DNA from: Sulfuriroseicoccus oceanibius
Lineage (GTDB): Bacteria > Verrucomicrobiota > Verrucomicrobiia > Verrucomicrobiales > SLCJ01
Assembly: GCF_010681825.2 (NCBI RefSeq)
Contig: NZ_CP066776.1
Coordinates: 372,001-436,000, forward strand
Direction: 5' to 3'
DNA length: 64,000 nt
Part shown: positions 1 to 64,000 of the stretch, one piece after another
Layout of the letters: each line of letters opens with the position of its first letter
Position numbering within the stretch: the first letter of the stretch is position 1
Position numbers and translations under genes: made by a program
The notes under the pieces: generated by a model
Seen by the model: the letters and a program-made list of their open reading frames with translations, nothing else
Databases searched by the model: none
What the model was told of the DNA's origin: nothing

Positions 1-2
1 GC

Positions 3-542
3 AAGGACATCTCCGGCTTGGCCAAGTCCGACCTCCGCTCACACATCGGCTACGTCACCCAGGAGCCATTCCTCTTCAACGGCACCGTCCGCGAAAACCT
101 CGTGCTGGCCGACCGCACCGCCTCCGATGAGGAAATCTGGGCCGCTCTCGATGCCTCGAACGCCGGACACTTCGTGCGCAAGCTCCCGGAAGGCCTCGAC
201 ACCAATGTCGGCGAACGTGGGGTCAAACTCTCCGGCGGAGAAAAACAACGCCTCTCCATCGCCCGCGCCCTGCTCAAGGACCCACCGATCCTTCTCCTCG
301 ACGAAGCCACGTCCGCCGTCGACAACGAAACCGAGCGCCTCATCCAACAAGCTCTCGATCGACTGCTCGAACAGCGCACGTCATTCGTCATCGCCCACCG
401 ACTCTCGACCGTCCGCAACGCCACCCGCATCTATGTCCTCGACGGAGGTAGCGTCGTTGAAACCGGCACCCACGACGAACTCATGGCATTCAACGGCCTT
501 TACGCCGAACTCGCCAGCCGCGACTTCGCCGAGGAAGAGTAA
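3..542 (+). CDS. ABC transporter ATP-binding domain, C-terminal fragment (MsbA-type exporter)
   Basis: This is the 3' end of a gene that begins before the window; the frame is open from base 3. The visible ~179 residues are the second half of an ABC nucleotide-binding domain. In order they show the Q-loop (IGYVTQEPFLF), the signature LSGGEKQR, Walker B (ILLLDEATSAVD) and the H-loop (IAHRLSTV). The wording of these motifs is that of fused permease/ATPase half-exporters such as MsbA and bacterial multidrug or lipid exporters, so a membrane domain should lie upstream. The substrate cannot be told. The gene is followed directly by a tandem repeat array, and I see no terminator hairpin with a T-run after the stop. 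Confidence 0.9.
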   Translation, partial: KDISGLAKSDLRSHIGYVTQEPFLFNGTVRENLVLADRTASDEEIWAALDASNAGHFVRKLPEGLDTNVGERGVKLSGGEKQRLSIARALLKDPPILLLDEATSAVDNETERLIQQALDRLLEQRTSFVIAHRLSTVRNATRIYVLDGGSVVETGTHDELMAFNGLYAELASRDFAEEE

Positions 543-578
543 GGCGCGCGGCGCTGGCACTGGAGCGCTGAGCTTCAC

Positions 579-1588
579 CCATGCACGCGCGGCGCTGGAG
601 GGACGGCATTCCTGCCGTCGATGGGAAATCTCACGCAAAGCCCCAAAGATCCCAAAGACCGACCAGCTCCGGCGAAGGGAAAGGCCGGTTCGGTCACCGC
701 AGATCGCATTTTCTTCCGAGGATTGGCAGGATGGCGAGGATTAGAAGTGGGTCCCGGTAAGTCACTCAGAATGACGGGAACCACTCTCTACCACAGGAGT
801 GTGGCAGCTCCATCTCAACACACTCTGCCACCATTCCCCGCTGGACCAACGACACTCCTGTCGTTGCGCGTAAAACTCCGTCGCGATTCCAGCGTGCAAT
901 CCATGCACGCGCAGCGCTGGGGGGACGGCATTCCTGCCGTCGATGGGAAATCTCACGCAAAGCCCCAAAGATCCCAAAGGACGACCAGCTCCGGCGAAGG
1001 GAAAGGCCGGTTCGGTCACCGCAGATCGCATTTTCTTCCGTGGATTGGCAGGATGGCCAGGATTAGAAGTGGGTCCCGGTGACTCACTCAGAATGACGGG
1101 AACCGCTCTCTACCACAGGAGTGTGGTAGCTCCGTCTCAACACACTCTCCCTCCATTCCCCGCTGGACCAACGACACTCCTGTCGTTGCGCGTAAAACTC
1201 CGTCGCGATTCCAGCGTGCAATCCATGCACGCGCAGCGCTGGGGGGACGGCATTCCTGCCGTCGATGGGAAATCTCACGCAAAGCCCCAGAGATCCCAAA
1301 GACCGACAAGTTCCGGCGAAGGGAAAGGGCGGTTCGGTCACCGCAGATCGCATTTTCTTCCGCGGATTGGCAGGGTGAGGAGGATTTGAAGTGGCTCGCG
1401 GTGAGTCACTCAGAATGACGGGAACCACTCTCTACCACAGGAGTGTGGCAGCTCCATCTCAACACACTCTACCACCATTCCCCGCTGGACCAACGACACT
1501 CCTGTCGTTGCGCGTAAAACTCCGTCGCGATTCCAGCGTGCAATCCATGCACGCTCAGCGCTGGGGGGACGGCATTCCTGCCGTCGAT
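579..1588. repeat. Tandem array of a 322-bp unit, 3.1 copies, each with three perfect hairpins
   Basis: The same sequence recurs with an exact 322-bp period: landmark GGACGGCATTCCTGCCGTC falls at 601, 923, 1245 and 1567. Copies differ by scattered substitutions and no length change. Each unit carries hairpin A (CCACA-GGAG-TGTGG at 791, 1113, 1435), hairpin B (CAACGACA-CTCC-TGTCGTTG at 847, 1169, 1491) and hairpin C (GACGGCA-TTCC-TGCCGTC at 602, 924, 1246, 1568). In copy 2 stem A extends to 7 bp. Reading frames through the array are repeats of each other and look non-coding. The array fills the whole gap between the ABC gene and the helicase and ends about 90 bp before the likely helicase start. 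Confidence 0.95.
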
Positions 1589-1678
1589 CCCTCGACTCCG
1601 CCTCGCTCACGGTTGAAGAACCAAGTCCCCCTCTCGCTTACACTTGCAGCTCCGGCACATCTGCCCTCTGTTGGGGGC

Positions 1679-4222
1679 GTGGCTGATCCGGTGAAACTCG
1701 AACCTCTGAAGGGCGCGTCCAACGACGACGTACTCAACGCATTCCTCAACTGGCTGGTGGAAACCGGCGTCGATCCCTACGACCACCAGGAAGAGGCCAT
1801 CCTCGAGCTGTTCGACGACAAAAACGTCATCCTCAACACTCCCACTGGATCCGGCAAATCGCTGGTCGCGCTTGCCGTTCATTACCGCGGACTGTGCCTG
1901 GGGCGCCGCTCGTTCTACACCGTCCCGATCAAAGCCCTCGCGAACGAGAAGTTCCTCTCATTGTGCCGCACCTTCGGCCCTGAAAATGTCGGCATGATCA
2001 CCGGCGACGCCACCGTCAACCGCGACGCTCCGATCATCTGCTGCACCGCGGAGATCCTCGCCAACATCGCCCTGCGCGAAGGCGAAAATGCCCAGGTCGA
2101 CGACGTGATCATCGACGAATTCCACTATTACTCCGACCACTCCCGCGGAGTCGCATGGCAGATCCCGCTGCTGGCCTTGCCTCAATCGCGCTTTCTTTTG
2201 ATGTCCGCCACGCTCGGCGAGACCAAGTTCTTCGAAGATGAACTGACCACCCTCACCGGAGCCGAGACCGTCTTGGTCAAATCCGACCAGCGCCCAGTGC
2301 CGCTCGAGTTCATCTACAGCGAAACCCCACTGGCAGAAATGGTCGAAAGCCTGGTGCAAAACGACAAAGCACCGGTCTATCTCGTCCATTTCGCCCAGCG
2401 AGCATGCGCCGAAACCGCACAAAGCCTGACCTCGGTCAACTTTTGCTCGAAGGAAGAAAAGCGCGAGATCGCCGAAGCACTGCACGAGGCGAATTTCCGC
2501 AGCCCGTATGGCAAAGAGGTGAGCAAACTGCTGCGCCACGGCATTGGCATCCACCACGCCGGGTTGCTGCCAAAATACCGCGTGCTGGTGGAAAAGCTCA
2601 CCCAGCGTGGGTTGCTCAAAGTCATCTGCGGTACCGACACCCTGGGCGTCGGGGTGAACGTGCCCATCCGCACAGTCGTCTTCACCCAGCTTTGTAAGTT
2701 CGACGGGCAGGGCACGAAGATCCTCACGGTGCGCGATTTCAAACAAGTCGCCGGCCGCGCCGGACGCCGCGGGTTCGACAACATAGGCTACGTCGTCGCC
2801 CAGGCACCGGAACACGTGATCGAGAACAAAAAGCTCGAAGCCAAAGCCGCCGCCAGCACGAAAAAGCGCAAGCTCATCAAGAAGAAGCCACCGGAGAAGG
2901 GCTACGTGGCATGGGACGAGTCCACGTTCCGCAAACTCATCAGCTCGCCGTCGGAGAAGCTGGTCTCACGCTTCAAGGTCAGCCACAGCATGCTGCTCAA
3001 TGTGATGGCACGGAAGGACAAGGACGGCTGCGCCGAACTGAAACGGGTGATCGCCGCGAGCCACGAGACCGATCAAGCCAAGCGCAAGCACCGACGCCAG
3101 GCATTTGCCATGTTCCGCGGGCTAGTGCGGGGTGGGGTCCTCACCATCATTCCGGAGGAGGAACGCACATCGGATGTGAAAGTGCGCCTCCACGTCGACC
3201 TGCCTGATGATTTCTCGATGAACCAGGCACTCGGGCTTTACCTGCTCGACGTGATCCCACAGCTCGACCGCGAATCCCCAACCTACGTGCTGCATTTGTT
3301 GTCGCTGGTCGAAGCGATTCTCGAAAACCCGATGGCGGTGCTGGTCGCCCAGCAAAACAAAGAAAAGACCCGCCTCATCAACGACCTCAAGGAAGAAGGC
3401 GTCGGCTATGACGAGCGGATGGAACTGCTCGAACAAGTCGAATGGCCGAAACCCGACAAGGACTTCATTTTCGACTCGTTCAACCGCTTCATTGAAACCC
3501 AGCCGTGGATCGAAGCCGAAAGCATCCGCCCGAAATCGATCGTGCGCGAAATGTTCGAGGAGTACATGAGCTTTGAGGACTACGTCAAAGAGTACGGCCT
3601 CGAACGCTCGGAAGCCGTGCTCCTGCGCCACCTCTCGGATGTCTACAAAGTGCTCGAGCAAACCGTGCCCCCCGGGTTGAAAACGGACGAGGTTCTCGAA
3701 GCCCAGGAATACCTCGGCGACCTGCTGCGCGGCGTGGACTCCAGCCTCCTCGACGAGTGGGAGCGCATGCACCACCCGGAACAAGCTCTGGAAGAAAAAG
3801 CCGAGGCCAAACCTGAAAAGGAAGTCCCGATCAGCCGCAGCAAAAAGGCATTCACCCGTGCCGTGCGCCACGCCATCTTCACCGTGGTCAAAGAACTCTC
3901 ACACGACCGCGTGACCTCGGCTCTCACATTGATCGAGCCCGACGACGGAGACGGCGAAAAGTGGTCGGTGCCACGCTTGGATGCCATCCTCGACGACTAC
4001 TACGACGGTCACGAGTTCATCCGCCTCGACCCGGAAGCGCGCAATGCCAAGCATGCCCACATTTCCGAACTGCCAAACGCACGCCGCTGGCGCGTCGACC
4101 AGGTATTGATCGACTCCGACGAACACAACGACTGGGTGCTGGTGGTCGAAGTCGACCTCGACGCCTCGGACGCCAAAGGCGAACCGGTTCTGACACTCAA
4201 ATCACTCGGACCGATCGCCTGA
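1679..4222 (+). CDS. Ski2-like DEAD/DEAH-box helicase (DUF3516 type)
   Basis: A superfamily 2 ATP-dependent nucleic-acid helicase of about 847 residues. Walker A (TPTGSGKS, near residue 54), motif II in the form DEFH (near 145), motif III SAT (near 176) and motif [12 protein letters not shown] (near 358) are all present. The long C-terminal part matches my memory of the DUF3516 helicases of actinobacteria and some PVC bacteria. The open frame runs back into the 322-bp array to base 1391, but that part only translates repeat sequence. I therefore place the start at GTG 1679, with GTG 1691 as an alternative. RNA processing or turnover is a likely role but is not shown by the sequence. Its stop codon abuts an inverted repeat at 4223-4263. 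Confidence 0.88.
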
Positions 4223-4263
4223 TACTGATTGAACGGTTACGCCAAGGTGACCGTTCATTTGGA
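4223..4263. repeat. 41-bp inverted repeat filling the gap between two convergent stop codons
   Basis: The whole interval between the helicase stop (TGA 4220-4222) and the rpe stop (4264-4266 on the minus strand) is one hairpin-forming sequence. Arms TGAACGGT and ACCGTTCA (8 bp, extendable by T-G, A-T and C-G pairs) surround a short loop. There is no T-run, so it is not a classical intrinsic terminator, but it could end or protect both transcripts. Read on the minus strand it contains TGAACGGTCACCTTG, the 15-base core also found at 38062 and in related form at 52758 and 62731. Confidence 0.75.
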
Positions 4264-4944
4264 TCAAGCCTGGCAGGCTGCGGCGTTCTCGCGGATTTCG
4301 TCGATCGCCGCGCCCATCTCCGGAGCGCAGAAGGTCGACGAGCCGGCGACCAGCACGTTGGCGCCCGCCTTGGCAGCGATGGCTCCGGTACGCGCGTTGA
4401 TGCCACCATCGACTTCGATGTGGAAGTCTAATTCACGGGCCGCACGCCACGCCGCGGCCTGCTCGACCTTCGGCATCGTTTCCTCCATGAACGACTGCCC
4501 ACCAAAGCCCGGCACCACGGTCATGACCAGCAGGAGGTCGATCAGCTCGAGGTACGGCTCGACTTCGCTGATCGGAGTGGCCGGGTTCAGTGCCAATCCA
4601 GCCAACACACCCACGTCGCGGATGCGCTTGAGCGTGTCCGCCACGTCGTGATCCGCCTCGACATGCACGGTCACCAAATCCGCACCGGACGCAATGAAGC
4701 GCGGCAAATAGTGATCCGGACGCGAGATCATCAAATGCACGTCGAGAAAGACATCGGTCGCTTTGTCCACGGTCTCGACCATCGCCGGACCAAAGGAGAT
4801 GTTGTCGACAAAATGTCCATCCATCACGTCGAGGTGCATCCAATCGGCTCCGCAACGCACGGCGCGCTGGGTTTCCTCGGTGACTTTTCCAAAATCCGCC
4901 GCGAGCAGCGACGGGGCGATGATAATTTGATCGGAGCGGTTCAT
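4264..4944 (-). CDS. rpe: Ribulose-phosphate 3-epimerase
   Basis: Cytoplasmic enzyme interconverting D-ribulose 5-phosphate and D-xylulose 5-phosphate in the pentose phosphate pathway. The 226-residue length is normal for this TIM-barrel family. Visible family motifs are IAPSLLAADF (9-18), HLDVMDGHFV (37-46, with metal and acid residues H37 and D39), H70 in DVHLM, MTVVPGFGGQ (141-150) and EVDGGI (177-182, with catalytic D179). The start ATG at 4944 is the natural family start. It is transcribed towards the helicase and divergently from tadA across a 93-bp promoter interval. Confidence 0.97.
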   Translation of the reverse strand: MNRSDQIIIAPSLLAADFGKVTEETQRAVRCGADWMHLDVMDGHFVDNISFGPAMVETVDKATDVFLDVHLMISRPDHYLPRFIASGADLVTVHVEADHDVADTLKRIRDVGVLAGLALNPATPISEVEPYLELIDLLLVMTVVPGFGGQSFMEETMPKVEQAAAWRAARELDFHIEVDGGINARTGAIAAKAGANVLVAGSSTFCAPEMGAAIDEIRENAAACQA

Positions 4945-5037
4945 GATGGTCGTGTCTGCTTCCGTTCATTAGCACGTAGCCCGAACTTGGCGAACCGAAA
5001 TCAGGGGTTATCGTAGGCCCCGACTGATTTTCCCATC

Positions 5038-5598
5038 ATGAGCCAAGACGAACCGCCAATCATCGACCTCCAAAGCGACGACTACTTCATGGGCGAAGCC
5101 ATCCGCGAAGCCCTGAAAGCCTACCGTCGTGGCGAAGTGCCGGTCGGTGCGGTGCTCGTTCACGAAGGGCGCATCATCGGCCGCGCGTTCAACCAGGTCG
5201 AAACCTTGAAGGACGCCACCGCCCACGCGGAAATGCTCGTCCTCACCCAAGCCCAGGAAGCCATCGGGGACTGGCGCTTGGAAGACTGCACGCTCTACGT
5301 CACCAAAGAACCATGCCCGATGTGCGCCGGCGCGATCGTTCATTGCCGCCCATCCCGCGTGGTCTACGGCATCAGCGACCCGAAAGGCGGCGCCGCCGGT
5401 GGATGGATCAACCTCTTGCAAACAGAGACTCTCAACCACCAATGCGAGATCACCCGAGGCGTGCGCGAGGAGGAATCCCTCTCCATCATCCAACAATTCT
5501 TCCGCGAAGCCCGCGCCAAAGCCAAAGAGCGCGCCCGCGAACGCAAAGCGCGTGAAGCTGCAGATGAACCAGAGGACGTCGACCTCTGGTCCGAATAA
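5038..5598 (+). CDS. tadA: tRNA-specific adenosine deaminase TadA
   Basis: Zinc-dependent deaminase that converts A34 of tRNA-Arg(ACG) to inosine. The 186-residue protein has the cytidine/deoxycytidylate deaminase signature: HAE at 63-65 (zinc ligand H63, proton-shuttle E65) and PCPMC at 92-96 (zinc ligands C93 and C96). It then shows RVVYGISDPKGGAAGG, typical of TadA rather than of free-nucleotide deaminases. The tail from about residue 155 is a charged Arg/Lys/Glu-rich helix. The ATG at 5038 lies directly in the divergent interval with rpe. Confidence 0.95.
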   Translation: MSQDEPPIIDLQSDDYFMGEAIREALKAYRRGEVPVGAVLVHEGRIIGRAFNQVETLKDATAHAEMLVLTQAQEAIGDWRLEDCTLYVTKEPCPMCAGAIVHCRPSRVVYGISDPKGGAAGGWINLLQTETLNHQCEITRGVREEESLSIIQQFFREARAKAKERARERKAREAADEPEDVDLWSE

Positions 5599-5617
5599 CC
5601 CTAAGCGGACGAAGCAC

Positions 5618-6127
5618 TCACTCCGCGTCCAGGCCGCCGATTTCATTTTCACCGTCCTCCGGCCTCGGCACCAACCCTTGGTCGGCGAGCTTCTCCAGTA
5701 GCTCAGTCACGTCCTCCGCGCCGTCCCACACCGACTGCACAACAAACAACGGCGCTTTCTGGCGCAACGCCACCGCAATCGCATCACTAGGACGCGCGTC
5801 GAGCTCGACCACTTTGCGCTCCTGTACTTCGTTCTCCTCGGACAAAATCAACCGGGCGTAGAACACATCGTTCTTGAAGTCGTTCACCACCACACGCTCG
5901 ACTTTTCCGCCAAACGCCAGCAACAAGGCACCGATCAAATCATGGGTCTGAGGACGAATCGCCGGCACGCCACCAAGCGCCCCCGCAATCGCCGCGCCAA
6001 CCACAGGATCGACGTGGATCACGAAAACTTTCTCGTCATCCCCTAAAAAAACCGCACAGCCCCCGCTCGTCGGAACCACCGCTTTTACTTCTACCGGCAC
6101 CACTGCCTTGTCGCCTGAACTGGTCAT
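5618..6127 (-). CDS. Bifunctional nuclease family protein (DUF151/BFN)
   Basis: A 169-residue protein of the BFN family. Visible family features are the strand segment GGCAVFLGDDEKVFVIHVDP near residue 20, the RPQTHDLIGALLLAFGGKVERVVV segment, and the DARPSDAIAVALRQKAPLFV block (DARPSDAIALA is the family hallmark). Related proteins have been reported with DNase/RNase activity or as stress-related accessory proteins; which applies here is unknown. The C-terminal ~25 residues are acidic. It lies 9 bp downstream of the gamma carbonic anhydrase gene, so the two are probably cotranscribed. Confidence 0.88.
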   Translation of the reverse strand: MTSSGDKAVVPVEVKAVVPTSGGCAVFLGDDEKVFVIHVDPVVGAAIAGALGGVPAIRPQTHDLIGALLLAFGGKVERVVVNDFKNDVFYARLILSEENEVQERKVVELDARPSDAIAVALRQKAPLFVVQSVWDGAEDVTELLEKLADQGLVPRPEDGENEIGGLDAE

Positions 6128-6136
6128 AACCTGCTG

Positions 6137-6646
6137 CTAGTTTACCTTGTAGTCCTTTTGGTACTCGACGTAGTTGAGCGCCCCTTGCTTGAGCGCTTCC
6201 TGTTCTTCCACGCTGAGTTGGCGGATCACCTTGGCCGGAGCCCCGAGCACCAGTGACCCCGGAGGGATCTTTGTGTTCATCGTAACCAATGCCCCCGCGC
6301 CGACAATCGAACGCGCACCGACCACCGCGCCGTCCATCACAATCGAACCCATACCTATAAGACACTCGTCTTCAACGACACACGCATGAAGCATCGCTTT
6401 GTGACCAACTGTCACGTACTTGCCGATCACAGTCCCTTGGTTCTTCTCCAAATGGATCACACAACCATCCTGCACATTGGATCCCTCGCCCACTTCAATG
6501 CGGTTGATATCTCCTCGCAAAACCGCGTTATACCAAATGCTCGCATCTTTCCCCACCTTCACCGCGCCGATGATGTCCGCGCTTGGGGCAACAAATGCCG
6601 ACTCGTGAATTTCGGGATCGCGCCCCGGTAATGAATGAATTGCCAT
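6137..6646 (-). CDS. Gamma-class carbonic anhydrase family protein
   Basis: A left-handed beta-helix protein of 169 residues related to Cam and YrdA/CaiE. The three zinc-ligand histidines of the class are present: H65 in CVIHLEK, H82 in VTVGHKA and H87 in MLHAC. The conserved R44 and D46 (VLRGD) and Q59 (NVQD) are also present. The hexapeptide-repeat pattern (IGMGSIVMDGAVVG) runs through the middle. The protein may interconvert CO2 and bicarbonate, although many family members have no demonstrated activity. It starts at ATG 6646 and is divergent from the HU gene. Confidence 0.92.
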   Translation of the reverse strand: MAIHSLPGRDPEIHESAFVAPSADIIGAVKVGKDASIWYNAVLRGDINRIEVGEGSNVQDGCVIHLEKNQGTVIGKYVTVGHKAMLHACVVEDECLIGMGSIVMDGAVVGARSIVGAGALVTMNTKIPPGSLVLGAPAKVIRQLSVEEQEALKQGALNYVEYQKDYKVN

Positions 6647-6751
6647 CGTCTGACTGTGCCCACTCAGCCCTTTCAGAACAAGAAATTATCCGGCTTTTGA
6701 CACGCAATTTCCCCTTTACAGTCAAGGCCCGAGCGGCATAATCGGAGGCCT

Positions 6752-7027
6752 ATGAACAAATCTGAACTCGTTGAAGCAGTCCAAAGCGCACTTGGTGAAG
6801 ACACTTCGAAGCGCGCCGCTGAAGATGCCGTTAAGGCTGTCCTCGACTCGATCGCTACCGGCGTCAAGAAAGACGGTGTGGTCCAGTTGATCGGCTTCGG
6901 AACCTTCAAGGTCTCCGAGCGTGCAGCTCGCGAAGGACGCAACCCTAAGACCGGTGAGAAAATGCAGATCGCCGCGTCGAAGTCGGTTCGCTTCTCCCCA
7001 TCGTCGAACCTCAAGGCAAGCCTCTAA
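6752..7027 (+). CDS. HU-family DNA-binding protein
   Basis: A small basic nucleoid protein of 91 residues that bends and compacts DNA as a dimer. It shows the family pattern MNKSELVEAVQ at the start, the hinge IGFGTFKVSERAAREGRNPKTGEK and the end KSVRFSPSSNLKASL. A GGAGG ribosome-binding site sits at 6744-6748, close to the ATG. The gene is single and ends in a strong intrinsic terminator at 7081-7118. HU and IHF subunits cannot be separated safely by eye, but the Arg-rich arm fits HU. Confidence 0.95.
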   Translation: MNKSELVEAVQSALGEDTSKRAAEDAVKAVLDSIATGVKKDGVVQLIGFGTFKVSERAAREGRNPKTGEKMQIAASKSVRFSPSSNLKASL

Positions 7028-7080
7028 TCCGGCTCTCCTTGTTTTAGATAATAACCTCCAAACATACCTACACTTTTAAC

Positions 7081-7118
7081 AATCCGCGTTACCCCTGATC
7101 GGGTGCGCGGATTTTTTT
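7081..7118 (+). terminator. Intrinsic terminator of the HU gene
   Basis: Stem AATCCGCG (7081-7088) pairs with CGCGGATT (7106-7113). An inner ACCC/GGGT stem (7091-7094 with 7101-7104) and a CTGATC loop complete it. A run of seven T follows on the plus strand (7112-7118). Confidence 0.9.
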
Positions 7119-7251
7119 GTCTACCGCAAGCCATCTAGCAGAAGTTAGGGAACCAGCTTGTGACGATTGAAGGGATCCGCGTTCCTCCACCGACCACGGT
7201 ACCGCAGCCCCCGGTGTTGACCGGCGCCCGAATCACCACCAATATCCCGCC

Positions 7252-7779
7252 ATGGCCGAAGATTCCCAATTGCTGCAACTTGTCACCTCCGCACTGACCA
7301 AAGCGGGCTGGTCGTTCGCCCGGGTGGACAACCCGGATCAGGAAGTACTGCGCATGGACTTCGACGCCCATCACACCCGCGTACCCATCACCATTCAGAT
7401 CTTCGGCCCGATTGGCGCCGTCGCCGTGGTCGCCGAGGACAACCACAACACGCCACCGGAAGTCCGCGAAAAACTCGCCGAGTTGCTGATGCGCACCAAC
7501 CTGCAACTCACCATCGGCGCGTTCGAAATGAACTGGGACAACCTGCGCACGTATTTCCGCATCACCAATGTCTTCAACACCGCAGCTGGCATGGACCAGG
7601 CTCTGCCCGGCATGGTCAGCGCGGCCGTGGCGGAACTCGACCGCATGACCCCGCAAATCGCCGAACTGATCAAAGCCAAAGACACGATCGATCAATTCGA
7701 CATCGGCCGGCTGATGCGCCGCGAGGATTACCTCCCGGATCCCGAAAACACCAGCCCGTCGGGACTAGAACTGGAATAA
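7252..7779 (+). CDS. YbjN-domain protein
   Basis: A 175-residue soluble protein without signal peptide or membrane segments. Its fold pattern (an N-terminal helix LLQLVTSALTKAGWSFARV, a strand IQIFGPIGAVAVVAEDN, then ELLMRTNLQLTIGAFEMNWDNLRTYFRI and a helix with TPQIAELI) matches YbjN-like proteins, which relate to type III secretion chaperone folds. Their role in bacteria is mostly unassigned; YbjN in E. coli affects motility and stress genes. It is followed after 69 bp by a membrane protein with a GYF-like module and could share a transcript with it. Confidence 0.6.
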   Translation: MAEDSQLLQLVTSALTKAGWSFARVDNPDQEVLRMDFDAHHTRVPITIQIFGPIGAVAVVAEDNHNTPPEVREKLAELLMRTNLQLTIGAFEMNWDNLRTYFRITNVFNTAAGMDQALPGMVSAAVAELDRMTPQIAELIKAKDTIDQFDIGRLMRREDYLPDPENTSPSGLELE

Positions 7780-7848
7780 TATCAAGCGATCTGGTACTCC
7801 GAGGTGCCCGATCATTTGATAGAACCCAAAATCCCACCAGCTTCCCCC

Positions 7849-8505
7849 ATGTCCGCTTCTGTTGTCGTCATTCGCGATGGCCGTGAACTCGGTCCATTCG
7901 ACGAGGACGCACTGCGCGACAGGATCAAGCTGATGGTGATCGATCCGGAGGAACCCTGCCTCGACTGCGAAACCGGCGAGGAGTGGACCTGCGCGGAATG
8001 GCTCAATGCTCCGGTTGTCGACCCGGAGGACAGCTCGGACACCGCGTGGGATGACGCCGCCGAGGATCTGAGCGAACCATTGTGGGTCGGAAGTCCGTCA
8101 CTGCTCGTCTACGCCTACCCGCTCACGCTCGCCGCCGCCCAGTGCGCCGGCGGCATTGCACTCCTGAGCTGGCGCTACGAGCTCTGGATCGGTGCGGCTC
8201 TGGTCGCACTGGGGCTCCTCACCGGCTCCATCACGCTGTGGCTGCGCTCCACCCGCGAATACCTCATCTCCGAGCGGCGGGTCGAAGTCCTCTCCGGCTG
8301 GCTCGCCAAGAGCTCACGCGAGGCACTCATCGCCGACATCCGCTCGATCAACGTGAAGAAGTCCGGACTCTCCGGTGCACTCGGTGTCGGCGATGTGGAA
8401 TTCGGTACCGCCGGCAGCTCGGGCATCGAAGTCACCTTCCAAGGGGTGCCCAGCGCCTCTCGCGTGAAACAACTCGTGCGCGAAATCCAGGACGAACAGG
8501 CCTAG
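7849..8505 (+). CDS. Membrane protein with N-terminal GYF-like module and bacterial PH domain
   Basis: About 218 residues from ATG 7849; an in-frame GTG at 7804 would add 15 residues with no domain content, so the ATG is preferred. Residues 1-45 (VVVIRDGRELGPFDEDALRDRI ... EEWTCAEW) follow the GYF_2 pattern of a leading strand, a G-P-F turn and a final W. An acidic linker follows. Two hydrophobic segments around residues 85-130 (LLVYAYPLTLAAAQ and LWIGAALVALGLLTG) anchor it in the inner membrane. The C-terminal part (TREYLISERRVEVLSGWL ... IRSINVKKSG ... VGDVEFGT) is a bPH2/DUF304-type domain. It is one of four GYF-like membrane proteins here. Function unknown. Confidence 0.75.
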   Translation: MSASVVVIRDGRELGPFDEDALRDRIKLMVIDPEEPCLDCETGEEWTCAEWLNAPVVDPEDSSDTAWDDAAEDLSEPLWVGSPSLLVYAYPLTLAAAQCAGGIALLSWRYELWIGAALVALGLLTGSITLWLRSTREYLISERRVEVLSGWLAKSSREALIADIRSINVKKSGLSGALGVGDVEFGTAGSSGIEVTFQGVPSASRVKQLVREIQDEQA

Positions 8506-8552
8506 CCGCTCCGTGCACCGCCGGGAGCCCTCCCCCCCGGCTACCAAGCACA

Positions 8553-8590
8553 AAAAAAGCCGCGGCGTCTCCGCCACGGCTTTCTTTTTA
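8553..8590. terminator. Bidirectional terminator between convergent genes
   Basis: AAAGCCG-CGGCG and CGCC-CGGCTTT arms surround a TCTC loop, with A-rich sequence on the left and T-rich sequence on the right. It therefore works as an intrinsic terminator for the GYF/PH gene on the plus strand and for the AraC regulator on the minus strand. Confidence 0.85.
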
Positions 8591-8609
8591 AATCAATTGG
8601 TCCGCTCGA

Positions 8610-9407
8610 TCAGTGGCTGTGGTGCTCGTGATCCTGACGGTAGGCGCGCGGTGTCAGGCCGGTGGTCTGACGGAACTGACGCGTGAACGCACTCTGGTCC
8701 GCGTAGCCGCACGAGCTCGCGATATCAGCAATCGACTGCTCGGAGTTGGTCAGCAAGTAACACGCGTGATCCACACGGGTCTTGTTGATGAACTGGCTTG
8801 GCGACAGCTGGAAAATCTTACGGATACGCTGGTCGAACTGATACGAGGACAATCCAGCCATGCGTGCCAACTCAGGCACTTTCAGCGCGCTGCTGAAGTT
8901 CGCCTGAACGTGCGAAATCACTTCGGAAAGCGCACGGAAATCTTCACCACTCTCGTTCGGAGCGTGCAGATCCTTCGCCAAACCAATCAGGCCGATGATC
9001 TTGTCGTCATCCGAATAGATCGGTCGGCGCTGCAGCAACGACCAACCTTCGCGGTGGTTGCGGTACAGGTGCTTGGTCAGACGGTCGGTGATGTGCTCGC
9101 CCTTGGTCAGCACCAGGCGGTCTTCATTGGCGAAGCCTTCACCAAGCGATTTCGGGAACAACTGCAAAACGGTCAGACCAATCAGGTCGTCTTTGTTCTC
9201 CACCCCAAGGCGGTCCGCCAAGGTCTGGTTCACCACCACGTAGCGGCCGAGAGCGTCCTTCACGAAGAACACGGTGTCCGTGAGGGTGTCAAAGATCTCT
9301 TCGCAAACCAGTGGCTGTCGTAGCTTGGAGAAAAATTCGGCCTGGATGGTTGCTGGAGTCATTGATCGAGGAATGCTTTGTGATCTTGGAACGCTTTTAG
9401 TCGCCAT
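8610..9407 (-). CDS. PAS-domain AraC-family transcriptional regulator
   Basis: A 265-residue one-component regulator. Residues ~32-148 form a PAS sensor (EIFDTLTDTVFFVKDALGRYVVVNQT ... LIGLTVLQLFP ... IIGLIGLAKDLH). Residues ~160-257 form a double helix-turn-helix of the AraC/XylS class (LARMAGLSSYQFDQRIRKIF, then SIADIASSCGYADQSAFTRQFRQTTGLTPRAYR). The PAS pocket suggests it binds a small ligand, but nothing shows which. Translation may start at the internal Met 16 instead of Met 1. The gene stands alone. A His-rich tail (HEHHSH) ends the protein and could bind metal; that is inference. Confidence 0.88.
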   Translation of the reverse strand: MATKSVPRSQSIPRSMTPATIQAEFFSKLRQPLVCEEIFDTLTDTVFFVKDALGRYVVVNQTLADRLGVENKDDLIGLTVLQLFPKSLGEGFANEDRLVLTKGEHITDRLTKHLYRNHREGWSLLQRRPIYSDDDKIIGLIGLAKDLHAPNESGEDFRALSEVISHVQANFSSALKVPELARMAGLSSYQFDQRIRKIFQLSPSQFINKTRVDHACYLLTNSEQSIADIASSCGYADQSAFTRQFRQTTGLTPRAYRQDHEHHSH

Positions 9408-9696
9408 AGTGCTTTAGGGTTCGAAACAACCGGGCAGGAGCCCCTACCCGATGAATCATCGTGCATGATTCCCAGCTGTCACCGAGATATGCGGCGCATA
9501 TCCACGCGGCTCCATTAGGAAAATATGCACAGTCGAGAAACGCAGGCGACCTGCGTTACGCGCCAGCGCTGGCGCGGGTTGCGCGGATTTCCCTACTACC
9601 GGAAAGCCCGCCCATATCCGCTCAACGCGAGACAACTACATAACTAACACAAAATAAGGAACCAAGACATAAAACACATGAATCGCAATTCCTCCT
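9408..9696. other. Intergenic stretch with two adjacent palindromes
   Basis: No convincing gene was seen between the AraC regulator and the region behind the HAD gene. Two hairpins stand side by side: AACGCAGG-CGA-CCTGCGTT at 9539-9557, and the perfect 18-bp palindrome CGCGCCAGCGCTGGCGCG at 9559-9576. The first stem recurs at 29840-29855. The remaining sequence is unremarkable and should hold the promoter of the AraC gene. Confidence 0.6.
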
Positions 9697-9812
9697 TTAA
9701 ATAGAAGGCTCCGCCGCCAGCCTCGTGTTCACGATCTCCCCATCATCGCCCACTTGCCGCACGACGCGCAACGTTTCCGAAACGCCCAAAAAAAACGGGG
9801 ACTCGAAAATCG

Positions 9813-9837
9813 CACCAATTGCGCAGCTCAATTGGTG
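9813..9837 (-). terminator. Hairpin directly behind the HAD-gene stop codon
   Basis: CACCAATTG (9813-9821) and CAATTGGTG (9829-9837) form a perfect 9-bp stem with a 7-base loop, abutting the TAG stop of the HAD gene. On the minus strand it is followed by CGATTTTCG, a weak T-tract, so termination is plausible but not certain. Confidence 0.55.
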
Positions 9838-10599
9838 CTATCGGAAAACGCCGAACAACTGACGCAACATCGCGAAGCGGTTCCCCCATTCTCCGTGATA
9901 AGGCTGTTTTGGTGTGAGAAGCTTCCAGCCCCTCTCCTCACCCGTGGCGCGGAACGACTCCGACGGGTTCACTTGAAACCCCTCTTCCGCCAGCTCCAGC
10001 AGCGGGATATCGTTCTTACTGTCGGAGAAGGACAACGCGCCAGGCTGCGCGACAATGTTGTCTCCGGTCACACCGGCCGGGAGAATATCCGCCATGGCGT
10101 CGATCTTGGCGTGGCGCTTGTTGTTCGGCCCCACAATTTCCGCCAGCGACTTCATCCGCTCGGGAATGACCACGCGGGTGGCATAGCAACGCTCGAAGCC
10201 CAGTTCTTCTGCGATCGGCTCGGCGTAGATCTGCGGGCTCGCCGTATTGAGGATCAGCACATAGCCCTCCGCCTTCAAGCGGTCGATCTCCTCGATAATC
10301 TCTCCGTAGGCGTGCTTGCGAAACTCCTTCGTCGCAAAATCACGCGCCAATTGGTCAAGGCGCTCACGCTTCATCCCCGCCAGATAGCCCAGGAAAATCC
10401 GCTTCATCCCACGGGCTCTCAAAACCCGCATCGCCGCCAATGGTAAACACGCCAGAAACGGAACCAACAACAGTCGCCGCCAACCCTCCCGCTGCAGCAC
10501 GTAGTTGCAGAACAACAACTGCGTGTCGTGCGGAATGATGGTGTGATCAAGGTCGAAGTACGCGTAGCGCTTCCCTGCGGAGGACGGAGTATCAGCCAT
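9838..10599 (-). CDS. HAD-superfamily phosphatase (HAD-IB, SerB-like)
   Basis: A phosphohydrolase of about 253 residues. The catalytic DxD motif is YFDLDHT (nucleophile D16, acid D18 counted from ATG 10599). Motif II is the Thr in ILNTASP. The acidic motif appears as SFSDSKNDIPLLELA, the DSxxDxPLL form seen in HAD-IB hydrolases. A short hydrophobic cap segment (RLLLVPFLACLPLAAMRVLRARG) may touch the membrane. The frame stays open to 10635 with Met codons at 10611 and 10635. I prefer 10599 because the family starts a few residues before the first beta strand. The natural substrate is unknown; phosphomonoesters are expected. Confidence 0.85.
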   Translation of the reverse strand: MADTPSSAGKRYAYFDLDHTIIPHDTQLLFCNYVLQREGWRRLLLVPFLACLPLAAMRVLRARGMKRIFLGYLAGMKRERLDQLARDFATKEFRKHAYGEIIEEIDRLKAEGYVLILNTASPQIYAEPIAEELGFERCYATRVVIPERMKSLAEIVGPNNKRHAKIDAMADILPAGVTGDNIVAQPGALSFSDSKNDIPLLELAEEGFQVNPSESFRATGEERGWKLLTPKQPYHGEWGNRFAMLRQLFGVFR

Positions 10600-10696
10600 T
10601 GCTCCAACCATGCACCGCACCCACCGCCGATGCAAATCCCTCGCAGCACCGGAGCGGACGCCCCCTCACCTCGGCACCACGGGACAATCAGGGCAC

Positions 10697-10740
10697 AAAA
10701 ATGCCGCCTCCGCTGGAGCTGGTCTCCAACAAAGGCGGCA
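10697..10740 (-). terminator. Intrinsic terminator of the NdpA-like gene
   Basis: On the minus strand TGCCGCCT (10740-10733) pairs with AGGCGGCA (10709-10702). A smaller TGGAG/CTCCA stem lies inside, and five T follow (10701-10697). Confidence 0.8.
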
Positions 10741-10760
10741 ATCTGATTGGCGCAGCGGTA

Positions 10761-11822
10761 TTACACCGGCTTCTCGCGATCGTAGTAGATCTTCACATAC
10801 TGCAGGCCGCGTTCTTCATCGAAACCCTTCTCAAAGAACTCGTCCTTCTTCTTGAGGAATGGTGCTGAGAAACGGATATCCGCTCCGCTGTCGAGCTTGA
10901 GCCGGCTCTTGAGCTTCTTCTCCACCTTCTTGGCCTCGTCTTTGACCACAGCAAACTTCTCGTCAAGCTTGCTACCGACTTCCTCCTCGAAGTTCTTTTT
11001 GAACTCGGAGAACTGCTGGCGCACTTCCGGCTTGTCGAATGTCTTCTCCTGGAACTCGTTCAAATCGAACTCATCCACCTCCGAGATCTGACTCACCGCC
11101 TTGGTCGCCACTTCGCGGCGCTGCTCTGGGTCGGTGTCCTCTGGCAAGCCCTTCTCCGCGAAGGCCACGCACAGCTCGGAGTAACGCTTGGTCAGGAATG
11201 ACGCATCCTTCACCGCCTGAACACCGAGGAAATCGCGCACCCAGAAGTGGGTCGAGCCCCCGCTCTTGTCGAACACATAAACCGCATAGCCTTCTTCTTT
11301 GTCGCGGTTCACGATCAGGCAGCCTTTGTCCAACTTCTCAGGATAGATCCCGTCGAGAGTCTTAAGCTTCAGGTCATCGCCATCAAAAGCGATCTGCAAG
11401 AAAGGAACCAGACTCTCGGACTTGATGATACAGACGGCCTGGGTCGGCTCGCCATCCACCAACACGCCGTCCAAATACGAAACGCAAAGATCGCCCGACT
11501 TGATCTGTGGGTGCTTCGACTGCGCGTACAGGTGCTTGGCGATCATCGCGCCGTTGTCCACCAGGGTGTGCGGGTCGGAGAACACACCATCGACGTAGGA
11601 GTACACTTCGTTGCTGCTCAGGTCCGAGTGATGGAAAAACTGCTGCCGCTCAAGCGACTTGAACGATTTCAGGAACGTGGCGGTGAGCAGCTCGGACTCA
11701 TCCTCGTCGAACTCACAAAGTTGCTTCGACGTCTGTAGAGGTTCATCCCTCAACGGGTTACCCACTTTGGCGAGCGCCATTCCGACCAAATGAGCCTGTG
11801 AAAATGCAAGAGCGTATGACAT
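10761..11822 (-). CDS. Nucleoid-associated protein, NdpA/YejK (NA37) family
   Basis: A 353-residue cytoplasmic protein with the pattern of the 37-kDa nucleoid-associated family: an N-terminal domain with SDLSSNEVYSYVDGVFSDP, a central beta-rich part (GDLCVSYLDGVLVDG, QAVCIIKSESLVPFLQI, DKGCLIVNRDKEEGYAVYVFD) and YWVRDFLGV-like FWVRDFLGVQAVKDASFLTKRYSELCVAFAE. The region 270-320 is Lys/Glu-rich and probably coiled coil. Family members bind DNA or sit with the nucleoid, and the precise role is unclear. It has its own terminator downstream and a long G/T-rich leader upstream, so it is probably a single-gene unit. Confidence 0.88.
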   Translation of the reverse strand: MSYALAFSQAHLVGMALAKVGNPLRDEPLQTSKQLCEFDEDESELLTATFLKSFKSLERQQFFHHSDLSSNEVYSYVDGVFSDPHTLVDNGAMIAKHLYAQSKHPQIKSGDLCVSYLDGVLVDGEPTQAVCIIKSESLVPFLQIAFDGDDLKLKTLDGIYPEKLDKGCLIVNRDKEEGYAVYVFDKSGGSTHFWVRDFLGVQAVKDASFLTKRYSELCVAFAEKGLPEDTDPEQRREVATKAVSQISEVDEFDLNEFQEKTFDKPEVRQQFSEFKKNFEEEVGSKLDEKFAVVKDEAKKVEKKLKSRLKLDSGADIRFSAPFLKKKDEFFEKGFDEERGLQYVKIYYDREKPV

Positions 11823-12098
11823 GCCTGCTCTCTAGCTCAGGTCGGGGTTCCGAACAAGCACCAGTCCATCGCCACTCCACTCAACCACGCAATTTGATGC
11901 CAGCCATCAACTTGCGCTTGCCTCGGAAACGCCCCCACAAAAACACCACAACCACCTCACCACAAACGAACTACACACACACCAAAAGACCACGCAACGC
12001 GTCCAATTTTGGCGCAGAACCGCGAGCGGACGCGTCATCTCCGCATGCTCAACACCCGCGTATTTGAGATCAACCGCGCCGGGATCCCGCCCGCAAAA
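11823..12098. other. Intergenic stretch with an A/C-only tract upstream of the NdpA-like gene
   Basis: No gene was recognised. Bases about 11929-11998 consist almost wholly of A and C on the plus strand, so the leader of the minus-strand gene would be G/U-rich. Its promoter should lie here, but I could not place -10 and -35 boxes with confidence. Confidence 0.5.
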
Positions 12099-12132
12099 CA
12101 AAAAAACCACCCCGGCTGAGTAGCCTGGGTGG
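12099..12132 (-). terminator. Intrinsic terminator of the SHD1/HExxH gene
   Basis: The plus strand reads a run of A (12100-12106) followed by CCACCCCGGCT, loop GAGT, and AGCCTGGGTGG. On the minus strand this is a GC-rich stem followed by seven T. Confidence 0.85.
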
Positions 12133-12149
12133 CGCAGAATTGTGCTGGA

Positions 12150-13340
12150 TTAGTTGAAGCTCACTTTGATCCCCTTGCGGCGCCAACCGTCGCTGATGTC
12201 TTCCTCCATTTCGTCGAAGCTGCGGCCATCAAGCAGCACGGCGAGCGCTTCCTCGCCCTTCTTTCCTTGGCGCAGCGCCTTGAGGAATTCCTTCAGACGC
12301 GCGGCATCCCCGTCGCCGTCCAAATGGATGAAATACGTAGTCAGCAAACAGGCAAACCCGTAGTTGAAGTTCGCATTGCCTCCAGTGAACTGACTGTAAG
12401 GCATCAGCATGAACTGCTTCAGATCAGGAGCGTTGATCTCTTCCCCCAACCTGCGCCCCGCCTTACCATCCGACCCGAATTCCGTGATGTACTCTGCCAC
12501 CTTCTTAATGTTGTTGGTGAGGCGAAAGCGCCCATTGCGGTAAGGCGTAGCGGTGGTGTACTCGGCGATTCCCTCGGAGAACCATCCACGGGCCCCGCTT
12601 TCGTAGTACTCGAATGGAGTCAGCTGGTGGGTCAGTTCGTGGATAAGTGTTCCACTGCTCTTGTCCCGGTCACGAGTGTACGAGCTGCCAAATTTCTTCA
12701 CTCCAATGCTCTCCAGAGGGACCATCACCGTGTTCTTTGCGCCCATATAGACACCCGCGCTGGACGGTGGCCCGCCGGCCTTGATGTAGCTCTCTTTGGT
12801 CTCGAACAACAAAATGTCGAACTTGCCGCCATTGGCCCGGGTCGCTCCGGTCATCGCCAAAGGCATGGACTCGCAGTACACACAGGTCGCCTCGAACATT
12901 TCGGCAAAACTCGACACCACCGACTTCTTCAACCCCACGTCCGAGATGTAGCGGTAGCGCGGGCTCTCATAGACAAACCGGCGGCCGTCTTTGTCCTCTT
13001 CGATAATTTCAATATCCGCGTCCCCCTCGACCTCGGCTTCGCTCGGCCATGGCACGTTCCAATTCAGCTTCGCGCCTTCGGGCACCCCGCCACCGGACGG
13101 AGCATCATTCTTTGCCGGTGCCTCCCAGCTCTTGGCAAACTCCTGATCCGCCTCTGAAAGCTTCGCAAAAGGCACATTGGCCTGGCGGCCGTTTTGCAAC
13201 TTCAGCACCACCCCCTCACCGGTCACCTCCAAAAGCTCTGCCTCAAGTTTCCGCCCTTGGACGTCAGTCCACGTCCTGGCTTCCGCCCAACCAATAGTTA
13301 TGAGCGCGAGCGCGCCAATCACTGCCTTACCTGTGTTCAT
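12150..13340 (-). CDS. Secreted SHD1-domain protein with a gluzincin-like HExxH metallopeptidase motif
   Basis: About 396 residues from ATG 13340; 23 further upstream residues are open but lack signal character. Residues 1-21 form a signal peptide ending AEA. Residues 22-72 (RTWTDVQGRKLEAELLEV ... VLKLQNGRQANVPFAKLSEADQEF) are an SLA1-homology (SHD1) domain, common in Planctomycetes and Verrucomicrobia. The C-terminal part has HELTH (234-238) and, 18 residues on, SEGIAEY with E256, the layout of zinc gluzincins. A secreted peptidase is plausible but no substrate is evident. Two Cys (C153, C156) could form a disulfide. The family resembles DUF1570-type proteins. Confidence 0.72.
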   Translation of the reverse strand: MNTGKAVIGALALITIGWAEARTWTDVQGRKLEAELLEVTGEGVVLKLQNGRQANVPFAKLSEADQEFAKSWEAPAKNDAPSGGGVPEGAKLNWNVPWPSEAEVEGDADIEIIEEDKDGRRFVYESPRYRYISDVGLKKSVVSSFAEMFEATCVYCESMPLAMTGATRANGGKFDILLFETKESYIKAGGPPSSAGVYMGAKNTVMVPLESIGVKKFGSSYTRDRDKSSGTLIHELTHQLTPFEYYESGARGWFSEGIAEYTTATPYRNGRFRLTNNIKKVAEYITEFGSDGKAGRRLGEEINAPDLKQFMLMPYSQFTGGNANFNYGFACLLTTYFIHLDGDGDAARLKEFLKALRQGKKGEEALAVLLDGRSFDEMEEDISDGWRRKGIKVSFN

Positions 13341-13484
13341 AGCGTTTTGTTGTTGTGGTACAACGGACGAGCCGTGCGAAAAACTAGGGAAGTTTGCCAT
13401 CGAGGTCAATCACCGCAAGTCCAGCGTCGCGGACAGCACATTTCCGCCTCATATTGAACCAGTTTCGCCAAAATCAGGGCAAAT

Positions 13485-15287
13485 CTACGCCCTGACCTCG
13501 CGCTCGATCTGCTTCGCCAACCGACTGGCGAGATGATGCTCTTTGAGCCAACCCAATGCGTTGGCATTCCCCTCCGACGACCGGATCGCGAGATGATAGC
13601 GGGGCTCGCCGTTCACCTCCGTGTTCGAATCAGGCTCCACCGACTGCAATGCCGCTGCGGAAATCACCTTCTGGCGCCGAATCCCCAGCAACTGCCCAAT
13701 CTTCGTCAGCGTGCCGGCTCTTGGATCCACAACCAATGCCGATCGTGCCGAGATCATCCCAATTCCCACGATCCCGACCAACGACGCACCGGCGCAGAAC
13801 AAATAGCCAAACGCACCGGCATCATCATTCGCAATCCCGGCTCCGACCACCATCATCACCACCGCGAATGCCACCATCCAAAACCCAAATTTCCGCAACT
13901 CCTTGCCCGTGCGCATGTACGTCACCGTGCCATCCATAGACGCCACCCGGCGCACCCCGAGCCGCTCCAAATCCTCATCAGCCAACGCGGCACCGCTTTC
14001 CGCTGCGGAGTCTCCCGCCACACCATCCGAAACTGCCGCCTCAACCGGATGCGCCGCATCACCGAACACCGGCACATCAAAGGATGCCTTGAACTTCTCC
14101 AACGCCGTCTTCGGCTTCCCTTGCAACCGCACCCGCCAGTGGGTGTCGGTGTTCGCCTTGAACTTAATCATCGCCCCACCCTCGATCGTCGTATCCTCGT
14201 ACCCGGTTGGAGCCACCAGCCTCACCGGCAATTCGGTTCCCCGCACTCCGCGCGTCGGGTCCAGACCGCCCTCAAAATGCGAATACGCCACCTGCGTCGA
14301 CGTGCTCGATTGATTGCCTCGCTGTGATGTCACCACGCGCTCGACCACCAGACCCAGCTCCAAGTCATCCTCCCGATACTGTAACTTGGGCGAACTGCCC
14401 ACAATTGTTCCGACAACCTGCCCGCCCTTCTCAAACGGCATCAACTCAGGATCGAAACGAAACTCCAGCTGCCCCAACATCCGCCCACGACGCCACAACC
14501 TGAATACCCCAACCAACAAACCGATTCCAATCAAAGGAAAGAGCAAGACCATCCACGCCATATTTGGCTTTGATCCAAGCTCATCCAGCATGGCGATGAA
14601 TACCGTCCACGAGATCCCATTCCAAAACGCGGCAAATCCTAGCAACACCGCGAACTCCCAGCGCTCGTTCGCCTTCACCACGCCGGCATTCCAGTCGTCG
14701 CGCAACAGCCATGGCTGGTCCGGGTTTTGCGCCAACTTCGCCTTGCGCTTCTTTGCCCGCGCCGCACCGATCAGCCCTGACGTCCCCAGCCCGCCACCGA
14801 TCAACGCAAACACCCCGCCAAACATGAAATAGAACATCAACGCACGCGGACGCAGTTCTCGTTTCAAAAGCGCGTCCCCTGGGTTCTCCGGATCCACATA
14901 ACACGGGACAGTCTCTCCGGCGCGGAGCGCGCCATCGAGCTCACGATAGGTGCGTTGCTGCCAGTCGCCGAAGTTGTCGCCACCAGTGGTCAATCCCACC
15001 CGGTCGTTGGTGTACTCGCGACCATCCCATCGGTACGAATATTCGGCCACCACCTCGTAGCTCACCGAGTCGTCACCATGATGTGTTTCAAGCTCCACCC
15101 GCTGCAACGTGGCCTGGGTCTCAGGCCAATCCGCCGCCGCCAATCCAATCCACAAGGACTTCACCCCAAGCCCCATTACGAAGAGCCCCGCGAGCAAAAA
15201 CGGCAAGCCGAACAAAAACAGGCAACCAAAGCCAGATTTGTTACTATTTCTGGCAGACGAAGGTTCGGTGCTGGTTCTCTTGATCAT
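13485..15287 (-). CDS. DUF3592-type multi-pass membrane protein
   Basis: A 600-residue inner-membrane protein. The N-terminal part has a hydrophobic segment (LFLFGLPFLLAGLFVMGLGV), then a DUF3592-like extracytoplasmic module (WPETQATLQRVELETHHGDDSVSYEVVAEYSYRWDGREYTND ... VPCYVDPENPGDALL), then a second segment (ALMFYFMFGGVFALIGGGLG). Two more hydrophobic pairs follow near residues 215-265 and 470-515. The C-terminal ~80 residues (RSALVVDPRAGTLTKIGQLLGIRRQKVISAAALQSV) resemble a PH-like cytoplasmic tail. Its ATG overlaps the stop of the upstream phosphoesterase fusion by 4 bp, so the two products are translationally coupled. Function unknown. Confidence 0.75.
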   Translation of the reverse strand: MIKRTSTEPSSARNSNKSGFGCLFLFGLPFLLAGLFVMGLGVKSLWIGLAAADWPETQATLQRVELETHHGDDSVSYEVVAEYSYRWDGREYTNDRVGLTTGGDNFGDWQQRTYRELDGALRAGETVPCYVDPENPGDALLKRELRPRALMFYFMFGGVFALIGGGLGTSGLIGAARAKKRKAKLAQNPDQPWLLRDDWNAGVVKANERWEFAVLLGFAAFWNGISWTVFIAMLDELGSKPNMAWMVLLFPLIGIGLLVGVFRLWRRGRMLGQLEFRFDPELMPFEKGGQVVGTIVGSSPKLQYREDDLELGLVVERVVTSQRGNQSSTSTQVAYSHFEGGLDPTRGVRGTELPVRLVAPTGYEDTTIEGGAMIKFKANTDTHWRVRLQGKPKTALEKFKASFDVPVFGDAAHPVEAAVSDGVAGDSAAESGAALADEDLERLGVRRVASMDGTVTYMRTGKELRKFGFWMVAFAVVMMVVGAGIANDDAGAFGYLFCAGASLVGIVGIGMISARSALVVDPRAGTLTKIGQLLGIRRQKVISAAALQSVEPDSNTEVNGEPRYHLAIRSSEGNANALGWLKEHHLASRLAKQIEREVRA

Positions 15288-16909
15288 GGACTCTCGATTT
15301 CTACCTCACGCCCGCTCACCGGGATCTTGTGCTTTGCGAGCGCAAGTTGGCGGGACTCGTCGTAGAATTCGATCGTAAAGTTATGCAATCGGCGCATTTT
15401 CGGGGCGCCGCCATCCTGGCAGTTCCAAACCCGCACCCGGTCAATAGGGGTCATCTGTCCAAGATCGACTTCCCACCACGGGCCGGGCTGCTTCGGCTCG
15501 GTCGATGTGGTCGACCCCTCATCGAAATATCCATTGGTATTGCCATCCACCGCATGGCTGGCGTCGCCGCCCGCATGGGTCGAACTCTGGCTAGCCTGGC
15601 GCTGGAAGGCAACATTAGTACCATTGGAAATCACTTCCACCTCGGCCAGCGACAACGTCCCCGAGCGCGGCAACGAAATGCGGACGTATCGGGCGGTGGT
15701 CAGTTCACCCACACCCGCTGCATCCATCACAGCCACTCCAGATTCGGACTCCGAATCGCCGGACTTCGCCTGATGCAGGCTGATTCCCACCCCAAGCGCG
15801 GCGAGTGCGCCTAACGCCCCTATAGCAATCTTAGATTTCCCGCCTTTGCGGCTGCGCTCACGGGTCTCCTCACGGCTCGGTTGCCGTTTCACCGGAGGCT
15901 TCGGCACCACCACCACCTGTGGCGGCAGATCAACCGCGACGCGGCCCGTGGAACTCGTCAGCGCGGGCTTTTTCACTGTTTTTGGGGCTACAACAGTCGC
16001 CACGCCGCCACCGGCATCGATCGATTCCCCATAAGATTCGACCGAATCGCCTGACTCGTCTTCGTTCTCGTCATCCAACCGCGTCGCCGCAATGGAAACC
16101 GCCGCAGTTACCCCGCGCACCACCTTGCGCGGCTGTGATTCGTCAAAGCACGCCACCTCTTCCGGCTGGCTCACCTGGCGGTCGAGATAACGCAAAAAGT
16201 ACGGTTTGGCATCGAGCCCCACCGCACGATAAGCCGCACGACAGGCCTCAGGATCAAACTCCACAAAGCGATGGCTGATCGAGTGGTCCGTCGTGTCGTA
16301 AATGCAATAACTTGCGACCACCTCCTCACCCCGCGGATCCCCCACCGATCCTGGGTTGACGATATACCGGTAGTCCGCATTGCGAACAAAGGTCCCCGGC
16401 TCGTGCTGCGTGATATCCCCTTCCGGGGACAACGCGTAAATCCCAGGGGCGTGCGTATGCCCGACAAAGATCAACCCGTGATCACAGGCATCAAAACACG
16501 CCTTCGCATCCTCTTTGCTGTTGAGATAATGAAAGCGCCCCGGCTCGTCCATGTGGGCGTGGACCAGGTGCGCATCCAGCCCGTCCAAATGGACGTCCAA
16601 TGGCAACGACGACAGATACTCCTTTTGCTCGTCGGTCAGCTCGTCGATCGTCCATTCGATCACGCCCCGCGCCGTCGGGTTGAAAACCGACGCATTAAAC
16701 AAGCCGCACGCCACCGCATCGTGGTTGCCCATCACCACAGCCTCGGAGCGGCGCCGCACATCATCCACGATCTCACGTGGATTCGGCCCGTAACCTACCA
16801 AATCCCCCAAACAAAGAAAGCGCGTGGCTCCGGCCTCCATTGCATTCTCCACCACAGCGTACCAGGCGGGTAAATTGGCGTGAATGTCAGAGACTATGGC
16901 GTAACGCAT
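15284..16909 (-). CDS. Metallophosphoesterase-TM-discoidin (F5/8C-like) fusion protein
   Basis: A 541-residue protein with an unusual architecture. Residues 1-245 form a calcineurin-like phosphoesterase of the YfcE/MJ0936 type with all metal motifs: DIH (8-10), GDLVGYGPNP (35-44), GNHD (61-64), VHAH (116-119) and GHTH (150-153). Residues 270-358 are a low-complexity, Pro/Lys-rich linker. Residues ~360-376 (IAIGALGALAALGVGIS) form one membrane helix. Residues ~404-541 (RYVRISLPRSGTLSLAEVEV ... SSTHAGGDASHAVDGNTNGYF ... WWEVDLG) are a galactose-binding discoidin-like domain. There is no signal peptide, so the catalytic part should be cytoplasmic and the lectin-like part outside. It lies 39 bp after the cobalamin adenosyltransferase gene and overlaps the DUF3592 gene. 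Confidence 0.85.
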   Translation of the reverse strand: MRYAIVSDIHANLPAWYAVVENAMEAGATRFLCLGDLVGYGPNPREIVDDVRRRSEAVVMGNHDAVACGLFNASVFNPTARGVIEWTIDELTDEQKEYLSSLPLDVHLDGLDAHLVHAHMDEPGRFHYLNSKEDAKACFDACDHGLIFVGHTHAPGIYALSPEGDITQHEPGTFVRNADYRYIVNPGSVGDPRGEEVVASYCIYDTTDHSISHRFVEFDPEACRAAYRAVGLDAKPYFLRYLDRQVSQPEEVACFDESQPRKVVRGVTAAVSIAATRLDDENEDESGDSVESYGESIDAGGGVATVVAPKTVKKPALTSSTGRVAVDLPPQVVVVPKPPVKRQPSREETRERSRKGGKSKIAIGALGALAALGVGISLHQAKSGDSESESGVAVMDAAGVGELTTARYVRISLPRSGTLSLAEVEVISNGTNVAFQRQASQSSTHAGGDASHAVDGNTNGYFDEGSTTSTEPKQPGPWWEVDLGQMTPIDRVRVWNCQDGGAPKMRRLHNFTIEFYDESRQLALAKHKIPVSGREVEIESP

Positions 16910-16948
16910 GCGGGGGGAATGGGGGGGATTAAAGGTTGCGGAATATCG

Positions 16949-17503
16949 TTATTCGGTGACTTCAGCCCATCGGGCAAACAACCAAAGAACGTCTGACAAG
17001 CGGTTGAGGAAACGCACAACTTCATGATTAAAGTCGGACGCTGCTTCCGCCTCGGCCAAATCGATCACATCACGCTCCGCCCGGCGGCAGACAGTACGGG
17101 CGTGATCCAAGTGGGCACCGGCGAGCGATCCCTTTTCACCCGGCATCACCCATCCTTTGAAGGTCAGCTCTTTCTCTTTCTCGATCATGTCGACCAGGGA
17201 ATCCAGGTCGCCAATCATCTCGTTATCAACGAGCTTATGCCCCGCTTTCTTGAACTTTTCCAGATCCTTCGGATCGGTCGCGAGTTCCCCCATCACCGTC
17301 ACCAGCATGCGCTGGATCGCGTGAATGTGCTCGGCAAGCTCGATCAAATCCTCCTGCTGGGCATGAATGCGTGCCGGCCCGAGCGCCCCATTGAGCTCAT
17401 CCACCGCGCCATACGCCGCCACTCGGATGTCGGTCTTCGGGATGCGCCGGCCAAACATCAAATCAGTGAACCCATCGTCGCCGCGCTTGGTAGCAATAGA
17501 CAT
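16949..17503 (-). CDS. ATP:cob(I)alamin adenosyltransferase, PduO type
   Basis: Adenosylates corrinoids to make coenzyme B12. The 184-residue protein shows the family N-terminus KRGDDGFTDLMFGRRIPKTD (ATP loop), then VDELNGALG, and in the middle GEKGSLAGAHLDHARTVCRRAERDVI with the conserved Arg-rich helix. The end VVRFLNRLSDVLWLFARWAE is characteristic. It lies downstream of the frr terminator, so it has its own promoter or depends on readthrough. The phosphoesterase fusion gene starts 39 bp behind it. Confidence 0.93.
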   Translation of the reverse strand: MSIATKRGDDGFTDLMFGRRIPKTDIRVAAYGAVDELNGALGPARIHAQQEDLIELAEHIHAIQRMLVTVMGELATDPKDLEKFKKAGHKLVDNEMIGDLDSLVDMIEKEKELTFKGWVMPGEKGSLAGAHLDHARTVCRRAERDVIDLAEAEAASDFNHEVVRFLNRLSDVLWLFARWAEVTE

Positions 17504-17525
17504 AAGCTTATGTTAGTTAAATGTG

Positions 17526-17564
17526 TAAAAAACAACCGCTGCCAACAAGAGCGGGCAGCGGTTG
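17526..17564 (-). terminator. Intrinsic terminator of frr
   Basis: CAACCGCTGCC (17533-17543) and GGCAGCGGTTG (17554-17564) form an 11-bp perfect stem with a 10-base loop. On the minus strand it runs into a stretch of T (17532-17527). Confidence 0.92.
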
Positions 17565-17582
17565 CTGAAAATCAGAGTTGGC

Positions 17583-18149
17583 TTAGACGGTGAGGATTTC
17601 CTCTTCCTTGTGACCAACGATGGTGTCGATCTCGCCGACGTACTTGTCGGTGATCTTCTGGATCTCGGCTTCCATGTCGTGGCGTTCGTCTTCGCTGATC
17701 GCCTTGTCTTTCTCGAGCTTCTTGGCCGAGTCGATGGCGTCGCGGCGAGCGGAGCGCACACGGACGCGTGCTTCTTCCGCCTTACCCTTGATCACTTTGA
17801 CCAGCTCCTTACGGCGCTCACCGGTAAGCTCAGGAATTGGCAAACGAATGATCTTGCCGTCACGCGATGGGTTGATACCCAGGTTCGACTCACGGATCGC
17901 GCGCTCGATGTCAGCGGCAGTCGATGGGTCGAATGGCGACACGTTGATGGTGCGGTTGTCCGGAGTGGTGATGGTCGCCAGACCATTGAGCTTCATGGTC
18001 GACCCGTAGGACTGGACTTCCACGTTGAGACCTTCAACAAGACCCGGGGAGGCCTTGCCGGTGCGGATACCTGCGAATTCCTGGGTCATGAATTCGACGC
18101 TCTTGCTCATCGCCTCGTCGGCGGTCTTTGTAACTAGATCAGGTGTCAT
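17583..18149 (-). CDS. frr: Ribosome recycling factor
   Basis: Splits post-termination ribosomes together with EF-G. The length of 188 residues is normal. The protein shows the helix pattern MSKSVEFMTQEFAGIRTGKASPGLVEGLNVEVQSYGS, the L-shaped domain segment ATITTPDNRTINVSPFDPS, and the return helices RKELVKVIKGKAEEARVRVRSARRDA. The gene starts 60 bp after pyrH and has a strong terminator behind it, closing a fmt-pyrH-frr cluster. Confidence 0.97.
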   Translation of the reverse strand: MTPDLVTKTADEAMSKSVEFMTQEFAGIRTGKASPGLVEGLNVEVQSYGSTMKLNGLATITTPDNRTINVSPFDPSTAADIERAIRESNLGINPSRDGKIIRLPIPELTGERRKELVKVIKGKAEEARVRVRSARRDAIDSAKKLEKDKAISEDERHDMEAEIQKITDKYVGEIDTIVGHKEEEILTV

Positions 18150-18209
18150 GATAAATAGATTGAGTCTTTAGTGAATGAATGGAGCGGATGCCTCCCTTGC
18201 GGTCAAGCA

Positions 18210-18959
18210 CTAGCCAGCGTGGACCAATGTCCCGATATCTGCCCCGAGCAAAGCGCGCTTGAGGTTGCCCGGCTCGTTCATGTCGAAGACCATGATCGGC
18301 TTGTTGTTGTCCATGCAAAGGCTGAATGCGGTGCTGTCCATCACCTTGAGGCGACGCGAAATGGCTTCGTGGAAGCTGATGTCGTCGAAGCGCACAGCGT
18401 CCGGGTTCTTGGCCGGATCGGAATCGTACACACCATCGACCTTCGTGGCCTTGAGGATGACATCCGCATTGATCTCACTGGCACGCAGTGCGGCGGTGGT
18501 GTCGGTCGAGAAGAACGGGTTGCCGGTGCCGGCACCGAAGATCACGACGCGGCCCTTTTCCAAGTGACCAATGGCCACGCGGCGGATGAATGGCTCGGCC
18601 ACGTTCTTCATTTCAATGGCGGTCTGCACGCGCACTTCCACGCCCATTTCCTCGAGCATGCTCTGCAGTGCGAGCGAGTTCATCACAGTGGCGAGCATGC
18701 CCATGTAGTCGGCCGTAGCGCGCTCCATGCCGCGGTTGCTGGCGCTGATGCCGCGCCAGAAGTTGCCGCCGCCCACGACGATGGCGATCTGCACTCCCTC
18801 TTTGAGAGCCTCTACGATTTGGGAGGCCATCTTGCCGACGATCTCCGGCGAGATGTTGTCTTGGCTGCCGTCCTCGCGGAGGGCTTCACCACTCAACTTC
18901 AGGACAACCCGCCGTGGCTTCTTATGCCCGGCGCCGGTAGGATCGGTCGATTCGCTCAT
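18210..18959 (-). CDS. pyrH: UMP kinase
   Basis: Phosphorylates UMP to UDP in pyrimidine synthesis, as an amino-acid-kinase-fold hexamer. Starting at ATG 18959 gives 249 residues, the family length. The open frame to 19070 adds an Arg-rich stretch of no domain value and would overlap fmt. Motifs are [10 protein letters not shown] (P-loop-like start), [28 protein letters not shown] and [17 protein letters not shown]. Family neighbours frr (downstream) and fmt (upstream) support the call. The usual partners rpsB and tsf are not in this window. Confidence 0.97.
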
Positions 18960-19035
18960 TAAAGCCCTAGAAAGCACGAAGGAGCGGCGATTGCAAAGCC
19001 AAATCCCGATCTGACTCGGTATAATTACCCTGACC

Positions 19036-19986
19036 TCAGCTCCCGACACGGTCTCCAATGGTGATCGCATGCCCGCGGACGAAGTCGCGCACTTCCATTC
19101 GGCGCTTCCCTTCGGGCTGGATTTGCGTCACCTCAAGCGCACTACCGCCACCGCAGGCGATGGTGATTGATTCCCCATCCGCAGCCACAATGGCACCGGC
19201 GGCCGCTGCCGGATCGGGCGACTCCACCACCACGGTCGGCGGGAAGATTTTCATGTTCATCGAGCGTCCGCCGCTGTGCAGTTGGGTCGTCGTCCCCGGC
19301 CATGGGTGGAACGCACGCACCGTGCGCTCGATGCGCTCAGCCGTTTCACTCCAGTCGAGCACACCGTCCTTGCGCAGCAGCTTGCCGAGGTACGTCACCA
19401 GCTCGCGCTGCTGTGGCTCGCGGGTCGCGGTGCCCTTCTGAAACGCAGTCACCCCGCGGTCGAGCGCGGTCGCCGCAATGTCCGCCAATCGATCGTGCAG
19501 CTCGCCCCCCGTCTCCTGCTCACCAATCGGCGTCGACTCCTTGAGAATGATGTCGCCGGCATCCAATGCCTTCACCACATGCATCAGCGTCACCCCGGAT
19601 TCTGCATCGCCTTCGCGGATGGCCGCCTGAATCGGCGACGCCCCACGGTGACGCGGCAGCAACGACCCGTGCAAGTTCACACAGGCAATCTTCGGCAACT
19701 CAATCAGCGCCTCCGGCAACAGTTGCCCGTACGCCATCACCACGAACAAATCGCACTCCAACGCCTCCAGCTCCGGAATGATCTCACGCACCTTTTCCGG
19801 CTGCAGTACCGGAATGCCATGTGCCACCGCTACCTCTTTGATCTTCGGCGGTGTCAGCACCTGCTTGCGCCCGACCGGACGGTCCGGCTGCGTCACCAGC
19901 CCGACGACCTCTACGTCGTCACGGTCGATGAGCAGTTGGAGTGAAGGAATCGCAATGTCGCCGGTGCCAAGAAAGAGTGCGCGCAT
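19036..19986 (-). CDS. fmt: Methionyl-tRNA formyltransferase
   Basis: Formylates initiator Met-tRNA using 10-formyltetrahydrofolate. The 316 residues show the formyltransferase core with N104 and H106 in VNLHGSLLP and D142 in [10 protein letters not shown], plus [10 protein letters not shown]. The C-terminal OB-like domain ([12 protein letters not shown] ... [23 protein letters not shown]) follows. It starts 69 bp after the GH20/SGNH genes on the same strand and leads into pyrH. Confidence 0.97.
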
Positions 19987-20055
19987 GGGATTAGATAATC
20001 GCGAATCCCGCTGGCAGCAAGAGCACAGCCACGAGGCAAGTCCACCTATCCCCTA

Positions 20056-22215
20056 CTACGCCTGCGGCTCCACGGCATAGCGCAGGCCGTCGACTTCGCG
20101 GTAGTGGATGCCGTCCCAGCGCACGGGCACACAATTGAAAAACCATTTCCGTTGGCCATCGTCGCCCTGCCACCATCCGAAAGGAACTCGCACGAGGACT
20201 TTGTTCCAGCCTTGCTTCAGCGCGACTTGCACCGGAGGACGGAAAAAGTACCCCTCCTCGGTCAGCGGAGCTTCTTCAATGCGGCCTTTGCCCCAGCCAC
20301 CCCATGGCAGACTTTCAAAGCTCCAGCGTGGAGGAGCGATGCGCTCGTCGTTGATCCACAGGTCGCCACCAGAGAAATCCCACTCCCCCTGCCGCGGTGC
20401 ACGCGCACTGCGGTATCCCCCCGAGTGCCCCCACATCCCGCCGATCCCAAACATCACCCCCACCTGCTGGGGCTCGGGACTGAAAATGTAGCTCAGAGCA
20501 TAACAGGTGCCCCCAGCATCCCCTACGCGGTGGCTCATGGTCGCCGGCCAGTAGTCCGGGTTCGCCTGCTTGCGGTGCAAATTGAAAACCGAATAGAAGT
20601 GGCGCAGGTGGATCGCACTGCCCCACGCGGGCTCATCCTCCCAGCGCAGCGTACGCCCGCCCTGCTGGTAACTCTCTTTGATCACGCGCTCCGGCTCGAA
20701 CGACGTGTCGTTTCGTCCCCTGTGGTCAAATGGTCCGATCAGTTTCCACGGAATGTGACTTTGTTTGACATAGGCGAAGGGCACCTCCTGGAAGTACAAA
20801 TCACGATGCGCCGTCAGTCGGCCCTCGAACTCCGCAAACGCCGCATGGGCTGCGCTTCCCGGCTGAGGCAGCTTGGCAAACAAGTCCGCCCGTTCCTCTG
20901 CGGCACCGCGCCACAGGCGCTCGGCAAAGGTGAGCATGCACGGATAAAACGGGTACTGGATCAACAAACGGTCCTCCCCACTGAGCGCACCGTCCGTCCA
21001 GACACAAGTGATCGCGCCTAGCGCGCTGCGGTTGCTCTCTCGCACGTCGCATGGCTGTTGAAAAAAGTATTGGTACACGCCTGACTGCGCATCGATCCAA
21101 TCCATGTAAAAGCCGGTCGTGTCGATATGCCGCATCGAGGGGTCCACTTTCTGGCCGGTGTGGTCTCCCCAATGCATCTTCACCACCTGGCGGTCCGGCA
21201 GGTGGCCCGGATCCCACACCACCACGTCCTTCCCCCTCCGGCGCGCGTGCGCCACCATCCGCGGCATGAACTCCTTCATGCGGATGCGCACCTCGTCCGA
21301 TCCCAAGTGCAGGTACCGAGAGGGAAAAAGCGAAGCCACTTCATCGATCACCTCTCGCAGCACCGCCACCCCGGCCTCGCTCTGCATGTCGAACCCCATC
21401 GCCCGCTTGAACGCCTCACTATGCCCGGGCATGTCGATCTCCGGGATCACCGTAACGCCGCGCCGGGCACAATACGCGATCAATTCCCGCATCTCCTCCT
21501 GGGTGTAATACCTGCCGGGCTGACGCGTCTTCCAATGGAACTCGGCAGCAGTCAACTGCGGGTACTTTTTAATCTCCAGCCGCCACGCCGCGTCCTCGGT
21601 GAGGTGCAAATGCAGCGTGTTGATCTTGTAACCGGCCAACCGATCCACCTGACGCTTGATAAACCCGGGCGAGAGATAGTTCCTCCCGACGTCCAACATC
21701 ACTCCGCGGATCCCGAAGGCCGGCCAATCACGTACCGCGCATCCGGCAACCATCCACCTCCCGTCGGACTGGTAAATCAACTGCCGCAAGGTCTGCACCC
21801 CATTGAACCACCCACGGAAATGCGAGGCCACAATCACGACACCGTCGTGGTCGAACTCAAGCGCGTATGCCTCCCGCTCGAGATGCGCCCCTTCCACCCT
21901 ACCGGCGGCAAAGCGCACGACAAACCCTGTCTCACCGGTGACGTCCGCCTTCGTCAGCCCAAACTCGGTCACCACCCGCTCCACCGCGGTTCCCAGCCAG
22001 TCACGCGCCCGCTCCGGAATCCCGGCCCCAAAGGCCACCGCTACTCCGGCAACCTCACGGTCCGCATGTTGCCAATCCACCTCAACCGGGTACGGGATCA
22101 ACGCCCGCTTGGCCGTCCCAGCCGGGGGCGTCGGCAACGACCACCCCGAGTCCGAGGCCTGAGCAATCACCACACCTGCCCAGAGAAACAGAAAAACCAA
22201 CACTCGGCACGTCAT
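20056..22215 (-). CDS. Secreted beta-N-acetylhexosaminidase, GH20 (copy 1)
   Basis: Family 20 glycoside hydrolase of 719 residues. A signal peptide (MTCRVLVFLFLWAGVVIAQA) is followed by the GH20b N-terminal domain (to ~155) and the catalytic barrel. The barrel has GVMLDVGRNY, NTLHLHLTEDAAWRLEIKKYP, VIPEIDMPGHSEAF and the catalytic pair D307-E308 in LHLGSDEV. The family uses substrate-assisted catalysis on terminal GlcNAc or GalNAc. A C-terminal module with WINDERIAPP and GWNKVLVRVPFGWW looks like a galactose-binding fold. It is the most divergent of the three GH20 copies. It follows the SGNH gene after 21 bp, so both probably belong to one operon led by the copy at 23713. Confidence 0.93.
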   Translation of the reverse strand: MTCRVLVFLFLWAGVVIAQASDSGWSLPTPPAGTAKRALIPYPVEVDWQHADREVAGVAVAFGAGIPERARDWLGTAVERVVTEFGLTKADVTGETGFVVRFAAGRVEGAHLEREAYALEFDHDGVVIVASHFRGWFNGVQTLRQLIYQSDGRWMVAGCAVRDWPAFGIRGVMLDVGRNYLSPGFIKRQVDRLAGYKINTLHLHLTEDAAWRLEIKKYPQLTAAEFHWKTRQPGRYYTQEEMRELIAYCARRGVTVIPEIDMPGHSEAFKRAMGFDMQSEAGVAVLREVIDEVASLFPSRYLHLGSDEVRIRMKEFMPRMVAHARRRGKDVVVWDPGHLPDRQVVKMHWGDHTGQKVDPSMRHIDTTGFYMDWIDAQSGVYQYFFQQPCDVRESNRSALGAITCVWTDGALSGEDRLLIQYPFYPCMLTFAERLWRGAAEERADLFAKLPQPGSAAHAAFAEFEGRLTAHRDLYFQEVPFAYVKQSHIPWKLIGPFDHRGRNDTSFEPERVIKESYQQGGRTLRWEDEPAWGSAIHLRHFYSVFNLHRKQANPDYWPATMSHRVGDAGGTCYALSYIFSPEPQQVGVMFGIGGMWGHSGGYRSARAPRQGEWDFSGGDLWINDERIAPPRWSFESLPWGGWGKGRIEEAPLTEEGYFFRPPVQVALKQGWNKVLVRVPFGWWQGDDGQRKWFFNCVPVRWDGIHYREVDGLRYAVEPQA

Positions 22216-22236
22216 CCCATCAAACCCTCGAAATAA

Positions 22237-23685
22237 CTACTGCAACAGCTGCTCAAGTGTCGGCTCCATCGCTTCCGCCCACACCCGATAGCCCGCCGCA
22301 TTCGGATGCACAGCATCCTGGAACAAGGCCTTGTTCACCTCGCCGGACGGATCACAAAAACGATCCCACAAATTGAGCACGGTGATCTTGCTCTGCGCGT
22401 CCAGCCCCTCGATGAGGCCATTCAGCTTCTGGATTTTCGGGTTCATCTCCGCCTGAAGGCGAGGCAGCACGCCAATCAACACGATCTCGGTATCCGGGGA
22501 TCGCTGATGGATCGCGGTGCAGATCGCCTCGACGCCCTCAAATATCTCCTCCGGTGTGTTCGCTCGCGCATTCTGAGTACCGGTCAAGTTGTTGGTGCCA
22601 GCCATCACCACAGCGACCTTTGGTTTCAACCCGTCAAACTCACCATTCTCGATCCGCCACAGCATGTTCTGCGTGCGATCCCAACCGAAGCCCAGATTGA
22701 TCGTGTTGCGAGGCTGGTAGAATTCACCCCAAACCTGCGCTCCACGCGCGATGCGCGATTTCGGCTCGCCGCCAAACATATGGGTGATCGAATCGCCGAT
22801 GAAGACCAACTCAGGATTGCCCTCGGCGGCCAGCGCCTTCACCTCATCGTGCCGCTGGTACCAATCGTAGAAATCATTCTCGAGCTTTGGAACCGGTACC
22901 ACCGCAGAGTTCAACGCCGCCCCCGGTGCCTTGGAAACCTCCAACAACCGCTGCAACGTCGGCTCCATCGCATCCGCCCAGATTTCATACCCCGCCGCGT
23001 GCGGGTGCAGTAAATCAGGCATCACCGACTTCGGCAAATTGCCCTCCGCATCGAGAAACTTCGGCGCAAGATCCAGGAAGTGAACCTTGTCCAACTCGCC
23101 ATAGCTTTGGATCAATGCGTTGATCTCATCGTTGCGCACACGCATCGGATCATCCGCCGTGGCACCGCGGGGGAAAACCGCGAGCAACAACACTTCCGTG
23201 TCAGGGCTCTTGGCGTGGATGCGGCCAATGATCGCCCGCACGCCATCCGCCACCTTCTGTGCCGTCCAGTTCTTTTGGTGCCCCGTGTTGTTGGTGCCGA
23301 TCATCAACACCGCGACCTTCGGCTTGAAATGATCCATCTCGCCCTGATCCAGACGCCACAGCACATGCTGGGTCTGATCTCCAGAGTAGCCAATGTTGAA
23401 CGCATTGCGATCTCCGTAATACTTCTGCCAAACCTTCGCTCCGTGACGCTCCCACATCTGGGTAATCGAGTCGCCGACAAAGAGAATGTCGCATTTGGCG
23501 GTCTTCGCAGCCTGCAGCTTCTGCGCGTGGCGGTGTTTCCACCACCTGATCTGGTTGCGGTGTGCCGGGGTGGTCGCCTCGTGCGTCTGGGCCACCACTT
23601 CCACCGCCGCCACGCTCTCATTCGCGACGACTGCAGGCACGACGCCCCCCATCAACAAAACTGCGGATAATAATCGACTAATCAT
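22237..23685 (-). CDS. Secreted SGNH/GDSL hydrolase with two tandem catalytic domains
   Basis: A 482-residue esterase-like protein with a signal peptide (residues 1-21). The SGNH domain occurs twice. Copy 1 (about 45-250) has GDSIT with S73, the GTNN block (130-133) and DLLHPHAAGY with D224/H227. Copy 2 (about 275-482) has GDSIT with S299, a second GTNN and DAVHPNAAGY with D457/H460. Both copies keep all catalytic residues, so both may be active. They resemble PAF-acetylhydrolase-like or carbohydrate acetylesterases. Placement between two GH20 genes suggests removal of acyl groups from the sugars those enzymes cut; that is inference. Confidence 0.9.
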   Translation of the reverse strand: MISRLLSAVLLMGGVVPAVVANESVAAVEVVAQTHEATTPAHRNQIRWWKHRHAQKLQAAKTAKCDILFVGDSITQMWERHGAKVWQKYYGDRNAFNIGYSGDQTQHVLWRLDQGEMDHFKPKVAVLMIGTNNTGHQKNWTAQKVADGVRAIIGRIHAKSPDTEVLLLAVFPRGATADDPMRVRNDEINALIQSYGELDKVHFLDLAPKFLDAEGNLPKSVMPDLLHPHAAGYEIWADAMEPTLQRLLEVSKAPGAALNSAVVPVPKLENDFYDWYQRHDEVKALAAEGNPELVFIGDSITHMFGGEPKSRIARGAQVWGEFYQPRNTINLGFGWDRTQNMLWRIENGEFDGLKPKVAVVMAGTNNLTGTQNARANTPEEIFEGVEAICTAIHQRSPDTEIVLIGVLPRLQAEMNPKIQKLNGLIEGLDAQSKITVLNLWDRFCDPSGEVNKALFQDAVHPNAAGYRVWAEAMEPTLEQLLQ

Positions 23686-23712
23686 AGAATCTGAAAATTG
23701 AAGAGCTGACTG

Positions 23713-25824
23713 CTAACGGCTTGGCGATGACGAGAATTTCAACCCATCCACCTCTGTAATGTTGCCTGCGGCATCGACGTGGATCGGCTTGAACGCGAAG
23801 CACCACTTGTACGATCGCGCAGCCTTCACCAGCACCGGGTTCCAGCCCTTTTTGAGACGGATCTTCGTCGGTGGACGCGCACTGTAGATCTCATTGGTCA
23901 GAGCATGCTCCATCCCCTGCGCCGTGCTTTCCCATACCGGAGGATCCACCCGCTCGCCATTGATCCAAATGTTACATGCTGGGTTGCCGTCCCAATCCCC
24001 TTGGGCGGGAATCGTCTCCTTCCCCTTGTAGCCGGATGCCGCAACTGTGTTGAACCCGATCCAAGCGTCCACTTCCTGGTCCACCGGGCTGAAGACGAAC
24101 GTATTCGCCCAGACCACGTCCTTGCCTTTCGGGAAGCTCTTCAGATGGCTCGGAAACTTAAAGAAATGGCGCAAGTGCAGCGCCGCTCCCTGCACTGGTG
24201 CGCTCCACGCATAACCGTCATAACGATCGCGGATCTCGCCGCGCTCCAATGCCTCGACCTCGCCATCAGCCACCGGTCCGAGCAGGCGCCAGTCGACATT
24301 GTGCGTGCGCAGCGCCAGAAACGGCTTCCCTTTTTGGAAGCGCTCGCGCTGTTCGATCAGTCGCTCTTCAAAATGAGCGTAACGCTTGAACTCCGACGTA
24401 CCGCGCGGTGGGATCTTACACCAGTACTCCGGCTGATCCTTGGGAACGCCACGCCAAACCGCTTCCGAATACCCGACCACGGCGGAAAGCACCGGGCTGT
24501 TGAGCAACGCCTGCTTCTCGTCGTCGACCTTGGTGTCCGGCCAATAACAAAGGATACCGCCCAGATTCGTCTCATCACCGTGCGGCACGCTGCACGGTTG
24601 TTGGAAATGCACGCGGGTCGCGAAGTTGAGCGCCTGCAGGTAGTTCAGGTAATTGGCGCGCGAATCGATATGGCGCAGTTTGGGCAGAGGCTTCGAGCTC
24701 GCCCACGTCTGCTGGATCTGCTTGGTGTCGCCCTTGATGTGCATCCCATGCACCCAGCCGATCACGTCACGCCCATTGCGCTGGATCACCTCATGCAGTG
24801 CCGGCAGGTAGTCCGCGTTCACCCGCTCCTCCGGCTTCGACGCCTCATCCGTCCCCACGTGGATGTAGGGCATCTTCTCTTTCGGCACCAACGAACACAG
24901 CTCGTCAAAAAGCCGCACCATCGCCTCCTTGGCTTTGGGGTCTTTCATCGTCTTGATCCCCAGCGCCTTGCGGAACGCATCGCTGTGACCCGGCGTGTCA
25001 AACTCCGGAATCACTGTGATGTTCCTCGCCCAGCAGTAGTCCACCAGATCCTTGAACTCCTGCTGCGTGTAATACTTGCCCGGCTTGCGCGTGAAGGTAT
25101 CGATCCGCTGCAGCTCAGGATAAATCTTACTCTCCAGACGCCAGCCATGGTACTCGGTGACGTGGAAGTGAAAGGTGTTGATCTTGTACGCGGCAAACGT
25201 GTCGATCTGCATCTTCAGCTGCTCGAGCGACTGGAAATTACGCCCCACGTCGTGCATGAACCCGCGGATCTTAAATGCGGGATAATCGTAAACCTTGCAT
25301 GCAGCCACCGTCGTCTGCCCCTCCCGGTTCACCATCAGCTGACGCAATGTCTGCAGACCGTAGTACATGCCCGCCACGTCGTTCGCTGTAATCGACACCC
25401 CGCGGTCCTCCACCACCAGTCGGTAGGCTTCACGAGACTGCCCGCGCCATTGGTTCGGCACCGCCACATTCCCAAAGCGAAACATCAACAACTGCTCCGC
25501 ATCCTCCGATGCCTCAACTCCATTGCGCTCCAGCAACTCCGCCACCTCATCCTTCAGCCTCGCAAATTTCAGTGCATCACCAACCTGCTCGGGAAAAACC
25601 ACTTTCACTCTATCCACCGAAACCGCACGCCGTCCCCACTCCACCTGCCGCGGCATCGGCAACAACGCCGGAGCGTCCCGCGACACGCCCTCATCAGAGG
25701 CGGAAACCCGCGAGACACCCGCAAAACTCAACGCCAGCGCCAAGGCACTGAGGACAGTCAATCGAAGCAACGCACGCACACGCGGGCACCAGCAGGTCTC
25801 AGGAAAATAGGTCATCGGAATCAC
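23713..25824 (-). CDS. Secreted beta-N-acetylhexosaminidase, GH20 (copy 2)
   Basis: Family 20 hydrolase of 703 residues, closely related to the copy at 27700. An N-terminal hydrophobic stretch (LLRLTVLSALALALSFAGVSRVSA) exports it. The GH20b domain is followed by a catalytic barrel with GFMHDVGRNF, NTFHFHVTEYHGWRLESKIYP, VIPEFDTPGHSDAF and the catalytic pair D326-E327 in HVGTDEAS. The C-terminal part has INGERVDPP and GWNPVLVKAARSYKW, a putative sugar-binding module. It is first in a probable three-gene operon with the SGNH and GH20 copy 1 genes (gaps of 27 and 21 bp). A near-perfect 20-bp palindrome lies 31 bp before its start. Confidence 0.93.
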   Translation of the reverse strand: MIPMTYFPETCWCPRVRALLRLTVLSALALALSFAGVSRVSASDEGVSRDAPALLPMPRQVEWGRRAVSVDRVKVVFPEQVGDALKFARLKDEVAELLERNGVEASEDAEQLLMFRFGNVAVPNQWRGQSREAYRLVVEDRGVSITANDVAGMYYGLQTLRQLMVNREGQTTVAACKVYDYPAFKIRGFMHDVGRNFQSLEQLKMQIDTFAAYKINTFHFHVTEYHGWRLESKIYPELQRIDTFTRKPGKYYTQQEFKDLVDYCWARNITVIPEFDTPGHSDAFRKALGIKTMKDPKAKEAMVRLFDELCSLVPKEKMPYIHVGTDEASKPEERVNADYLPALHEVIQRNGRDVIGWVHGMHIKGDTKQIQQTWASSKPLPKLRHIDSRANYLNYLQALNFATRVHFQQPCSVPHGDETNLGGILCYWPDTKVDDEKQALLNSPVLSAVVGYSEAVWRGVPKDQPEYWCKIPPRGTSEFKRYAHFEERLIEQRERFQKGKPFLALRTHNVDWRLLGPVADGEVEALERGEIRDRYDGYAWSAPVQGAALHLRHFFKFPSHLKSFPKGKDVVWANTFVFSPVDQEVDAWIGFNTVAASGYKGKETIPAQGDWDGNPACNIWINGERVDPPVWESTAQGMEHALTNEIYSARPPTKIRLKKGWNPVLVKAARSYKWCFAFKPIHVDAAGNITEVDGLKFSSSPSR

Positions 25825-25855
25825 GGGTGGAGTGAAGGGTCAGTCTCCGCACACA

Positions 25856-25875
25856 AGTGCAGTAATTATTGCACT
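25856..25875. promoter_or_regulatory. 20-bp palindrome upstream of the GH20/SGNH operon
   Basis: AGTGCAGTAATTATTGCACT is symmetric except for one base pair. It lies 31 bp upstream of the GH20 start codon on the minus strand in an AT-rich patch, a typical place for a repressor or activator site. The cognate regulator is not known. Confidence 0.45.
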
Positions 25876-25998
25876 GAGTTCATACGTTAACCTTTCACCC
25901 ATTCCTCAACCTTTTAACCGGTAGTATAGGTAAACCAGCACCGGACCTCGAGCTTCCGACAATACCCTTTATCCTTATCCTCTTCCTTATCGCAATCC

Positions 25999-27498
25999 TC
26001 ACTCTGCCCCAGCCGCTGTTGGCGTGAGTTGGTCACGATAAACGGGAAACTTCAGCTCCACTGGAGCCGAAGGTTTGCGAACCACCGCAATCGTCACCTT
26101 TGTGTTCGGAGGGATCGCCATTTCAAATTCCTTGTTGATATGGAACTTCGTTCGTCTTCCCCATGAGCTCCACCCCGAGCCTCCAGTGCGCTCCCGGAAC
26201 GGCCGGCTATAGGTTTCGTCATTCCAAAAGACCTTCACTTCCCAATTTTTGGATCTTCCTCCTAAGAACGACGAGTCCACACTACCCTCACAATTGAAGG
26301 TCAATCGATCGGCACCAGACGGCACAGAAACACCAGACAGTTCCGCCAAACTAAGACCCAATTCACTGGCAACAATGGAGGTATCCCCCAACTCTCCTTT
26401 ACTGTCGGTGTGGCACGTCGCCAATGGGATACAATCCTCAAGCGCATAGGGGAAGTCGCTGCTTGGCTGGAACACACAGACGAACTCAATGGCATCCACA
26501 GTCGGGTCGAGCGAGAAGTCGTACATGGACGACGGTGATGTCCCTCCGAATCCTATGTTATAAAAGCTCGATTTGTAACGATGCCCCATTGGAGTCTGGG
26601 CATAGATAGCAGCCAGGTGATATCCACCTTCAATCTGCCGCCCTTCGCGGAGCATGTGGTGATCAATCGTGAACTCCGGACGCAACATCAGTCCATAGTT
26701 CGGATCCTCCTTCACCGAGACCCTATTAAGAGTCGCTGTGAAATCCTCGTCAAAACTCTGAACGTGAGGGAGTGCTTTTCTCGAAGGCATCTGAGCCGTC
26801 ACCCCATGGAGTGGATTCGCGATCTCAAACTCCTGCGGCTCAGCGGATCCAATCCTGGCCCGGCACACAATCGTCGCTCCAGTCTCGGGAAAACCAGGGA
26901 ACACGACCACGCTACGCATTTCTGGATCCTCTGAACAAGGAATGGGGCCCAATGTTGGCCGCCAATGACCAGCCCCATCTTGATACTCTACGTAAATATC
27001 AGGCTGCTTTGGAATTGGATAGGGAACCGGCCAAAACTCATCACCCTCTACCTCACCATGGTGAATGAGCGCCGAGTCACGATCACGCATTCCCGAATTG
27101 ACAATCCAAGGCGTCGGCGGAGTAACGCCGTTCCGCTGCCACTTCAGCTCCAGTAGCAGTCGCTTACTCGGATCTCTGAAGATGACGCTCGTAAGCTGCT
27201 CACCGACCAGCTGAATCTCAAACTCCATCCCGGCCATCCCGATGCAACTCCCCGAATCAGCCGTCCTAGCGAACCAACCACCGGAAAAAGGCAAAACCTC
27301 ACCGTCCGTAATTTCACCGAGTCCCGACTGAATCACCTCAATCCGATCCCCACCACCAAAGTCCAACACCGTTTCCGCATCCTTGAATTGAGATGTGTAC
27401 TGCATCAGCGACCGCAACGCGCCGCCAAACAAATACAACCCAATCACCAACAGCACCAAGCCGCTGGCAACTACACTAAAAGTGAACTTCTTACTCAT
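25999..27498 (-). CDS. Uncharacterised membrane-anchored protein
   Basis: A 499-residue protein I do not recognise. One N-terminal hydrophobic helix (residues 8-31, VVASGLVLLVIGLYLFGGALRSL) probably acts as an uncleaved anchor, leaving a large beta-rich domain outside the cytoplasm. This part is rich in strands, prolines and aromatic residues and contains seven or so scattered Cys. It resembles in style the secreted sensor-like proteins common in Verrucomicrobiota, without a nameable domain. It lies within the glycan-degradation locus, 181 bp downstream of the GH20 copy-3 terminator region and ahead of the GH20/SGNH operon. A role in glycan use is only suggested by position. Confidence 0.7.
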   Translation of the reverse strand: MSKKFTFSVVASGLVLLVIGLYLFGGALRSLMQYTSQFKDAETVLDFGGGDRIEVIQSGLGEITDGEVLPFSGGWFARTADSGSCIGMAGMEFEIQLVGEQLTSVIFRDPSKRLLLELKWQRNGVTPPTPWIVNSGMRDRDSALIHHGEVEGDEFWPVPYPIPKQPDIYVEYQDGAGHWRPTLGPIPCSEDPEMRSVVVFPGFPETGATIVCRARIGSAEPQEFEIANPLHGVTAQMPSRKALPHVQSFDEDFTATLNRVSVKEDPNYGLMLRPEFTIDHHMLREGRQIEGGYHLAAIYAQTPMGHRYKSSFYNIGFGGTSPSSMYDFSLDPTVDAIEFVCVFQPSSDFPYALEDCIPLATCHTDSKGELGDTSIVASELGLSLAELSGVSVPSGADRLTFNCEGSVDSSFLGGRSKNWEVKVFWNDETYSRPFRERTGGSGWSSWGRRTKFHINKEFEMAIPPNTKVTIAVVRKPSAPVELKFPVYRDQLTPTAAGAE

Positions 27499-27633
27499 AT
27501 GCTGGATCGCAGATTCCCCAAAGCGAACGCCTCGTCATTCTAACCTTGAAGCGACACCATGATGAACTGCAGCGGATCAGGCAATGCTTTTCATTCCCCT
27601 CCCTTCCCGGTAACCAGCACATCTACCCACCAC

Positions 27634-27669
27634 AAAAAAACGGGGTGCCCCCGCGTGGAGGGCACCCCG
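27634..27669 (-). terminator. Intrinsic terminator of GH20 copy 3
   Basis: CGGGGTGCCC (27641-27650) and GGGCACCCCG (27660-27669) form a 10-bp perfect stem with a 9-base loop. On the minus strand it is followed by seven T. Confidence 0.95.
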
Positions 27670-27699
27670 TGAACTGAACGTCGCTGATGAAAGGATCGC

Positions 27700-29817
27700 T
27701 TACTCAGGCTTGGCGGCCGAGTACTTCAAGCCCTCGACCTCGCGGTAGATCGGGCCATCCTTTTCCACTGGAACGAAGGTGAAGACCCACTTCCAGGTTG
27801 GAGCGGACTTGATGAGCACCGTGTTCCAGCCCTTCTTGAGCTTGATCTTGGCAGGCTCGCGGCTGGTGTACACTTCATCGATCAGCGCGATCTCCTTGGC
27901 GGCCTTGCCTTTGTTCTGCCACTTCGGCGGGGCGATGCGCTCGCCGTTCAACCAAATATCGCAGGCTGGGTTGGCTCCCCACTCGCCCTGCTGGGCGACG
28001 CCGGCACGAGGGTCCGATGTGGAGATCGTGTTGAAGTTGATCCAGGCATCGACCTCCTGGTCTTTCGGGCTGTAGACGTGGGTGTTGGCCCAGACGATGT
28101 TGCGGCCTTTCGGGAACGAGCTGAGATGGCTCTTGAAGCCGAAGAAGTGCTTCACATGGATGGCACCACCGTAGACCGGCTTGGTCCAGTTGAGCGGCTT
28201 GCCATCGACCTCGTAGCGGTCTTTGACAATGCCCTGCTCCAGCTCAGGCGAGAGTCCATCTTCCACCGGTCCGAGCAAGCGCCATTCGATGTCGTGGCCC
28301 TTGACCATGAGGAATGGAACGTCGGTGTGGAAGCGATCGCGGATCTCGGCGAGGCGGTCTTCAAAGTCGGCGTACGCGTCGTACTCAGGAGTTCCCTTTG
28401 GCGGGATCTTGGCCCAGTACTCCGGACGATCCTTTTCCACGCCTTTCCAAACGGCTTCCGAGTACGCCACCATGGCGGAAACAACCGGACTGTTGGTCAG
28501 GCTGCGCTTCTCGTCATCGGTGAGCGTGTCCGGCCAATAAGCCAGAATACCGCCGAGCTGGATGTCGTCGCCGTGCGGCTGACGGCATGGCTGCTGGAAG
28601 AACATACGCTGCGCGAAGTCCATCGCCTCGAGGTGGTTGATGTAATTGGCGCGAGAGTCGATGTGCTGGGCACCGCCCCATGGACGCGATTGCGCCCACG
28701 TTTGGGCAATCTGCTTGGCGCCTTTGAAGGTCATCCCCTTGCACCAACCGATCACCTCACGGCCGTTGTCCTGCACCGCCTTGTGAAGCGTTGGCAGGTA
28801 GTCGGCATTGACGTACTCGTCCCGGTGGCGCACTTCATCGGTACCGATGTGGATGTAAGGCATGCGCTCTTTCGGTGCGAGCGTGCACACTTCATCGACC
28901 AACTTGCAGATCGCCTCGATCGCACGTGGGTCTTTCATGTTCGGGATCTCCAAGCCGTGGCGGAATGCCTCCGAGTGCCCCGGCGTGTCGAACTCAGGGA
29001 TGATGATGATTCCACGCGCCCAGCAGTAGTCCACCATGTCCTTGAACTCTTCCTGCGTGTAGTACTTGCCGTGCCAGCGGCCGAACGCTTTGTCCGACTG
29101 CAACTCAGGATAAATCTTGCTCTCCAAGCGCCAGCCATAGTGGTCGGTGAGGTGCCAATGGAACACATTGAGCTTGTGCTTCGCCATCACGTCGATCTGC
29201 ATCTTGAGCTGGTCGATCGTCTGGAAGTTGCGCCCGACGTCGTGCATCAGACCGCGGATCTTGAACGCCGGATAATCCTGCACCTTGCACGCAGCCACCG
29301 TCGTCTCGCCATTCTGATGCACCATCAGCTGACGCAAGGTCTGCAAACCCGCATACAAGCCGGACACGTCATTGGCCGTGATCGAAACCCCGCGAGGCTC
29401 CGACACCAACTGGTAGGCTTCACGCTCCTGGCCCTGCCACTGGTTCGGCACATCGACCTTCCCCAATCGGAACATCAACGCCTGCTCCGCCTCATTGGAA
29501 TGCGTCACTCCATTGCTCTTGAGCAACTCGGTCACCTCCTCTTTGAGCTGGGCAAAACGCAACGCATCGTCCACCTGGCCCGGAAATGTGACCTTGAGCG
29601 ACTTCACAGGCACCGCCTGGTTCGCCCATTCCACCTGCTGCGGCATCGGCAACAACGCCGGCTTCTCGCGAGACACACCCTCATCCGAGGCGTGCAATGA
29701 TGGTACCGCTACCAATGCGGCTGCCAACGCCCCCTGGCACACGCTGCGCAACGAGCGAACCGCACCGCGGATCCGCCCAGAGCCAGCCCCTGATGCTGAA
29801 GTATTCTGTGTTTTCAT
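27700..29817 (-). CDS. Secreted beta-N-acetylhexosaminidase, GH20 (copy 3)
   Basis: Family 20 hydrolase of 705 residues, a clear paralog of the copy at 23713; both mature parts begin near ASDEGVSR. The signal region is residues ~17-43 with an Arg-rich start. The barrel has GLMHDVGRNF, NVFHWHLTDHYGWRLESKIYP, IIPEFDTPGHSEAF and catalytic D327-E328 in HIGTDEVRHRDEY. The C-terminal module ends with LKKGWNTVLIKSAPTWKWVF. It forms its own transcription unit: a strong terminator lies behind it and two inverted repeats lie before it. Keeping two close paralogs under different control suggests different inducers or substrates. Confidence 0.93.
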   Translation of the reverse strand: MKTQNTSASGAGSGRIRGAVRSLRSVCQGALAAALVAVPSLHASDEGVSREKPALLPMPQQVEWANQAVPVKSLKVTFPGQVDDALRFAQLKEEVTELLKSNGVTHSNEAEQALMFRLGKVDVPNQWQGQEREAYQLVSEPRGVSITANDVSGLYAGLQTLRQLMVHQNGETTVAACKVQDYPAFKIRGLMHDVGRNFQTIDQLKMQIDVMAKHKLNVFHWHLTDHYGWRLESKIYPELQSDKAFGRWHGKYYTQEEFKDMVDYCWARGIIIIPEFDTPGHSEAFRHGLEIPNMKDPRAIEAICKLVDEVCTLAPKERMPYIHIGTDEVRHRDEYVNADYLPTLHKAVQDNGREVIGWCKGMTFKGAKQIAQTWAQSRPWGGAQHIDSRANYINHLEAMDFAQRMFFQQPCRQPHGDDIQLGGILAYWPDTLTDDEKRSLTNSPVVSAMVAYSEAVWKGVEKDRPEYWAKIPPKGTPEYDAYADFEDRLAEIRDRFHTDVPFLMVKGHDIEWRLLGPVEDGLSPELEQGIVKDRYEVDGKPLNWTKPVYGGAIHVKHFFGFKSHLSSFPKGRNIVWANTHVYSPKDQEVDAWINFNTISTSDPRAGVAQQGEWGANPACDIWLNGERIAPPKWQNKGKAAKEIALIDEVYTSREPAKIKLKKGWNTVLIKSAPTWKWVFTFVPVEKDGPIYREVEGLKYSAAKPE

Positions 29818-29839
29818 AGTTCGATTAGAGTCTGATTAA

Positions 29840-29877
29840 ACGCAGGCTCCTGCGTCATCCAATTACGTTATCAACGT
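29840..29877. promoter_or_regulatory. Two inverted repeats upstream of GH20 copy 3
   Basis: ACGCAGG-CT-CCTGCGT at 29840-29855 and ACGTT-ATC-AACGT at 29865-29877 lie 22 and 47 bp before the start codon. The second has the size of an operator. The first matches the stem at 9539-9557 and may be a dispersed palindrome rather than a binding site. Confidence 0.4.
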
Positions 29878-29952
29878 GCAACTACGCCGGTTTCCAAGAT
29901 CTCTGCCATAAGATCTGATGGTATCAAAAAAGCACCATTACTCTCGCCGCAG

Positions 29953-31659
29953 TCACTTCACTTGAGCGCGCGTGCTAAGAATAGACGCCCCCTGAAGATC
30001 CGTCGCTTCGGCTGGGTTGTAAAAGTGCACATAGCTCACGCCGTTGACCGGAGCGTGATTACCGCGCAGTCGAATGTTCGTCTGACGTCCGTCGACGGTA
30101 AGCGTCGCCACTCCATTGCGGCTGGCATCGCGCCACGTGATGGCAATCTCATGCACTTGGCCCGGCTTGAGCAAGCGCTTGCCATCCGGAGTCACCCCAT
30201 TGCCGTCCACTTTCAGCACGTAGTTGGCGAACTGATCCACCGTCGGGTCGCAGGCATTGAACCAGCGGTCACACAACGCGATCTGCAATCCAGAACCACC
30301 CTCTTCCAACCGCACCTTAGCCGTCAGACGCCCGGTATCTCCGGCTGGAAAGTTCCACACCGCGCCTTGGTTCGGATTGGTCAGCCGCTCGTCATCCACC
30401 CGCAGCAAACGCAATGCACCATCCGCCACTTGCGCGCCCGGCGTGCGGTTGTACGCGCAATGCCCGACGTACTGCTGGATGTACTGGTGGGTCGTCCAAT
30501 CCTTGGTGCCGTCAGCCGCCAGATCCGAGCTCCGCTCTTTTTCGTAGAGCCAGCGCAGATCCATGATCATGAGACGGCGGTGCATCGCATGCTGGCCACA
30601 GGAAAAGAGCACACGGTTGGCATCGAGTTGCACCACCTCGGCCTGATGCTTGCCGCGGTCCTGCTTGCCCTTGAACGTGCCATAATCCCCGCGCCCACGG
30701 TGCTCATCGAGGATCAGTTCCCTGAAACCAATCCACGTCTTGCCCTCATCCTCGGAAATCGCAGCGTGAATCGTGTCGCGGTTGGTGAACGCATCCTCAC
30801 CGCGCCCGGTGGCGCCTTCCACTTCCGGCAGCGGGATGGTGTTCGACCACAGGAAAAGAATCCGCCCGTCTTCCAGACGGTGGAAGGTTGGCATTGTGAT
30901 CACTCCCCAGAAGCGCGATGGCTGGGCAGCGCTCCACGTTTTTCCATGGTCGCTGGAGAAGGTCTCGTAATGCTGGTCCTGGGCGGTACGCGCCACCATC
31001 CACAGCTTGCCGTTCTTCAGCTCAATCACCGTCCCTTCGACCATCCCGTGGTTCCAACGCGTCCCCTTATGCACGCCACCCGGCTTGTGCGGCGGCGAAT
31101 TCACCGCATTCGAGCGCTTCCACGTCACACCCTGGTCATCGGAGTACCAAGTGTAGCAGCCCCCTCCATGACCTGGGATCACGATCCGCTGGTTGTTTTT
31201 TACCCACAGAGGATTGCGCAAGATCCCACCAGGCCGTGCCGCATTGCCGTCTTTGTCCCGCACCAGCTTCCACGTTCCATCGATGCCTCCCTCGGTGACG
31301 TAAACTCCATCGTTGTTGTTCTTTCCGCGATACAACGGCTCGAAGCGGATGTACTCGCCTGTGTTCGGATTGCGGGCAATGGCTGGCGACTCCTTGGCCA
31401 GGCACGTCGCCCCGGGATAGCCCGCCGGCAGCGGCACCGACTTCCACGTCTCGCCATTGTCTAGCGACTGCAGCATCGCCTTCCCGCCCTTGCCAGGATA
31501 GTGACGGATCTCATCGGCCGACAACCGGATCAATCCACGTCCCGCATCCGCTGGCGGCGTCGCCACCACCCGAGGTGGATCAATTGCAGCCGCAGCCAAT
31601 GACAATCCCAAACCGGCATAAGAAGCCGCCAAAACACAAAGAGAACGAACCAAATTCAT
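29953..31659 (-). CDS. Secreted BNR-repeat sialidase-like glycosidase
   Basis: About 568 residues from ATG 31659, which gives a clean signal peptide (MNLVRSLCVLAASYAGLGLS, cleavage near AAA); the upstream open frame to 31785 lacks signal character. Four Asp-boxes of the SxDxGxTW type are visible at 65-72, 163-170, 225-232 and 292-299, marking a six-bladed sialidase propeller. Residues ~400-568 form a beta-sandwich (LTAKVRLEEGGSGLQIALCDRW, NYVLKVDGNGV). I did not find the usual RIP motif near the N-terminus, so sialidase activity is likely but not assured; another propeller glycosidase is possible. Together with the GH20 and SGNH genes it fits stepwise trimming of host-type or algal glycans. 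Confidence 0.78.
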   Translation of the reverse strand: MNLVRSLCVLAASYAGLGLSLAAAAIDPPRVVATPPADAGRGLIRLSADEIRHYPGKGGKAMLQSLDNGETWKSVPLPAGYPGATCLAKESPAIARNPNTGEYIRFEPLYRGKNNNDGVYVTEGGIDGTWKLVRDKDGNAARPGGILRNPLWVKNNQRIVIPGHGGGCYTWYSDDQGVTWKRSNAVNSPPHKPGGVHKGTRWNHGMVEGTVIELKNGKLWMVARTAQDQHYETFSSDHGKTWSAAQPSRFWGVITMPTFHRLEDGRILFLWSNTIPLPEVEGATGRGEDAFTNRDTIHAAISEDEGKTWIGFRELILDEHRGRGDYGTFKGKQDRGKHQAEVVQLDANRVLFSCGQHAMHRRLMIMDLRWLYEKERSSDLAADGTKDWTTHQYIQQYVGHCAYNRTPGAQVADGALRLLRVDDERLTNPNQGAVWNFPAGDTGRLTAKVRLEEGGSGLQIALCDRWFNACDPTVDQFANYVLKVDGNGVTPDGKRLLKPGQVHEIAITWRDASRNGVATLTVDGRQTNIRLRGNHAPVNGVSYVHFYNPAEATDLQGASILSTRAQVK

Positions 31660-31867
31660 CACGAAATCATTACGAAACAACCGCAGAGGCGGCCTATTGA
31701 TAACGGGAAATACCCCGCGCAGTCTCTCAAGATTGCGCCGGTCTGGTTCTAATACCAGCATCATGCCAGCCATCCACAGCACCAAAGAATCTCTTGTAGC
31801 AGATCACTGCGGCTGCTAATCCTCCAGCCGTCGCCGCTGCAAGGCGATGCCAATCCGATATCAACCT

Positions 31868-32338
31868 ATGCAGTGGTACTACACAGAAAACGGCACCCAA
31901 CAAGGACCAGTCAGCGGTGAACAAATGACCGCACTCATCCAGAGCGGACGCCTTACCTCCCAATCCCTCGTCTGGCGCGAAGGCATGGCCAACTGGCTCC
32001 CCGTCGCCCAAGTGCCCGAGCTTTCCGCCCTCGCTCAGTCCGGACCACCAGCGACATCCCATTCTCCCTACCAGCCACCAGCATCCACGCCAACCCATCC
32101 AGGCATGCCTATCGGACCCGAGATTCCTACCTATCTCTGGCAGTCCATCGTCGTCACCCTGCTCTGCTGCCTGCCAACCGGCATCGTCGCCATTGTTTAC
32201 GCCTCCAAGGTCAACAGCCTGCGTCTCAACGGCGACCAAGCAGGTGCTCAGGAAGCCTCGAACAATGCCAAAAACTGGTGCCTTATAAGCCTGATCGTGG
32301 GCATTGGAGCCATCATTCTGTCCATGCTCGCCAACTAG
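31868..32338 (+). CDS. GYF_2-CD225 (dispanin-like) membrane protein, copy 1
   Basis: About 156 residues from ATG 31868 (an ATG at 31847 would add 7). Residues 1-50 (MQWYYTENGTQQGPVSGEQM ... SLVWREGMANWLPVAQVPEL) are a GYF_2 domain, a putative peptide-binding module. A Pro-rich linker follows. Residues ~90-155 are a CD225-type double membrane segment: LWQSIVVTLLCCLPTGIVAIVY, then SKVNSLRLNGDQAGAQEASNNAKNW, then a second helix. The loop between helices holds the GD..GA..AS..AK.W pattern of the family. Bacterial members are uncharacterised. A near-identical copy follows 78 bp downstream. Confidence 0.85.
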   Translation: MQWYYTENGTQQGPVSGEQMTALIQSGRLTSQSLVWREGMANWLPVAQVPELSALAQSGPPATSHSPYQPPASTPTHPGMPIGPEIPTYLWQSIVVTLLCCLPTGIVAIVYASKVNSLRLNGDQAGAQEASNNAKNWCLISLIVGIGAIILSMLAN

Positions 32339-32416
32339 TCCGGTGGTTGCTCACAGCCCCCTCATTTCCCCACCCTCAGCGCCCGCAACACGGCGGTGAC
32401 AATCCAAGATCAACCT

Positions 32417-32923
32417 ATGCAGTGGTACTACACAGAAAACGGCACCCAACAAGGACCCGTCAGCGGTGAGCAGATGACCGCACTCATCCAGAGCGGACGC
32501 ATCAATTCACAATCCCTCGTCTGGCGAGAAGGCATGGCCAACTGGCTCCCCGTCGCCCAAGTGCCCGAGCTTTCCGCCCACGCCCAGTCCGGACCACCAG
32601 CCACGCCGCAGTCGCCTTATCAGACACCGACTTCGGCCCCACCACAGGGGATGCACGTGGGTGCGGATATCCCGAACTACCTCTGGCAGTCGATTGTCGT
32701 TACATTGATGTGCTGCTTGCCTGCCGGTGTGGTCGCCATTGTCTACGCCACCAAAGTCGACCGCTTGCGCTTTGCCGGTGACCAGGCCGGTGCCCAAGCC
32801 GCCTCACAATCCGCCAAAACCTGGTGCTGGGTGAGCTTCGGCGTGGGACTCGCCGGCCTCGTGCTCTACTTCGGCTTCGTGTTCCTCGCTGTCTTAAGCG
32901 AGGGCCGCAGTACCGGCTACTAA
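32417..32923 (+). CDS. GYF_2-CD225 (dispanin-like) membrane protein, copy 2
   Basis: About 168 residues, a tandem duplicate of the preceding gene. The first ~55 codons and even the 20 bases before the ATG are almost identical at DNA level, while the linker and the last helix have diverged (a longer second helix, LVLYFGFVFLAVLSEGR). The GYF_2 domain (1-50), Pro-rich linker and CD225 segment (SIVVTLMCCLPAGVVAIVY ... GDQAGAQAASQSAKTW) are intact, so both copies are probably functional. A DUF2752 membrane protein starts 6 bp after its stop, which makes the three genes a likely operon. Confidence 0.85.
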   Translation: MQWYYTENGTQQGPVSGEQMTALIQSGRINSQSLVWREGMANWLPVAQVPELSAHAQSGPPATPQSPYQTPTSAPPQGMHVGADIPNYLWQSIVVTLMCCLPAGVVAIVYATKVDRLRFAGDQAGAQAASQSAKTWCWVSFGVGLAGLVLYFGFVFLAVLSEGRSTGY

Positions 32924-32929
32924 TACGCA

Positions 32930-33388
32930 ATGCCCGTGGCCCCACCGCCCCTGCCGTCGGCACATCCCCCGCGCCGCTGGAAGCTGTCCCCCCTCAGGTT
33001 GGCCATTGCCTCCGGTTGCGCCACAGTGGTCGGACTGATCCTGTGGCTGCTGCTGACCGGAGGCACCGAGGCCATGCCCCTGCGCTGCTTTTTCAACGAC
33101 TGGACGGGACTTCACTGTCCCGGCTGTGGGCTCTCCCGCGCTACACTCGCGCTCTCCGAAGGGCGGGTGGCCGATGCGATGAAATTCAACGCCATGGGCA
33201 TCGTGCTGCTGCCCGTTGCCCTCCTCGCGCTGTGCATTGAGACCATCGGATGGGTCTTTCAAGCCAACCCACCGGTCCGCCTGCTCCTGCGGCCACGACT
33301 TTCCACCGCGATCGCCATCATGGTCATCGCCTTCGCGGTGCTGCGCAACCTGCCATGGAGCCCATTCACCTGGCTCGCACCATCGTAG
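32930..33388 (+). CDS. DUF2752 membrane protein
   Basis: A 152-residue inner-membrane protein. It shows the DUF2752 hallmark: a short stretch CFFNDWTGLHCPGCGLSRATLALSEGRVADAMKFN between two hydrophobic helices (about 25-47 and 90-112), with a third at 125-143. The CPGCG motif suggests a metal or redox role that has never been assigned to my knowledge. It starts 6 bp behind the second GYF-CD225 gene, which links it to that pair. It converges on the Lon-like protease gene, with palindromes in the gap. Confidence 0.85.
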   Translation: MPVAPPPLPSAHPPRRWKLSPLRLAIASGCATVVGLILWLLLTGGTEAMPLRCFFNDWTGLHCPGCGLSRATLALSEGRVADAMKFNAMGIVLLPVALLALCIETIGWVFQANPPVRLLLRPRLSTAIAIMVIAFAVLRNLPWSPFTWLAPS

Positions 33389-33391
33389 CGC

Positions 33392-33437
33392 GCCAGGCTC
33401 AGCCTGGCATTCCTCAGGCAGCTGGAGCGACGCTGCC
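33392..33437. repeat. Pair of palindromes between convergent genes
   Basis: GCCAGGCT-C-AGCCTGGC (33392-33408) is followed by GGCAGC (33417-33422) pairing with GCTGCC (33432-33437). The piece between them reads GGCATTCCT, related to the hairpin apex of the 322-bp array. They sit in the 65-bp gap between the DUF2752 and Lon-like stop codons and may stop both transcripts or be a REP-like element. Confidence 0.65.
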
Positions 33438-33453
33438 CCCCTCCGGCATCACC

Positions 33454-34713
33454 TCACATCATGAGATCCCGGATCTCCGGCCGGCTCAGGAGACTCTTGC
33501 GCTCGGAATCCACCTGATCCCCCGCACGCCTGCACTCGTTTAGATAGCGACGCACCGACGCTCGCTCCTTGGTCTCCACAATGTGCGGGATCTTCGACAA
33601 CAGTTGGATGTAACGAGCCACCGCATTCTCATAGCGCTTCACGTCCGGATGCAGCTTGGTACGGATCTGCCCAAGGTTCTTCCGCGCGCGCAGGTACACA
33701 TTGTCCAAAGTGTTAGGCGAGATCAGTTCGGACCACGCCGCGCCGCGCTGGTTTGAGCTGGCCGCATCAAAGGTCGCATTGAGTTCGGCGATCGCATTGT
33801 CCAACCGCGTGAGCGACCCGATCAGACTATAGCTCCGCGGCAATTTCCCCTGCGTGTAAAGTTGGATCGCTCTGGCACTCATGTGGTTGGGCATTTTCTC
33901 CAACACACCGGCCAGTTTGCGCTTCGACTCCGGCGTCTTGAGCACCGCTCCGCCTTCTGCCTTCGCTTTCGTGAGCAACTCCTCCAGCGCACTCATCGCC
34001 GCCGCCACGCCGTCCGGCCGCTCTTGCTTCGCCACCGCCAACGCATCGTCGAGCGTTGCCACGGAGACCACCTGAACCTGCATCAACAAACGCATGTCCC
34101 CATCGACAATCATGTCCCCCAACTCGTTCTCGTTGTCCTTGGGAAAACAAAGCACGCCGCACTCCTTTTTCGCAGCCGCACGAATCTTCGCCGGCAGACC
34201 TCCGATCGGCCGCACTTCACCGTCCGATGTGATGTCCCCGGTCACCGCACAATCCTTGCGGAACGCATCTCCGGTGATCAACGATTCAAACAACATCGCC
34301 ACCGCCAACGACGCCGACGGCCCGTCCTTCGGCGTAAACTTATCCGCAAAACTGATCTCCAATGTCTGCCCTGTCGGAGCCGCCGGATGCCTCACTAACA
34401 CCGCACGCCGCGCCGACTCCAGCCCGGTCGACATCATATCCCCCACCTCCTGATTGAACTTTATCGAAATTGGATCGCCTGAATGCCCGGGCACCGCCGT
34501 GATGATCAAATCGCAAGCCTCTCCACCGAGCTGCCCCCCACCCATGTCTGCCACCAGCAATGCAGTCAACTTGTTGAGGTTCTGCTTCAGCCCGGCCTGA
34601 GCCTCCCCGGACTCGGCGGAAAGCGCTGCGGAGGACTGGGCGTGCACGACAGGGGAAGCCGTGGCCACCAGCCCGGCCAGAACCACGGTAGAGACAAAAC
34701 GTTGGGGCGTCAT
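33454..34713 (-). CDS. Secreted Lon-like (S16) serine protease without ATPase domain
   Basis: About 419 residues from ATG 34713, with a signal peptide (residues 1-26, ending VVHAQ); ATG 34725 is an alternative. The middle part carries the S16 Ser-Lys dyad: KDGPSASLAVAM with S133 and, 43 residues on, RPIGGLPAKIRAA with K176. CAVTGDITSDGEV precedes the Lys, as in Lon. No AAA+ motor or PDZ domain is seen. The C-terminal ~200 residues are helical and of unknown role. A stand-alone exported Lon catalytic domain could act on periplasmic proteins without ATP; the substrate is unknown. It is divergent from the glycosyltransferase gene. Confidence 0.85.
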   Translation of the reverse strand: MTPQRFVSTVVLAGLVATASPVVHAQSSAALSAESGEAQAGLKQNLNKLTALLVADMGGGQLGGEACDLIITAVPGHSGDPISIKFNQEVGDMMSTGLESARRAVLVRHPAAPTGQTLEISFADKFTPKDGPSASLAVAMLFESLITGDAFRKDCAVTGDITSDGEVRPIGGLPAKIRAAAKKECGVLCFPKDNENELGDMIVDGDMRLLMQVQVVSVATLDDALAVAKQERPDGVAAAMSALEELLTKAKAEGGAVLKTPESKRKLAGVLEKMPNHMSARAIQLYTQGKLPRSYSLIGSLTRLDNAIAELNATFDAASSNQRGAAWSELISPNTLDNVYLRARKNLGQIRTKLHPDVKRYENAVARYIQLLSKIPHIVETKERASVRRYLNECRRAGDQVDSERKSLLSRPEIRDLMM

Positions 34714-34846
34714 GTCCTCTAACATGCAAACAACCCGAGATTCCAAACAAGCCGAAAGATCAGGAAACGCAGAGTCCCAGACGATCCGGATGACAACCAA
34801 ACTCACCACTTTACCGCACGGGGGATCGGCTGCATCGTGTGGCACT

Positions 34847-36649
34847 ATGGCCGATACTCCATCGCACTCATCGCCCACCTCATTCTGGCTGCGCCCGCTC
34901 GGGACCAATTTGATCCTAATCGTGCTCGCGGTGCTGACCCTCGTCCCCGCCATTTCCAACCTGCCACTGATGGACCGCGACGAACCCAAGTTCGCCCAGG
35001 CCACGCAGGAAATGATCGATCGAGATGACTGGTTGGTCCCATGGTTCAACGACGAATACCGCTTCGACAAACCACCTCTCTCGTACTGGTGGATGCGCCT
35101 CCATTACACCTTCCTCGGCAAGACCGAACTCGCCGCACGCCTGCACTCGGTCGAAGCCTCGCTGCTCTCCGCCATGGTCATCGCGGCGCTCGGACGCTTT
35201 CTCTTCGGCCCGCGCGCCGGATTGCTCGCCGGTGTCGGCTGGCTCACCACCTTGCAAATCCTCGTCCACTCACGCCTCTGCGTCGCGGACATGCCGATGA
35301 TCCTCGCCGTCTGCGTCACCGGCTACGCGCTGGCCAGACTGCTGCTCGCCCCTGAAGACGACCCAATCGCCAACAAACGATGGAACCGCTGGTGGTGGCT
35401 GCTCGTCGGTGCTGCTGTGTTCGGCTTCCTCGCCAAAGGCCCGATCCCACTGGTCACCGCTGGCCTCGGCCTCGCTCTCACCCGCTTCGTCTTCGGCAAA
35501 GGCCGACCACTCCCATGGCGACGCCTCCAACCGATCAGCTTCAGCGTGCTCTACCTCGTCGGCATCGGCCTTTGGGGCATTCCCGCCCTGCTCGAAACCC
35601 AGGGCCTCTTCTGGGACAAAGGCATGGGCGAACACGTCGTCAAACGCGGCACGGAATCGTTCAACGGCCGCATCTCCGTCCCCGGTTTCTACTTCGTCAC
35701 CGCCTTCCTCAGCCTGCTCCCATGGTGCACGCTGATTCCGGCAGCACTCAAGCGCGACACCCCGGAGGAAGGCCGCCTCACCGGCCGCTCGGCCAAGAGC
35801 GCATTCCTGCTCGGCTGGCTGGCTGCCCCATATTTGGTCTTCACCTTCTACTCCACCCAGCTGCCACACTACGTGATGCCTGGCTTCCCGGCCTTCTTCC
35901 TGCTGCTCTTCCGCAGCGGCTCGGTTCCGGTTCCAAGCACCCGCTTTGAGAAAAACTGGGCCATCGCCGTGACCGCCGTGATCGCTCTCTTGGCCGGTGG
36001 TGTGCTGTGGCTGGCCAACTGGGCTCCATTCGAAGGGCAAACCGCAGGGATCTCCCAACTGATCACAGTCGCCGGCATTCTGTTGGCGGTCGCCGCCGTC
36101 GCCTGCTTCTTCGCCCAGCGCGGCTGGGTCATTGCCACCGCCATCGCCGTGATTGGCACCAGCGCCCTGGCCTGGCAGATGTCGGAACAAATCCGAGCCA
36201 TCCATCCGACCATGCTCGCCATGGAAAAACTCAAAATGGCTCCGGAAGGCACCACGTATGTCGCTGCCGAGTTCAAAGAACCATCGCTCGTCTTCTACAC
36301 CGACAAGGGATGGAAGATGAAGTCGAAGAACGAGGACGCCGTCAAATTCCTCCGCGGCAGCCGCATTACCGGCACCAAAAATCCACGCCCACGCGGCGGC
36401 GTCATGCTCCTGCGCGAATGGACCGCCAATGGCGTGATCAAACAACTCCAGGGCGGCAAAACCATCGACGAACTCGAACCATCGTCAGACCGCCGCGCCG
36501 AAACCTTGTCGCTCGTCCGCGCCCGACTACCTCTCCACGAGATGAAGCTCTACGTCGTCACCGGCTACAACGCAGCCAAGACCAGCTGGGCCGAAGTTCT
36601 CGTCTGTGTCCCCGTCGAGCCTCGCGCCGAAGCCAAGAACGAAGGATAG
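34847..36649 (+). CDS. ArnT/PMT-like integral membrane glycosyltransferase
   Basis: About 600 residues from ATG 34847 (the open frame reaches back to 34661 over the neighbouring gene's start and is not used). It is a GT-C enzyme with many membrane helices. The first periplasmic loop has the catalytic-type MDRDEPKFAQATQEMI with acidic residues, followed by KPPLSYWWMRLHYTFLGKTELAARLHSVEAS, typical of the ArnT/GT83 group that moves sugars from polyprenyl phosphate to lipids or proteins. The C-terminal ~200 residues form a soluble periplasmic part. It precedes an NDP-sugar-type reductase gene, so envelope sugar modification is a fair inference. Confidence 0.85.
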   Translation: MADTPSHSSPTSFWLRPLGTNLILIVLAVLTLVPAISNLPLMDRDEPKFAQATQEMIDRDDWLVPWFNDEYRFDKPPLSYWWMRLHYTFLGKTELAARLHSVEASLLSAMVIAALGRFLFGPRAGLLAGVGWLTTLQILVHSRLCVADMPMILAVCVTGYALARLLLAPEDDPIANKRWNRWWWLLVGAAVFGFLAKGPIPLVTAGLGLALTRFVFGKGRPLPWRRLQPISFSVLYLVGIGLWGIPALLETQGLFWDKGMGEHVVKRGTESFNGRISVPGFYFVTAFLSLLPWCTLIPAALKRDTPEEGRLTGRSAKSAFLLGWLAAPYLVFTFYSTQLPHYVMPGFPAFFLLLFRSGSVPVPSTRFEKNWAIAVTAVIALLAGGVLWLANWAPFEGQTAGISQLITVAGILLAVAAVACFFAQRGWVIATAIAVIGTSALAWQMSEQIRAIHPTMLAMEKLKMAPEGTTYVAAEFKEPSLVFYTDKGWKMKSKNEDAVKFLRGSRITGTKNPRPRGGVMLLREWTANGVIKQLQGGKTIDELEPSSDRRAETLSLVRARLPLHEMKLYVVTGYNAAKTSWAEVLVCVPVEPRAEAKNEG

Positions 36650-36763
36650 CTCCGCATTTTTGGTTGCGCAGGCCACCGGCTGCCGACAGATTCGCCTCTA
36701 GGGAAGGAACGCTGATCGACTACCCCACACCTCACCGGAATCATCAGACAGCACGTGTCATTC

Positions 36764-37654
36764 ATGGCGGAAACAAAACACATCATCGTGGTAGGAGCCC
36801 ACGGCCGGATTGGATCGGCCTTGGTTCGCCGCTATTCCGCCAACCCTGATTACCAGGTCACCGGCATCGGTCGCGATTCCCTCGACCTGAGCAACCCTGC
36901 GTCGATCGACCACGCCCTCGCTGGTCTCGACTTCGATTTGCTCATCAACGCCGCGGCTCTGACCAACGTCGACTATTGCGAACAACATCCCGGGGAAGCT
37001 CAAAGCGCCAACTGCAGCGGCCCCAAGCAGCTCGCTGAAATCTGCGCCGAGCGCGGTGCGCGCATGATCCACATCTCGACCGATTACGTCTTCGGCGGCG
37101 ACACCCCGGGCATGCGCTCGGAAGACGATGCCACCGCTCCCACCGGCGTCTACGGCCAAAGCAAACTCGATGGCGAACACGCCGTGCTCGAGGTGCTCGG
37201 CACCGCTGGCCTCGTCGTTCGCACGTCCTGGGTCTTCGGCCCGGACCGCCCTAGTTTCCCAGACATGATCCTCCAGCGTGCGCAGGAAAACGACGTGCTG
37301 GAAGCCATCGGCGACAAATGGTCGTGCCCATGTTATAGCGAAGACTTCGCCGAATATCTGGAGCTGCTGTTCCAACAGAAAGACGCCCACGGTGTGTTCC
37401 ACCTGTGCAACTCGGGCGCCTGCAGCTGGAGCGAGTACGCCCAACAAGTCGTCGACATCGCAACCGACCTCGGCATCGCATTGCGCTGCCACTCGGTCAC
37501 CCCGACCAAACTTGCGGATATGGACCGCTTTGTCGCACCTCGCCCAGTCCATACCGCAATGGCGACCGTAAAGTTTCATGCCGCCACCGGATGTGCCCCC
37601 CGCGATTGGCAATCCGCACTACGCGATTACCTCACGGCCAAAGTCTCTGACTAA
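36764..37654 (+). CDS. NAD(P)-dependent sugar reductase, dTDP-4-dehydrorhamnose reductase-like
   Basis: About 296 residues from ATG 36764 (a GTG at 36755 is possible). It is an extended short-chain dehydrogenase: Rossmann motif VVGAHGRIGSAL (GxxGxxG), then DLLINAAALTNVDYCE, the YGQSKLDGEHAV motif with the catalytic YxxxK, and STDYVFGGDTPG. These are the marks of RfbD/StrL-like enzymes that finish dTDP-rhamnose synthesis. Without rfbA, rfbB or rfbC nearby the exact substrate is open. It follows the ArnT-like gene by 114 bp. Confidence 0.85.
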   Translation: MAETKHIIVVGAHGRIGSALVRRYSANPDYQVTGIGRDSLDLSNPASIDHALAGLDFDLLINAAALTNVDYCEQHPGEAQSANCSGPKQLAEICAERGARMIHISTDYVFGGDTPGMRSEDDATAPTGVYGQSKLDGEHAVLEVLGTAGLVVRTSWVFGPDRPSFPDMILQRAQENDVLEAIGDKWSCPCYSEDFAEYLELLFQQKDAHGVFHLCNSGACSWSEYAQQVVDIATDLGIALRCHSVTPTKLADMDRFVAPRPVHTAMATVKFHAATGCAPRDWQSALRDYLTAKVSD

Positions 37655-37716
37655 GGCCACGTGAATGATCCCGATCGATATCTTGGCTGACGGTCCCACC
37701 CCTGACCCTGCCCGCC

Positions 37717-38055
37717 ATGATGTCATCATTTGTTCGATCACTCACCCTGTCGTCGCTTTCCGTTGTTTGCGCCGCTCTCTGTTCCTGCGAAGCCCCTGAA
37801 TTCAGCGGCCGCAGCAACCAGCCTTACGGCACCACCGTCTACACGCCACCTCCGTCGACGACCAGCAGCGCGTACAACCCGAGCCCCGCGGACTACCAAT
37901 CCGACGGATCCAGCCACTTCATGGGCTCCCGTTCCGCGCCAACCAGTACCCCTTCGGCTCCAGATCCAGCCCCCACACCAACCGACGCCAACGGCATCCC
38001 AACCGATGTCCCCACCAGCTCGGAACCCGAACTGATCGACCTCGATAATATCTAA
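37717..38055 (+). CDS. Small Pro/Ser/Thr-rich lipoprotein
   Basis: A 112-residue lipoprotein. The signal sequence (SFVRSLTLSSLSVVCAALCSC) ends in the lipobox LCSC, so the mature protein starts with the lipidated Cys at 25. The rest is low-complexity (TPPPSTTSS, SAPTSTPSAPDPAPTPTD) and ends with an acidic tail (SEPELIDLDNI). No domain is recognised. Its TAA stop is directly followed by the TACCATTTGAACGGTCACC sequence described below. Confidence 0.75.
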   Translation: MMSSFVRSLTLSSLSVVCAALCSCEAPEFSGRSNQPYGTTVYTPPPSTTSSAYNPSPADYQSDGSSHFMGSRSAPTSTPSAPDPAPTPTDANGIPTDVPTSSEPELIDLDNI

Positions 38056-38090
38056 TACCATTTGAACGGTCACCTTGCCGTACCCGATGG
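38056..38090 (+). repeat. Stop-adjacent repeat of the AACGGTCACCTTG family
   Basis: TACCATTTGAACGGTCACC begins immediately after the TAA stop of the lipoprotein gene and continues TTGCCGTACCCGATGG. It matches the right end of the 62551-62755 element (29 of 35 positions, read in opposite orientation) and the minus strand of 4223-4263. No partner end was found within 300 bp, so this is a solo or truncated copy. Confidence 0.8.
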
Positions 38091-38112
38091 AGGCTAGGCT
38101 TGCGAAGTCCCT

Positions 38113-38250
38113 CAACAACGACAATTTCGGTCGGCACGAGGCAACCTTGAGTGATCGAGTTCGTCGCGAAGCGACAGCTTACCGGTTAGCCGGAGGGTTC
38201 AACCTCCGGATAGAAGTTCAAGAATATGGCGTCCCATCGGGACGGTTTAT
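38113..38250. repeat. ~138-bp triple-hairpin element, copy 1
   Basis: Three hairpins lie in series: GTCGC-GAA-GCGAC, CCGGAGG-GTTCAA-CCTCCGG and CGTCCC-ATC-GGGACG. The same order, spacing and linkers (for example GACAGCTTA and GGATAG) recur at 39478-39615 in the same orientation. The two copies bracket the GYF membrane protein gene. No coding frame runs through it. Together with 38251-38353, which I could not assign, it fills the gap behind the lipoprotein gene. Confidence 0.85.
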
Positions 38251-38353
38251 CCAGCGGGAAGCCTAACTCGGATCAATATCAGAGCGAATCTTCGATCACC
38301 GTCCCGCTCACTGAGCCTCGCAATCGCTCATAGGATGGCTATAGTCCCGCCCT

Positions 38354-39433
38354 ATGAGCGAATGGTTCTACACCAGCAACGGACAATCCAACGGACCCGT
38401 TTCTTTCGAAACCCTGAAAAACCTGGCGGCCAGCGGCCACTTCACCAATTCGGAAAACCTGGTCTGGACCAAGGGCATGGACGAGTGGTCCCGCGCCGAC
38501 CAGATCCCGGGGCTGCAACCATCCAGCACGCCACCACCACTCCCTGATGGCACCGGCTCCACGCCGTCGAACCCATACGCCGCCCCATCCACCGTCGGCT
38601 ACTATGCTCCAGTCGGCCCCGCTCCCGACCGCGCGGACATCACCCCGGGAAGCTCTCCCATCGAACCCACCATGGCTCTCGCTGCAGGCTGGCGCGCACT
38701 GCGTAACAACGCCGGACCCGTCACGTTGTTCTGGATCGCCTTCGTCGCGGCCTCCATGGCAATCAACCTGATCTGCAACAGCATCTTCCCGCCGGTGTAC
38801 GTCGATGTCTCAGGCTTTGACCTACCCTCCGAATTCTCACAAGCTCTCGCAACACAGCCTCAGGCCCACCCGGTCACGCAGGTGATCTCTTTCGTGGCCA
38901 ACGGCATCCTGATGCTCTTCTTCTGCCGCTTCATGCTCAACGTGGTAACGCGTCAGGATCTCAGCGCCGGAAGCATCCTCGCCGAGAAATCCAAGGCGTG
39001 GAAAAATATCGCAGGCGGTATCCTTCTCTACGTCATTCTCATCGCTAGCGCCGTACCAGGCGGAGCCTTGGCGTTCGCCGGATTCACACTCGCCATGCAG
39101 GATTCTCCATTAGGTGTGCCATTGATCTTGGCCGGATCTTTGCTAGCGGTCTGCCTCTACATGTACTTCTTCGCCCGTTTGCTGTTCTACACCTACAGCA
39201 TTGTCGACCGCAATTGTGGCCCGGTGGCGGCCCTCAAAGACAGCTGGAACATCACCCGCAACAACTTCTGGCGCCTCGCTCTGATCGGCCTCATCTATTT
39301 CGGACTCTTCTGCGCAAGCGGCCTCACCCTCTTCATCGGCCTCATCATTGTCATTCCATTGATGAGCCTCGTTGCGGCGGTCGCCTACCGCTGGCTGCGC
39401 GTTGGCGCTCATGCGGCAACCGACGTCCTCTAG
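38354..39433 (+). CDS. GYF_2-domain multi-pass membrane protein
   Basis: A 359-residue protein. Residues 1-55 (EWFYTSNGQSNGPVSFETL ... NLVWTKGMDEWSRADQIPGL) are a GYF_2 domain. Residues 56-110 form a Pro/Ser-rich linker. The rest holds about five or six membrane helices (near 118-145, 175-205, 220-255, 258-285, 310-350). The membrane part (LFYTYSIVDRNCGPVAALKDSWNITRNNFW) resembles the DUF975/glycerophosphoryl-diesterase-like membrane domain. Function unknown. It is the fourth GYF-type protein of the window and sits alone between two copies of the triple-hairpin element. Confidence 0.8.
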   Translation: MSEWFYTSNGQSNGPVSFETLKNLAASGHFTNSENLVWTKGMDEWSRADQIPGLQPSSTPPPLPDGTGSTPSNPYAAPSTVGYYAPVGPAPDRADITPGSSPIEPTMALAAGWRALRNNAGPVTLFWIAFVAASMAINLICNSIFPPVYVDVSGFDLPSEFSQALATQPQAHPVTQVISFVANGILMLFFCRFMLNVVTRQDLSAGSILAEKSKAWKNIAGGILLYVILIASAVPGGALAFAGFTLAMQDSPLGVPLILAGSLLAVCLYMYFFARLLFYTYSIVDRNCGPVAALKDSWNITRNNFWRLALIGLIYFGLFCASGLTLFIGLIIVIPLMSLVAAVAYRWLRVGAHAATDVL

Positions 39434-39477
39434 CAGCAACCGCTCATACCAGCCCGGGACAACGTCACAGGGGGCGA

Positions 39478-39615
39478 AGACAACGACAACTCCGGTCGTC
39501 AGGATGCACGCCTAGGTGATCGAATCCGTCGCGAAGCGACAGCTTAGTGGTTAGCCGGAGGTTTCAACCTCCGGATAGGAGCGCAAGGATGAGGCGTCCC
39601 GTAGGGACGGTTTAC
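39478..39615. repeat. ~138-bp triple-hairpin element, copy 2
   Basis: The second copy of the element at 38113-38250, in direct orientation, with hairpins GTCGC-GAA-GCGAC, CCGGAGG-TTTCAA-CCTCCGG and CGTCCC-GTA-GGGACG. Base changes in the third hairpin fall in the loop while the stem is kept. It lies in the gap between the GYF membrane gene and the convergent response-regulator gene. Confidence 0.85.
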
Positions 39616-39645
39616 AGGACTCCGGTAAACCCCACCTCCTCCCGC

Positions 39646-41046
39646 TCACAGATCCTTCAACTTGCGCTGCAACGTGCGGCGCGAAATCCCCAACAACTTG
39701 GCGGCTTCGGTGCGGTTGTCTTTACAACGCGCCAAAGCACGGCTGATCAACCGACGCTCCATCGCTTCCAGGTTGAACATGTCATCGCCCGAGTCCCCGG
39801 CGTCGAGAATGTCCGGCACGTCACGGCTCGGCGGCTGAGGAGTGGCATCCCGCGCCCCCTGCAACCGCAACGAACGACCACCGGTCAGCGCATCAGGCAA
39901 ATCCCGAGGTTCAATTTGATCCCCCGTTGCCAACACCACCGCATGCTCCATCGCCGTGCGTAACTCACGCACGTTGCCTGGCCAGCCGTAGTCCAACAAA
40001 CACTGACGCGCCGCATCCGACAGCGGCCGCACTTCCCGATTGTTCTCACGCGAGAACTCCTCAAGAAACGTTGTCGCCATCATCAAGATGTCCTCACGCC
40101 TCGCGCGCAGCGGTGGCATAGTTAGATGCACCACATTGAGTCGGAAATACAGATCCTCGCGGAACTCGCCCTTTTCCACCATTGCCTGCAGGTCGCGGTT
40201 GGTCGCAGCCACCACGCGCACATCGACCTTGATCGATTCATTGCCGCCCACGCGCTCGATCGTCCGCTCACCGAGCACCCGCAGCAACTTCACTTGGGTG
40301 GACTCATCGATCTCACCGATCTCATCGAGGAACAATGTCCCGCCCTGGGCCTGCTCGATGCGCCCGATCCGCCGTGTCGATGCCCCGGTGAACGCGCCTT
40401 TCTCATGGCCAAACAACTCGCTCTCCAACAACTGCGGAGACAATGCCGCGCAATGCACGATCACCAAACCGTCCTGCTTGCGCCCGCTGAGCTCATGCAG
40501 CGCGTGCGCCGCCAGCTCCTTGCCCGTGCCGCTCTCGCCCTCGACCAACACCGTGGCACGCGTCGGCGCCACTTGTTCGATCCGCTCCATCACCCCTGCC
40601 ATCGGCGCAGACCGGCCAAGCAAACGCTTGAACGAGCGCTCCTGACGTTGCTTCGCCTTGAGCACGCGGTTCTCCTTCTCCAGCGATCGCCCACGGAGCG
40701 CCCGCTTCAGCAACATCTCAAGCTCGTCAATATTGAGCGGCTTGGTGATGAAGTCATACGCCCCCTGGCGCATCGCATCCACCGCAAGATCCACCGATCC
40801 ATAGGCCGTCATCACAATGCAAATCGGAGGCTCGGGCAGTGCCAACACCTTGCCCAACAAATCCATCCCACTCTCACCCGCCAACCGCAGGTCGGTCAGA
40901 ACGATATCCACTTGCTCGGACTTCAGCACTTCCATCGCCCCCGCGATGTCCGCCGCCACATAGACGTCGAAGCTATCCTCAAGCGACATCCGCAGTCCAT
41001 CGCGGGTGTTCTTTTCGTCGTCGACTACCAATACGGTCACATCCAT
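39646..41046 (-). CDS. Sigma-54-dependent response regulator, NtrC family
   Basis: A 466-residue transcription activator. The receiver domain (1-120) has D9, D10, phospho-acceptor D52 (TDLRL) and K102. The AAA+ domain (about 145-375) has Walker A GESGTGKE (169-176) and the sigma-54-contact loop GAFTGA (217-222). A Fis-type helix-turn-helix closes the protein (MERRLISRALARCKDNRTEAAKLLGISRRTLQRKL). It needs RpoN to open promoters. The cognate kinase gene lies 13 bp upstream on the same strand. Target genes are not evident here. Confidence 0.96.
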   Translation of the reverse strand: MDVTVLVVDDEKNTRDGLRMSLEDSFDVYVAADIAGAMEVLKSEQVDIVLTDLRLAGESGMDLLGKVLALPEPPICIVMTAYGSVDLAVDAMRQGAYDFITKPLNIDELEMLLKRALRGRSLEKENRVLKAKQRQERSFKRLLGRSAPMAGVMERIEQVAPTRATVLVEGESGTGKELAAHALHELSGRKQDGLVIVHCAALSPQLLESELFGHEKGAFTGASTRRIGRIEQAQGGTLFLDEIGEIDESTQVKLLRVLGERTIERVGGNESIKVDVRVVAATNRDLQAMVEKGEFREDLYFRLNVVHLTMPPLRARREDILMMATTFLEEFSRENNREVRPLSDAARQCLLDYGWPGNVRELRTAMEHAVVLATGDQIEPRDLPDALTGGRSLRLQGARDATPQPPSRDVPDILDAGDSGDDMFNLEAMERRLISRALARCKDNRTEAAKLLGISRRTLQRKLKDL

Positions 41047-41059
41047 AAGCTAGAAAATT

Positions 41060-42304
41060 TCAATCATGTTCGATCGAGACATCAACATCAATCGCGCGGC
41101 GGCGAGACTCATGCTGCATCGGTTCTTCGGCAGCAGTCCCCTCCGAGCTCTCAAGATAGCGCATCCGCGGCTGTGCCAGAGGTAAGTTCAGCACCACGTT
41201 CATGCCACGATCCCGCTGGCTATCCAATGTGATGTCCCCGCCATGGTCGCGCACGATCCTGCGGACGATCATCAACCCAAGTCCAGTCCCCCCGGCCTTG
41301 GTTGTAAAGTACGGCTGGAAAATCTTGCCCATGTTCTCGCTAGGAATCCCTGGCCCATTGTCACGAATGGCAATCGACACCGCGACATCATCGGTCGAAG
41401 TCGCCACCCGCACTTTGCGCACCGGTGCCACTGTCTGAGAAGTCGCCTGCATCGCATTTCGCAACACATTGTACAATGCCTGCGTGATCTGGTTGGGATC
41501 CACTTCCAATCCCGGCAGCCCGGCTTCCAAATCACAACTGATCTCACAATCATTCGCGTCAAACTCAGGTCGCAGGAAGTGCACTGCGTCCTCTACCAAC
41601 CGGTTGATGTCACACCACTCCCGCTGCGGACTCGTCGGCCGCACTGCGTGTAAAAACTGATCAATGATGAAGTCGAGCCGCTTGATCTCATCCTGTGCCG
41701 TCTTTACCAACCCACCCAACTCCTCGCGCAGCTCGGCTGGCAATTTGCGCATCTTCCTCTCGAGCAACTGCAAGTGGATCGTCAACGAATTCAATGGGTT
41801 ACCCAACTCATGCGCCACCCCCGCTGCCAACAAGGTCATCATCGACTCACGGTCGCTCTCCAGCTTGCGCTCTTCCACCTGGCGATCGCGCGTCACATCC
41901 CGCACCAACATCACATAACCAACCAACTCCGACTCATCCTCACCGCCCCCGATCGGAGCCAGATAGAAGTTCAGAAACCGATGATCCGGATACGTTACTT
42001 CCAAATCACGGCTCACCACCCGCCGCTCATCTACCAAGGTCGCCCAATCCAACCCGTGGATCCTCCCAGCCACAGACTGCCCCAACGCCTGATCCTCGAG
42101 CATCCCAAACAATGTGCACGCCGAGTCATTCAAATACGTGATCGTTCCCTCCAAATCCAATACCAACACCCCCTCCTGCATCGCCTGGAACACACTCTCC
42201 ATAAACCCACGCTCACGCAGCAAACGAAGCAACGTGTCCTGCACCTGGGCCGGATCCAAACGGTCCACCCGCTCGATCAATTTATCAAAGAATCCCGTCT
42301 TCAT
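41060..42304 (-). CDS. PAS-domain sensor histidine kinase, NtrB-like
   Basis: About 414 residues from ATG 42304 (upstream frame to 42406 adds no domain). A PAS domain spans about 35-140 (MQEGVLVLDLEGTITYLNDSACTLFG). The HisKA helix has the phospho-acceptor H165 in AGVAHELGNPLNSL. The ATPase domain has the N-box QALYNVLRNAMQA, G1 RDNGPGIP, and G2 GGTGLGLMIVRRI. No membrane segments are seen, so it is a cytosolic sensor like NtrB. With the adjacent NtrC-type regulator it forms a two-component system; the signal is unknown. Confidence 0.94.
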   Translation of the reverse strand: MKTGFFDKLIERVDRLDPAQVQDTLLRLLRERGFMESVFQAMQEGVLVLDLEGTITYLNDSACTLFGMLEDQALGQSVAGRIHGLDWATLVDERRVVSRDLEVTYPDHRFLNFYLAPIGGGEDESELVGYVMLVRDVTRDRQVEERKLESDRESMMTLLAAGVAHELGNPLNSLTIHLQLLERKMRKLPAELREELGGLVKTAQDEIKRLDFIIDQFLHAVRPTSPQREWCDINRLVEDAVHFLRPEFDANDCEISCDLEAGLPGLEVDPNQITQALYNVLRNAMQATSQTVAPVRKVRVATSTDDVAVSIAIRDNGPGIPSENMGKIFQPYFTTKAGGTGLGLMIVRRIVRDHGGDITLDSQRDRGMNVVLNLPLAQPRMRYLESSEGTAAEEPMQHESRRRAIDVDVSIEHD

Positions 42305-42432
42305 GATTCGTTGCTGCGCACTGTCACCTCCGTGCGACGATTTGTCACGCCCCGATGCTCCACACCTCACAATTTTGAGACACGGTGACTTGCTCCTGTG
42401 ATCCAAGCCCGATTCTTGCTACCAAAGAAGAC

Positions 42433-42789
42433 ATGAGCGCGTCAGACTTCCCACCGCCACTCCTCGCTGTGACCACATTCCCCAGCGATCATATCGCAAG
42501 GGAAATCGCCAGTGTACTCATCGATCAAAAACTAGCCGCCTGCGTCAACCTCCTACCAGGCGCAACCTCCATCTACCGCTGGCAGGACCAGGTACACGCC
42601 GATGACGAAATCGTCGCGCTGATAAAAACCACCAGCGCCGTGTTCTCAGAGCTCAAGCTCCTACTCAACGACCTCCACCCCTACGACTCACCCGAACTCA
42701 TCGCCATCAATATCGAAGATGGCCTCCCTGATTACCTCGGCTGGATCGTAGACGAAACAAGCGCCGACAGGAAACCCGCCGACGCTTGA
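42433..42789 (+). CDS. cutA: Divalent-cation tolerance protein CutA
   Basis: A 118-residue protein from ATG 42433. It has the CutA1 trimer pattern: AVTTFPSDHIAREIASVLIDQKLAACVNLLPG, then SIYRWQDQVHADDEIVALIKTT, and LHPYDSPELIAINIEDG. The fold resembles PII proteins. CutA has been linked to copper tolerance, but its molecular role is not settled. The gene is divergent from the histidine kinase gene. Confidence 0.93.
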   Translation: MSASDFPPPLLAVTTFPSDHIAREIASVLIDQKLAACVNLLPGATSIYRWQDQVHADDEIVALIKTTSAVFSELKLLLNDLHPYDSPELIAINIEDGLPDYLGWIVDETSADRKPADA

Positions 42790-42811
42790 TCTAAAGAAGC
42801 TCTGGTAGCGC

Positions 42812-43183
42812 TTAGTTGATGCCGAACAACTCGACATCAAACACCAGCATACCCGCAGGATAACCCGGAGGCGGGTTCTCGCCGTATGCCAGCTTGGCAG
42901 GGATCCAGAAGCGACGCTTCTCCCCCACGGTCATCAACTGCAAGCCCTCGGTCCACCCACCGATCACTCCGCTCAATGGGAAGCTGATCGTCTGGCCACG
43001 CTCAACCGAGCTGTCGAAAAGCCGACCGTCTGTCGTCCATCCCGAATAGTGGACAGTCACGGTGTCCGTTGCTTTTGGGTGCTCGCTTCCAGTCCCTGGA
43101 GTAAGCACTTTCGAGGCCAGTCCGGATGCGGTCACATCCGCATCACTTGGCACGCCGCCGACGTCTGTTGGAGTTTCAATCAT
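42812..43183 (-). CDS. FKBP-type peptidyl-prolyl isomerase
   Basis: A 123-residue single-domain FKBP from ATG 43183; it has no signal peptide. The FKBP pocket segments are visible: VTVHYSGWTTDGRLFDSSVERGQTISFPL, GVIGGWTEGLQLMTVGEKRRFWIPAKLAYG and PAGMLVFDVELFGI. It accelerates cis-trans isomerisation of prolyl bonds in folding proteins. It is convergent with cutA and 22 bp apart. Confidence 0.93.
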   Translation of the reverse strand: MIETPTDVGGVPSDADVTASGLASKVLTPGTGSEHPKATDTVTVHYSGWTTDGRLFDSSVERGQTISFPLSGVIGGWTEGLQLMTVGEKRRFWIPAKLAYGENPPPGYPAGMLVFDVELFGIN

Positions 43184-43466
43184 AGGCTTTCTGTTGTGGG
43201 GCATACCTGGGGCCTCTGCAAGTAAAACCATTCCTCCATCCAATCACGCCGCCCACCATTCACGATCCTTCAGGTCATTTGCAAACAAGACACCGACATT
43301 CCCTTTCAGCGACTCGCCAAATTGACCAAATCACCACCCCGATTACAGAAATCCACGCGCGTTCAAAAAAAGTACAAAGTTTTAGCCCCGACTCCGGATA
43401 TACAAACGTAAAACCATTTGGACTCCCCCGATCCAAACAACGTTCAACATCAAAACGTCCAAGTCC

Positions 43467-43556
43467 ATGAGTCTCAAAGTTCAATTCGCGCCCCTGATCG
43501 CCATCGCTCTCAACATCGCCTTGTGGAGCGCCATTGTTTGGTACCTGATTAAATAA
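43467..43556 (+). CDS. Possible 29-residue single-helix membrane microprotein
   Basis: ATG 43467 opens a 29-codon frame. After MSLKVQF it is almost entirely hydrophobic (APLIAIALNIALWSAIV) and ends WYLIK, the layout of a one-pass membrane microprotein. There is no clear ribosome-binding site upstream, so the call rests on composition only. It lies in the otherwise gene-free gap between the FKBP and subtilase genes. Confidence 0.3.
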   Translation: MSLKVQFAPLIAIALNIALWSAIVWYLIK

Positions 43557-43623
43557 CACCAAAGGACCACCCCGCTTCTCCTAGCAAGGGAGCCACTCTC
43601 GGCAACAACGAGTGCCACACCGC

Positions 43624-44841
43624 TCACTGAGCATCGCCGGCTTCCACGGCAAGCTGCGACTCCACCCGTTCCCGGGCTTCTTTCAATGTGAGCCCCTCTT
43701 TTTCCGCAACCGCTGCGATCATGCCACTCACTACTCCAGCGGCCATTGAGGTCCCCGCGGAAAGGTAAGTGGAACTCTCGTAATCGAAGCGCACCAGCCC
43801 CGGCGCTCCGACATCCACGAACTCGCCGCGGTTCGCATAATCGGCGTAGCGCCCGTCCGGCTCCACCGACGTCACCGCAAGCACTTCCGGGTAAGCGGCA
43901 GGATAAACCTCGGCAGTTACAGGCTCGTTGCCTGCCGCGCCAACGAAGATCACTCCGAGTTCATCTCCGACGGCTACCACATCTTGTAACAACCCACTCT
44001 GAGCGTCCGAACCGAGGCTCAGGTTAACCACGGCGGCTCCTTGTTCGATGGCGTCCGCCACTCCCTGCGCCACCTGATAACTACTGGTAGTCGCAGCGCC
44101 ACCATAAATATCCACCGGCAAAATCTTCACCGAGGATTCGGCGGACTCACCCAACACCGAAGAAAGCCCGACCATCATCGACGCCGCAACCGCATCCCCA
44201 TGAGTCGGTTGACCGGCCACAGCCGCCACACCATCAACACCAAGCACAAATCCCTCCGCACCACGCAGCGGAGCTGAGACCGACGTGTCCACCAAACCAA
44301 TCACCAGTGGCGAATCACTATCAATAGGCTTCAGCTGCTTGTCGGAGAACACCCCACCCGCTTCCGTTCCAGTCAGTGCAATCGCCGGCGGCGGAGTAAC
44401 AACGTAGTTCGATTCAATCCGCGTCACCCCGCGGTCCCCGGCCATCGCTTGCCGGGCCTCACGGGCAAGATCTGCCGAACCAAAACGCAACCGATACGCC
44501 CCGACCGCAGGCATTTCCCCAACCACGTCCGCCCCATAATGAGCCGCAATCTGCGCGCCACTCACCCCGTCAGGCAAGATCACCACAAGCTCGTCCGCAA
44601 TAACCCGACGGCTCTCGTCTGACGGAACCTCACTCCCCACCAGCACCCTACCGCTCGCAGCGCGCACGCGCCCGGACCAAACCAATGGTCTCGGGCTTAC
44701 GTTCACTTCATTCATCTCGCGTGGCGCCGGCTCGGCTTGCGCACTGTCCGCCACTGGCCGCTGCCGCAGCCACAAGACCGCCAACACCGAAACCAGGCAA
44801 GCAGCTCCCAAGATAAGAAGTTGTCGCACACCCATCATCAC
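43624..44841 (-). CDS. Subtilisin-like (S8) serine protease, membrane-anchored or secreted
   Basis: A 405-residue protein with an N-terminal hydrophobic segment (7-25, QLLILGAACLVSVLAVLWL), an inhibitor-like propeptide region (~80-150) and an S8 catalytic domain. The triad can be placed at D185 (IGLVDTSV), H214 (PTHGDAVAA) and S365 (SAGTSMAAGV), with the oxyanion Asn N305 in GAAGNEP. The Asp and His motifs deviate from the canonical DTG and HGTHVAG, and the last motif has G instead of P, but all catalytic residues are kept. Substrates are unknown. The first Met may be at any of residues 1-3. Confidence 0.85.
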   Translation of the reverse strand: MMMGVRQLLILGAACLVSVLAVLWLRQRPVADSAQAEPAPREMNEVNVSPRPLVWSGRVRAASGRVLVGSEVPSDESRRVIADELVVILPDGVSGAQIAAHYGADVVGEMPAVGAYRLRFGSADLAREARQAMAGDRGVTRIESNYVVTPPPAIALTGTEAGGVFSDKQLKPIDSDSPLVIGLVDTSVSAPLRGAEGFVLGVDGVAAVAGQPTHGDAVAASMMVGLSSVLGESAESSVKILPVDIYGGAATTSSYQVAQGVADAIEQGAAVVNLSLGSDAQSGLLQDVVAVGDELGVIFVGAAGNEPVTAEVYPAAYPEVLAVTSVEPDGRYADYANRGEFVDVGAPGLVRFDYESSTYLSAGTSMAAGVVSGMIAAVAEKEGLTLKEARERVESQLAVEAGDAQ

Positions 44842-44913
44842 TCACTCAAATTCAATCGACTGCGCAAAAAAAAACAACCACCCACACTCTCCGATCGACG
44901 ATATCCGAAGTCG

Positions 44914-44946
44914 ACAAAAAAAGCGGGCTCCACTCGGGAGCCCGCT
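44914..44946 (-). terminator. Intrinsic terminator of the XylR-like regulator gene
   Basis: AGCGGGCTCC (44922-44931) and GGAGCCCGCT (44937-44946) form a 10-bp stem with a 5-base loop. On the minus strand it is followed by a T-run (44921-44915). Confidence 0.93.
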
Positions 44947-44968
44947 CATCATAAATCGTAAAAAACCA

Positions 44969-46126
44969 TCAGGCGTGAGCCGTGCGGTATGCGCCCGGCG
45001 TCTTCTTGAACTCACGCTTGAAGAACACCATGAACGGCCGCGGATCATCAAAGCCAACCGCACGCGCCACTTTCGCCACCGGAAGATCAGTGCGGGTCAG
45101 CAACTCACGCGCCTTCTCTGCGCGGATGCGGCGAATGTCCTGCGCCGGCGAAACTCCGGTCAGTTCGCGGTAACGCTTCTCAAGCGTCGGACGCGACATA
45201 TCCACGCGGCCCAGAAGTTCTTCCACGGTGATGCCTTCGCACGCGCGCTCTTGGATGATCTGACGGATGCGCTCAATGCTGCGGTCGATTGGATCGTCAC
45301 CGAGCGTCGATGCCCGCGCATGCAGACCGGAAACCGGAACGCGCACCACCTGCTTCTCAGGGGCGTCGCCTTCCATCATCTGCTCAAGCATTTCCATGCC
45401 ATGCCGCGCGATCTCTTTGCTGTCCTGCACCAATGCAGACAACGGAGGATCACAAAACTGAGTCTTGATCGTGTCGCTCGGTGCCAGAATCCCAGCTTCG
45501 CCAGGAATCGACAGCCCGATCTCTTTGCAGAAATTGCACAGGAACACCGCGTCATCGGAACGCATCGTCAGCAAGCCAAATGGACGGCGCAACGAACGGA
45601 ACTGCTTCTCCAACTTCACATAGCCCACAGAACCTGGCTCGAAATCGGTGTGCACATTGGCCGGCAATTCAATCGCGTTGAATCCCTTCATCCCATAAGA
45701 GGCACACAACCGCTTCATCAATCGCACCATACGTCCGCCCTCACGCGCTCCCTGTGGTACCGCCAACACGATATCCTGGAACGAAAGATGCTGGAAGTGA
45801 CGCAATGCCAGACGCCCCATCGACAAAATGTCCGAGCTCACCGTGGTGAACGGGTCATTGTGCCACTCAGGGTGCAATTTCACCGTAGGAATCCCCATCG
45901 CAAGGATCAGGTCCGCTCGTGGATCCCCCTCGTCCATCGCCATCAAAATGCCGTCCGGACGCCATTGCGCCGGGAAGAAAAGCTCGGAATTGCCACGTGT
46001 GAGCGGGAAATCCCGGAACTCACAACGCTGGCGGATACCAGCTACTGAGAAAACGCCCTCGATAAAACGGCTGGAGGTTTCACACCATTCTTTGTGCAGG
46101 AGGGCGACGCGCTTTCGTTCGATCAT
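44969..46126 (-). CDS. AraC-family regulator with LacI-type sensor domain (XylR-like)
   Basis: A 385-residue regulator. Residues ~5-265 resemble the periplasmic-binding-protein fold of LacI/XylR sensors (RVALLHKEWCETSSRFIEGVF, DGILMAMDEGDPRADLILAMGIPTVKLHPEW, DDAVFLCNFCKEIGLSIPGEAGILAPSD). Residues ~285-385 are an AraC double helix-turn-helix (TVEELLGRVDMSRPTLEKRYREL ... LPVAKVARAVGFDDPRPFMVFFKREF). Such proteins usually bind a sugar in PVC bacteria, so this is a candidate controller for sugar-use genes such as the GH20 locus; that link is inference. It is divergent from the RND operon across a 680-bp AT-rich gap. Confidence 0.92.
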   Translation of the reverse strand: MIERKRVALLHKEWCETSSRFIEGVFSVAGIRQRCEFRDFPLTRGNSELFFPAQWRPDGILMAMDEGDPRADLILAMGIPTVKLHPEWHNDPFTTVSSDILSMGRLALRHFQHLSFQDIVLAVPQGAREGGRMVRLMKRLCASYGMKGFNAIELPANVHTDFEPGSVGYVKLEKQFRSLRRPFGLLTMRSDDAVFLCNFCKEIGLSIPGEAGILAPSDTIKTQFCDPPLSALVQDSKEIARHGMEMLEQMMEGDAPEKQVVRVPVSGLHARASTLGDDPIDRSIERIRQIIQERACEGITVEELLGRVDMSRPTLEKRYRELTGVSPAQDIRRIRAEKARELLTRTDLPVAKVARAVGFDDPRPFMVFFKREFKKTPGAYRTAHA

Positions 46127-46810
46127 CGGTTCGGGTGCAGGGGTTGGAATTTAATGGGCGATCCGGTTCGGGGGGGGAGAGATGGATCGAGACCATCAGC
46201 AAGAGACTTTGCCGAATAGACCGGGATTCAAGCAAAGCGTCCTCCGCATGGTCAACGCCTATCTTATAAAAATTATAGTGAGTGGGAATATTTCTAGAAA
46301 AAGAGAATCAGCCTTGAGCCGAGCGGCAAGATTAGCCGCGAATCACTGGAAATCAAATGGTTCCATCCCAAGGGATACGCCATAAGATGCATACATGAGA
46401 CTCTCAAATTTACGGAAAATTTAAAAGCATACCGACAATTTTCATTCTAACTTCCCATTCCGTTCTAGAAAATAGAGCCATCGGGAGGCACGGAAACGTA
46501 CGTTTGATTCAATTCAACCGCAGGAGCCACCCCAAATTCATAGCTGTATCGAACGACTGACACAACTGCCGCTCGTTCAACTGGTACGCTCCGGCTTCAC
46601 CGACGGCAGCTCCCCGCAGAAAGAGGAACTTGGCACACGCCCCTCAAACAAGCCCCGAAGCCCAAGGCATCTCCATTCCTCCGGTAGATCGGCGACTCGC
46701 CCCAAACCCGCTCCGATTTCACCTCTAATAGATTAGGGGCAACCCTCGCTAACCTCTGCCATCAGAATAGAATGGACAAATCTAGCGATCCTTCGGATTG
46801 TGACACGACT
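46127..46810. promoter_or_regulatory. Long AT-rich divergent intergenic region
   Basis: No gene is supported in these ~680 bp between the XylR-like regulator and the RND operon. It is clearly richer in A/T than the surroundings (for example 46263-46305 and 46395-46480). TTCTAGAAAA occurs twice, at 46292 and 46463, 171 bp apart. Promoters for both neighbours should be here. The size is large for simple promoters and could hide a small RNA. Confidence 0.45.
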
Positions 46811-48262
46811 ATGTCCAGCCGGATCCGAATTCCATCCATCGCCGGTGCCATGGCCGCTCCATTGGCAGCACTCGCTCTCAACAGCTGTATGATCGTGGGT
46901 GAGAACTACGCACCACCCGAGCTGGTGACACCGGATACCTGGCACCAAAGCCTCGCCAGCGACCTGCGATCCAGCACCTCGTCGCTTGAGAAGTGGTGGA
47001 CCAAGCTCAACGATCCGACTCTGGACGAGCTGATCGAAAAGTCCGCCGATGCGAACCCGAGCGTGAAAATCGCGTTGGAGCGGGTGGTGGAAGCACGTGC
47101 CGCCCGTCGGGTCGCCCGTAGCGCGCTGTTCCCATCAGTCGATGGGGAAGGGGGAGTGAGCCGCAGTAAGAGCAGTGCGAATACCGAGCCCCGATCACCC
47201 TTCGGTGGTCAGGAGTTCGACCAGTGGACCGCGGGCGCAAACGCCGGATGGGAACTCGACTTCTTTGGCGGTGTCCGCCGCGCGGTGGAATCCGCAGACG
47301 CTTCGGCTGAGGCCATCGAAGAGGCCTACCGCGACACCATGGTGACCTTGTACGCGGAAGTCGCTCAAAGTTATATCGATATTCGCACATTCGAGCGTCG
47401 GCTGGAGTTGGCCCAGAACAACATCGAGGTCCAAAGGTCTTCGCTCGGGATCGCCGAAGAGCGTTTCGGTGCCGGACTCGTCCCCGAGTTGGACGTCAGT
47501 CAGGCCCGCTCCATCCTCGCCAGCACCCGTGCCGCGATCCCATTCCTGCGCGAGCAACGCACCTTGGCCATCAACCGCCTCGCCGCTCTGCTGGGTACTT
47601 ATCCAAACGAAGCGGAGAAACTGATCGCCAAATCACGTGGTATCCCTTCGCCCGGAGCGAACGCCGGCATCGGCTTGCCCGCCGACCTGCTGCGCTCGCG
47701 ACCGGATGTTCGCCAGGCAGAGCGCGAACTCGCAGCCCAGACCGCCCGCATTGGTGTGGCCGAGGCAGATCTCTATCCACGTTTTGCGCTGGGTGGAACG
47801 TTCGCCTTCCAGTCGGCAAATGGATCGAACCTCTTGGATTCGGACTCCAGCACCTACTCGTTCGGACCCTCATTCCGCTGGAACCTGTTCAACGCGGGCC
47901 GTGTCCGCAATCTGGTGAAAATTGAGGAATCACGCACCAAACAAGCGCTCTACGCTTACGAAAACGCCGTGCTCAAAGGCGTGGAGGATGTCGAAAACAA
48001 TCTCGCATCCACCTACCACGAGCGCGATCGCTATCGTGCCCTCGTGAACGCAGTCGATGCCGCCCAACAAACCGTGGATCTGGTAACCACCAGCTACACC
48101 GAAGGTCTGGTGGACTTCCAAAATGTACTCGACGCCCAGCGCACCATTCTCACGCGTCAGGATGAGGCCGCCGTCAGCAAGGGCCGCATCGCCAGTGCCT
48201 ACGTCCGCCTGTACAAGGCACTCGGTGGAGGCACCAAAATGAGCAAAGAGATAACAAAATAG
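46811..48262 (+). CDS. Outer-membrane efflux lipoprotein (NodT/OprM family)
   Basis: The outer-membrane channel of a tripartite pump, about 483 residues from ATG 46811 (ATG 46772 possible). The signal sequence ends in the lipobox LNSC, so it is a lipoprotein like OprM. The family repeats are visible: WWTKLNDPTLDELIEKS in the first half; ELDVSQARSILASTRAAIPFLREQRTLAINRLAALLG in the middle; LPADLLRSRPDVRQAERELAAQTARIGVAEADLYPRF; and GLVDFQNVLDAQRTIL at the end. It is the first gene of the operon with the adaptor and the inner-membrane pump, an order different from the common adaptor-pump-channel. Confidence 0.94.
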   Translation: MSSRIRIPSIAGAMAAPLAALALNSCMIVGENYAPPELVTPDTWHQSLASDLRSSTSSLEKWWTKLNDPTLDELIEKSADANPSVKIALERVVEARAARRVARSALFPSVDGEGGVSRSKSSANTEPRSPFGGQEFDQWTAGANAGWELDFFGGVRRAVESADASAEAIEEAYRDTMVTLYAEVAQSYIDIRTFERRLELAQNNIEVQRSSLGIAEERFGAGLVPELDVSQARSILASTRAAIPFLREQRTLAINRLAALLGTYPNEAEKLIAKSRGIPSPGANAGIGLPADLLRSRPDVRQAERELAAQTARIGVAEADLYPRFALGGTFAFQSANGSNLLDSDSSTYSFGPSFRWNLFNAGRVRNLVKIEESRTKQALYAYENAVLKGVEDVENNLASTYHERDRYRALVNAVDAAQQTVDLVTTSYTEGLVDFQNVLDAQRTILTRQDEAAVSKGRIASAYVRLYKALGGGTKMSKEITK

Positions 48263-48364
48263 GCCGCCCCCTCGGTCTACTTTTTTCGCTGTGTGACGAG
48301 GTCTGCAGTGGCTGAGGCGTCCTGTCGTTCGTAACCAATGACAACGTCTCGATCCACCACGCTC

Positions 48365-49594
48365 ATGACCCGACAACACATCATAGTCTCACTCGCCGCT
48401 GTGGCGGCGGTTTTCACCATCTGCGGCTGCGGCGGGAAAAACGAATACGCGCCACCACCGACCGCTCCACCGGTGACGGTAACCACCCCGGAGATTCGTG
48501 ACGAAGTGGTCTATCGCACGTTCCCTGCGACCACGGCGGGTGTGGCGGAAGTGGATATCCGGGCCAGGGTGCGCGGAGTGCTTGAGGAGCGCACCTTCCA
48601 AGAGGGTGCTGTCGTTAAAGAAGGGGAGCGGTTGTTCCTCATCGAGCAGGACCAATACGAGGCCGCGGTGCAAGCGGCCACTGCCGATGTCAGCCGCGCC
48701 AAGGCCGCCTTGGATCTGGCCAAGACGAACCTCGGGCGCCTCCAGCGCGCCGGTGCACGTGCCGTCTCCGAGCTCGACATCGAGACCGCCCAAGCCCAGG
48801 TCGCCGAAGCGCAGGCCGTACTCAACCAAGCCGAAGCCAAACTCGATACCGCCAAGCTCGACCTCTCCTACACCGACATCAAAGCACCAGTCTCCGGCCG
48901 TATGTCGCGCGCATTGGTGGATATCGGAAACCTCGTTGGCAACAACGAAGCCACTCTGCTGACGACCATCATCAATGACGAGGAGATCCGCGTCTTCTTC
49001 GAGGTACCCGAGCGCCAAATGCTTGAGTTCTACCGTTACCGGGCCAACAAGGCCGCCGAGGGCATCAACAACAAAGACGTCATTGAAAAAGTCCGCCTCG
49101 AACTCGCCGACGGTACCATTTATGGCGAACTGGGTGAGATCGATTTCATTGACAACCGGGTCGACGAAAGCTCACGCACCGCCAGTATCCGAGCGATCTT
49201 CCCGAACCCTGAGTACAAACTGGCATCGGGGCTTTTCGCCACCATCGGCTATCCCGAGAAAATCAAAGACGCGGTGCTCATTCCAGCGCTCGCGGTGATG
49301 CAGGACCTGGAAGGGGACTTCGTCTGGGTCGTGGATGAAAGCGACACCGTGCGGCTGCGCCGGGTAGAGACAGGAGCCGTGGTCACCGTGAAGTCGGATG
49401 ACCCGAACGTACCGAATCGACGTGAGGTGATTATTCAAAAAGGGCTGGGCAAGGACGACCGCGTCATCGTCGCCGGATTGCAACGGGCGCGCGACGGCTC
49501 GCAAGTCACACCAACGATGGCGGAAAACAACGCGGTGAAACCAGAGCAACCCGCCGAGCTCAAACTCCAGAAAGAGCAGGCCACCCAGCAATAA
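48365..49594 (+). CDS. RND efflux periplasmic adaptor (membrane fusion protein)
   Basis: About 409 residues from ATG 48365 (ATG 48338 possible). The signal ends in a lipobox (ICGC), so it is a lipoprotein like AcrA. The order is typical: beta-barrel/lipoyl segment (ATTAGVAEVDIRARVRGVLEERTFQEGAVVKEGERLFLIE), alpha-hairpin (VQAATADVSRAKAALDLAKTNLGRL ... DIETAQAQVAEAQAVLNQAE), lipoyl return (LSYTDIKAPVSGRMSRALVDIGNLVG), and the membrane-proximal domain. It bridges channel and pump, 102 bp behind the channel gene and 46 bp before the pump gene. Confidence 0.94.
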   Translation: MTRQHIIVSLAAVAAVFTICGCGGKNEYAPPPTAPPVTVTTPEIRDEVVYRTFPATTAGVAEVDIRARVRGVLEERTFQEGAVVKEGERLFLIEQDQYEAAVQAATADVSRAKAALDLAKTNLGRLQRAGARAVSELDIETAQAQVAEAQAVLNQAEAKLDTAKLDLSYTDIKAPVSGRMSRALVDIGNLVGNNEATLLTTIINDEEIRVFFEVPERQMLEFYRYRANKAAEGINNKDVIEKVRLELADGTIYGELGEIDFIDNRVDESSRTASIRAIFPNPEYKLASGLFATIGYPEKIKDAVLIPALAVMQDLEGDFVWVVDESDTVRLRRVETGAVVTVKSDDPNVPNRREVIIQKGLGKDDRVIVAGLQRARDGSQVTPTMAENNAVKPEQPAELKLQKEQATQQ

Positions 49595-49640
49595 AGGCAA
49601 CAGTGGATGAGCCCATCATCCCGGAACCCCTCGCTCGGAT

Positions 49641-52600
49641 ATGTTTAGCAAATTCTTCATCGACCGCCCGGTCTTCGCCTCGGTGGTCTCGATCGTCATC
49701 GTGGTGCTTGGGGCGGTGGCTCTGGTTGCGCTACCCGTTGCCCGCTACCCGGATCTGGCACCGCCCACGATCCAGGTCTCATGCACCTACGCCGGGGCCG
49801 ACGCACGCACCGTGTCCGATACCGTCGCCGCCACCATCGAAAAGGAAGTCAACGGGGTGGAGGGCATGATCTATATGTCCAGCGTGTGCGCCAACGATGG
49901 TAGCATGAACCTTACGGTCACCTTTGAATCAGGCACAGACCTGGACATCGCCAACGTCCTGGTCCAGAACCGCGTCGCAGTCGCCCAATCGCGCCTGCCG
50001 GAAGAAGTCAAACGTACCGGGGTCACCGTCAAAAAGCGCTCGACCGACACCGTGCTCTACGCCGGCCTGATCTCGCCAGACGGCACCTATGATGATGCTT
50101 TTCTGAGCAACTACGCCAACTTGAACATCCGCGACGAAATCTACCGCGTGCCCGGGGTGGGGGACGTCACCGTCTACGGCACCGGCGAGTTCTCCATGCG
50201 CATCTGGCTCAACCCGGATCAACTGCGCGCCCGTAAACTCGCCGCCTCCGACGTCATCTCCGCGGTCCGCGAACAAAACATCCAGGTCGCCGCAGGAAAA
50301 ATCGGCGCGGCCCCATCACCGGAAGGCACCGCATCCGAATACGTGCTCAGCACCACAGGCCGCCTCAGCGAGGTCAGTGAATTCGAAAACATCGTCGTCG
50401 CCACCACCGAGGGCGGACGCACCGTGCGCCTGCGCGACGTCGCCCGCGTCGAACTCGGCTCCAACGTCTACAATTTCTCATCCCGCCTCACCGGAGCCGA
50501 CTCCGCTACCATCGCCATCTTCCAGATCCCGGGCTCGAACGTGATCGAAGTCGCCGATGGCGTGAAAGAAACACTCGCCCGGTTGAAGAAAGATTTCCCA
50601 GCAGGCGTCGACTACCACATCGTCTATGACTCCACCGACGTCATCAACGCGTCGATCAAGGAGGTCATCACCACACTCATCGCCACGTTGATCCTGGTGG
50701 TGCTCACGGTCTACATTTTCCTCCAGAACGCACGCGCCACCCTGATCCCGGCCGTCGCTATTCCGGTGTCATTGATCGGCACGTTTTTCGTCCTGCTCCT
50801 GCTCGGCTTCTCTCTCAACCAGCTCACCCTCTTCGGACTGGTGCTGGTCATCGGCATCGTCGTGGACGACGCCATCATCGTGGTCGAAAACACCTTCGTC
50901 CATCTGGAGAAAGGGCTAACAGGGAGGGAAGCCGCAACCGCCGCCATGAAAGAAGTCTCCGGCCCGGTGGTCGCCACTACCTTGGTGCTTCTTTCGGTTT
51001 TCGTGCCCATGACCATGATGGAAGGCATCACCGGCACCATGTTCAAACAATTTGCCGTGACTATCTCGGTGGCGACTGTCTTCAGCTCGATCTGCGCGCT
51101 CACCCTGAGTCCGGCCCTTTGCGGGATCCTGCTGAAAAAGCCACCGGGCGAAGCGAAAGGCCTCTACAAAGCCTTCAACTCCACACTCGCCGGTGCCAAC
51201 AAAGGCTATGTCGCCATCGTACGCCGCACCTTGAAGCTGGTCGCGTTGGCGGTGATTCTATTCATCGGCGGCACGGTGCTCGCTGTGATGGGATTGGGCG
51301 GACTGCCCACCGGCTTCGTGCCTCAGGAGGATGAAGGCTACTGCATGATTAACATTCAGCTGCCCGACGGCGCCTCGGTCCAGCGAACCGACGAAGTCAC
51401 CCGCCACGCGGAAGAACTGCTCTCCCAAATCGACGGGGTCAAAGACTACCTCGTCGTTAATGGGTACTCGATCGTCGACAGCGCCGTCGCCCCGAATACC
51501 GCGTTCATTCTGGTCACCTTCGATCCCTGGGATGATCGCAAAACTCCCGCGCTCCATCAGGATGCGCTGATCCCGAAGATCAACCAAAGCCTCGCCTCGA
51601 TCCAGGAAGCCTCCGCATTCGCATTCCCAATGCCGTCTCTGCCTGGGGTCGGCATGTCCGGTGGATTCACCTTCATGCTCCAGGACCGCCAGGGCGCGGG
51701 GCTTGAGCAACTGCAAGCCGTCGCCGGTCAACTCAGTCAGGAAGCCACCGCACAATCTGGAATCGCCGGTGCCCGCTCCACCTTCCGTTCGTCGGTGCCG
51801 CAGTTATTCATCGACATCGACCGCGAGGCGGTAAAGCGCACCGGAACCTCAATGACCTCGGTTTTCGACACTTTGCAGATCTATCTCGGGTCTGCCTACA
51901 TCAATGACTTCACGTTGTTTGGCCGCGTCTACCGTGTGACTGCCCAGGCCGATGGTGTGTTCCGCTCGGTTCCCAATGACGTCAACAAACTGCAACTCCG
52001 CGGCTCCAATGGTCAGATGATCCCTCTGGGGGCCGTGGCGGAAGTACGGGAAATCCTCGGACCACAAACCATCACCCGTTTCAACATGTACCCGGCCGCC
52101 CGTATCATGGGCAACCCAGCACCAGGCTTCAGTTCGGGACAAGCCATGGCCATCATGGAAGACATGGCCGACAAGAACCTGCCACCATCAATGGGCTACA
52201 GCTGGTCGGAGCTCTCATTCCAAGAGAAACAAGCCGCCGGTGGAATGGGCGCGATCTTCCTCTTCTCCATCCTGATGGTCTACCTGGTGCTCGCCGCCCA
52301 ATACGAAAGCTGGACGCTCCCGATCTCGGTCTGTCTGGCGGTTCCCGTGGCCTTGCTCGGGTTGATTGCCGCCATCATTGCCCGCGGCATGGACAACAAC
52401 GTCTACACTCAGATCGGCATCGTCTTGTTGATTGGACTTTCCGCCAAAACCGCCATCCTCCTCACCGAGTTCGCAGCGGTCAAGCGAGCCGAAGGCATGA
52501 GCATTTTCGACGCCGCCTGTGAAGCGGTCAAACTGCGCTTCCGTGCCGTACTCATGACCGCCCTCTCGTTTGTTCTTGGCGTCATCCCACTGGTCATCGC

Positions 52601-52751
52601 CTCCGGCGCCGGCGCGGAATCACGCCAGATCCTCGGCACCGCCGTGCTCGGCGGCATGCTCGCCGCCACCATCCTCGGCATGGCCATCGTCCCGATGCTC
52701 TATTACGTGGTCCAATCGATCACTGAGAAACTGACCAGCAAAGGGAAATAG
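49641..52751 (+). CDS. RND multidrug efflux pump, AcrB/HAE1 family
   Basis: Inner-membrane proton-driven pump of 1036 residues, full length for HAE1. It starts MFSKFFIDRPVFASVVSI, the standard AcrB-type start. The porter domains follow, then the membrane block with the proton-relay motif LVLVIGIVVDDAIIVVEN near residue 410 (two adjacent Asp as in AcrB). The second half has GMGAIFLFSILMVYLVLAAQYESWTLPISVCLAVP and the relay-type Lys in GLSAKTAILLTEFA. Likely substrates are hydrophobic drugs or lipids. Its stop codon is followed within 5 bp by the AACGGTCACC motif, and a terminator lies at 52980-53017. Confidence 0.97.
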   Translation: MFSKFFIDRPVFASVVSIVIVVLGAVALVALPVARYPDLAPPTIQVSCTYAGADARTVSDTVAATIEKEVNGVEGMIYMSSVCANDGSMNLTVTFESGTDLDIANVLVQNRVAVAQSRLPEEVKRTGVTVKKRSTDTVLYAGLISPDGTYDDAFLSNYANLNIRDEIYRVPGVGDVTVYGTGEFSMRIWLNPDQLRARKLAASDVISAVREQNIQVAAGKIGAAPSPEGTASEYVLSTTGRLSEVSEFENIVVATTEGGRTVRLRDVARVELGSNVYNFSSRLTGADSATIAIFQIPGSNVIEVADGVKETLARLKKDFPAGVDYHIVYDSTDVINASIKEVITTLIATLILVVLTVYIFLQNARATLIPAVAIPVSLIGTFFVLLLLGFSLNQLTLFGLVLVIGIVVDDAIIVVENTFVHLEKGLTGREAATAAMKEVSGPVVATTLVLLSVFVPMTMMEGITGTMFKQFAVTISVATVFSSICALTLSPALCGILLKKPPGEAKGLYKAFNSTLAGANKGYVAIVRRTLKLVALAVILFIGGTVLAVMGLGGLPTGFVPQEDEGYCMINIQLPDGASVQRTDEVTRHAEELLSQIDGVKDYLVVNGYSIVDSAVAPNTAFILVTFDPWDDRKTPALHQDALIPKINQSLASIQEASAFAFPMPSLPGVGMSGGFTFMLQDRQGAGLEQLQAVAGQLSQEATAQSGIAGARSTFRSSVPQLFIDIDREAVKRTGTSMTSVFDTLQIYLGSAYINDFTLFGRVYRVTAQADGVFRSVPNDVNKLQLRGSNGQMIPLGAVAEVREILGPQTITRFNMYPAARIMGNPAPGFSSGQAMAIMEDMADKNLPPSMGYSWSELSFQEKQAAGGMGAIFLFSILMVYLVLAAQYESWTLPISVCLAVPVALLGLIAAIIARGMDNNVYTQIGIVLLIGLSAKTAILLTEFAAVKRAEGMSIFDAACEAVKLRFRAVLMTALSFVLGVIPLVIASGAGAESRQILGTAVLGGMLAATILGMAIVPMLYYVVQSITEKLTSKGK

Positions 52752-52755
52752 CCCG

Positions 52756-52778
52756 ATCTAAACGGTCACCACCTGCCG
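52756..52778 (+). repeat. Stop-adjacent repeat of the AACGGTCACCTTG family (degenerate)
   Basis: ATCTAAACGGTCACC followed by ACCTGCCG begins 4 bp behind the RND pump stop codon. Against ATTTGAACGGTCACC-TTGCCG at 38059 it differs at three positions and has a 2-base insertion. Confidence 0.6.
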
Positions 52779-52807
52779 GATCGCTAAAAATTCCGCATAT
52801 CGGAAGA

Positions 52808-52987
52808 TCAGGGTGCATCCACCCACAAATGGCAGGCGTAGAGCACTTCGCCGCCGGCCTCCTCTGCAATCCCCCAATCAAGGATTTCCCCAGGATGTGC
52901 CAACGGCCCACCGGAAGCCCGCCTGCCCAACACAGGTTCCGGACTTCCACCCGAAGTTGCATCTAGCAACTCAACAAAGGAGGCCAC
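52808..52987 (-). CDS. Doubtful 59-residue reading frame behind the RND operon
   Basis: A GTG at 52987 opens a 59-codon frame on the minus strand that ends at 52808. Its product (PGEILDWGIAEEAGGEVLYACHLWVDAP at the end, split by no stop) has a protein-like composition and codon pattern, while frames opposite to it look like shadows. There is no clear ribosome-binding site, and its start lies inside the RND terminator hairpin. It could be a remnant of a longer gene. I know no family for it. The rest of 52752-53083 shows only the terminator. Confidence 0.25.
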   Translation of the reverse strand: MASFVELLDATSGGSPEPVLGRRASGGPLAHPGEILDWGIAEEAGGEVLYACHLWVDAP

Positions 52988-53017
52988 GGACTCAACATCC
53001 GCGGCCTCTTATTTGTT
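52980..53017 (+). terminator. Terminator of the RND operon
   Basis: GAGGCC-A-CGG (52980-52989) pairs with CCG-C-GGCCTC (52999-53008) with one mismatch and a 9-base loop. TTATTTGTT follows on the plus strand. Confidence 0.75.
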
Positions 53018-53083
53018 ACAGAGAACGAGTAGCCCGCTCAAAACCGACTGCAGAAAAGTTACAGCAATCGCGATTGCCATCAC

Positions 53084-53998
53084 CTATTGAGGAAAGTTCA
53101 GCGAAAGGGCGTCAGCCATCCGGGTGACCGATACCGATCGAATTCCCCGCGTTTCCAGCGAGCGGGAGTTCCAGGCTAACACAAGCTGACGCCGGTACGG
53201 CTTCTTGGTTGGAAGCGCGAACGATTCGACAGACGCGCGGCTCAACCGATCGGCAAAAGCGGTGTGGGCGATCTCCGGCAAAATACCACAAGCGGTGCCC
53301 GACGAAATCAACGACGCCACCTGAATCAAGCTCGTGCATTCCACCGTCCGCCCGGAGGCTTTGACCTTGCCCGCATTGAGCAGATCGTGGGTAGCTTTCG
53401 CAAGCTGCCCCCCTGATGCCAGAATCGCCATCGGCAGCCGTTGCGGGCTCTTTCCCCTAGGGACGAAGAGCTTGTAACCAAATCCCGCCAATGCGACGTG
53501 GTGGATCGTTTTCGGGCAGTTCTTCAGCGCATCGTCCCGCACCACGAGAAAGTCGAGCTTGCCGGTGCGCAGTTGCTCGACTCCCTCAGCGCTTCGAACA
53601 TTCGAGAGCTTCCAGTCAAACCGTGGCCCGAGAATCTCACTCCACTCGCCGAGGGACGGCGCAAGCAGCCATTCGACCACACTCGCCCCAGCTCCGACAG
53701 TCAGCGTCCGGCGGATGTCGTGAGCTTTGGCGGCGAATGCCTCCAAGGCCGAAAACTGCGAGCGAATGATTACCGCCAACTCCTCACCAGCCTCGGTAAT
53801 CTCCAACCCATGACCAACGCGACGGGTCAGCTGTGCCCCGAAGAACTCTTCGAGCTCACGGATCTGGCGGCTGAACAAACTCTGCCGGGACGGGTCACGA
53901 TCAGCGGCATCCGCGATACTCCCGGCTTCTGCAACGCGCAGAAAGTTATGCAGCCGGTCGATCGACAATCCATGACGGGAGAGAAGGGAGTCAAACAC
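53084..53998 (-). CDS. LysR-family transcriptional regulator
   Basis: A 304-residue LysR-type regulator. The N-terminal winged helix (LHNFLRVAEAGSIADAADRDPSRQSLFSRQIRELEEFFGAQLTRRVGHGLEITEAGEEL) is followed by the effector-binding domain (LTVGAGASVVEWLLAPSLGEW ... LDFLVVRDDAL ... LISSGTACGILPEIA). The domain order and length are standard. It is divergent from the phosphatase gene, with two ATAGTCA repeats in the 69-bp gap. By the usual logic of LysR genes it may control that gene pair. Confidence 0.92.
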   Translation of the reverse strand: MFDSLLSRHGLSIDRLHNFLRVAEAGSIADAADRDPSRQSLFSRQIRELEEFFGAQLTRRVGHGLEITEAGEELAVIIRSQFSALEAFAAKAHDIRRTLTVGAGASVVEWLLAPSLGEWSEILGPRFDWKLSNVRSAEGVEQLRTGKLDFLVVRDDALKNCPKTIHHVALAGFGYKLFVPRGKSPQRLPMAILASGGQLAKATHDLLNAGKVKASGRTVECTSLIQVASLISSGTACGILPEIAHTAFADRLSRASVESFALPTKKPYRRQLVLAWNSRSLETRGIRSVSVTRMADALSLNFPQ

Positions 53999-54004
53999 AA
54001 CTTT

Positions 54005-54043
54005 ATAGTCATATACCCTGCTATCCCAATCAATGCATAGTCA
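54005..54043. promoter_or_regulatory. Direct ATAGTCA repeats in a LysR divergent promoter
   Basis: ATAGTCA occurs at 54005-54011 and 54037-54043, 32 bp apart (about three helical turns), in the gap between the LysR gene and the phosphatase gene. This could be a binding site for the regulator; there is no experimental support. Confidence 0.35.
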
Positions 54044-54067
54044 CACTCATTTCCCTACCTTGGGGAC

Positions 54068-55018
54068 GTGATGAGAAAACAACACTACGACGTAATTGGA
54101 GACATCCACGGAGCCTACCGTCAGCTCAAACAAATGCTCACCCACCTGGGCTATGTCAGACCCAACGGCCGCTGGACACACCCCGCAGGCCGCAAGCTTG
54201 CCTTCCTGGGTGACTTCATCGACCCGAAATACGACGGCGACCACGACGTCCCAGCCGTCCTCGAAACGGTGAAGTGCCTGTGCGACGACGGCATTGCCGT
54301 GGCCGTGATGGGGAACCACGAGTACAACGCGGTCTGCTATGCCACCAAAGGGCATGACGGCGAATGGCTGCGCCCGCACAACGAACGCAATGCCCGCCAG
54401 GTACGCATGACCCTCGATCGCTTTGACGGCGGCTTTGAGAGCGCCGCCTGGCAGGGCTGGGTCGATTGGTTCCGGACCCTGCCAATGGCGCTCGACTTGG
54501 GCGGCATGCGGATGGTCCACGCCTGCTGGCATGAGGAAATGCTCGGCCGTCTGAACGGGCAGACGCTCGAAGACCATGAGTTCCTAGTTCGCTCGGCCAC
54601 CAGAGGGCACGACGACTATGAGGCGGTGGAGGTGGTTCTCAAAGGAATTGAGCTGCCTATCGCCAACGGTGCCAGCTACGTCGACCACACCGGCACCGAG
54701 CGCTTCAACTTCCGCGTCAAATGGTTCGACACCGAGCCCGCTGGCCGCACCTGCCGTGACTTGGCGTTCCCATCGGGCGTCTTCGACGTGCCGGACGAGC
54801 CCATCACCGACGACATGCTCGGCGATGTCATCGGCTACGACAGCGCTGCTGTGCCGGTCTTCATCGGCCACTACTTCAAACCGACCGACAGCGCACTGAG
54901 CCCGGATTCGACCAACCTCGCCTGCCTCGACCACAGCGTCGCCAAAGGTGGACCGCTGATCTGCTACCGCTGGTCAGGGGAAACAACCCTCAAACCGGAG
55001 AACTACGTAGCGGCATGA
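54068..55018 (+). CDS. PPP-type metallophosphatase
   Basis: A 316-residue calcineurin-like phosphatase of the PrpE/ApaH/bacterial PPP group. All signature motifs are present: GDIHG (11-15), GDFIDP (48-53), GNHE (82-85), the HACWH histidine (151) and GHY (267-269). It has no signal peptide or membrane segment. Relatives hydrolyse phosphoproteins or dinucleoside polyphosphates; which applies is not clear. The stop codon overlaps the ATG of the next gene by 4 bp, so the two proteins are made together. A divergent LysR gene lies upstream. Confidence 0.88.
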   Translation: MMRKQHYDVIGDIHGAYRQLKQMLTHLGYVRPNGRWTHPAGRKLAFLGDFIDPKYDGDHDVPAVLETVKCLCDDGIAVAVMGNHEYNAVCYATKGHDGEWLRPHNERNARQVRMTLDRFDGGFESAAWQGWVDWFRTLPMALDLGGMRMVHACWHEEMLGRLNGQTLEDHEFLVRSATRGHDDYEAVEVVLKGIELPIANGASYVDHTGTERFNFRVKWFDTEPAGRTCRDLAFPSGVFDVPDEPITDDMLGDVIGYDSAAVPVFIGHYFKPTDSALSPDSTNLACLDHSVAKGGPLICYRWSGETTLKPENYVAA

Positions 55019-55932
55019 GCATGAGCCAAGACAATCTAAAACGGGTGATGCGGTTCCTCGATGAGCGGATGGAATTCGAGAACCTGCCGCCCGGGACTGA
55101 CAAGCACACCGCGCTGATGCTGAAGCTTGCAGCACTTGAGCGGGCGATCGACGCCATCCGCCTGCACCACGAGGTTCAGGGGAGGGGGAACTTAACCTGC
55201 CCCCCATCCCCCGGCTGCTTGGAGGTTCGCTCACGCAGCCCAATCAGCTTCGATGAGTTTCTCCTCTGCCACTGGAACGAACCGGAGAAACCCAACTCAC
55301 CGCGCGGGCATGGCCGCTTTCACCTCGCCTTCCCTCTGCTCAAGTTCATCTTCAAAAACCGCGACAAAAGGTGGAGCGTCCACTCGATGACCCGTGCATT
55401 CATCCGGGAAAACCACGAGCGCTGGACTCCCTTCGACCTGGCGCGGACCTCCACCGGCGCAGTACGACTGGAGACCAACATCAAAATGGCGGCACATCAC
55501 CTCCGCCGCTACGGCCTCCTACTCTTCACAAAGGACGAGGCATTCAAGCGCTGGCGATTGTCGGTGCTGGGTATCGTCGTCGCGGACCGCATCCCCGACG
55601 AGATCATGTGGTTCGACAAACAGGGCAATGACTCGTGGGAGTGGAACTTCCTCGGCAACGCCATCTGGGTTATCGCCGATGTCCAGAATGTCCCCGACAT
55701 CATCGAGAGCCTGGAACGCTACGCCAAACTTGAGGTCGAAGGCTTCTGGGATGAGCGGCAGGCATTCCTCACCACGACCATGAAAACCATCGACCAGTAT
55801 CAACGCCTTCCCCAGATGCCTCGGCAACAGCGGAACAGGTACATCAATGAGGTCCGGGCTATGTTCTACAAACTCGCGCTCTCAAAAGAGTCGGTTGAGC
55901 TCGCTCAAGTGCTTTGCAGGGGGGCGAAATAG
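55015..55932 (+). CDS. Uncharacterised protein coupled to the PPP phosphatase
   Basis: A 305-residue soluble protein I do not recognise. The N-terminal ~55 residues are helical (LKRVMRFLDERMEFENLPPGTDKHTALMLKLAALERAIDAIRL). Residues ~56-78 form an odd Pro/Gly/Cys-containing insert. Residues ~78-185 (FHLAFPLLKFIFKNRDKRWSVHSMTRAF ... NIKMAAHHLRRYGLLLF) have the rhythm of a winged helix. The C-terminal third is helical with conserved-looking Trp. The ATG overlaps the phosphatase stop by 4 bp (ATGA). It may be a regulator or a substrate-binding partner of the phosphatase. Confidence is high that it is a gene and low for any function. Confidence 0.75.
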   Translation: MSMSQDNLKRVMRFLDERMEFENLPPGTDKHTALMLKLAALERAIDAIRLHHEVQGRGNLTCPPSPGCLEVRSRSPISFDEFLLCHWNEPEKPNSPRGHGRFHLAFPLLKFIFKNRDKRWSVHSMTRAFIRENHERWTPFDLARTSTGAVRLETNIKMAAHHLRRYGLLLFTKDEAFKRWRLSVLGIVVADRIPDEIMWFDKQGNDSWEWNFLGNAIWVIADVQNVPDIIESLERYAKLEVEGFWDERQAFLTTTMKTIDQYQRLPQMPRQQRNRYINEVRAMFYKLALSKESVELAQVLCRGAK

Positions 55933-55993
55933 AGCCCCCTCGGCAAAGCACCACGGGAAAGTCGGTGAGTTACGACTACTTTCACGATACAAA

Positions 55994-56497
55994 TCACCCC
56001 AACACTGAAGCACTCGCCATGGCGGCGATCCCTTCGCTGCGGCCGACAAAGCCCATCTTCTCGTTGGTTGTCGCCTTGATGCCGATACGCTCGGCGGGAA
56101 GTCCGAGCACCTCGCCGATCTTCTCTTTCATCGCATCGACATGAGGGAGCACCTTCGGTTTCTCCGCGATCAACGTGCTGTCGATGTTTACGATCACCGC
56201 ATCGCGAGCCGCCAACTCCTCTGCCACCTTGCGCAGAATTTCCAAACTGCTAATCCCTTCAATTGTCGGATCCGACGGTGGGAAAAAGTGCCCGATGTCC
56301 GGCAGACCGACGGTACCCAGCAAGGCGTCGGCAATCGCGTGACACAGCACGTCGGCATCGGAATGTCCGAGCAGACCGACGTCGCTAGGGATCTCGACAC
56401 CACCGAGGATGCACTTGCGGCCCTCGGCGAACTGATGAACGTCATAACCGATGCCCGTGCGGTAATGCGGACCTGGAGGAAGTGTGTTGGCTGCCAT
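55994..56497 (-). CDS. ispF: 2-C-methyl-D-erythritol 2,4-cyclodiphosphate synthase
   Basis: Fifth enzyme of the non-mevalonate isoprenoid pathway, releasing CMP. From ATG 56497 it has 167 residues, a normal length; the open frame to 56560 overlaps the next gene upstream. Metal ligands D19 and H21 (GYDVHQF) and H53 (VLCHAIADALL) are present. GHSDADVL, DIGHFFPPSDP and KATTNEKMGFVGRSEGIAA are also typical. It starts 17 bp after the inositol-monophosphatase-family gene. Confidence 0.97.
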   Translation of the reverse strand: MAANTLPPGPHYRTGIGYDVHQFAEGRKCILGGVEIPSDVGLLGHSDADVLCHAIADALLGTVGLPDIGHFFPPSDPTIEGISSLEILRKVAEELAARDAVIVNIDSTLIAEKPKVLPHVDAMKEKIGEVLGLPAERIGIKATTNEKMGFVGRSEGIAAMASASVLG

Positions 56498-56514
56498 AAT
56501 GCGTGTGATAGTGC

Positions 56515-57294
56515 TTAGAGGTGGTACTTCTCCAACGGAAGCTTGCCATTGGAAGAACAAATCGAGAATTTCTCACCGCGATCGTCGCGCGGAGTGACGT
56601 GCGTGGTGCCTCCCGCGGCATCCACCAGCAACAAACCAGCCGCAATGTCCCACGTGCTGATCTGTTCTTCGATATAAGCATCGAGGCGGCCGCAGGCAAT
56701 GTACGCCATGGCCAGTGCCGCGCTGCCCATCATCCGGGTTTTGCGCACTTGGTGAGAGATTTCCTTGAAGCGCTCGAAGCCCTCGTCGATCGACTCCTTG
56801 CTCTTGGAGAAGCCGACGGTCACGATCGAATCGCTCAGCTCATCGCGCTCGCTGACTCGGATCTCTTTGCCATTGCAGGTCGGCATACCGCCCTTGGTCA
56901 CGACGAACATTTCGTCCAAATTCGGATCGTAGATCACGCCGATCAACGTGTCGCCCTGGTAGCGCAGAGCAATCGAGACACAGAAGTGAGGGATGCCATA
57001 AAAGAAGTTCACCGTCCCGTCGATCGGATCCACGATCCATTGAAAGGGACTGCCCGCATCGCCATCGACGCCTTCCTCACCGAGCAACGCATGCCCCGGA
57101 AACGCGGCCAGCAAGCGCTTGGTGATCAACTCCTGGCTCTCACGGTCAAGCGCCAGCTTGATGTCGTACGCCAGCTTTGAGTCGACCTCCAAGTCCGAGC
57201 CAAAGTGTTTGCACAACAGTTCACCCGCTTCACGTGCGGCGGACTGGGCAACGTCTAGAAATGCGTTCAGGTCGGTCGTCGGGATCTCGCTCAT
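56515..57294 (-). CDS. Inositol monophosphatase family protein
   Basis: A 259-residue Mg/Li-type sugar phosphatase from ATG 57294; the frame to 57384 adds nothing recognisable. Metal motifs are GEEG (72-75), WIVDPIDGTVNF (D89 and D92) and the C-terminal STWDIAAGLLLV. Substrates in the family range from myo-inositol phosphates to 3'-phosphoadenosine phosphate (CysQ) and fructose-1,6-bisphosphate. The sequence alone does not decide. It precedes ispF on the same strand. Confidence 0.93.
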   Translation of the reverse strand: MSEIPTTDLNAFLDVAQSAAREAGELLCKHFGSDLEVDSKLAYDIKLALDRESQELITKRLLAAFPGHALLGEEGVDGDAGSPFQWIVDPIDGTVNFFYGIPHFCVSIALRYQGDTLIGVIYDPNLDEMFVVTKGGMPTCNGKEIRVSERDELSDSIVTVGFSKSKESIDEGFERFKEISHQVRKTRMMGSAALAMAYIACGRLDAYIEEQISTWDIAAGLLLVDAAGGTTHVTPRDDRGEKFSICSSNGKLPLEKYHL

Positions 57295-57389
57295 GATGAC
57301 AAAGGCTCCCTCACTGGTAACACGCACCACCACAATTGCGAACCAGGAAGGGGAGGGATCTCGATCCGCACACCTTCGTACCATCCACG

Positions 57390-57728
57390 TCAGTCGTCAG
57401 GCAGTTCCCTGGTACTCTGAGGTCTAGGTTCGCCTACGCGCCGGATGTGGATCAGATCGTAAGGAAGCATTACCGTATCCGTCAGCAACGAGAATGGAAG
57501 ATCCGCGACATAAAGAGGAATCCACCATGGCTTGAAGAGAAAATCAAACGAGTCAGGCCCCGTCGGTTGGTAGCAAACGGCAGCAAGAGCAATAAAGCTG
57601 ACGTCCACCGCCGTCGCAGAATAGGGATACGCATACCCACGATCGTACTTCGACGTAGACGCGCAACTCGCGTTGAAAACGAGTGCCGCTGCCGCGCCAA
57701 CAATTCTGAACAATACCTTCGGTTTCAC
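57390..57728 (-). CDS. YceK/YidQ-like lipoprotein
   Basis: A 112-residue lipoprotein. The signal (KPKVLFRIVGAAAALVFNASC) ends at a lipobox-like NASC. The mature part shows the YceK/DUF1375 pattern: YPYSATAVDVSFIALA, a Pro-rich centre KPWWIPLYVADLPFSLLTDTVMLPYDLI, then a short tail. Family members are outer-membrane lipoproteins of unknown role. It ends 96 bp before the inositol monophosphatase gene on the same strand. Confidence 0.78.
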   Translation of the reverse strand: MKPKVLFRIVGAAAALVFNASCASTSKYDRGYAYPYSATAVDVSFIALAAVCYQPTGPDSFDFLFKPWWIPLYVADLPFSLLTDTVMLPYDLIHIRRVGEPRPQSTRELPDD

Positions 57729-57840
57729 AGCATTAAGATTTCACAGCATTTCATCGTAGCAGTACCCACTGCGCTCCCAGAGGAATCCCCGCTAATCCGC
57801 GTCATCCGCGGATCCCCCCATCCTGAATCATCCTAGGCAT

Positions 57841-57884
57841 CTGCGGACTCCCTTCCGGCGAGAACATCTGGATGGGAGCCGCAG
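57841..57884. repeat. Interrupted inverted repeat behind the small lipoprotein gene
   Basis: CTGCGGACTCCC (57841-57852) pairs with GGGAGCCGCAG (57874-57884), one base bulged. It may act as a terminator-like structure for the minus-strand lipoprotein gene, although no T-run follows. Confidence 0.45.
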
Positions 57885-57892
57885 TGATTCAA

Positions 57893-58051
57893 TCAAGCGC
57901 GAGCTTGGTGAACTGGCGTCATCTCCTGCGAATGGCGCTCCAGCTGCTTCTCCGCCGGCTCGTCGACATTCGTGTACCAGCCCCTTCCTGAAAAGCAGCT
58001 CGAAAGAAGGGTACAAGACAGACACAGGGCGAACAGTTTTGTTGTTTTCAT
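57893..58051 (-). CDS. 52-residue lipoprotein
   Basis: A short frame with a complete lipoprotein signal: MKTTKLFALCLSC, then TLLSSC as the lipobox. The lipidated Cys is at residue 19, so the mature protein has only 34 residues (FSGRGWYTNVDEPAEKQL and on), helical and charged. It is in the size class of entericidin-like or lysis-type lipoproteins but has no clear similarity. A longer frame overlapping it on the same strand (57828-58061) lacks any signal and I reject it. The clean signal and lipobox make this a real gene in my view. Confidence 0.6.
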   Translation of the reverse strand: MKTTKLFALCLSCTLLSSCFSGRGWYTNVDEPAEKQLERHSQEMTPVHQARA

Positions 58052-58159
58052 AACACTCCAACTCTCAACACATCGATAATGTTAGAAACATCCCACCCCG
58101 CGCATCTGCGGACGAAACCACACAACCGTTCAAACGGGTCCGTTCCGCCACGGCAAAGG

Positions 58160-58194
58160 GCCGCTGCCCGGAAATGCTCCGGACAGCGGCCCCA
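58160..58194 (-). terminator. Hairpin behind the small heat-shock gene pair
   Basis: GGGCCGCTG (58160-58168) and CAGCGGCCC (58186-58194) form a 9-bp stem. An inner CCGG stem lies inside. On the minus strand only TTTG follows, so the T-run is weak. Confidence 0.65.
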
Positions 58195-58235
58195 CTGGTC
58201 ACCATGAGAAAAATTCGCCTGCGATCGAGCGCGGC

Positions 58236-58610
58236 TTAGCTGATCTCGATCTTGCGTGGTTTGGTCTCTTCACGCAGCGGGATGCGCAGCGCGAGGATAC
58301 CATTCTCCAACGCGGCCGATACCCGGTCCGTGTCGAGCTGATCCGACACCCGCAGGTTGAGGACATAACGAGTGTCGTCGATCTCGCGATGGACGAACAT
58401 CTGGTCGCCCGGTGCTTCGAAGCGACGGCTGGCCTCGACCGACAGCACGCCCTTGTCGAAGTTCACCGAGACATCCTCCTTTGCCACTCCGGGCAAGGCG
58501 ATCCCGACCTCCAACGCATCGTCGAGACGCTTTGTGTTGTAAGGTGGGCGCACGGTTGGAAGTGCTGCGGCGGTTTCCTGTTCAGGCTTGGTAAGAGTGC
58601 ATGTGCTCAT
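58236..58610 (-). CDS. Small heat-shock protein (Hsp20/alpha-crystallin), copy 1
   Basis: A 124-residue ATP-independent holdase. The alpha-crystallin domain spans about 20-112: DALEVGIALPGVAKEDVSVNFDKGVLSVEA, then RYVLNLRVSDQLDTDRVSAALENGILALRIPL. The A-x-x-x-x-G-(I/V)-L motif (ALENGIL) is present. The tail ends RKIEIS; a C-terminal I-x-I/V motif is used for oligomer contacts. It lies 77 bp behind copy 2 and is only distantly similar to it. Confidence 0.94.
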   Translation of the reverse strand: MSTCTLTKPEQETAAALPTVRPPYNTKRLDDALEVGIALPGVAKEDVSVNFDKGVLSVEASRRFEAPGDQMFVHREIDDTRYVLNLRVSDQLDTDRVSAALENGILALRIPLREETKPRKIEIS

Positions 58611-58687
58611 TGTAGTAAATAGATTGGTTAGATTGATGTCAGTTCTCCCTGTGTGGGCATTTGAAATTGTTCGTCCCCAGTCGATGC

Positions 58688-59074
58688 TCAGTTGATCTCG
58701 ATCTGGCGTGCCTTGGCTTCCTCGGCCCGTGGCAGGGTGACGGTAAGAATGCCGGCATCGAGTGCTGCGGTGATCGCGCTCTGGTCGACCGTGCGGCTCA
58801 GACGAAACGTGCGGCTGCGACGGTCATCGCCGCAGTACTGGTCAATCGTGAGCACGCCGTCCTCGACATTGATCGAGAGGTCGTCGCGGGTTGCGCCCGG
58901 CAACTCAAGCCGGATCATGTAGGCATCGTGCCCTTCCAGCACATCGGCGGCCGGTTCGTGCGTGCCGATGCTCTGACCGGCAAAAAGGCGGTCGAAATCG
59001 CGAAAGGCGGATTCGAACAAGGCGTCGAATGGAGATGCGTTTGCTGGTGCTGTTGGAATTCTGGTCAGTTTCAT
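58688..59074 (-). CDS. Small heat-shock protein (Hsp20/alpha-crystallin), copy 2
   Basis: A 128-residue holdase. The N-terminal arm carries FDALFESAFRDFDRLFAG. The alpha-crystallin domain has YMIRLELPGATRDDLSINVEDGVLTIDQYC and FRLSRTVDQSAITAALDAGILTVTLPR with the AxxxxGIL motif. The end is RQIEIN. It is transcribed before copy 1 and divergently from glutamate dehydrogenase, across a 343-bp region with TGACG boxes. Confidence 0.94.
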   Translation of the reverse strand: MKLTRIPTAPANASPFDALFESAFRDFDRLFAGQSIGTHEPAADVLEGHDAYMIRLELPGATRDDLSINVEDGVLTIDQYCGDDRRSRTFRLSRTVDQSAITAALDAGILTVTLPRAEEAKARQIEIN

Positions 59075-59417
59075 AGGTGGGTTTGGTTGATGTGATCGAG
59101 TCCGGTCGGTTCATGAGTTCGCTGACCGGCTGGCATCTTCGTTTGCACAGACCGTGCCAGCGCCTCCCAGAACTCCCCAACACACTTAAACCAAAGGCAT
59201 TATCAAGATACCCGACAGCAACACCAACCCGGTTGGCACACCCGGAATCTGCCAATGTGACGCAAAACGCGTCAAAATGACGTGACAGATTGACGCGCCC
59301 CATCAGCAGCGAATACCAGCAGCGGTGATTGGGGGAGGCGAACCAGACAGCACTGCTGCCACTTCCAGTCGATTCGTCCGTTGCCTGGCATCGGCTAACG
59401 AGCGCCCGTCGTAATCG
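59075..59417. promoter_or_regulatory. Divergent promoter region with clustered TGACG boxes
   Basis: No gene is seen here. TGACGC-AAAAC-GCGTCA (59258-59274) is a perfect inverted repeat. Further boxes TGACGT at 59278 and TGACGC at 59291 follow. A separate inverted repeat CCAAC-CCG-GTTGG lies just upstream (about 59225-59237). The set looks like a multi-site binding region between the heat-shock pair and glutamate dehydrogenase. Confidence 0.5.
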
Positions 59418-60725
59418 ATGGACATGGCAGATTCCTCCTCACCCTTTGAACGCGCACTCACCCGACTCGATGCCGCCCTTGAGCTGAGCCACATCCACAC
59501 CGAAGCGCTCAACCGCTTGAAGTTTCCCAAGTCACTGATCGAGGTCTCCATTCCCGTTCGCATGGACGACGGCGGTCTCCAGATCTTCAAAGGCTACCGG
59601 GTACACCACGATGATAGCCGTGGTCCATGCAAGGGAGGCATCCGCTACCACCCCGAGGTGGAAATCGAAGAAGTGAAAGCGCTCGCCTTCTGGATGACCT
59701 GCAAAACCGCCGTGGTCGGCGTGCCCTTTGGGGGCGCCAAGGGCGGAATTTGTGTCGATCCGAAAGAGCTGTCTGCCACCGAATTGGAGCGCTTGAGCCG
59801 AGGGTTCATTCAGCGGGTAGCTGACTTCATTGGGCCCGAGACCGATGTGCCGGCACCTGATGTTTACACCAACGCGATGGTGATGGGGTGGATGATGGAC
59901 GAGTATTCCAAGATCGTACGTCAACGCACGCCGGCGGTGATCACGGGCAAGCCGATCCCACTCGGGGGCAGCGAAGGCCGAGAGGAAGCGACCGGAGCGG
60001 GCGCCTACTACGCGCTGCGCACATTGGCGGAAGACGAGGGCTGGGATCCATCGCAGATGACCATCGCGGTGCAGGGGTTCGGCAACGCGGCGCGTCCGTT
60101 TGCCAAGATGGCGGCGAGCGACGGCTACAAGGTGGTGGCGGTTTCCGACTCACGCGGCGGCATCTTTCGCGAGGACGGGTTCGATGTGGAAAGCCTGGCC
60201 AAGCGCAAACTTGAGTCGCGCAAGCTTGAGGCCATTTACTGCGACGGCGGCGTATGCGAAATGGTCGATGCCAAGAACGTGACGAATGAGGAGCTGTTGG
60301 AGCTCGATGTCGACATCCTGGTTCCCGCCGCACTCGGCGATGTGATCAATGAAGACAACGCTTCCAAGATCCGCGCCAAGCACATCATTGAACTGGCAAA
60401 TGGCCCGATCGACCCAGCCGCCGACCGCATCCTCCACGACGCAGGCATCGAGGTGATCCCCGACATCCTCGTCAACGCTGGCGGCGTCACTGTCTCGTAT
60501 TTCGAATGGGTGCAAAACCGCGCCGGTTACTATTGGACCCGCGAACGCGTGCTCAAGGAGCTCGAGGAAATCATGGTGCGTGAAACCCGCGCCGTGCGCG
60601 CACTGCGCAAAGATCACCAAATCTCCACCCGCACCGCCGCTTACGTCCACGCCCTCAACCGCATCGGCGATGCCCTCGCCGCCCAGGGCACCAAAGACTA
60701 CTTCGCCGAACAAGCCGAGCGCTGA
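59418..60725 (+). CDS. Glutamate (Glu/Leu/Phe/Val) dehydrogenase
   Basis: A 435-residue enzyme that reversibly converts glutamate to 2-oxoglutarate and ammonia. The amino-acid-binding part has GGIRYHP, the catalytic-type Lys K96 in MTCKTAVV, and PFGGAKGGI with K108. The Rossmann part has VQGFGNAARPFA. The length and motifs fit hexameric NAD-type GDH; leucine dehydrogenase is less likely on length. ATG 59424 is an alternative start. The antiporter gene starts 10 bp behind, so both are likely in one operon, perhaps linking nitrogen and ion balance. Confidence 0.95.
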   Translation: MDMADSSSPFERALTRLDAALELSHIHTEALNRLKFPKSLIEVSIPVRMDDGGLQIFKGYRVHHDDSRGPCKGGIRYHPEVEIEEVKALAFWMTCKTAVVGVPFGGAKGGICVDPKELSATELERLSRGFIQRVADFIGPETDVPAPDVYTNAMVMGWMMDEYSKIVRQRTPAVITGKPIPLGGSEGREEATGAGAYYALRTLAEDEGWDPSQMTIAVQGFGNAARPFAKMAASDGYKVVAVSDSRGGIFREDGFDVESLAKRKLESRKLEAIYCDGGVCEMVDAKNVTNEELLELDVDILVPAALGDVINEDNASKIRAKHIIELANGPIDPAADRILHDAGIEVIPDILVNAGGVTVSYFEWVQNRAGYYWTRERVLKELEEIMVRETRAVRALRKDHQISTRTAAYVHALNRIGDALAAQGTKDYFAEQAER

Positions 60726-60735
60726 GCCAGCACCC

Positions 60736-61944
60736 GTGAAAGAGCCCGCCTATCTCTTCCTGATGCTCGGGGCTACGTTCCTGCTGGGACTGGCCGCCGA
60801 CGCCATGGGCCGGCGCACGTCGCTGCCACGGGTCACGTTGCTGATCATTCTTGGCTTTTTGGTCGGACCAGCCTGCCTCGACCTGCTTCCGCCGGTGCAG
60901 GATGCCTTGTTCACGCTTTCCGCCAACATCGCACTGACGATGGTCGGCTTTCTGCTCGGCGAGCGGATGGGGAGTCTGCTTGCAGAAGGCGGAGCTCGGG
61001 AAATGCTCATCATTTCCATCACCGTGGCGTTGCTCACGGCGGCGATCGTTGGGGCGGGACTGTGGCTGGTCGGTGTACCTGTGGTATTGGCATTGCTGTT
61101 GGCAGGGATTGCCACCGCGACCGACCCGGTAGCCACGGTCGACGTCATTGATGCGGTGGGTGCCAAGGGGCGGTTCAGCAAGTTGCTGCTGGCGATTGTG
61201 GCAGTCGATGACGCGTGGGGGCTCTTGCTTTTCAGCCTGCTGTTGTCGGCGGCGGGGATCCTGTCGGGAAATGCCGGTGATGCTTGGGCCCCGTTGTGGG
61301 AGGGGCTGTGGGAAATTGCGGGCGCCCTCGGCCTGGGTGGAATTCTGGGTGTCTTGATGGCCTATGTCACCGGGCGGATTTCGCCCGGGGATCCTACACG
61401 CCTGGAAGCAATCGGCTTCGTCTTCCTCCTCTGCGGTGGCTCGCTGATGCTCGAGGTCTCGTTTGTGCTGGCCGCTATGACAATGGGTATGGTGGTGTCC
61501 CTGCGGGCGAAGCACCACGAGCATCCATTCCACGAAATCAAACGGCTCGAGCTTCCGTTCATGATTCTGTTCTTCCTACTGGCGGGCGCACACTTCGAGC
61601 TCCGCTCGCTCGCCACGGTTGGCATAGCCGGAGCTTGTTTCATCGGCTTACGCGTCCTCGGGCGAATCGCCGGCGGATGGGTGGGAGGAAAGCTCGCCGC
61701 CTCGCCGGCGTCCATCCGGCGCTGGATCGGATGGACGCTCATGCCGCAGGCGGGGGTCTCCATTGGCATGGCATTGCTGGCGGCAGAGAAATTCCCGCAC
61801 CACTCCGACGCCCTTATGCAAATGACAATCGGCGCCACCGTGCTGTTCGAACTCGCCGGCCCCGCCCTGACCCGAGTGGCCCTGCTCCGCGCAGGAGACC
61901 AGGCGTCCATCGTTGATCGTCCTTCAGAGCCCCATCAACAATGA
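60736..61944 (+). CDS. Cation:proton antiporter (CPA-type, Na+/H+ exchanger fold)
   Basis: About 402 residues from GTG 60736; ATG 60775 is an alternative. It has ten or more membrane helices: [17 protein letters not shown], then [25 protein letters not shown] and so on. The hallmark [15 protein letters not shown] followed by [13 protein letters not shown] matches the DP...DD core of cation/proton exchangers. It has no C-terminal TrkA-N domain, so it is a short form. It is coupled to glutamate dehydrogenase and overlaps the 3' end of the convergent peroxiredoxin gene by 10 bp. Confidence 0.88.
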
Positions 61945-62459
61945 GTGCCGCGAATAGGGTAGTCGTTCTCCTGCACCCACTCGACGGTATCCAGCAATTC
62001 AGCGAGGTCCGCACGGTTGAAGGGCGTATTGGAGAGCTCGATCAGGTGCAATCTGCCATCGCTGTTCAGGGCGAATGTTGCAGGCTCGGGGAACGGCCGA
62101 TCGGTTTCCTCCGGGCTACGAGGGTCCGAGACGTAGAGTCCCAGTTCCTGCATTTGTGGCACCGTCAGCCCGTAAGCGACGGGAAATTGGAGCCCGTGCG
62201 TGGAGACCATTTTCTCGGCTTTCTCCAGAGGGTCCCCCGAGATGGCGACTAGTTCCGCATTCGCGTTGGCAAAGCCCGTGCGCAGTTCTTCAAGGCGCTT
62301 GAGATACTTGTGGCACAACGGGCAATGCAGACCGCGGTAAATGATAACGATTTGCCACAGTCCGGGCCGGCTGGTTTTTCCCAATGTCACCTCGTCTCCA
62401 CCCACCAAGGGCAGAGTCAAGATGGGCAACGTTCCTCCGGAGATCAGTTTTTGGCTCAT
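61935..62459 (-). CDS. Peroxiredoxin-like (AhpC/TSA) protein with CxxC
   Basis: A 174-residue thioredoxin-fold protein. The active site is YRGLHCPLC (C46 and C49), a CxxC variant of the AhpC/TSA group. The segment VVIIYRG..., the [17 protein letters not shown] start and [17 protein letters not shown] fit that fold. The CxxC suggests a thiol-dependent peroxidase or an oxidoreductase; the electron donor is unknown. Its stop codon lies inside the convergent antiporter gene. A 205-bp inverted-repeat element lies upstream. Confidence 0.88.
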
Positions 62460-62550
62460 AGGCAGGCTGGCAGGTTACACGCTGCCATGCCTTACGAGCC
62501 CACCCCGCACAGAGGTTGGCTTAATCTCAGGAATTCACGGCTCTGGGTTA

Positions 62551-62755
62551 TACCATTTGAACGGTCAAATTGGCGGAATGGCGGAGAGCTTTTTCGAGTG
62601 AGGCAGGGCGCGAACCGCGATGCTAGCGGGCTACCTGAGCTGTGAGTAACGCAGCATCACTCAAAAAGATCCCGCCAAGATCACTTTCTTCACACTATCT
62701 ACCACCAATCCCATCCCATCCCATCGGTTCCGACAAGGTGACCGTCTACATGGTA
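62551..62755. mobile_element. 205-bp MITE-like element with terminal inverted repeats and a TTA flank on both sides
   Basis: The left end TACCATTTGAACGGTCA is matched, in inverted form, by TGACCGTCTACATGGTA at the right end; 21 of 27 positions agree. Both ends are flanked by TTA (62548-62550 and 62756-62758), the pattern of a 3-bp target duplication. There is no coding frame inside, so it must depend on a transposase elsewhere. The right-hand TTA is also the stop codon (TAA) of the minus-strand gene beginning at 63115. The inner side of the right end matches the repeat at 38056-38090. Confidence 0.7.
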
Positions 62756-63115
62756 TTATTCGCCCGCCAAAAGCTCGCGCGGCGAGTCGTCGCTGAGCAA
62801 GATCACTTCGTACGCGTCCGGGGCTGCATCCTCGATGCACCGGCGAATTCGCAGAGGCCCGTGAGTCAGGACGAAAGCATTCATGTCCTCGATCTCCACA
62901 AACCAATCCTCGTCGTCCAGATGGCGCACGATCATGTCGTCCTCAATCCGATGGTCGGATCCATCGGCATACCATGACGACGCATTGCCACCAAATGCAG
63001 GAACGCATTCAGGGCGCATCGCATACCGACGGTCGATACGTACATAGTGATCACGCACGGCATCCTCACATGGCTTGCCGGGGGACAGATGGGCTCTGGA
63101 AATGTGGTACTTCAT
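62756..63115 (-). CDS. Uncharacterised 119-residue protein
   Basis: From ATG 63115 this gives a 119-residue acidic soluble protein; the open frame to 63289 has no start context. I recognise no family. Visible features: MKYHISRAHLSPGKPCEDAVRDHYV at the start, a middle with IEDDMIVRHLDDEDWFVEIEDMNAFVLTHGPL and an acidic tail (APDAYEVILLSDDSPRELL). It may be a small regulatory or immunity-like protein, which is speculation. Its TAA stop coincides with the flank of the 205-bp element, so its C-terminus may have been changed by that insertion. Confidence 0.6.
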   Translation of the reverse strand: MKYHISRAHLSPGKPCEDAVRDHYVRIDRRYAMRPECVPAFGGNASSWYADGSDHRIEDDMIVRHLDDEDWFVEIEDMNAFVLTHGPLRIRRCIEDAAPDAYEVILLSDDSPRELLAGE

Positions 63116-63307
63116 ACGATCGGGTAAAATCCCAGTCAGGAGCATACTGAGCCATCTCCCGCTCGTATTGGTAAGGGCATCGCGTGTCCGGTCGGACCGT
63201 CCCCAGTCATCATATCGCCGCCCAGAAAGCCAGCACACCGCACCGCATGGGGATGGTTTGGAATGGAAACCACTGCTGGCACCTCCCATCCCCAGGAGCA
63301 GATTTTT

Positions 63308-64000
63308 ATGAGTACACTCACCTCGGTCGAAACCTTTTATTCCTCACTCGGAGAGCTCATCCGAGCGTGGCGCAAACACCACAAAGTCAGCCAGGAAGCT
63401 CTGGCCGAGCGCATCGGCGTCTCCGCCAGGGAAATCCGCCGCTGGGAGTCACGTGGCAACAAACCGTCCATCCCCGGCGAAGAAAACCTGGAAGACCTGG
63501 CGGAAGCCACCCGCATTCCCTTCGGCGTGATCCTTTCACTCGCCGCCCGTTTGCCCATCCCAGTCTATTACTCAATGAGCCAGCGCCATTACTCGGCGGC
63601 ACCGGATGGCCTCGATCGCGACTACTCCAACCTGCTGCCGCGCTCGGTGAGTGACGTCCACGCCAATGCGCCGGTGGCCAAGGTGTTGCCGATCGAGCGG
63701 GCCAAGCAAGTCGAACGGATCATGGAATACCACTACTCCGTGTATCCATCACAGCGCCAGATTGACCCAGGGCTGATCCTACAGGCAGCCACAGACCTGC
63801 CCCAGTTCAACATGATCCTCAACGACCCATGGGGGCACTTCGCCGGGTATGCTTCCACCCTGCTGATCTCGCAGGAATGCTGTCAGGCACTGGTGGAACG
63901 CAAGAAGCGGGTGGAAGATCTGACCGTGCGCGACATGCGCCGTCCGGACCAACCGAGCGTGATGTTTGTGTTCTCCGGTTATGCCGCCCACTGCACGATC
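63308..64000 (+). CDS. XRE-family helix-turn-helix protein, truncated by the window end
   Basis: ATG 63308 with AGGAG at 63294-63298 opens a frame that runs off the window (231 residues seen). Residues ~13-70 are an XRE/Cro helix-turn-helix (LIRAWRKHHKVSQEALAERIGVSAREIRRWESRG ... LEDLAEATRIPFGVILSLAARLP). After a linker, residues ~125 onward (ERAKQVERIMEYHYSVYPSQRQIDPGLIL ... GHFAGYASTLLISQECC) form a second domain that may have an acetyltransferase-like fold, which is uncertain. The regulator and its target are unknown. Confidence 0.8.
   Translation, partial: MSTLTSVETFYSSLGELIRAWRKHHKVSQEALAERIGVSAREIRRWESRGNKPSIPGEENLEDLAEATRIPFGVILSLAARLPIPVYYSMSQRHYSAAPDGLDRDYSNLLPRSVSDVHANAPVAKVLPIERAKQVERIMEYHYSVYPSQRQIDPGLILQAATDLPQFNMILNDPWGHFAGYASTLLISQECCQALVERKKRVEDLTVRDMRRPDQPSVMFVFSGYAAHCTI

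Follow-up and report, generated by a model that had tools for sequence, protein, structure and literature searches.

Several described systems pair short palindromes with a dedicated protein. For the group-3 TnpA-REP proteins, certain loop bases are required and the stem must be paired, its sequence mattering little; the foot sets the cleavage site (PMC8266576). Pseudomonas fluorescens carries tandem REPIN clusters with flanking sequence, one beside each RAYT (PMC3116915). It has also been proposed that symmetric REP pairs are purged (PMC3733652). Here, we compare these systems with a tandem array in Sulfuriroseicoccus oceanibius. The window is the whole stretch of DNA that was analysed, 64,000 nucleotides of contig NZ_CP066776.1 (372,001 to 436,000). 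Positions are those of the window unless the genome or a separate locus is named.

The tandem array and its modules

The array spans positions 579-1588, where TRF reports a period of 322, 3.1 copies and 0% indels. On one side of it the gene for an MsbA-like ABC exporter ends (stop at 542), and on the other a helicase gene of DEAD-box/DUF3516 type starts near 1691. A reading made from the sequence alone had described the array as exact, with copies that differ by substitution and never in length. The statement about length stands over all of 579-1588. Exactness of sequence does not; the three full units are pairwise identical at 302-309 of 322 positions and 23 of the 322 columns are variable. 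The helicase frame, taken at its longest (1391-4222), begins at GTG 1391, within the last array unit. The start near 1691 is more likely than this GTG. Hence, automatic annotation would overextend the gene.

Ten hairpins were located letter by letter. They have three stem types: C (n = 4), A (n = 3) and B (n = 3). Read on the strand bearing the 5′ foot, all ten carry the apex CA[CT]TCCTG, so the common apex on three stem types noted by the sequence-only reading is confirmed. As DNA, the first copies of C and B fold at -7.3 kcal/mol (z -7.0) and -7.1 kcal/mol (z -4.7), respectively. The features are as follows.

579..1588, no strand: tandem array by TRF and unit identity; units 579-900, 901-1222 and 1223-1544, plus a partial fourth, 1545-1588 (44 bp)
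602..619, plus strand: REP C copy 1, GACGGCA-TTCC-TGCCGTC; foot CGCTGGAG at 593-600
924..941, plus strand: REP C copy 2; foot CGCTGGGG at 915-922
1246..1263, plus strand: REP C copy 3
1568..1585, plus strand: REP C copy 4, within the partial unit
788..807, minus strand: REP A copy 1, CTGCCACA-CTCC-TGTGGTAG, one G.T pair; foot GATGGAG on the minus strand at 808-814
1110..1129, minus strand: REP A copy 2, CTACCACA-CTCC-TGTGGTAG, 8 of 8 pairs standard
1432..1451, minus strand: REP A copy 3, one G.T pair
847..866, plus strand: REP B copy 1, CAACGACA-CTCC-TGTCGTTG; foot CGCTGGAC at 839-846
1169..1188, plus strand: REP B copy 2
1491..1510, plus strand: REP B copy 3
788..866, 1110-1188 and 1432-1510, no strand: REPIN A-B copies 1-3, head-to-head inverted REPs with feet inward and loops 59 nt apart
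624..785, plus strand: spacer module between REP C and the REPIN (unit positions 46-207), with copies at 946-1107 and 1268-1429; also dispersed

The 322-bp unit is built as a mosaic from modules that also occur dispersed in the genome. When it was compared by BLAST with 2.0 Mb of the genome, 80 dispersed, non-overlapping matches were found. These split, singly or in combination, into a 44-bp module that includes REP C, the spacer (~160 bp) and REPIN A-B (~80-95 bp). The spacer occurs elsewhere in the genome with or without REPs. A conserved RNA fold was sought in the spacer copies and none emerged, the consensus energy being just -3.4 kcal/mol on the forward strand. Both the window copy (624-785) and the dispersed copies contain the motifs CTCACGCAAAGACCCAAAGATCCCAAAG and CGCAGATTACAGGATTGAGGGGATT, which we take to resemble repeats found in numerous bacterial genomes.

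A fixed apex and foot on changing stems

Family counts cover 2.0 of the 3.5 Mb of the source genome unless another scope is named. Perfect tetraloop hairpins with a stem of at least 7 numbered 317 in 1.2 Mb. Apex CACTCCTG accounted for 79 and CATTCCTG for 45, against 31 for the next commonest; in a shuffled-genome control each apex occurred at most twice. Across the whole genome, ACAYTCCTGT matched 107 times and the reversed pattern 4 times. Other apices are thus far rarer, as the sequence-only reading required. The result did not depend on choosing the apex beforehand. In a foot-first search, the upstream foot CGMTGG was the sole query, and stem and loop were unconstrained. Among sites with at least 7 of 8 pairs, the loop was of 4 nt in 168, of 3 nt in 2 and of 5 nt in 1. 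For the 217 sites with at least 6 pairs, the loop was CTCC in 92 and TTCC in 56, together 148. Behind control loops of like composition, well-paired stems were nearly absent; the exception was one control pattern that itself contains TTCC.

The family foot is CGMTGG(A)(G/C), with TGGAG or TGGAC in most copies. Hence, the strict definition of a REP, with 5′ GT(A/G)G at the hairpin foot (PMC3686654), does not fit this family. The remaining hallmarks are present. The hairpins are short, numerous (172 copies in 2.0 Mb) and extragenic. Just 3 of 177 lie within predicted genes in a genome that is ~80% coding, and 2 of these 3 are array hairpins beneath a single over-extended gene start. Family density peaks at ~430-580 kb of the 3.5-Mb genome (430,000-580,000).

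All family stems share one 8-bp register behind the same foot. The stems of the array had been called unrelated. This cannot be maintained; positions are shared and the three types are connected via genomic stems one compensated pair apart, for example CTACCACA-CAACCACA-CAACGACA. Covariation was assessed in 46 distinct hairpins selected by foot and apex only. Cells were paired in 88.9% of cases, compared with 71.8% when shuffled and at most 59% when slid. Two-sided changes numbered 60 versus 18.6, bearing out the compensating changes against a fixed apex that had been put forward as a check. Counting from the apex, stem pairs 3, 4, 6 and 7 have many two-sided changes, and pair 5 rarely has them. 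Pairs 1-2 are invariant, but were fixed by selection in this alignment; 187 of the 217 foot-first sites, a set blind to the apex, have A-T and C-G there. We conclude that pairing is kept and stem sequence is mostly free, while apex and foot are not. Such a pattern is expected if something reads the tip and foot of the folded strand. Pairing between foot and loop (GGAG with CTCC) was considered as the cause of the fixed loop and rejected, since B has the foot GGAC yet the same loop. In addition, the feet of C vary with a TTCC loop and GTAG feet co-occur with CTCC loops.

Inverted pairing at conserved spacing, the mark of a REPIN, is also evident. There were 44 head-to-head REP pairs in 2.0 Mb, and loop spacing was 58-60 nt in 43 of them. 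REPINs of one cluster are not independent; the 44 pairs occupy 23 loci. No pair had identical stems (0/44). The fourth stem pair was C in one partner and G in the other in 41 of 44. This never-same-stem rule agrees with the proposed purging of symmetric pairs (PMC3733652) and is testable.

RAYT genes in this genome and in relatives

A search of the genome with PF01797 returned seven related proteins; the array REP family closely flanks none of these. One has two family REPs ~800 bp away, which is unremarkable because of the copy density of the family. PF01797 alone missed a further gene, for which a relative's RAYT was required as the query. That RAYT (G167:C97), whose flanking REPs have the CATTCCTG apex, matched genome positions 539,568-540,119. 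The corresponding open frame is as follows.

539,523-540,125 of the genome: resident RAYT, 200 aa; four family REPINs upstream and one family REP downstream

Hence, family REPs occur on both flanks of a RAYT gene (539,009-540,160 around the open frame), and a RAYT-type transposase, whose presence had been proposed as a check, is found next to the array family. The protein matches NF047646 weakly but specifically (E 1.4e-11; 44.5 bits, under the 80-bit cut-off). In a profile search, its best PDB match is TnpA-REP 4ER8 (E 2.6e-9), which is also the top Foldseek match of its structure model (pLDDT 88.9). The predicted fold is thus of the HUH/Y1 type and nearest TnpA-REP. The catalytic Tyr175 is present. 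The HUH motif is not intact and reads HVR; H is found at that position in 11 of 12 aligned. In related HUH nucleases, HVR in place of HUH would cost a metal ligand. Hence, the resident RAYT may be inactive. A dead protein is one possibility, a wrong base call at the HVR codon another.

Other hairpin-flanked genes were seen in the same genome. A second RAYT/REP system (L005 1193-2644, near genome position 3,235,262) has the foot ATGGAG and inverted pairs, with the different stems GACGGTG and TCGACG carrying common loops, TCCC/TCCT. Three IS200-like transposase genes (L001, L002 and L003) have hairpins of several stem families on their flanks, with loops of 3 or 4 nt.

Turning to relatives, the exact stem CAACGACA was confined to this genome among the 57 searched. 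The exact C hairpin gave nine scattered single matches in named genomes, three of them in one Bryobacterales genome. Across the class, CGRCATTCCTGYCG is present in 93 of the 286 genomes, many with one or two matches that may be chance, and matches to the reversed pattern are far fewer. Genomes with many matches are G090, G082, G167, G159, G303, G260 and G278. The REP family is absent from the sole congener examined, and hence there is no clean empty site; the helicase orthologue of the congener has no ABC gene within 1.5 kb upstream.

RAYT loci of the class were picked by the RAYT protein and not by hairpin. Around them, 99 footed hairpins lay within 700 bp and 3 beyond 1.5 kb, counts that rest on unequal amounts of sequence as many loci have little DNA past 1.5 kb. 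The loop contained TC in 86 of the 99, in 27 of 30 loci; the others were GCC, CCCT and CCCC. Feet of the flanking REPs were GGAG at many loci and GTAG at others. On stems ending ACA, NTC(C/T) loops recur in several families, with both GGAG and GTAG feet. As the sequence-only reading had asked of relatives, RAYT-adjacent hairpins retain the loop type on different stems. RAYT relatives across one bacterial class differ in feet and loops.

RAYT genes of relatives also occur in frame within long open frames and have host domains on both sides, namely ClpB (two families), leucyl-tRNA synthetase, HsdR and MmeI/Eco57I-type restriction-methylases. At 12 of 47 loci, the RAYT lies within a frame of more than 400 aa. 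The placement looks intein-style, without an intein. Examples, in locus coordinates, are as follows.

L189, 3438-6788: in-frame RAYT
L253, 331-3561: in-frame RAYT
L254, 211-3459: in-frame RAYT
L251, 661-3594: in-frame RAYT
L185, 2695-7089: in-frame RAYT
L247 and L250: in-frame RAYTs

Interpretation and comparison with known systems

The array is very probably a tandem cluster of a REP/REPIN family, non-autonomous mobile DNA served by a RAYT (TnpA-REP) that reads tip and foot. Single-stranded copies of the family would fold into hairpins, and the strand recognised by the RAYT would be the one bearing CA-YTCC-TG at its apex and TGGAG/TGGAC as its 5′ foot. If the stem need merely be paired, stems would drift through compensated substitutions, with foot and loop held constant. 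The mosaic unit would have been multiplied in tandem later, via unequal exchange or slippage, which would keep copy length constant. We infer apex binding and past movement of the repeats by the RAYT at 539,523 or its ancestor, and ordinary recombination for the tandem step. Recognition of the apex by protein or RNA had been suggested by the sequence-only reading; a protein of RAYT type in this role is well supported by the family-flanked gene in the same genome and by the loop type near RAYTs of relatives. Present activity of this RAYT is doubtful, judging by its motif.

Two variants concern the protein. The second RAYT, near 3,235,262, could move the repeats in place of the one at 539,523. 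Its motif is intact (HVH), and among its own REPs the foot is likewise ATGGAG, with a TCCC/TCCT loop on two stems. However, it is flanked by those REPs, the array family is absent within 1.5 kb and instead flanks the 539,523 gene. We regard this variant, which does not exclude the resident RAYT, as rather unlikely. Alternatively, the HVR protein would lack nuclease activity and be retained as an apex binder at ~200 or more extragenic sites. The fixed apex and obligate two-stem pairing would then serve host DNA organisation or regulation and not transposition. To this we give a low probability.

The remaining explanations dispense with reading of the apex by a RAYT. Sharing of the apex by descent alone, unrecognised, accords with all stems being one family linked by single steps. 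Indeed, duplication explains the array itself, so that the earlier claim of its insufficiency fails there; the common apex characterises the dispersed family as a whole and not this array in particular. Four stem pairs have many two-sided changes, but apex and foot have none, and at unlinked RAYT loci of other families this loop class recurs on different stems. Plain duplication is hence highly improbable. An element acting as RNA, in which the hairpins would terminate transcripts, stabilise mRNA or be bound by an RNA-binding protein (CsrA, for instance), would suit the extragenic placement and the G.T pairs of some stems. On the minus strand, moreover, the loop is GGAG/GGAA in an ACA..UGU stem, like the GGA-in-loop motif. 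Yet CsrA is absent from the genome, loops CTCT, CTCA and CTTT break the GGA motif, and G.T is not clearly commoner than A.C (8 versus 6 at positions 3-7, the usually unpaired outermost position being excluded). Furthermore, nothing within the window matches Rfam above the gathering score, and inverted REPINs place opposite strands in every transcript. We consider this account very unlikely, and the REPs may have secondary effects as RNA.

Returning to tip and foot reading by a RAYT, the family amounts to a natural mutational scan, with dozens of stems set against one loop and one foot. The choice of REPs by RAYTs hence becomes testable outside Proteobacteria, the source of existing biochemistry.

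This is a REP/REPIN system in every other REP and REPIN character, the strict GT(A/G)G foot excepted. As in P. fluorescens (PMC3116915), inverted REPs have fixed spacing, are extragenic, form tandem clusters with flanking sequence and cluster at a RAYT gene. Unlike there, the foot is GGAG/GGAC and not GTAG, REPIN stems always differ, and the mosaic further includes REPs of a third type as well as the long spacer, itself dispersed. BIMEs of Escherichia coli (REP y, z1 and z2; PMC8266576) are likewise mosaics of REP types and motifs, with heterotypic pairs and a RAYT of the 4ER8 fold. However, E. coli stems are bulged and the enzyme tolerates loop changes, whereas here it is the loop that is conserved, on a perfect stem. 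Group-3 TnpA-REP systems of Stenotrophomonas and Marinomonas (PMC8266576) similarly combine perfect short stems, a need for specific loop bases and a largely free stem; their loops are GCT and TTTA with a GTAG foot, in contrast to YTCC with GGAG/GGAC. The verrucomicrobium O. terrae also has abundant REPs in several families per genome, but these are tagged GTAG/GTGG (PMC3733652), a distinction drawn from description and not from sequence. New here are the GGAG/GGAC foot, obligate heterotypic REPINs, the class-wide TC-loop rule and a resident RAYT bearing HVR. The proposed mechanism goes beyond precedent only in its particular foot and loop.

Follow-up and report, generated by a model that had tools for sequence, protein, structure and literature searches.

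The window, a 64,000-nt stretch of Sulfuriroseicoccus oceanibius DNA (contig NZ_CP066776.1, positions 372,001 to 436,000), encodes a 541-aa protein in which a di-metal phosphoesterase domain (aa 1-250) is followed by a linker, one predicted membrane helix (aa 361-379) and an F5/8C, F-type-lectin-like domain (aa 405-541). Proteins of this large family occur across the bacterial phylum and freely exchange their sugar-binding part. The window protein is probably a sugar sensor on one face of the inner membrane that cleaves a phosphate compound on the opposite face. The phylum includes major polysaccharide degraders and, to our knowledge, its carbohydrate sensing is poorly understood; a family of exchangeable sensors that act through an enzyme would yield candidate glycan receptors for each genome.

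The gene (15284..16909, minus strand as for all features below) was defined by its open reading frame with an ATG start, by Pfam matches and by relatives of the same domain order. Its phosphoesterase domain (16160..16909) matches Metallophos_2 at residues 1-208 (E 9e-18) and PDB entry 3rqz (E 1.9e-34), and the lectin-like domain (15287..15697) matches F5_F8_type_C_2 and F5_F8_type_C at residues 438-519 (E 7e-11 and 2e-9), all above the Pfam gathering scores. Between them lie a low-complexity linker (aa 251-360, 15830..16159) with a K/R-rich end and the predicted helix (15773..15829, mean Kyte-Doolittle value 1.91), the only segment detected by a plain hydropathy window of 19 residues with a mean of 1.6 or more. 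Nine K/R residues fall in the 20 positions preceding this helix and one after it. The same scan revealed no hydrophobic N-terminal segment and the catalytic domain begins at residue 1, in agreement with an earlier note on this DNA, which had described a phosphoesterase lacking an export signal. Across 115 receptor-type proteins the K/R charge bias indicates an N-in orientation in 82, the reverse in 21 and a tie in 12, and so does not point to both domains lying on the same side, the outcome the note had named as contrary to its proposal. Hydropathy, charge and Pfam matches together predict an N-in protein with one helix and a C-terminal carbohydrate-binding domain, and the sequence supports a cytosolic enzyme linked via one helix to a carbohydrate-binding-type domain. 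Of the suggestion that the enzyme is cytoplasmic and the lectin domain outside, the placement on opposite sides is favoured as a prediction, but "outside" is to be modified: in a diderm it is most likely the periplasm, and this is probably where the lectin-like domain resides.

All eight metal-ligand positions (D8, H10, D36, N62, H63, H117, H151 and H153) are present and sit in D-x-H, GD, GNHD, H and GHxH motifs, confirming the claim of a complete metal site. An AlphaFold2 model of the domain (pLDDT 96.6) aligns in VIA-align with 3rqz (Z 32.1 over 227 residues, 36% identity) and with SapH 3qfn (Z 25.5 over 225 residues, 24% identity), and the match takes in the C-terminal part of SapH and 3rqz; the fold also recurs in PP5, PP2A and calcineurin, at a Z of about 15. 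As modelled, the enzyme is nearest by fold to 3rqz and SapH and not to the PPP protein phosphatases, and by metal ligands and fold it is probably a SapH/MJ0912-type metallophosphoesterase. SapH/Spr1479 (PDB 3qfm, 3qfn) and 3rqz have the fold in common with it over almost the entire enzyme domain, and the window protein has the metal ligands of this enzyme type, but their chains of 246-270 residues consist of the enzyme domain alone, without helix or lectin part. PPP phosphatases and ApaH are characterized by GDxxDRG and GNHE, the first of which varies in ApaH (PMC535813, excerpted text). The window protein has GDLVGYG and GNHD and falls outside this group, and it is not a PP2C enzyme of the PstP type, since Pfam gives Metallophos_2 and a PP2C match is absent. 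A substrate of the dinucleoside-polyphosphate nucleotide type would be slightly favoured, if tentatively, the biochemistry of SapH as an Ap4A hydrolase/phosphodiesterase being taken from PDB titles alone; second in rank as a possible substrate is a protein phosphorylated by a Hanks kinase.

The C-terminal domain matches the F-type lectins 2j1r (E 1.8e-19) and 3le0 (E 2.4e-16). F-type lectins carry a fucose motif, HX24RXDX4(R/K), and a cation motif, h2DGx (PMC5712786, excerpted text). The likeness of the window protein to lectins such as 2j1r lies in the domain match and in the cation motif, which is kept as AVDGN. It differs from them in its circularly permuted order, with the strand at 406-427 matching the C-terminus of the 2j1r chain, and in a fucose motif that is broken in this copy, reading S, C, D, R with S in place of the H and C in place of the first R, a correction to the lectin-like sensor of the note. 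All four residues occur in 12 of 20 relatives, which were recognised as long open frames without domain annotation and scored without regard to exact spacing. The H and the R are retained in the ectodomains of the family members L181 and L184.

The proposed search for the domain order in other genomes was successful. The three nearest relatives, from three other genomes, have the entire frame and the same order and can be aligned end to end, with 44-49% identity in the phosphoesterase and 41-47% in the lectin part; since the enzyme-helix-tail layout also occurs in over 100 sampled proteins, the arrangement is more than chance. In a quickly built tree with SH-aLRT as sole support measure, 115 sampled proteins in which a helix follows the enzyme, and which are not independent samples, form a receptor-like clade apart from 45 stand-alone copies (SH-aLRT 99). 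The window protein falls on the receptor side and has the helix, and six unfused and four contig-cut rows are also found on this side; stand-alone copies, of about 240 aa, are ubiquitous. All eight metal ligands are kept in 105 of the 113 assessable receptor-type members, and eight receptor members are predicted pseudo-enzymes that have kept the tail. A helix-plus-ectodomain gene next door, as expected if relatives encoded the two parts as separate neighbouring genes, was evident at none of five inspected unfused, uncut receptor-side loci (L180, L053, L196, L252 and L079, with L250 counted as a copy of L053 and L201 being frame-split), where the receptor-side placement of L196, L252 and L079 is unsure because of long branches. 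Seven of the 335 genomes in a class sample contain a match at E 1e-64 or better, indicating that the receptor type is rare in the other orders of the class. A contig scan with a single-protein query returned no matches, and with an alignment query the best 80 of 585 matches were taken, so that the sampling of other phyla is thin.

The family exchanges its far-side part, which may be Laminin_G_3, F5/8C, PA14 or a jelly roll resembling a CBM. A carbohydrate-binding-type Pfam domain behind the enzyme scores above the cut-off in 22 of 43 receptor proteins scanned (Laminin_G_3 in 16, F5/8C in 5 and PA14 alone in 1). For a tail from Kiritimatiellae/Lentisphaerae without Pfam match, the model (pLDDT 85) is a jelly roll of the CBM16/CBM4 kind, with a Z of 13.2 both to the CBM16 structure 2zew and to a hyaluronan-binding module; a family missing from a second-look structural list is not thereby excluded. 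At least 100 residues follow the helix in 98 of 103 complete receptors and fewer than 100 in 5, the longest tail having 1016. According to the excerpted text of PMC5615132, Laminin_G_3, PA14 and F5/8C are also attached to the PSCyt (planctomycete-type cytochrome) proteins of Verrucomicrobia, which carry the same domain kinds as the receptor family but are not phosphoesterases; its authors class F5/8C under protein-protein interaction.

Several known sensors are built along similar lines. The PstP phosphatase consists of a cytosolic enzyme, one helix and an extracytoplasmic part. In the excerpted text of PMC12203970, RsgI anti-sigma factors of Clostridium thermocellum likewise have an N-terminal cytosolic domain, one helix and a C-terminal carbohydrate sensor swapped between paralogues (CBM3, CBM42, PA14 or GH10), but they are Gram-positive proteins that signal by proteolysis through an anti-sigma domain, whereas the family described here has a di-metal phosphoesterase; the window protein has Metallophos_2 at its N-terminus in place of the anti-sigma domain of the RsgI type. 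Receptor-like Hanks kinases, among them the PASTA kinases (PMC6213207, excerpted text), also combine a cytosolic phospho-signalling enzyme, one helix and an extracytoplasmic sensor. Hanks kinases and PstP have a kinase or PP2C fold, in contrast to the metallophosphoesterase of the window protein. By analogy, the best reading is that the protein would work like RsgI or the receptor kinases with a different output enzyme. The outputs of these nearest known systems are anti-sigma factors, kinases or PP2C, and a SapH-type phosphoesterase as output of such receptors was not found in the portions of the open-access literature that were searched.

On balance, we lean towards a one-component receptor for glycans that crosses the inner membrane once and has a cytosolic phosphohydrolase as its output. 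The computations establish the domain order, the metal site, the recurrence, the clade and the exchange of the far-side domain, while topology, glycan ligand, substrate and signalling are inferred. Also counted in favour are the one chain with both phosphoesterase and kinase and the enzyme-helix-tail build of the four kinases in this genome. Binding of a glycan or glycoconjugate by the lectin-like domain on the far side, most likely in the periplasm, would alter the conformation or oligomeric state via the single helix and the flexible linker, and this would make the di-metal phosphoesterase in the cytosol more or less active and thereby change the hydrolysis of a phosphorylated signal. More tentatively, such receptor phosphohydrolases might make up a class whose members, spread over Verrucomicrobiales and Kiritimatiellae/Lentisphaerae, each sense glycans across the membrane as a single component and respond by cytosolic phospho-signal hydrolysis; the class would include a phosphoesterase-kinase chain and catalytically dead receptors that share a genome with active ones.

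A variant of the receptor reading, which we consider doubtful, makes the enzyme a protein phosphatase that dephosphorylates Hanks kinases or their targets, with kinase and phosphatase receptors as opposing arms. One member does unite phosphoesterase, Ser/Thr kinase, helix and two LamG matches in one chain, and the four kinases of the window genome are enzyme-helix-tail proteins, with tails that are TPR, HEAT, PEGA plus FGE, or unrecognised, and not lectins. The fold shared with PP5, PP2A and calcineurin would also suit a phosphatase, but SapH is the nearest characterised fold, the PPP signatures are replaced, and the ORFs of 193 sources yielded no further kinase fusion (1/115). That the far-side domain is a tether and not a sensor, merely fixing a constitutive phosphoesterase in the envelope (to peptidoglycan or surface polysaccharide) without a transmembrane signal, seems unlikely. 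Carbohydrate-binding modules often merely target enzymes, the linkers appear unstructured in our reading, and the five members that have a short tail or none behind the helix indicate that anchoring alone can suffice; varied, often multi-domain tails of up to 1016 residues would, however, be needless for a mere anchor, and pseudo-enzymes retain them. Points against the glycan-receptor reading itself are the broken fucose motif of the window copy, the short tails (5/103), the reverse charge bias (21/115) and the single kinase fusion.

A role in envelope biosynthesis, in which the receptor form would be the stand-alone enzyme bound to the membrane and would act on a lipid- or sugar-linked phosphate, is quite improbable. 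The stand-alone enzyme lies in lipopolysaccharide-type clusters, where 14 of 62 neighbours are GT9 heptosyltransferase-family proteins and 5 are ABC transporters that have both membrane and ATPase domains, but GT9 genes make up at most 2 of the 87 neighbours of receptor-type genes, which are varied; moreover, the two clades are separate and variable tails fit a fixed biosynthetic step poorly. These neighbours were called by longest open frame at hand-picked non-redundant loci, the 87 comprising three hand-added genes and those of 151 that remained after proteins from outside Verrucomicrobiales and certain others were dropped, and the 62 being taken from 133. Sulfatases account for 9/87 receptor-gene and at most 1/62 stand-alone neighbours (Fisher p 0.046 taking 1). 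This glycan-degradation neighbourhood is only weak, because most of the genomes are very sulfatase-rich (up to 275 first-look candidates, with scoring limited to 56 in most) and one of the nine was added by hand (L035 6414-7868, read as a sulfatase), without which the contrast is smaller.

In the window, the stop codon of the phosphoesterase gene overlaps the start of a gene for a 600-aa DUF3592 membrane protein (13485..15287) as ATGA, and co-transcription of the two is likely. The translational coupling proposed for this pair is therefore retained, but a conserved partnership is rejected because the DUF3592 protein matched only itself among ORFs of the 193 sources, many of whose loci are short-flanked. 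Upstream lies a cobalamin adenosyltransferase gene (16949..17503) in the same direction, followed by the housekeeping genes frr, pyrH and fmt, for which no link to the phosphoesterase gene is evident. Among the unfused loci, a hydrophobic stretch occurs early in the frame downstream of L252, and the frame downstream of L079 has a lipoprotein-like start.

The gene at window positions 15284-16909 on the minus strand is a real coding frame, and its 541-residue product is built as the earlier note had described it, with a calcineurin-type phosphoesterase (Metallophos_2, residues 1-208, E 9e-18) that begins directly at the protein start and an F5/8C-type domain near the C-terminus (438-519, E 7e-11), both above the Pfam cut-offs. 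The metal motifs that the note had listed as complete are all present (eight of eight metal ligands), and the overlap with the DUF3592 gene, from which it had suggested a partner, was also found, as ATGA. The sole hydrophobic segment lies at residues 361-379, with nine K/R before it and one after. The genes fmt, pyrH, frr and a cobalamin adenosyltransferase gene precede the receptor gene in the same direction. A GH20-family glycoside hydrolase gene (20056-22215) is the fifth gene upstream, and downstream in the same direction lies an SHD1-domain protein (12150-13409) in which we read HELTH, typical of zinc peptidases.

The best solved relative of the enzyme domain by sequence is 3rqz (E 1.9e-34). 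An AlphaFold2 model of residues 1-252, with 38 sequences as input (mean pLDDT 96.6), matched 3rqz with Z 32.1 over 227 residues, 2gju and 1nnw with Z 26, and SapH/Spr1479, an asymmetric Ap4A hydrolase and phosphodiesterase, with Z 25.5 over 225 residues at 24% identity; YfcE, Vps29, ApaH, PP2A, PP5 and calcineurin followed at about 15-17. Because 3rqz and SapH rank far above PP2A, PP5 and calcineurin, the modelled domain is of the SapH kind, with only distant kinship to PPP phosphatases. The window motifs GDLVGYG and GNHD deviate from the PPP signature as quoted in excerpts of PMC535813.

None of 57 genomes searched in the order lacked a match, and the copies were mostly stand-alone proteins of about 240-300 residues. 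Longer frames in these genomes hold five more matching proteins (43-48% over about 245-262 residues): L033, L034 and L036 consist of phosphoesterase, helix and LamG, L035 ends at the helix, and L037 (4563-8666, 1367 aa) has a Ser/Thr kinase in the same chain as the phosphoesterase, along with a helix and two LamG matches. A search of 386 genomes of the order with a profile built from these five and the window protein gave 60 matches of at least 235 bits, spread over 44 genomes (next match, 219 bits). Of these matches, 55 lie in frames of at least 365 residues; of the other five, two are truncated by contig ends (G008 and G340:C194) and one, G306:C47, is frame-split. This last gene (L201) comes from a draft genome, and the frame change may be real or an assembly error. 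At E 1e-64 or better, 79 of 387 genomes of a phylum sample had a match, and 85 of the 90 matches listed, some of which were fetched, lie in frames of at least 370 residues; in a class sample it was 7 of 335 genomes, two with stand-alone copies. Receptor-type proteins, with a predicted helix after the enzyme, occur on named contigs of Verrucomicrobiales, Roseibacillus, Kiritimatiellae and Lentisphaerae. The full domain order of the window protein, which the earlier note had proposed to look for in other genomes, recurs in L181, L183 and L184, which share helix and F5/8C domain and whose alignment with it gives 44-49% for the enzyme part and 41-47% for the domain beyond the helix.

In a tree of 170 phosphoesterase domains, the 45 stand-alone copies split from the 125 others (115 with helix, six without, four cut by contig ends) with an SH-aLRT of 99, and the window protein groups with L181, L183 and L184 (support 90), which come from three genomes belonging to a single genus in a different family. 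Near receptor-type genes we found sulfatases (9 of 87 proteins) and PSD1/PSCyt2 (3 of 87), and near stand-alone copies GT9 (14 of 62) and at most one sulfatase in 62; the two gene types thus occupy different settings. The sulfatase enrichment is weak, since sulfatases are numerous in the receptor-bearing genomes (18 in the window's own; the best 56 were scored in most others) and one of the nine was probably a gene added to the set by hand. According to passages of PMC5615132, PSCyt proteins of freshwater Verrucomicrobia carry Laminin_G_3, PA14 and F5/8C domains, so that the receptors are assembled from similar kinds of domain. L036 adjoins a gene that reads as a GH95-like fucosidase. Nearly every genome of the order has the stand-alone phosphoesterase, and genes for GT9 glycosyltransferases or ABC transporters are frequent neighbours of it (L074-L117 and other loci), which hints at a lipopolysaccharide role.

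The part beyond the helix is long and varied. At least 100 residues follow it in 98 of 103 complete receptors, and a Pfam scan of 43 receptor-type proteins placed a carbohydrate-binding-type domain above cut-off in 22: Laminin_G_3 in 16 (one also with PA14, one also with SASA, a carbohydrate esterase), F5/8C in five and PA14 alone in one. The other 21 had no such Pfam domain above cut-off. Among these, a tail of some 180 residues is common in proteins from Kiritimatiellae and Lentisphaerae. This tail, the one unrecognised tail covered by a model (10 sequences, pLDDT 85.1) and also submitted to Foldseek, matched CBM16 over 137 residues and a hyaluronan-binding module, both with Z 13.2, and CBM4-2 with Z about 12. 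The charge bias across 115 receptors, counted regardless of relatedness, supports a cytosolic enzyme side (82 predicted N-in, 21 reverse, 12 ties).

The far-side domain of the window protein is circularly permuted relative to the F-type lectin 2j1r: its residues 430-539 align with that lectin (E 1.8e-19), and the strand before them, 406-427, corresponds to the last one of the 2j1r chain. For the places of the F-type lectin fucose motif, as given in part of PMC5712786, 20 relatives were aligned, all from long open frames in genomes of this bacterial order: 19 of them keep H, every one keeps R, 13 keep D and 19 the final basic residue, while 12 keep all four. The window protein reads S, C, D and R; L181 and L184 keep H and R, L183 only R, and D is absent from all three. 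As these residues are altered, it is uncertain whether the window copy binds sugar, and most of all whether it is specific for fucose. A secreted-looking protein of the same genome (L003, 889-3234) with PA14, F5/8C and TSP3 repeats reads H and RTD in this motif.

We favour, somewhat ahead of everything else, a one-component glycan receptor, in which the far-side domain would sense a glycan and the cytosolic phosphohydrolase would give the output. The main rival, that the tail only tethers the enzyme and no signalling takes place, appears rather improbable to us. In 113 receptor-type proteins no alignment column is missing; 105 of these keep all eight metal ligands, and eight have lost several (L191, L192, L193, L083, L195 at 4063-6960, L197, L198 and L200; changes at H10, N62, H63 and H153). 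Together with a ninth, L199, cut before the helix, they form one clade, and all nine genomes bear a second receptor-type copy, in G306 the frame-split one. The LamG match is retained in the dead copies scanned (L192, L195 and L198); since copies predicted to be dead keep helix and, where scanned, LamG, a signalling function would account for them more easily than a metabolic one. For a glycan receptor of this kind, the SapH relation of the model slightly favours a nucleotide as substrate, a phosphoprotein being the next choice. L037, the sole phosphoesterase-kinase fusion among the 115, may be a pointer to the latter, no more. An exchangeable C-terminal sensor is likewise found in RsgI, where sections of PMC12203970 describe swaps between CBM3, CBM42, PA14 and other domains, and the mode of working would resemble that of receptor kinases (PMC6213207, in part), although the receptor-type phosphoesterase belongs to neither. 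Searches of open-access papers listed nothing on such a receptor-phosphoesterase family; it may still have been published.

The window's genome also encodes four Hanks-type kinases (L275, L276, L277 and L278). In every one of them the kinase domain is followed by a single predicted helix and then by a long tail containing TPR, HEAT, PEGA plus FGE-sulfatase, or unrecognised sequence. Its stand-alone phosphoesterase (G000:C1:1032789-1033478; L279, 2290-3018) lies upstream of a gene that reads as EF-Tu-like. Tandem pairs of receptor-type genes occur in L054 (5427-8145), G904:C101, G846:C1 and G752:C26, and in the second copy of the L054 pair the helix is followed by only 57 residues.
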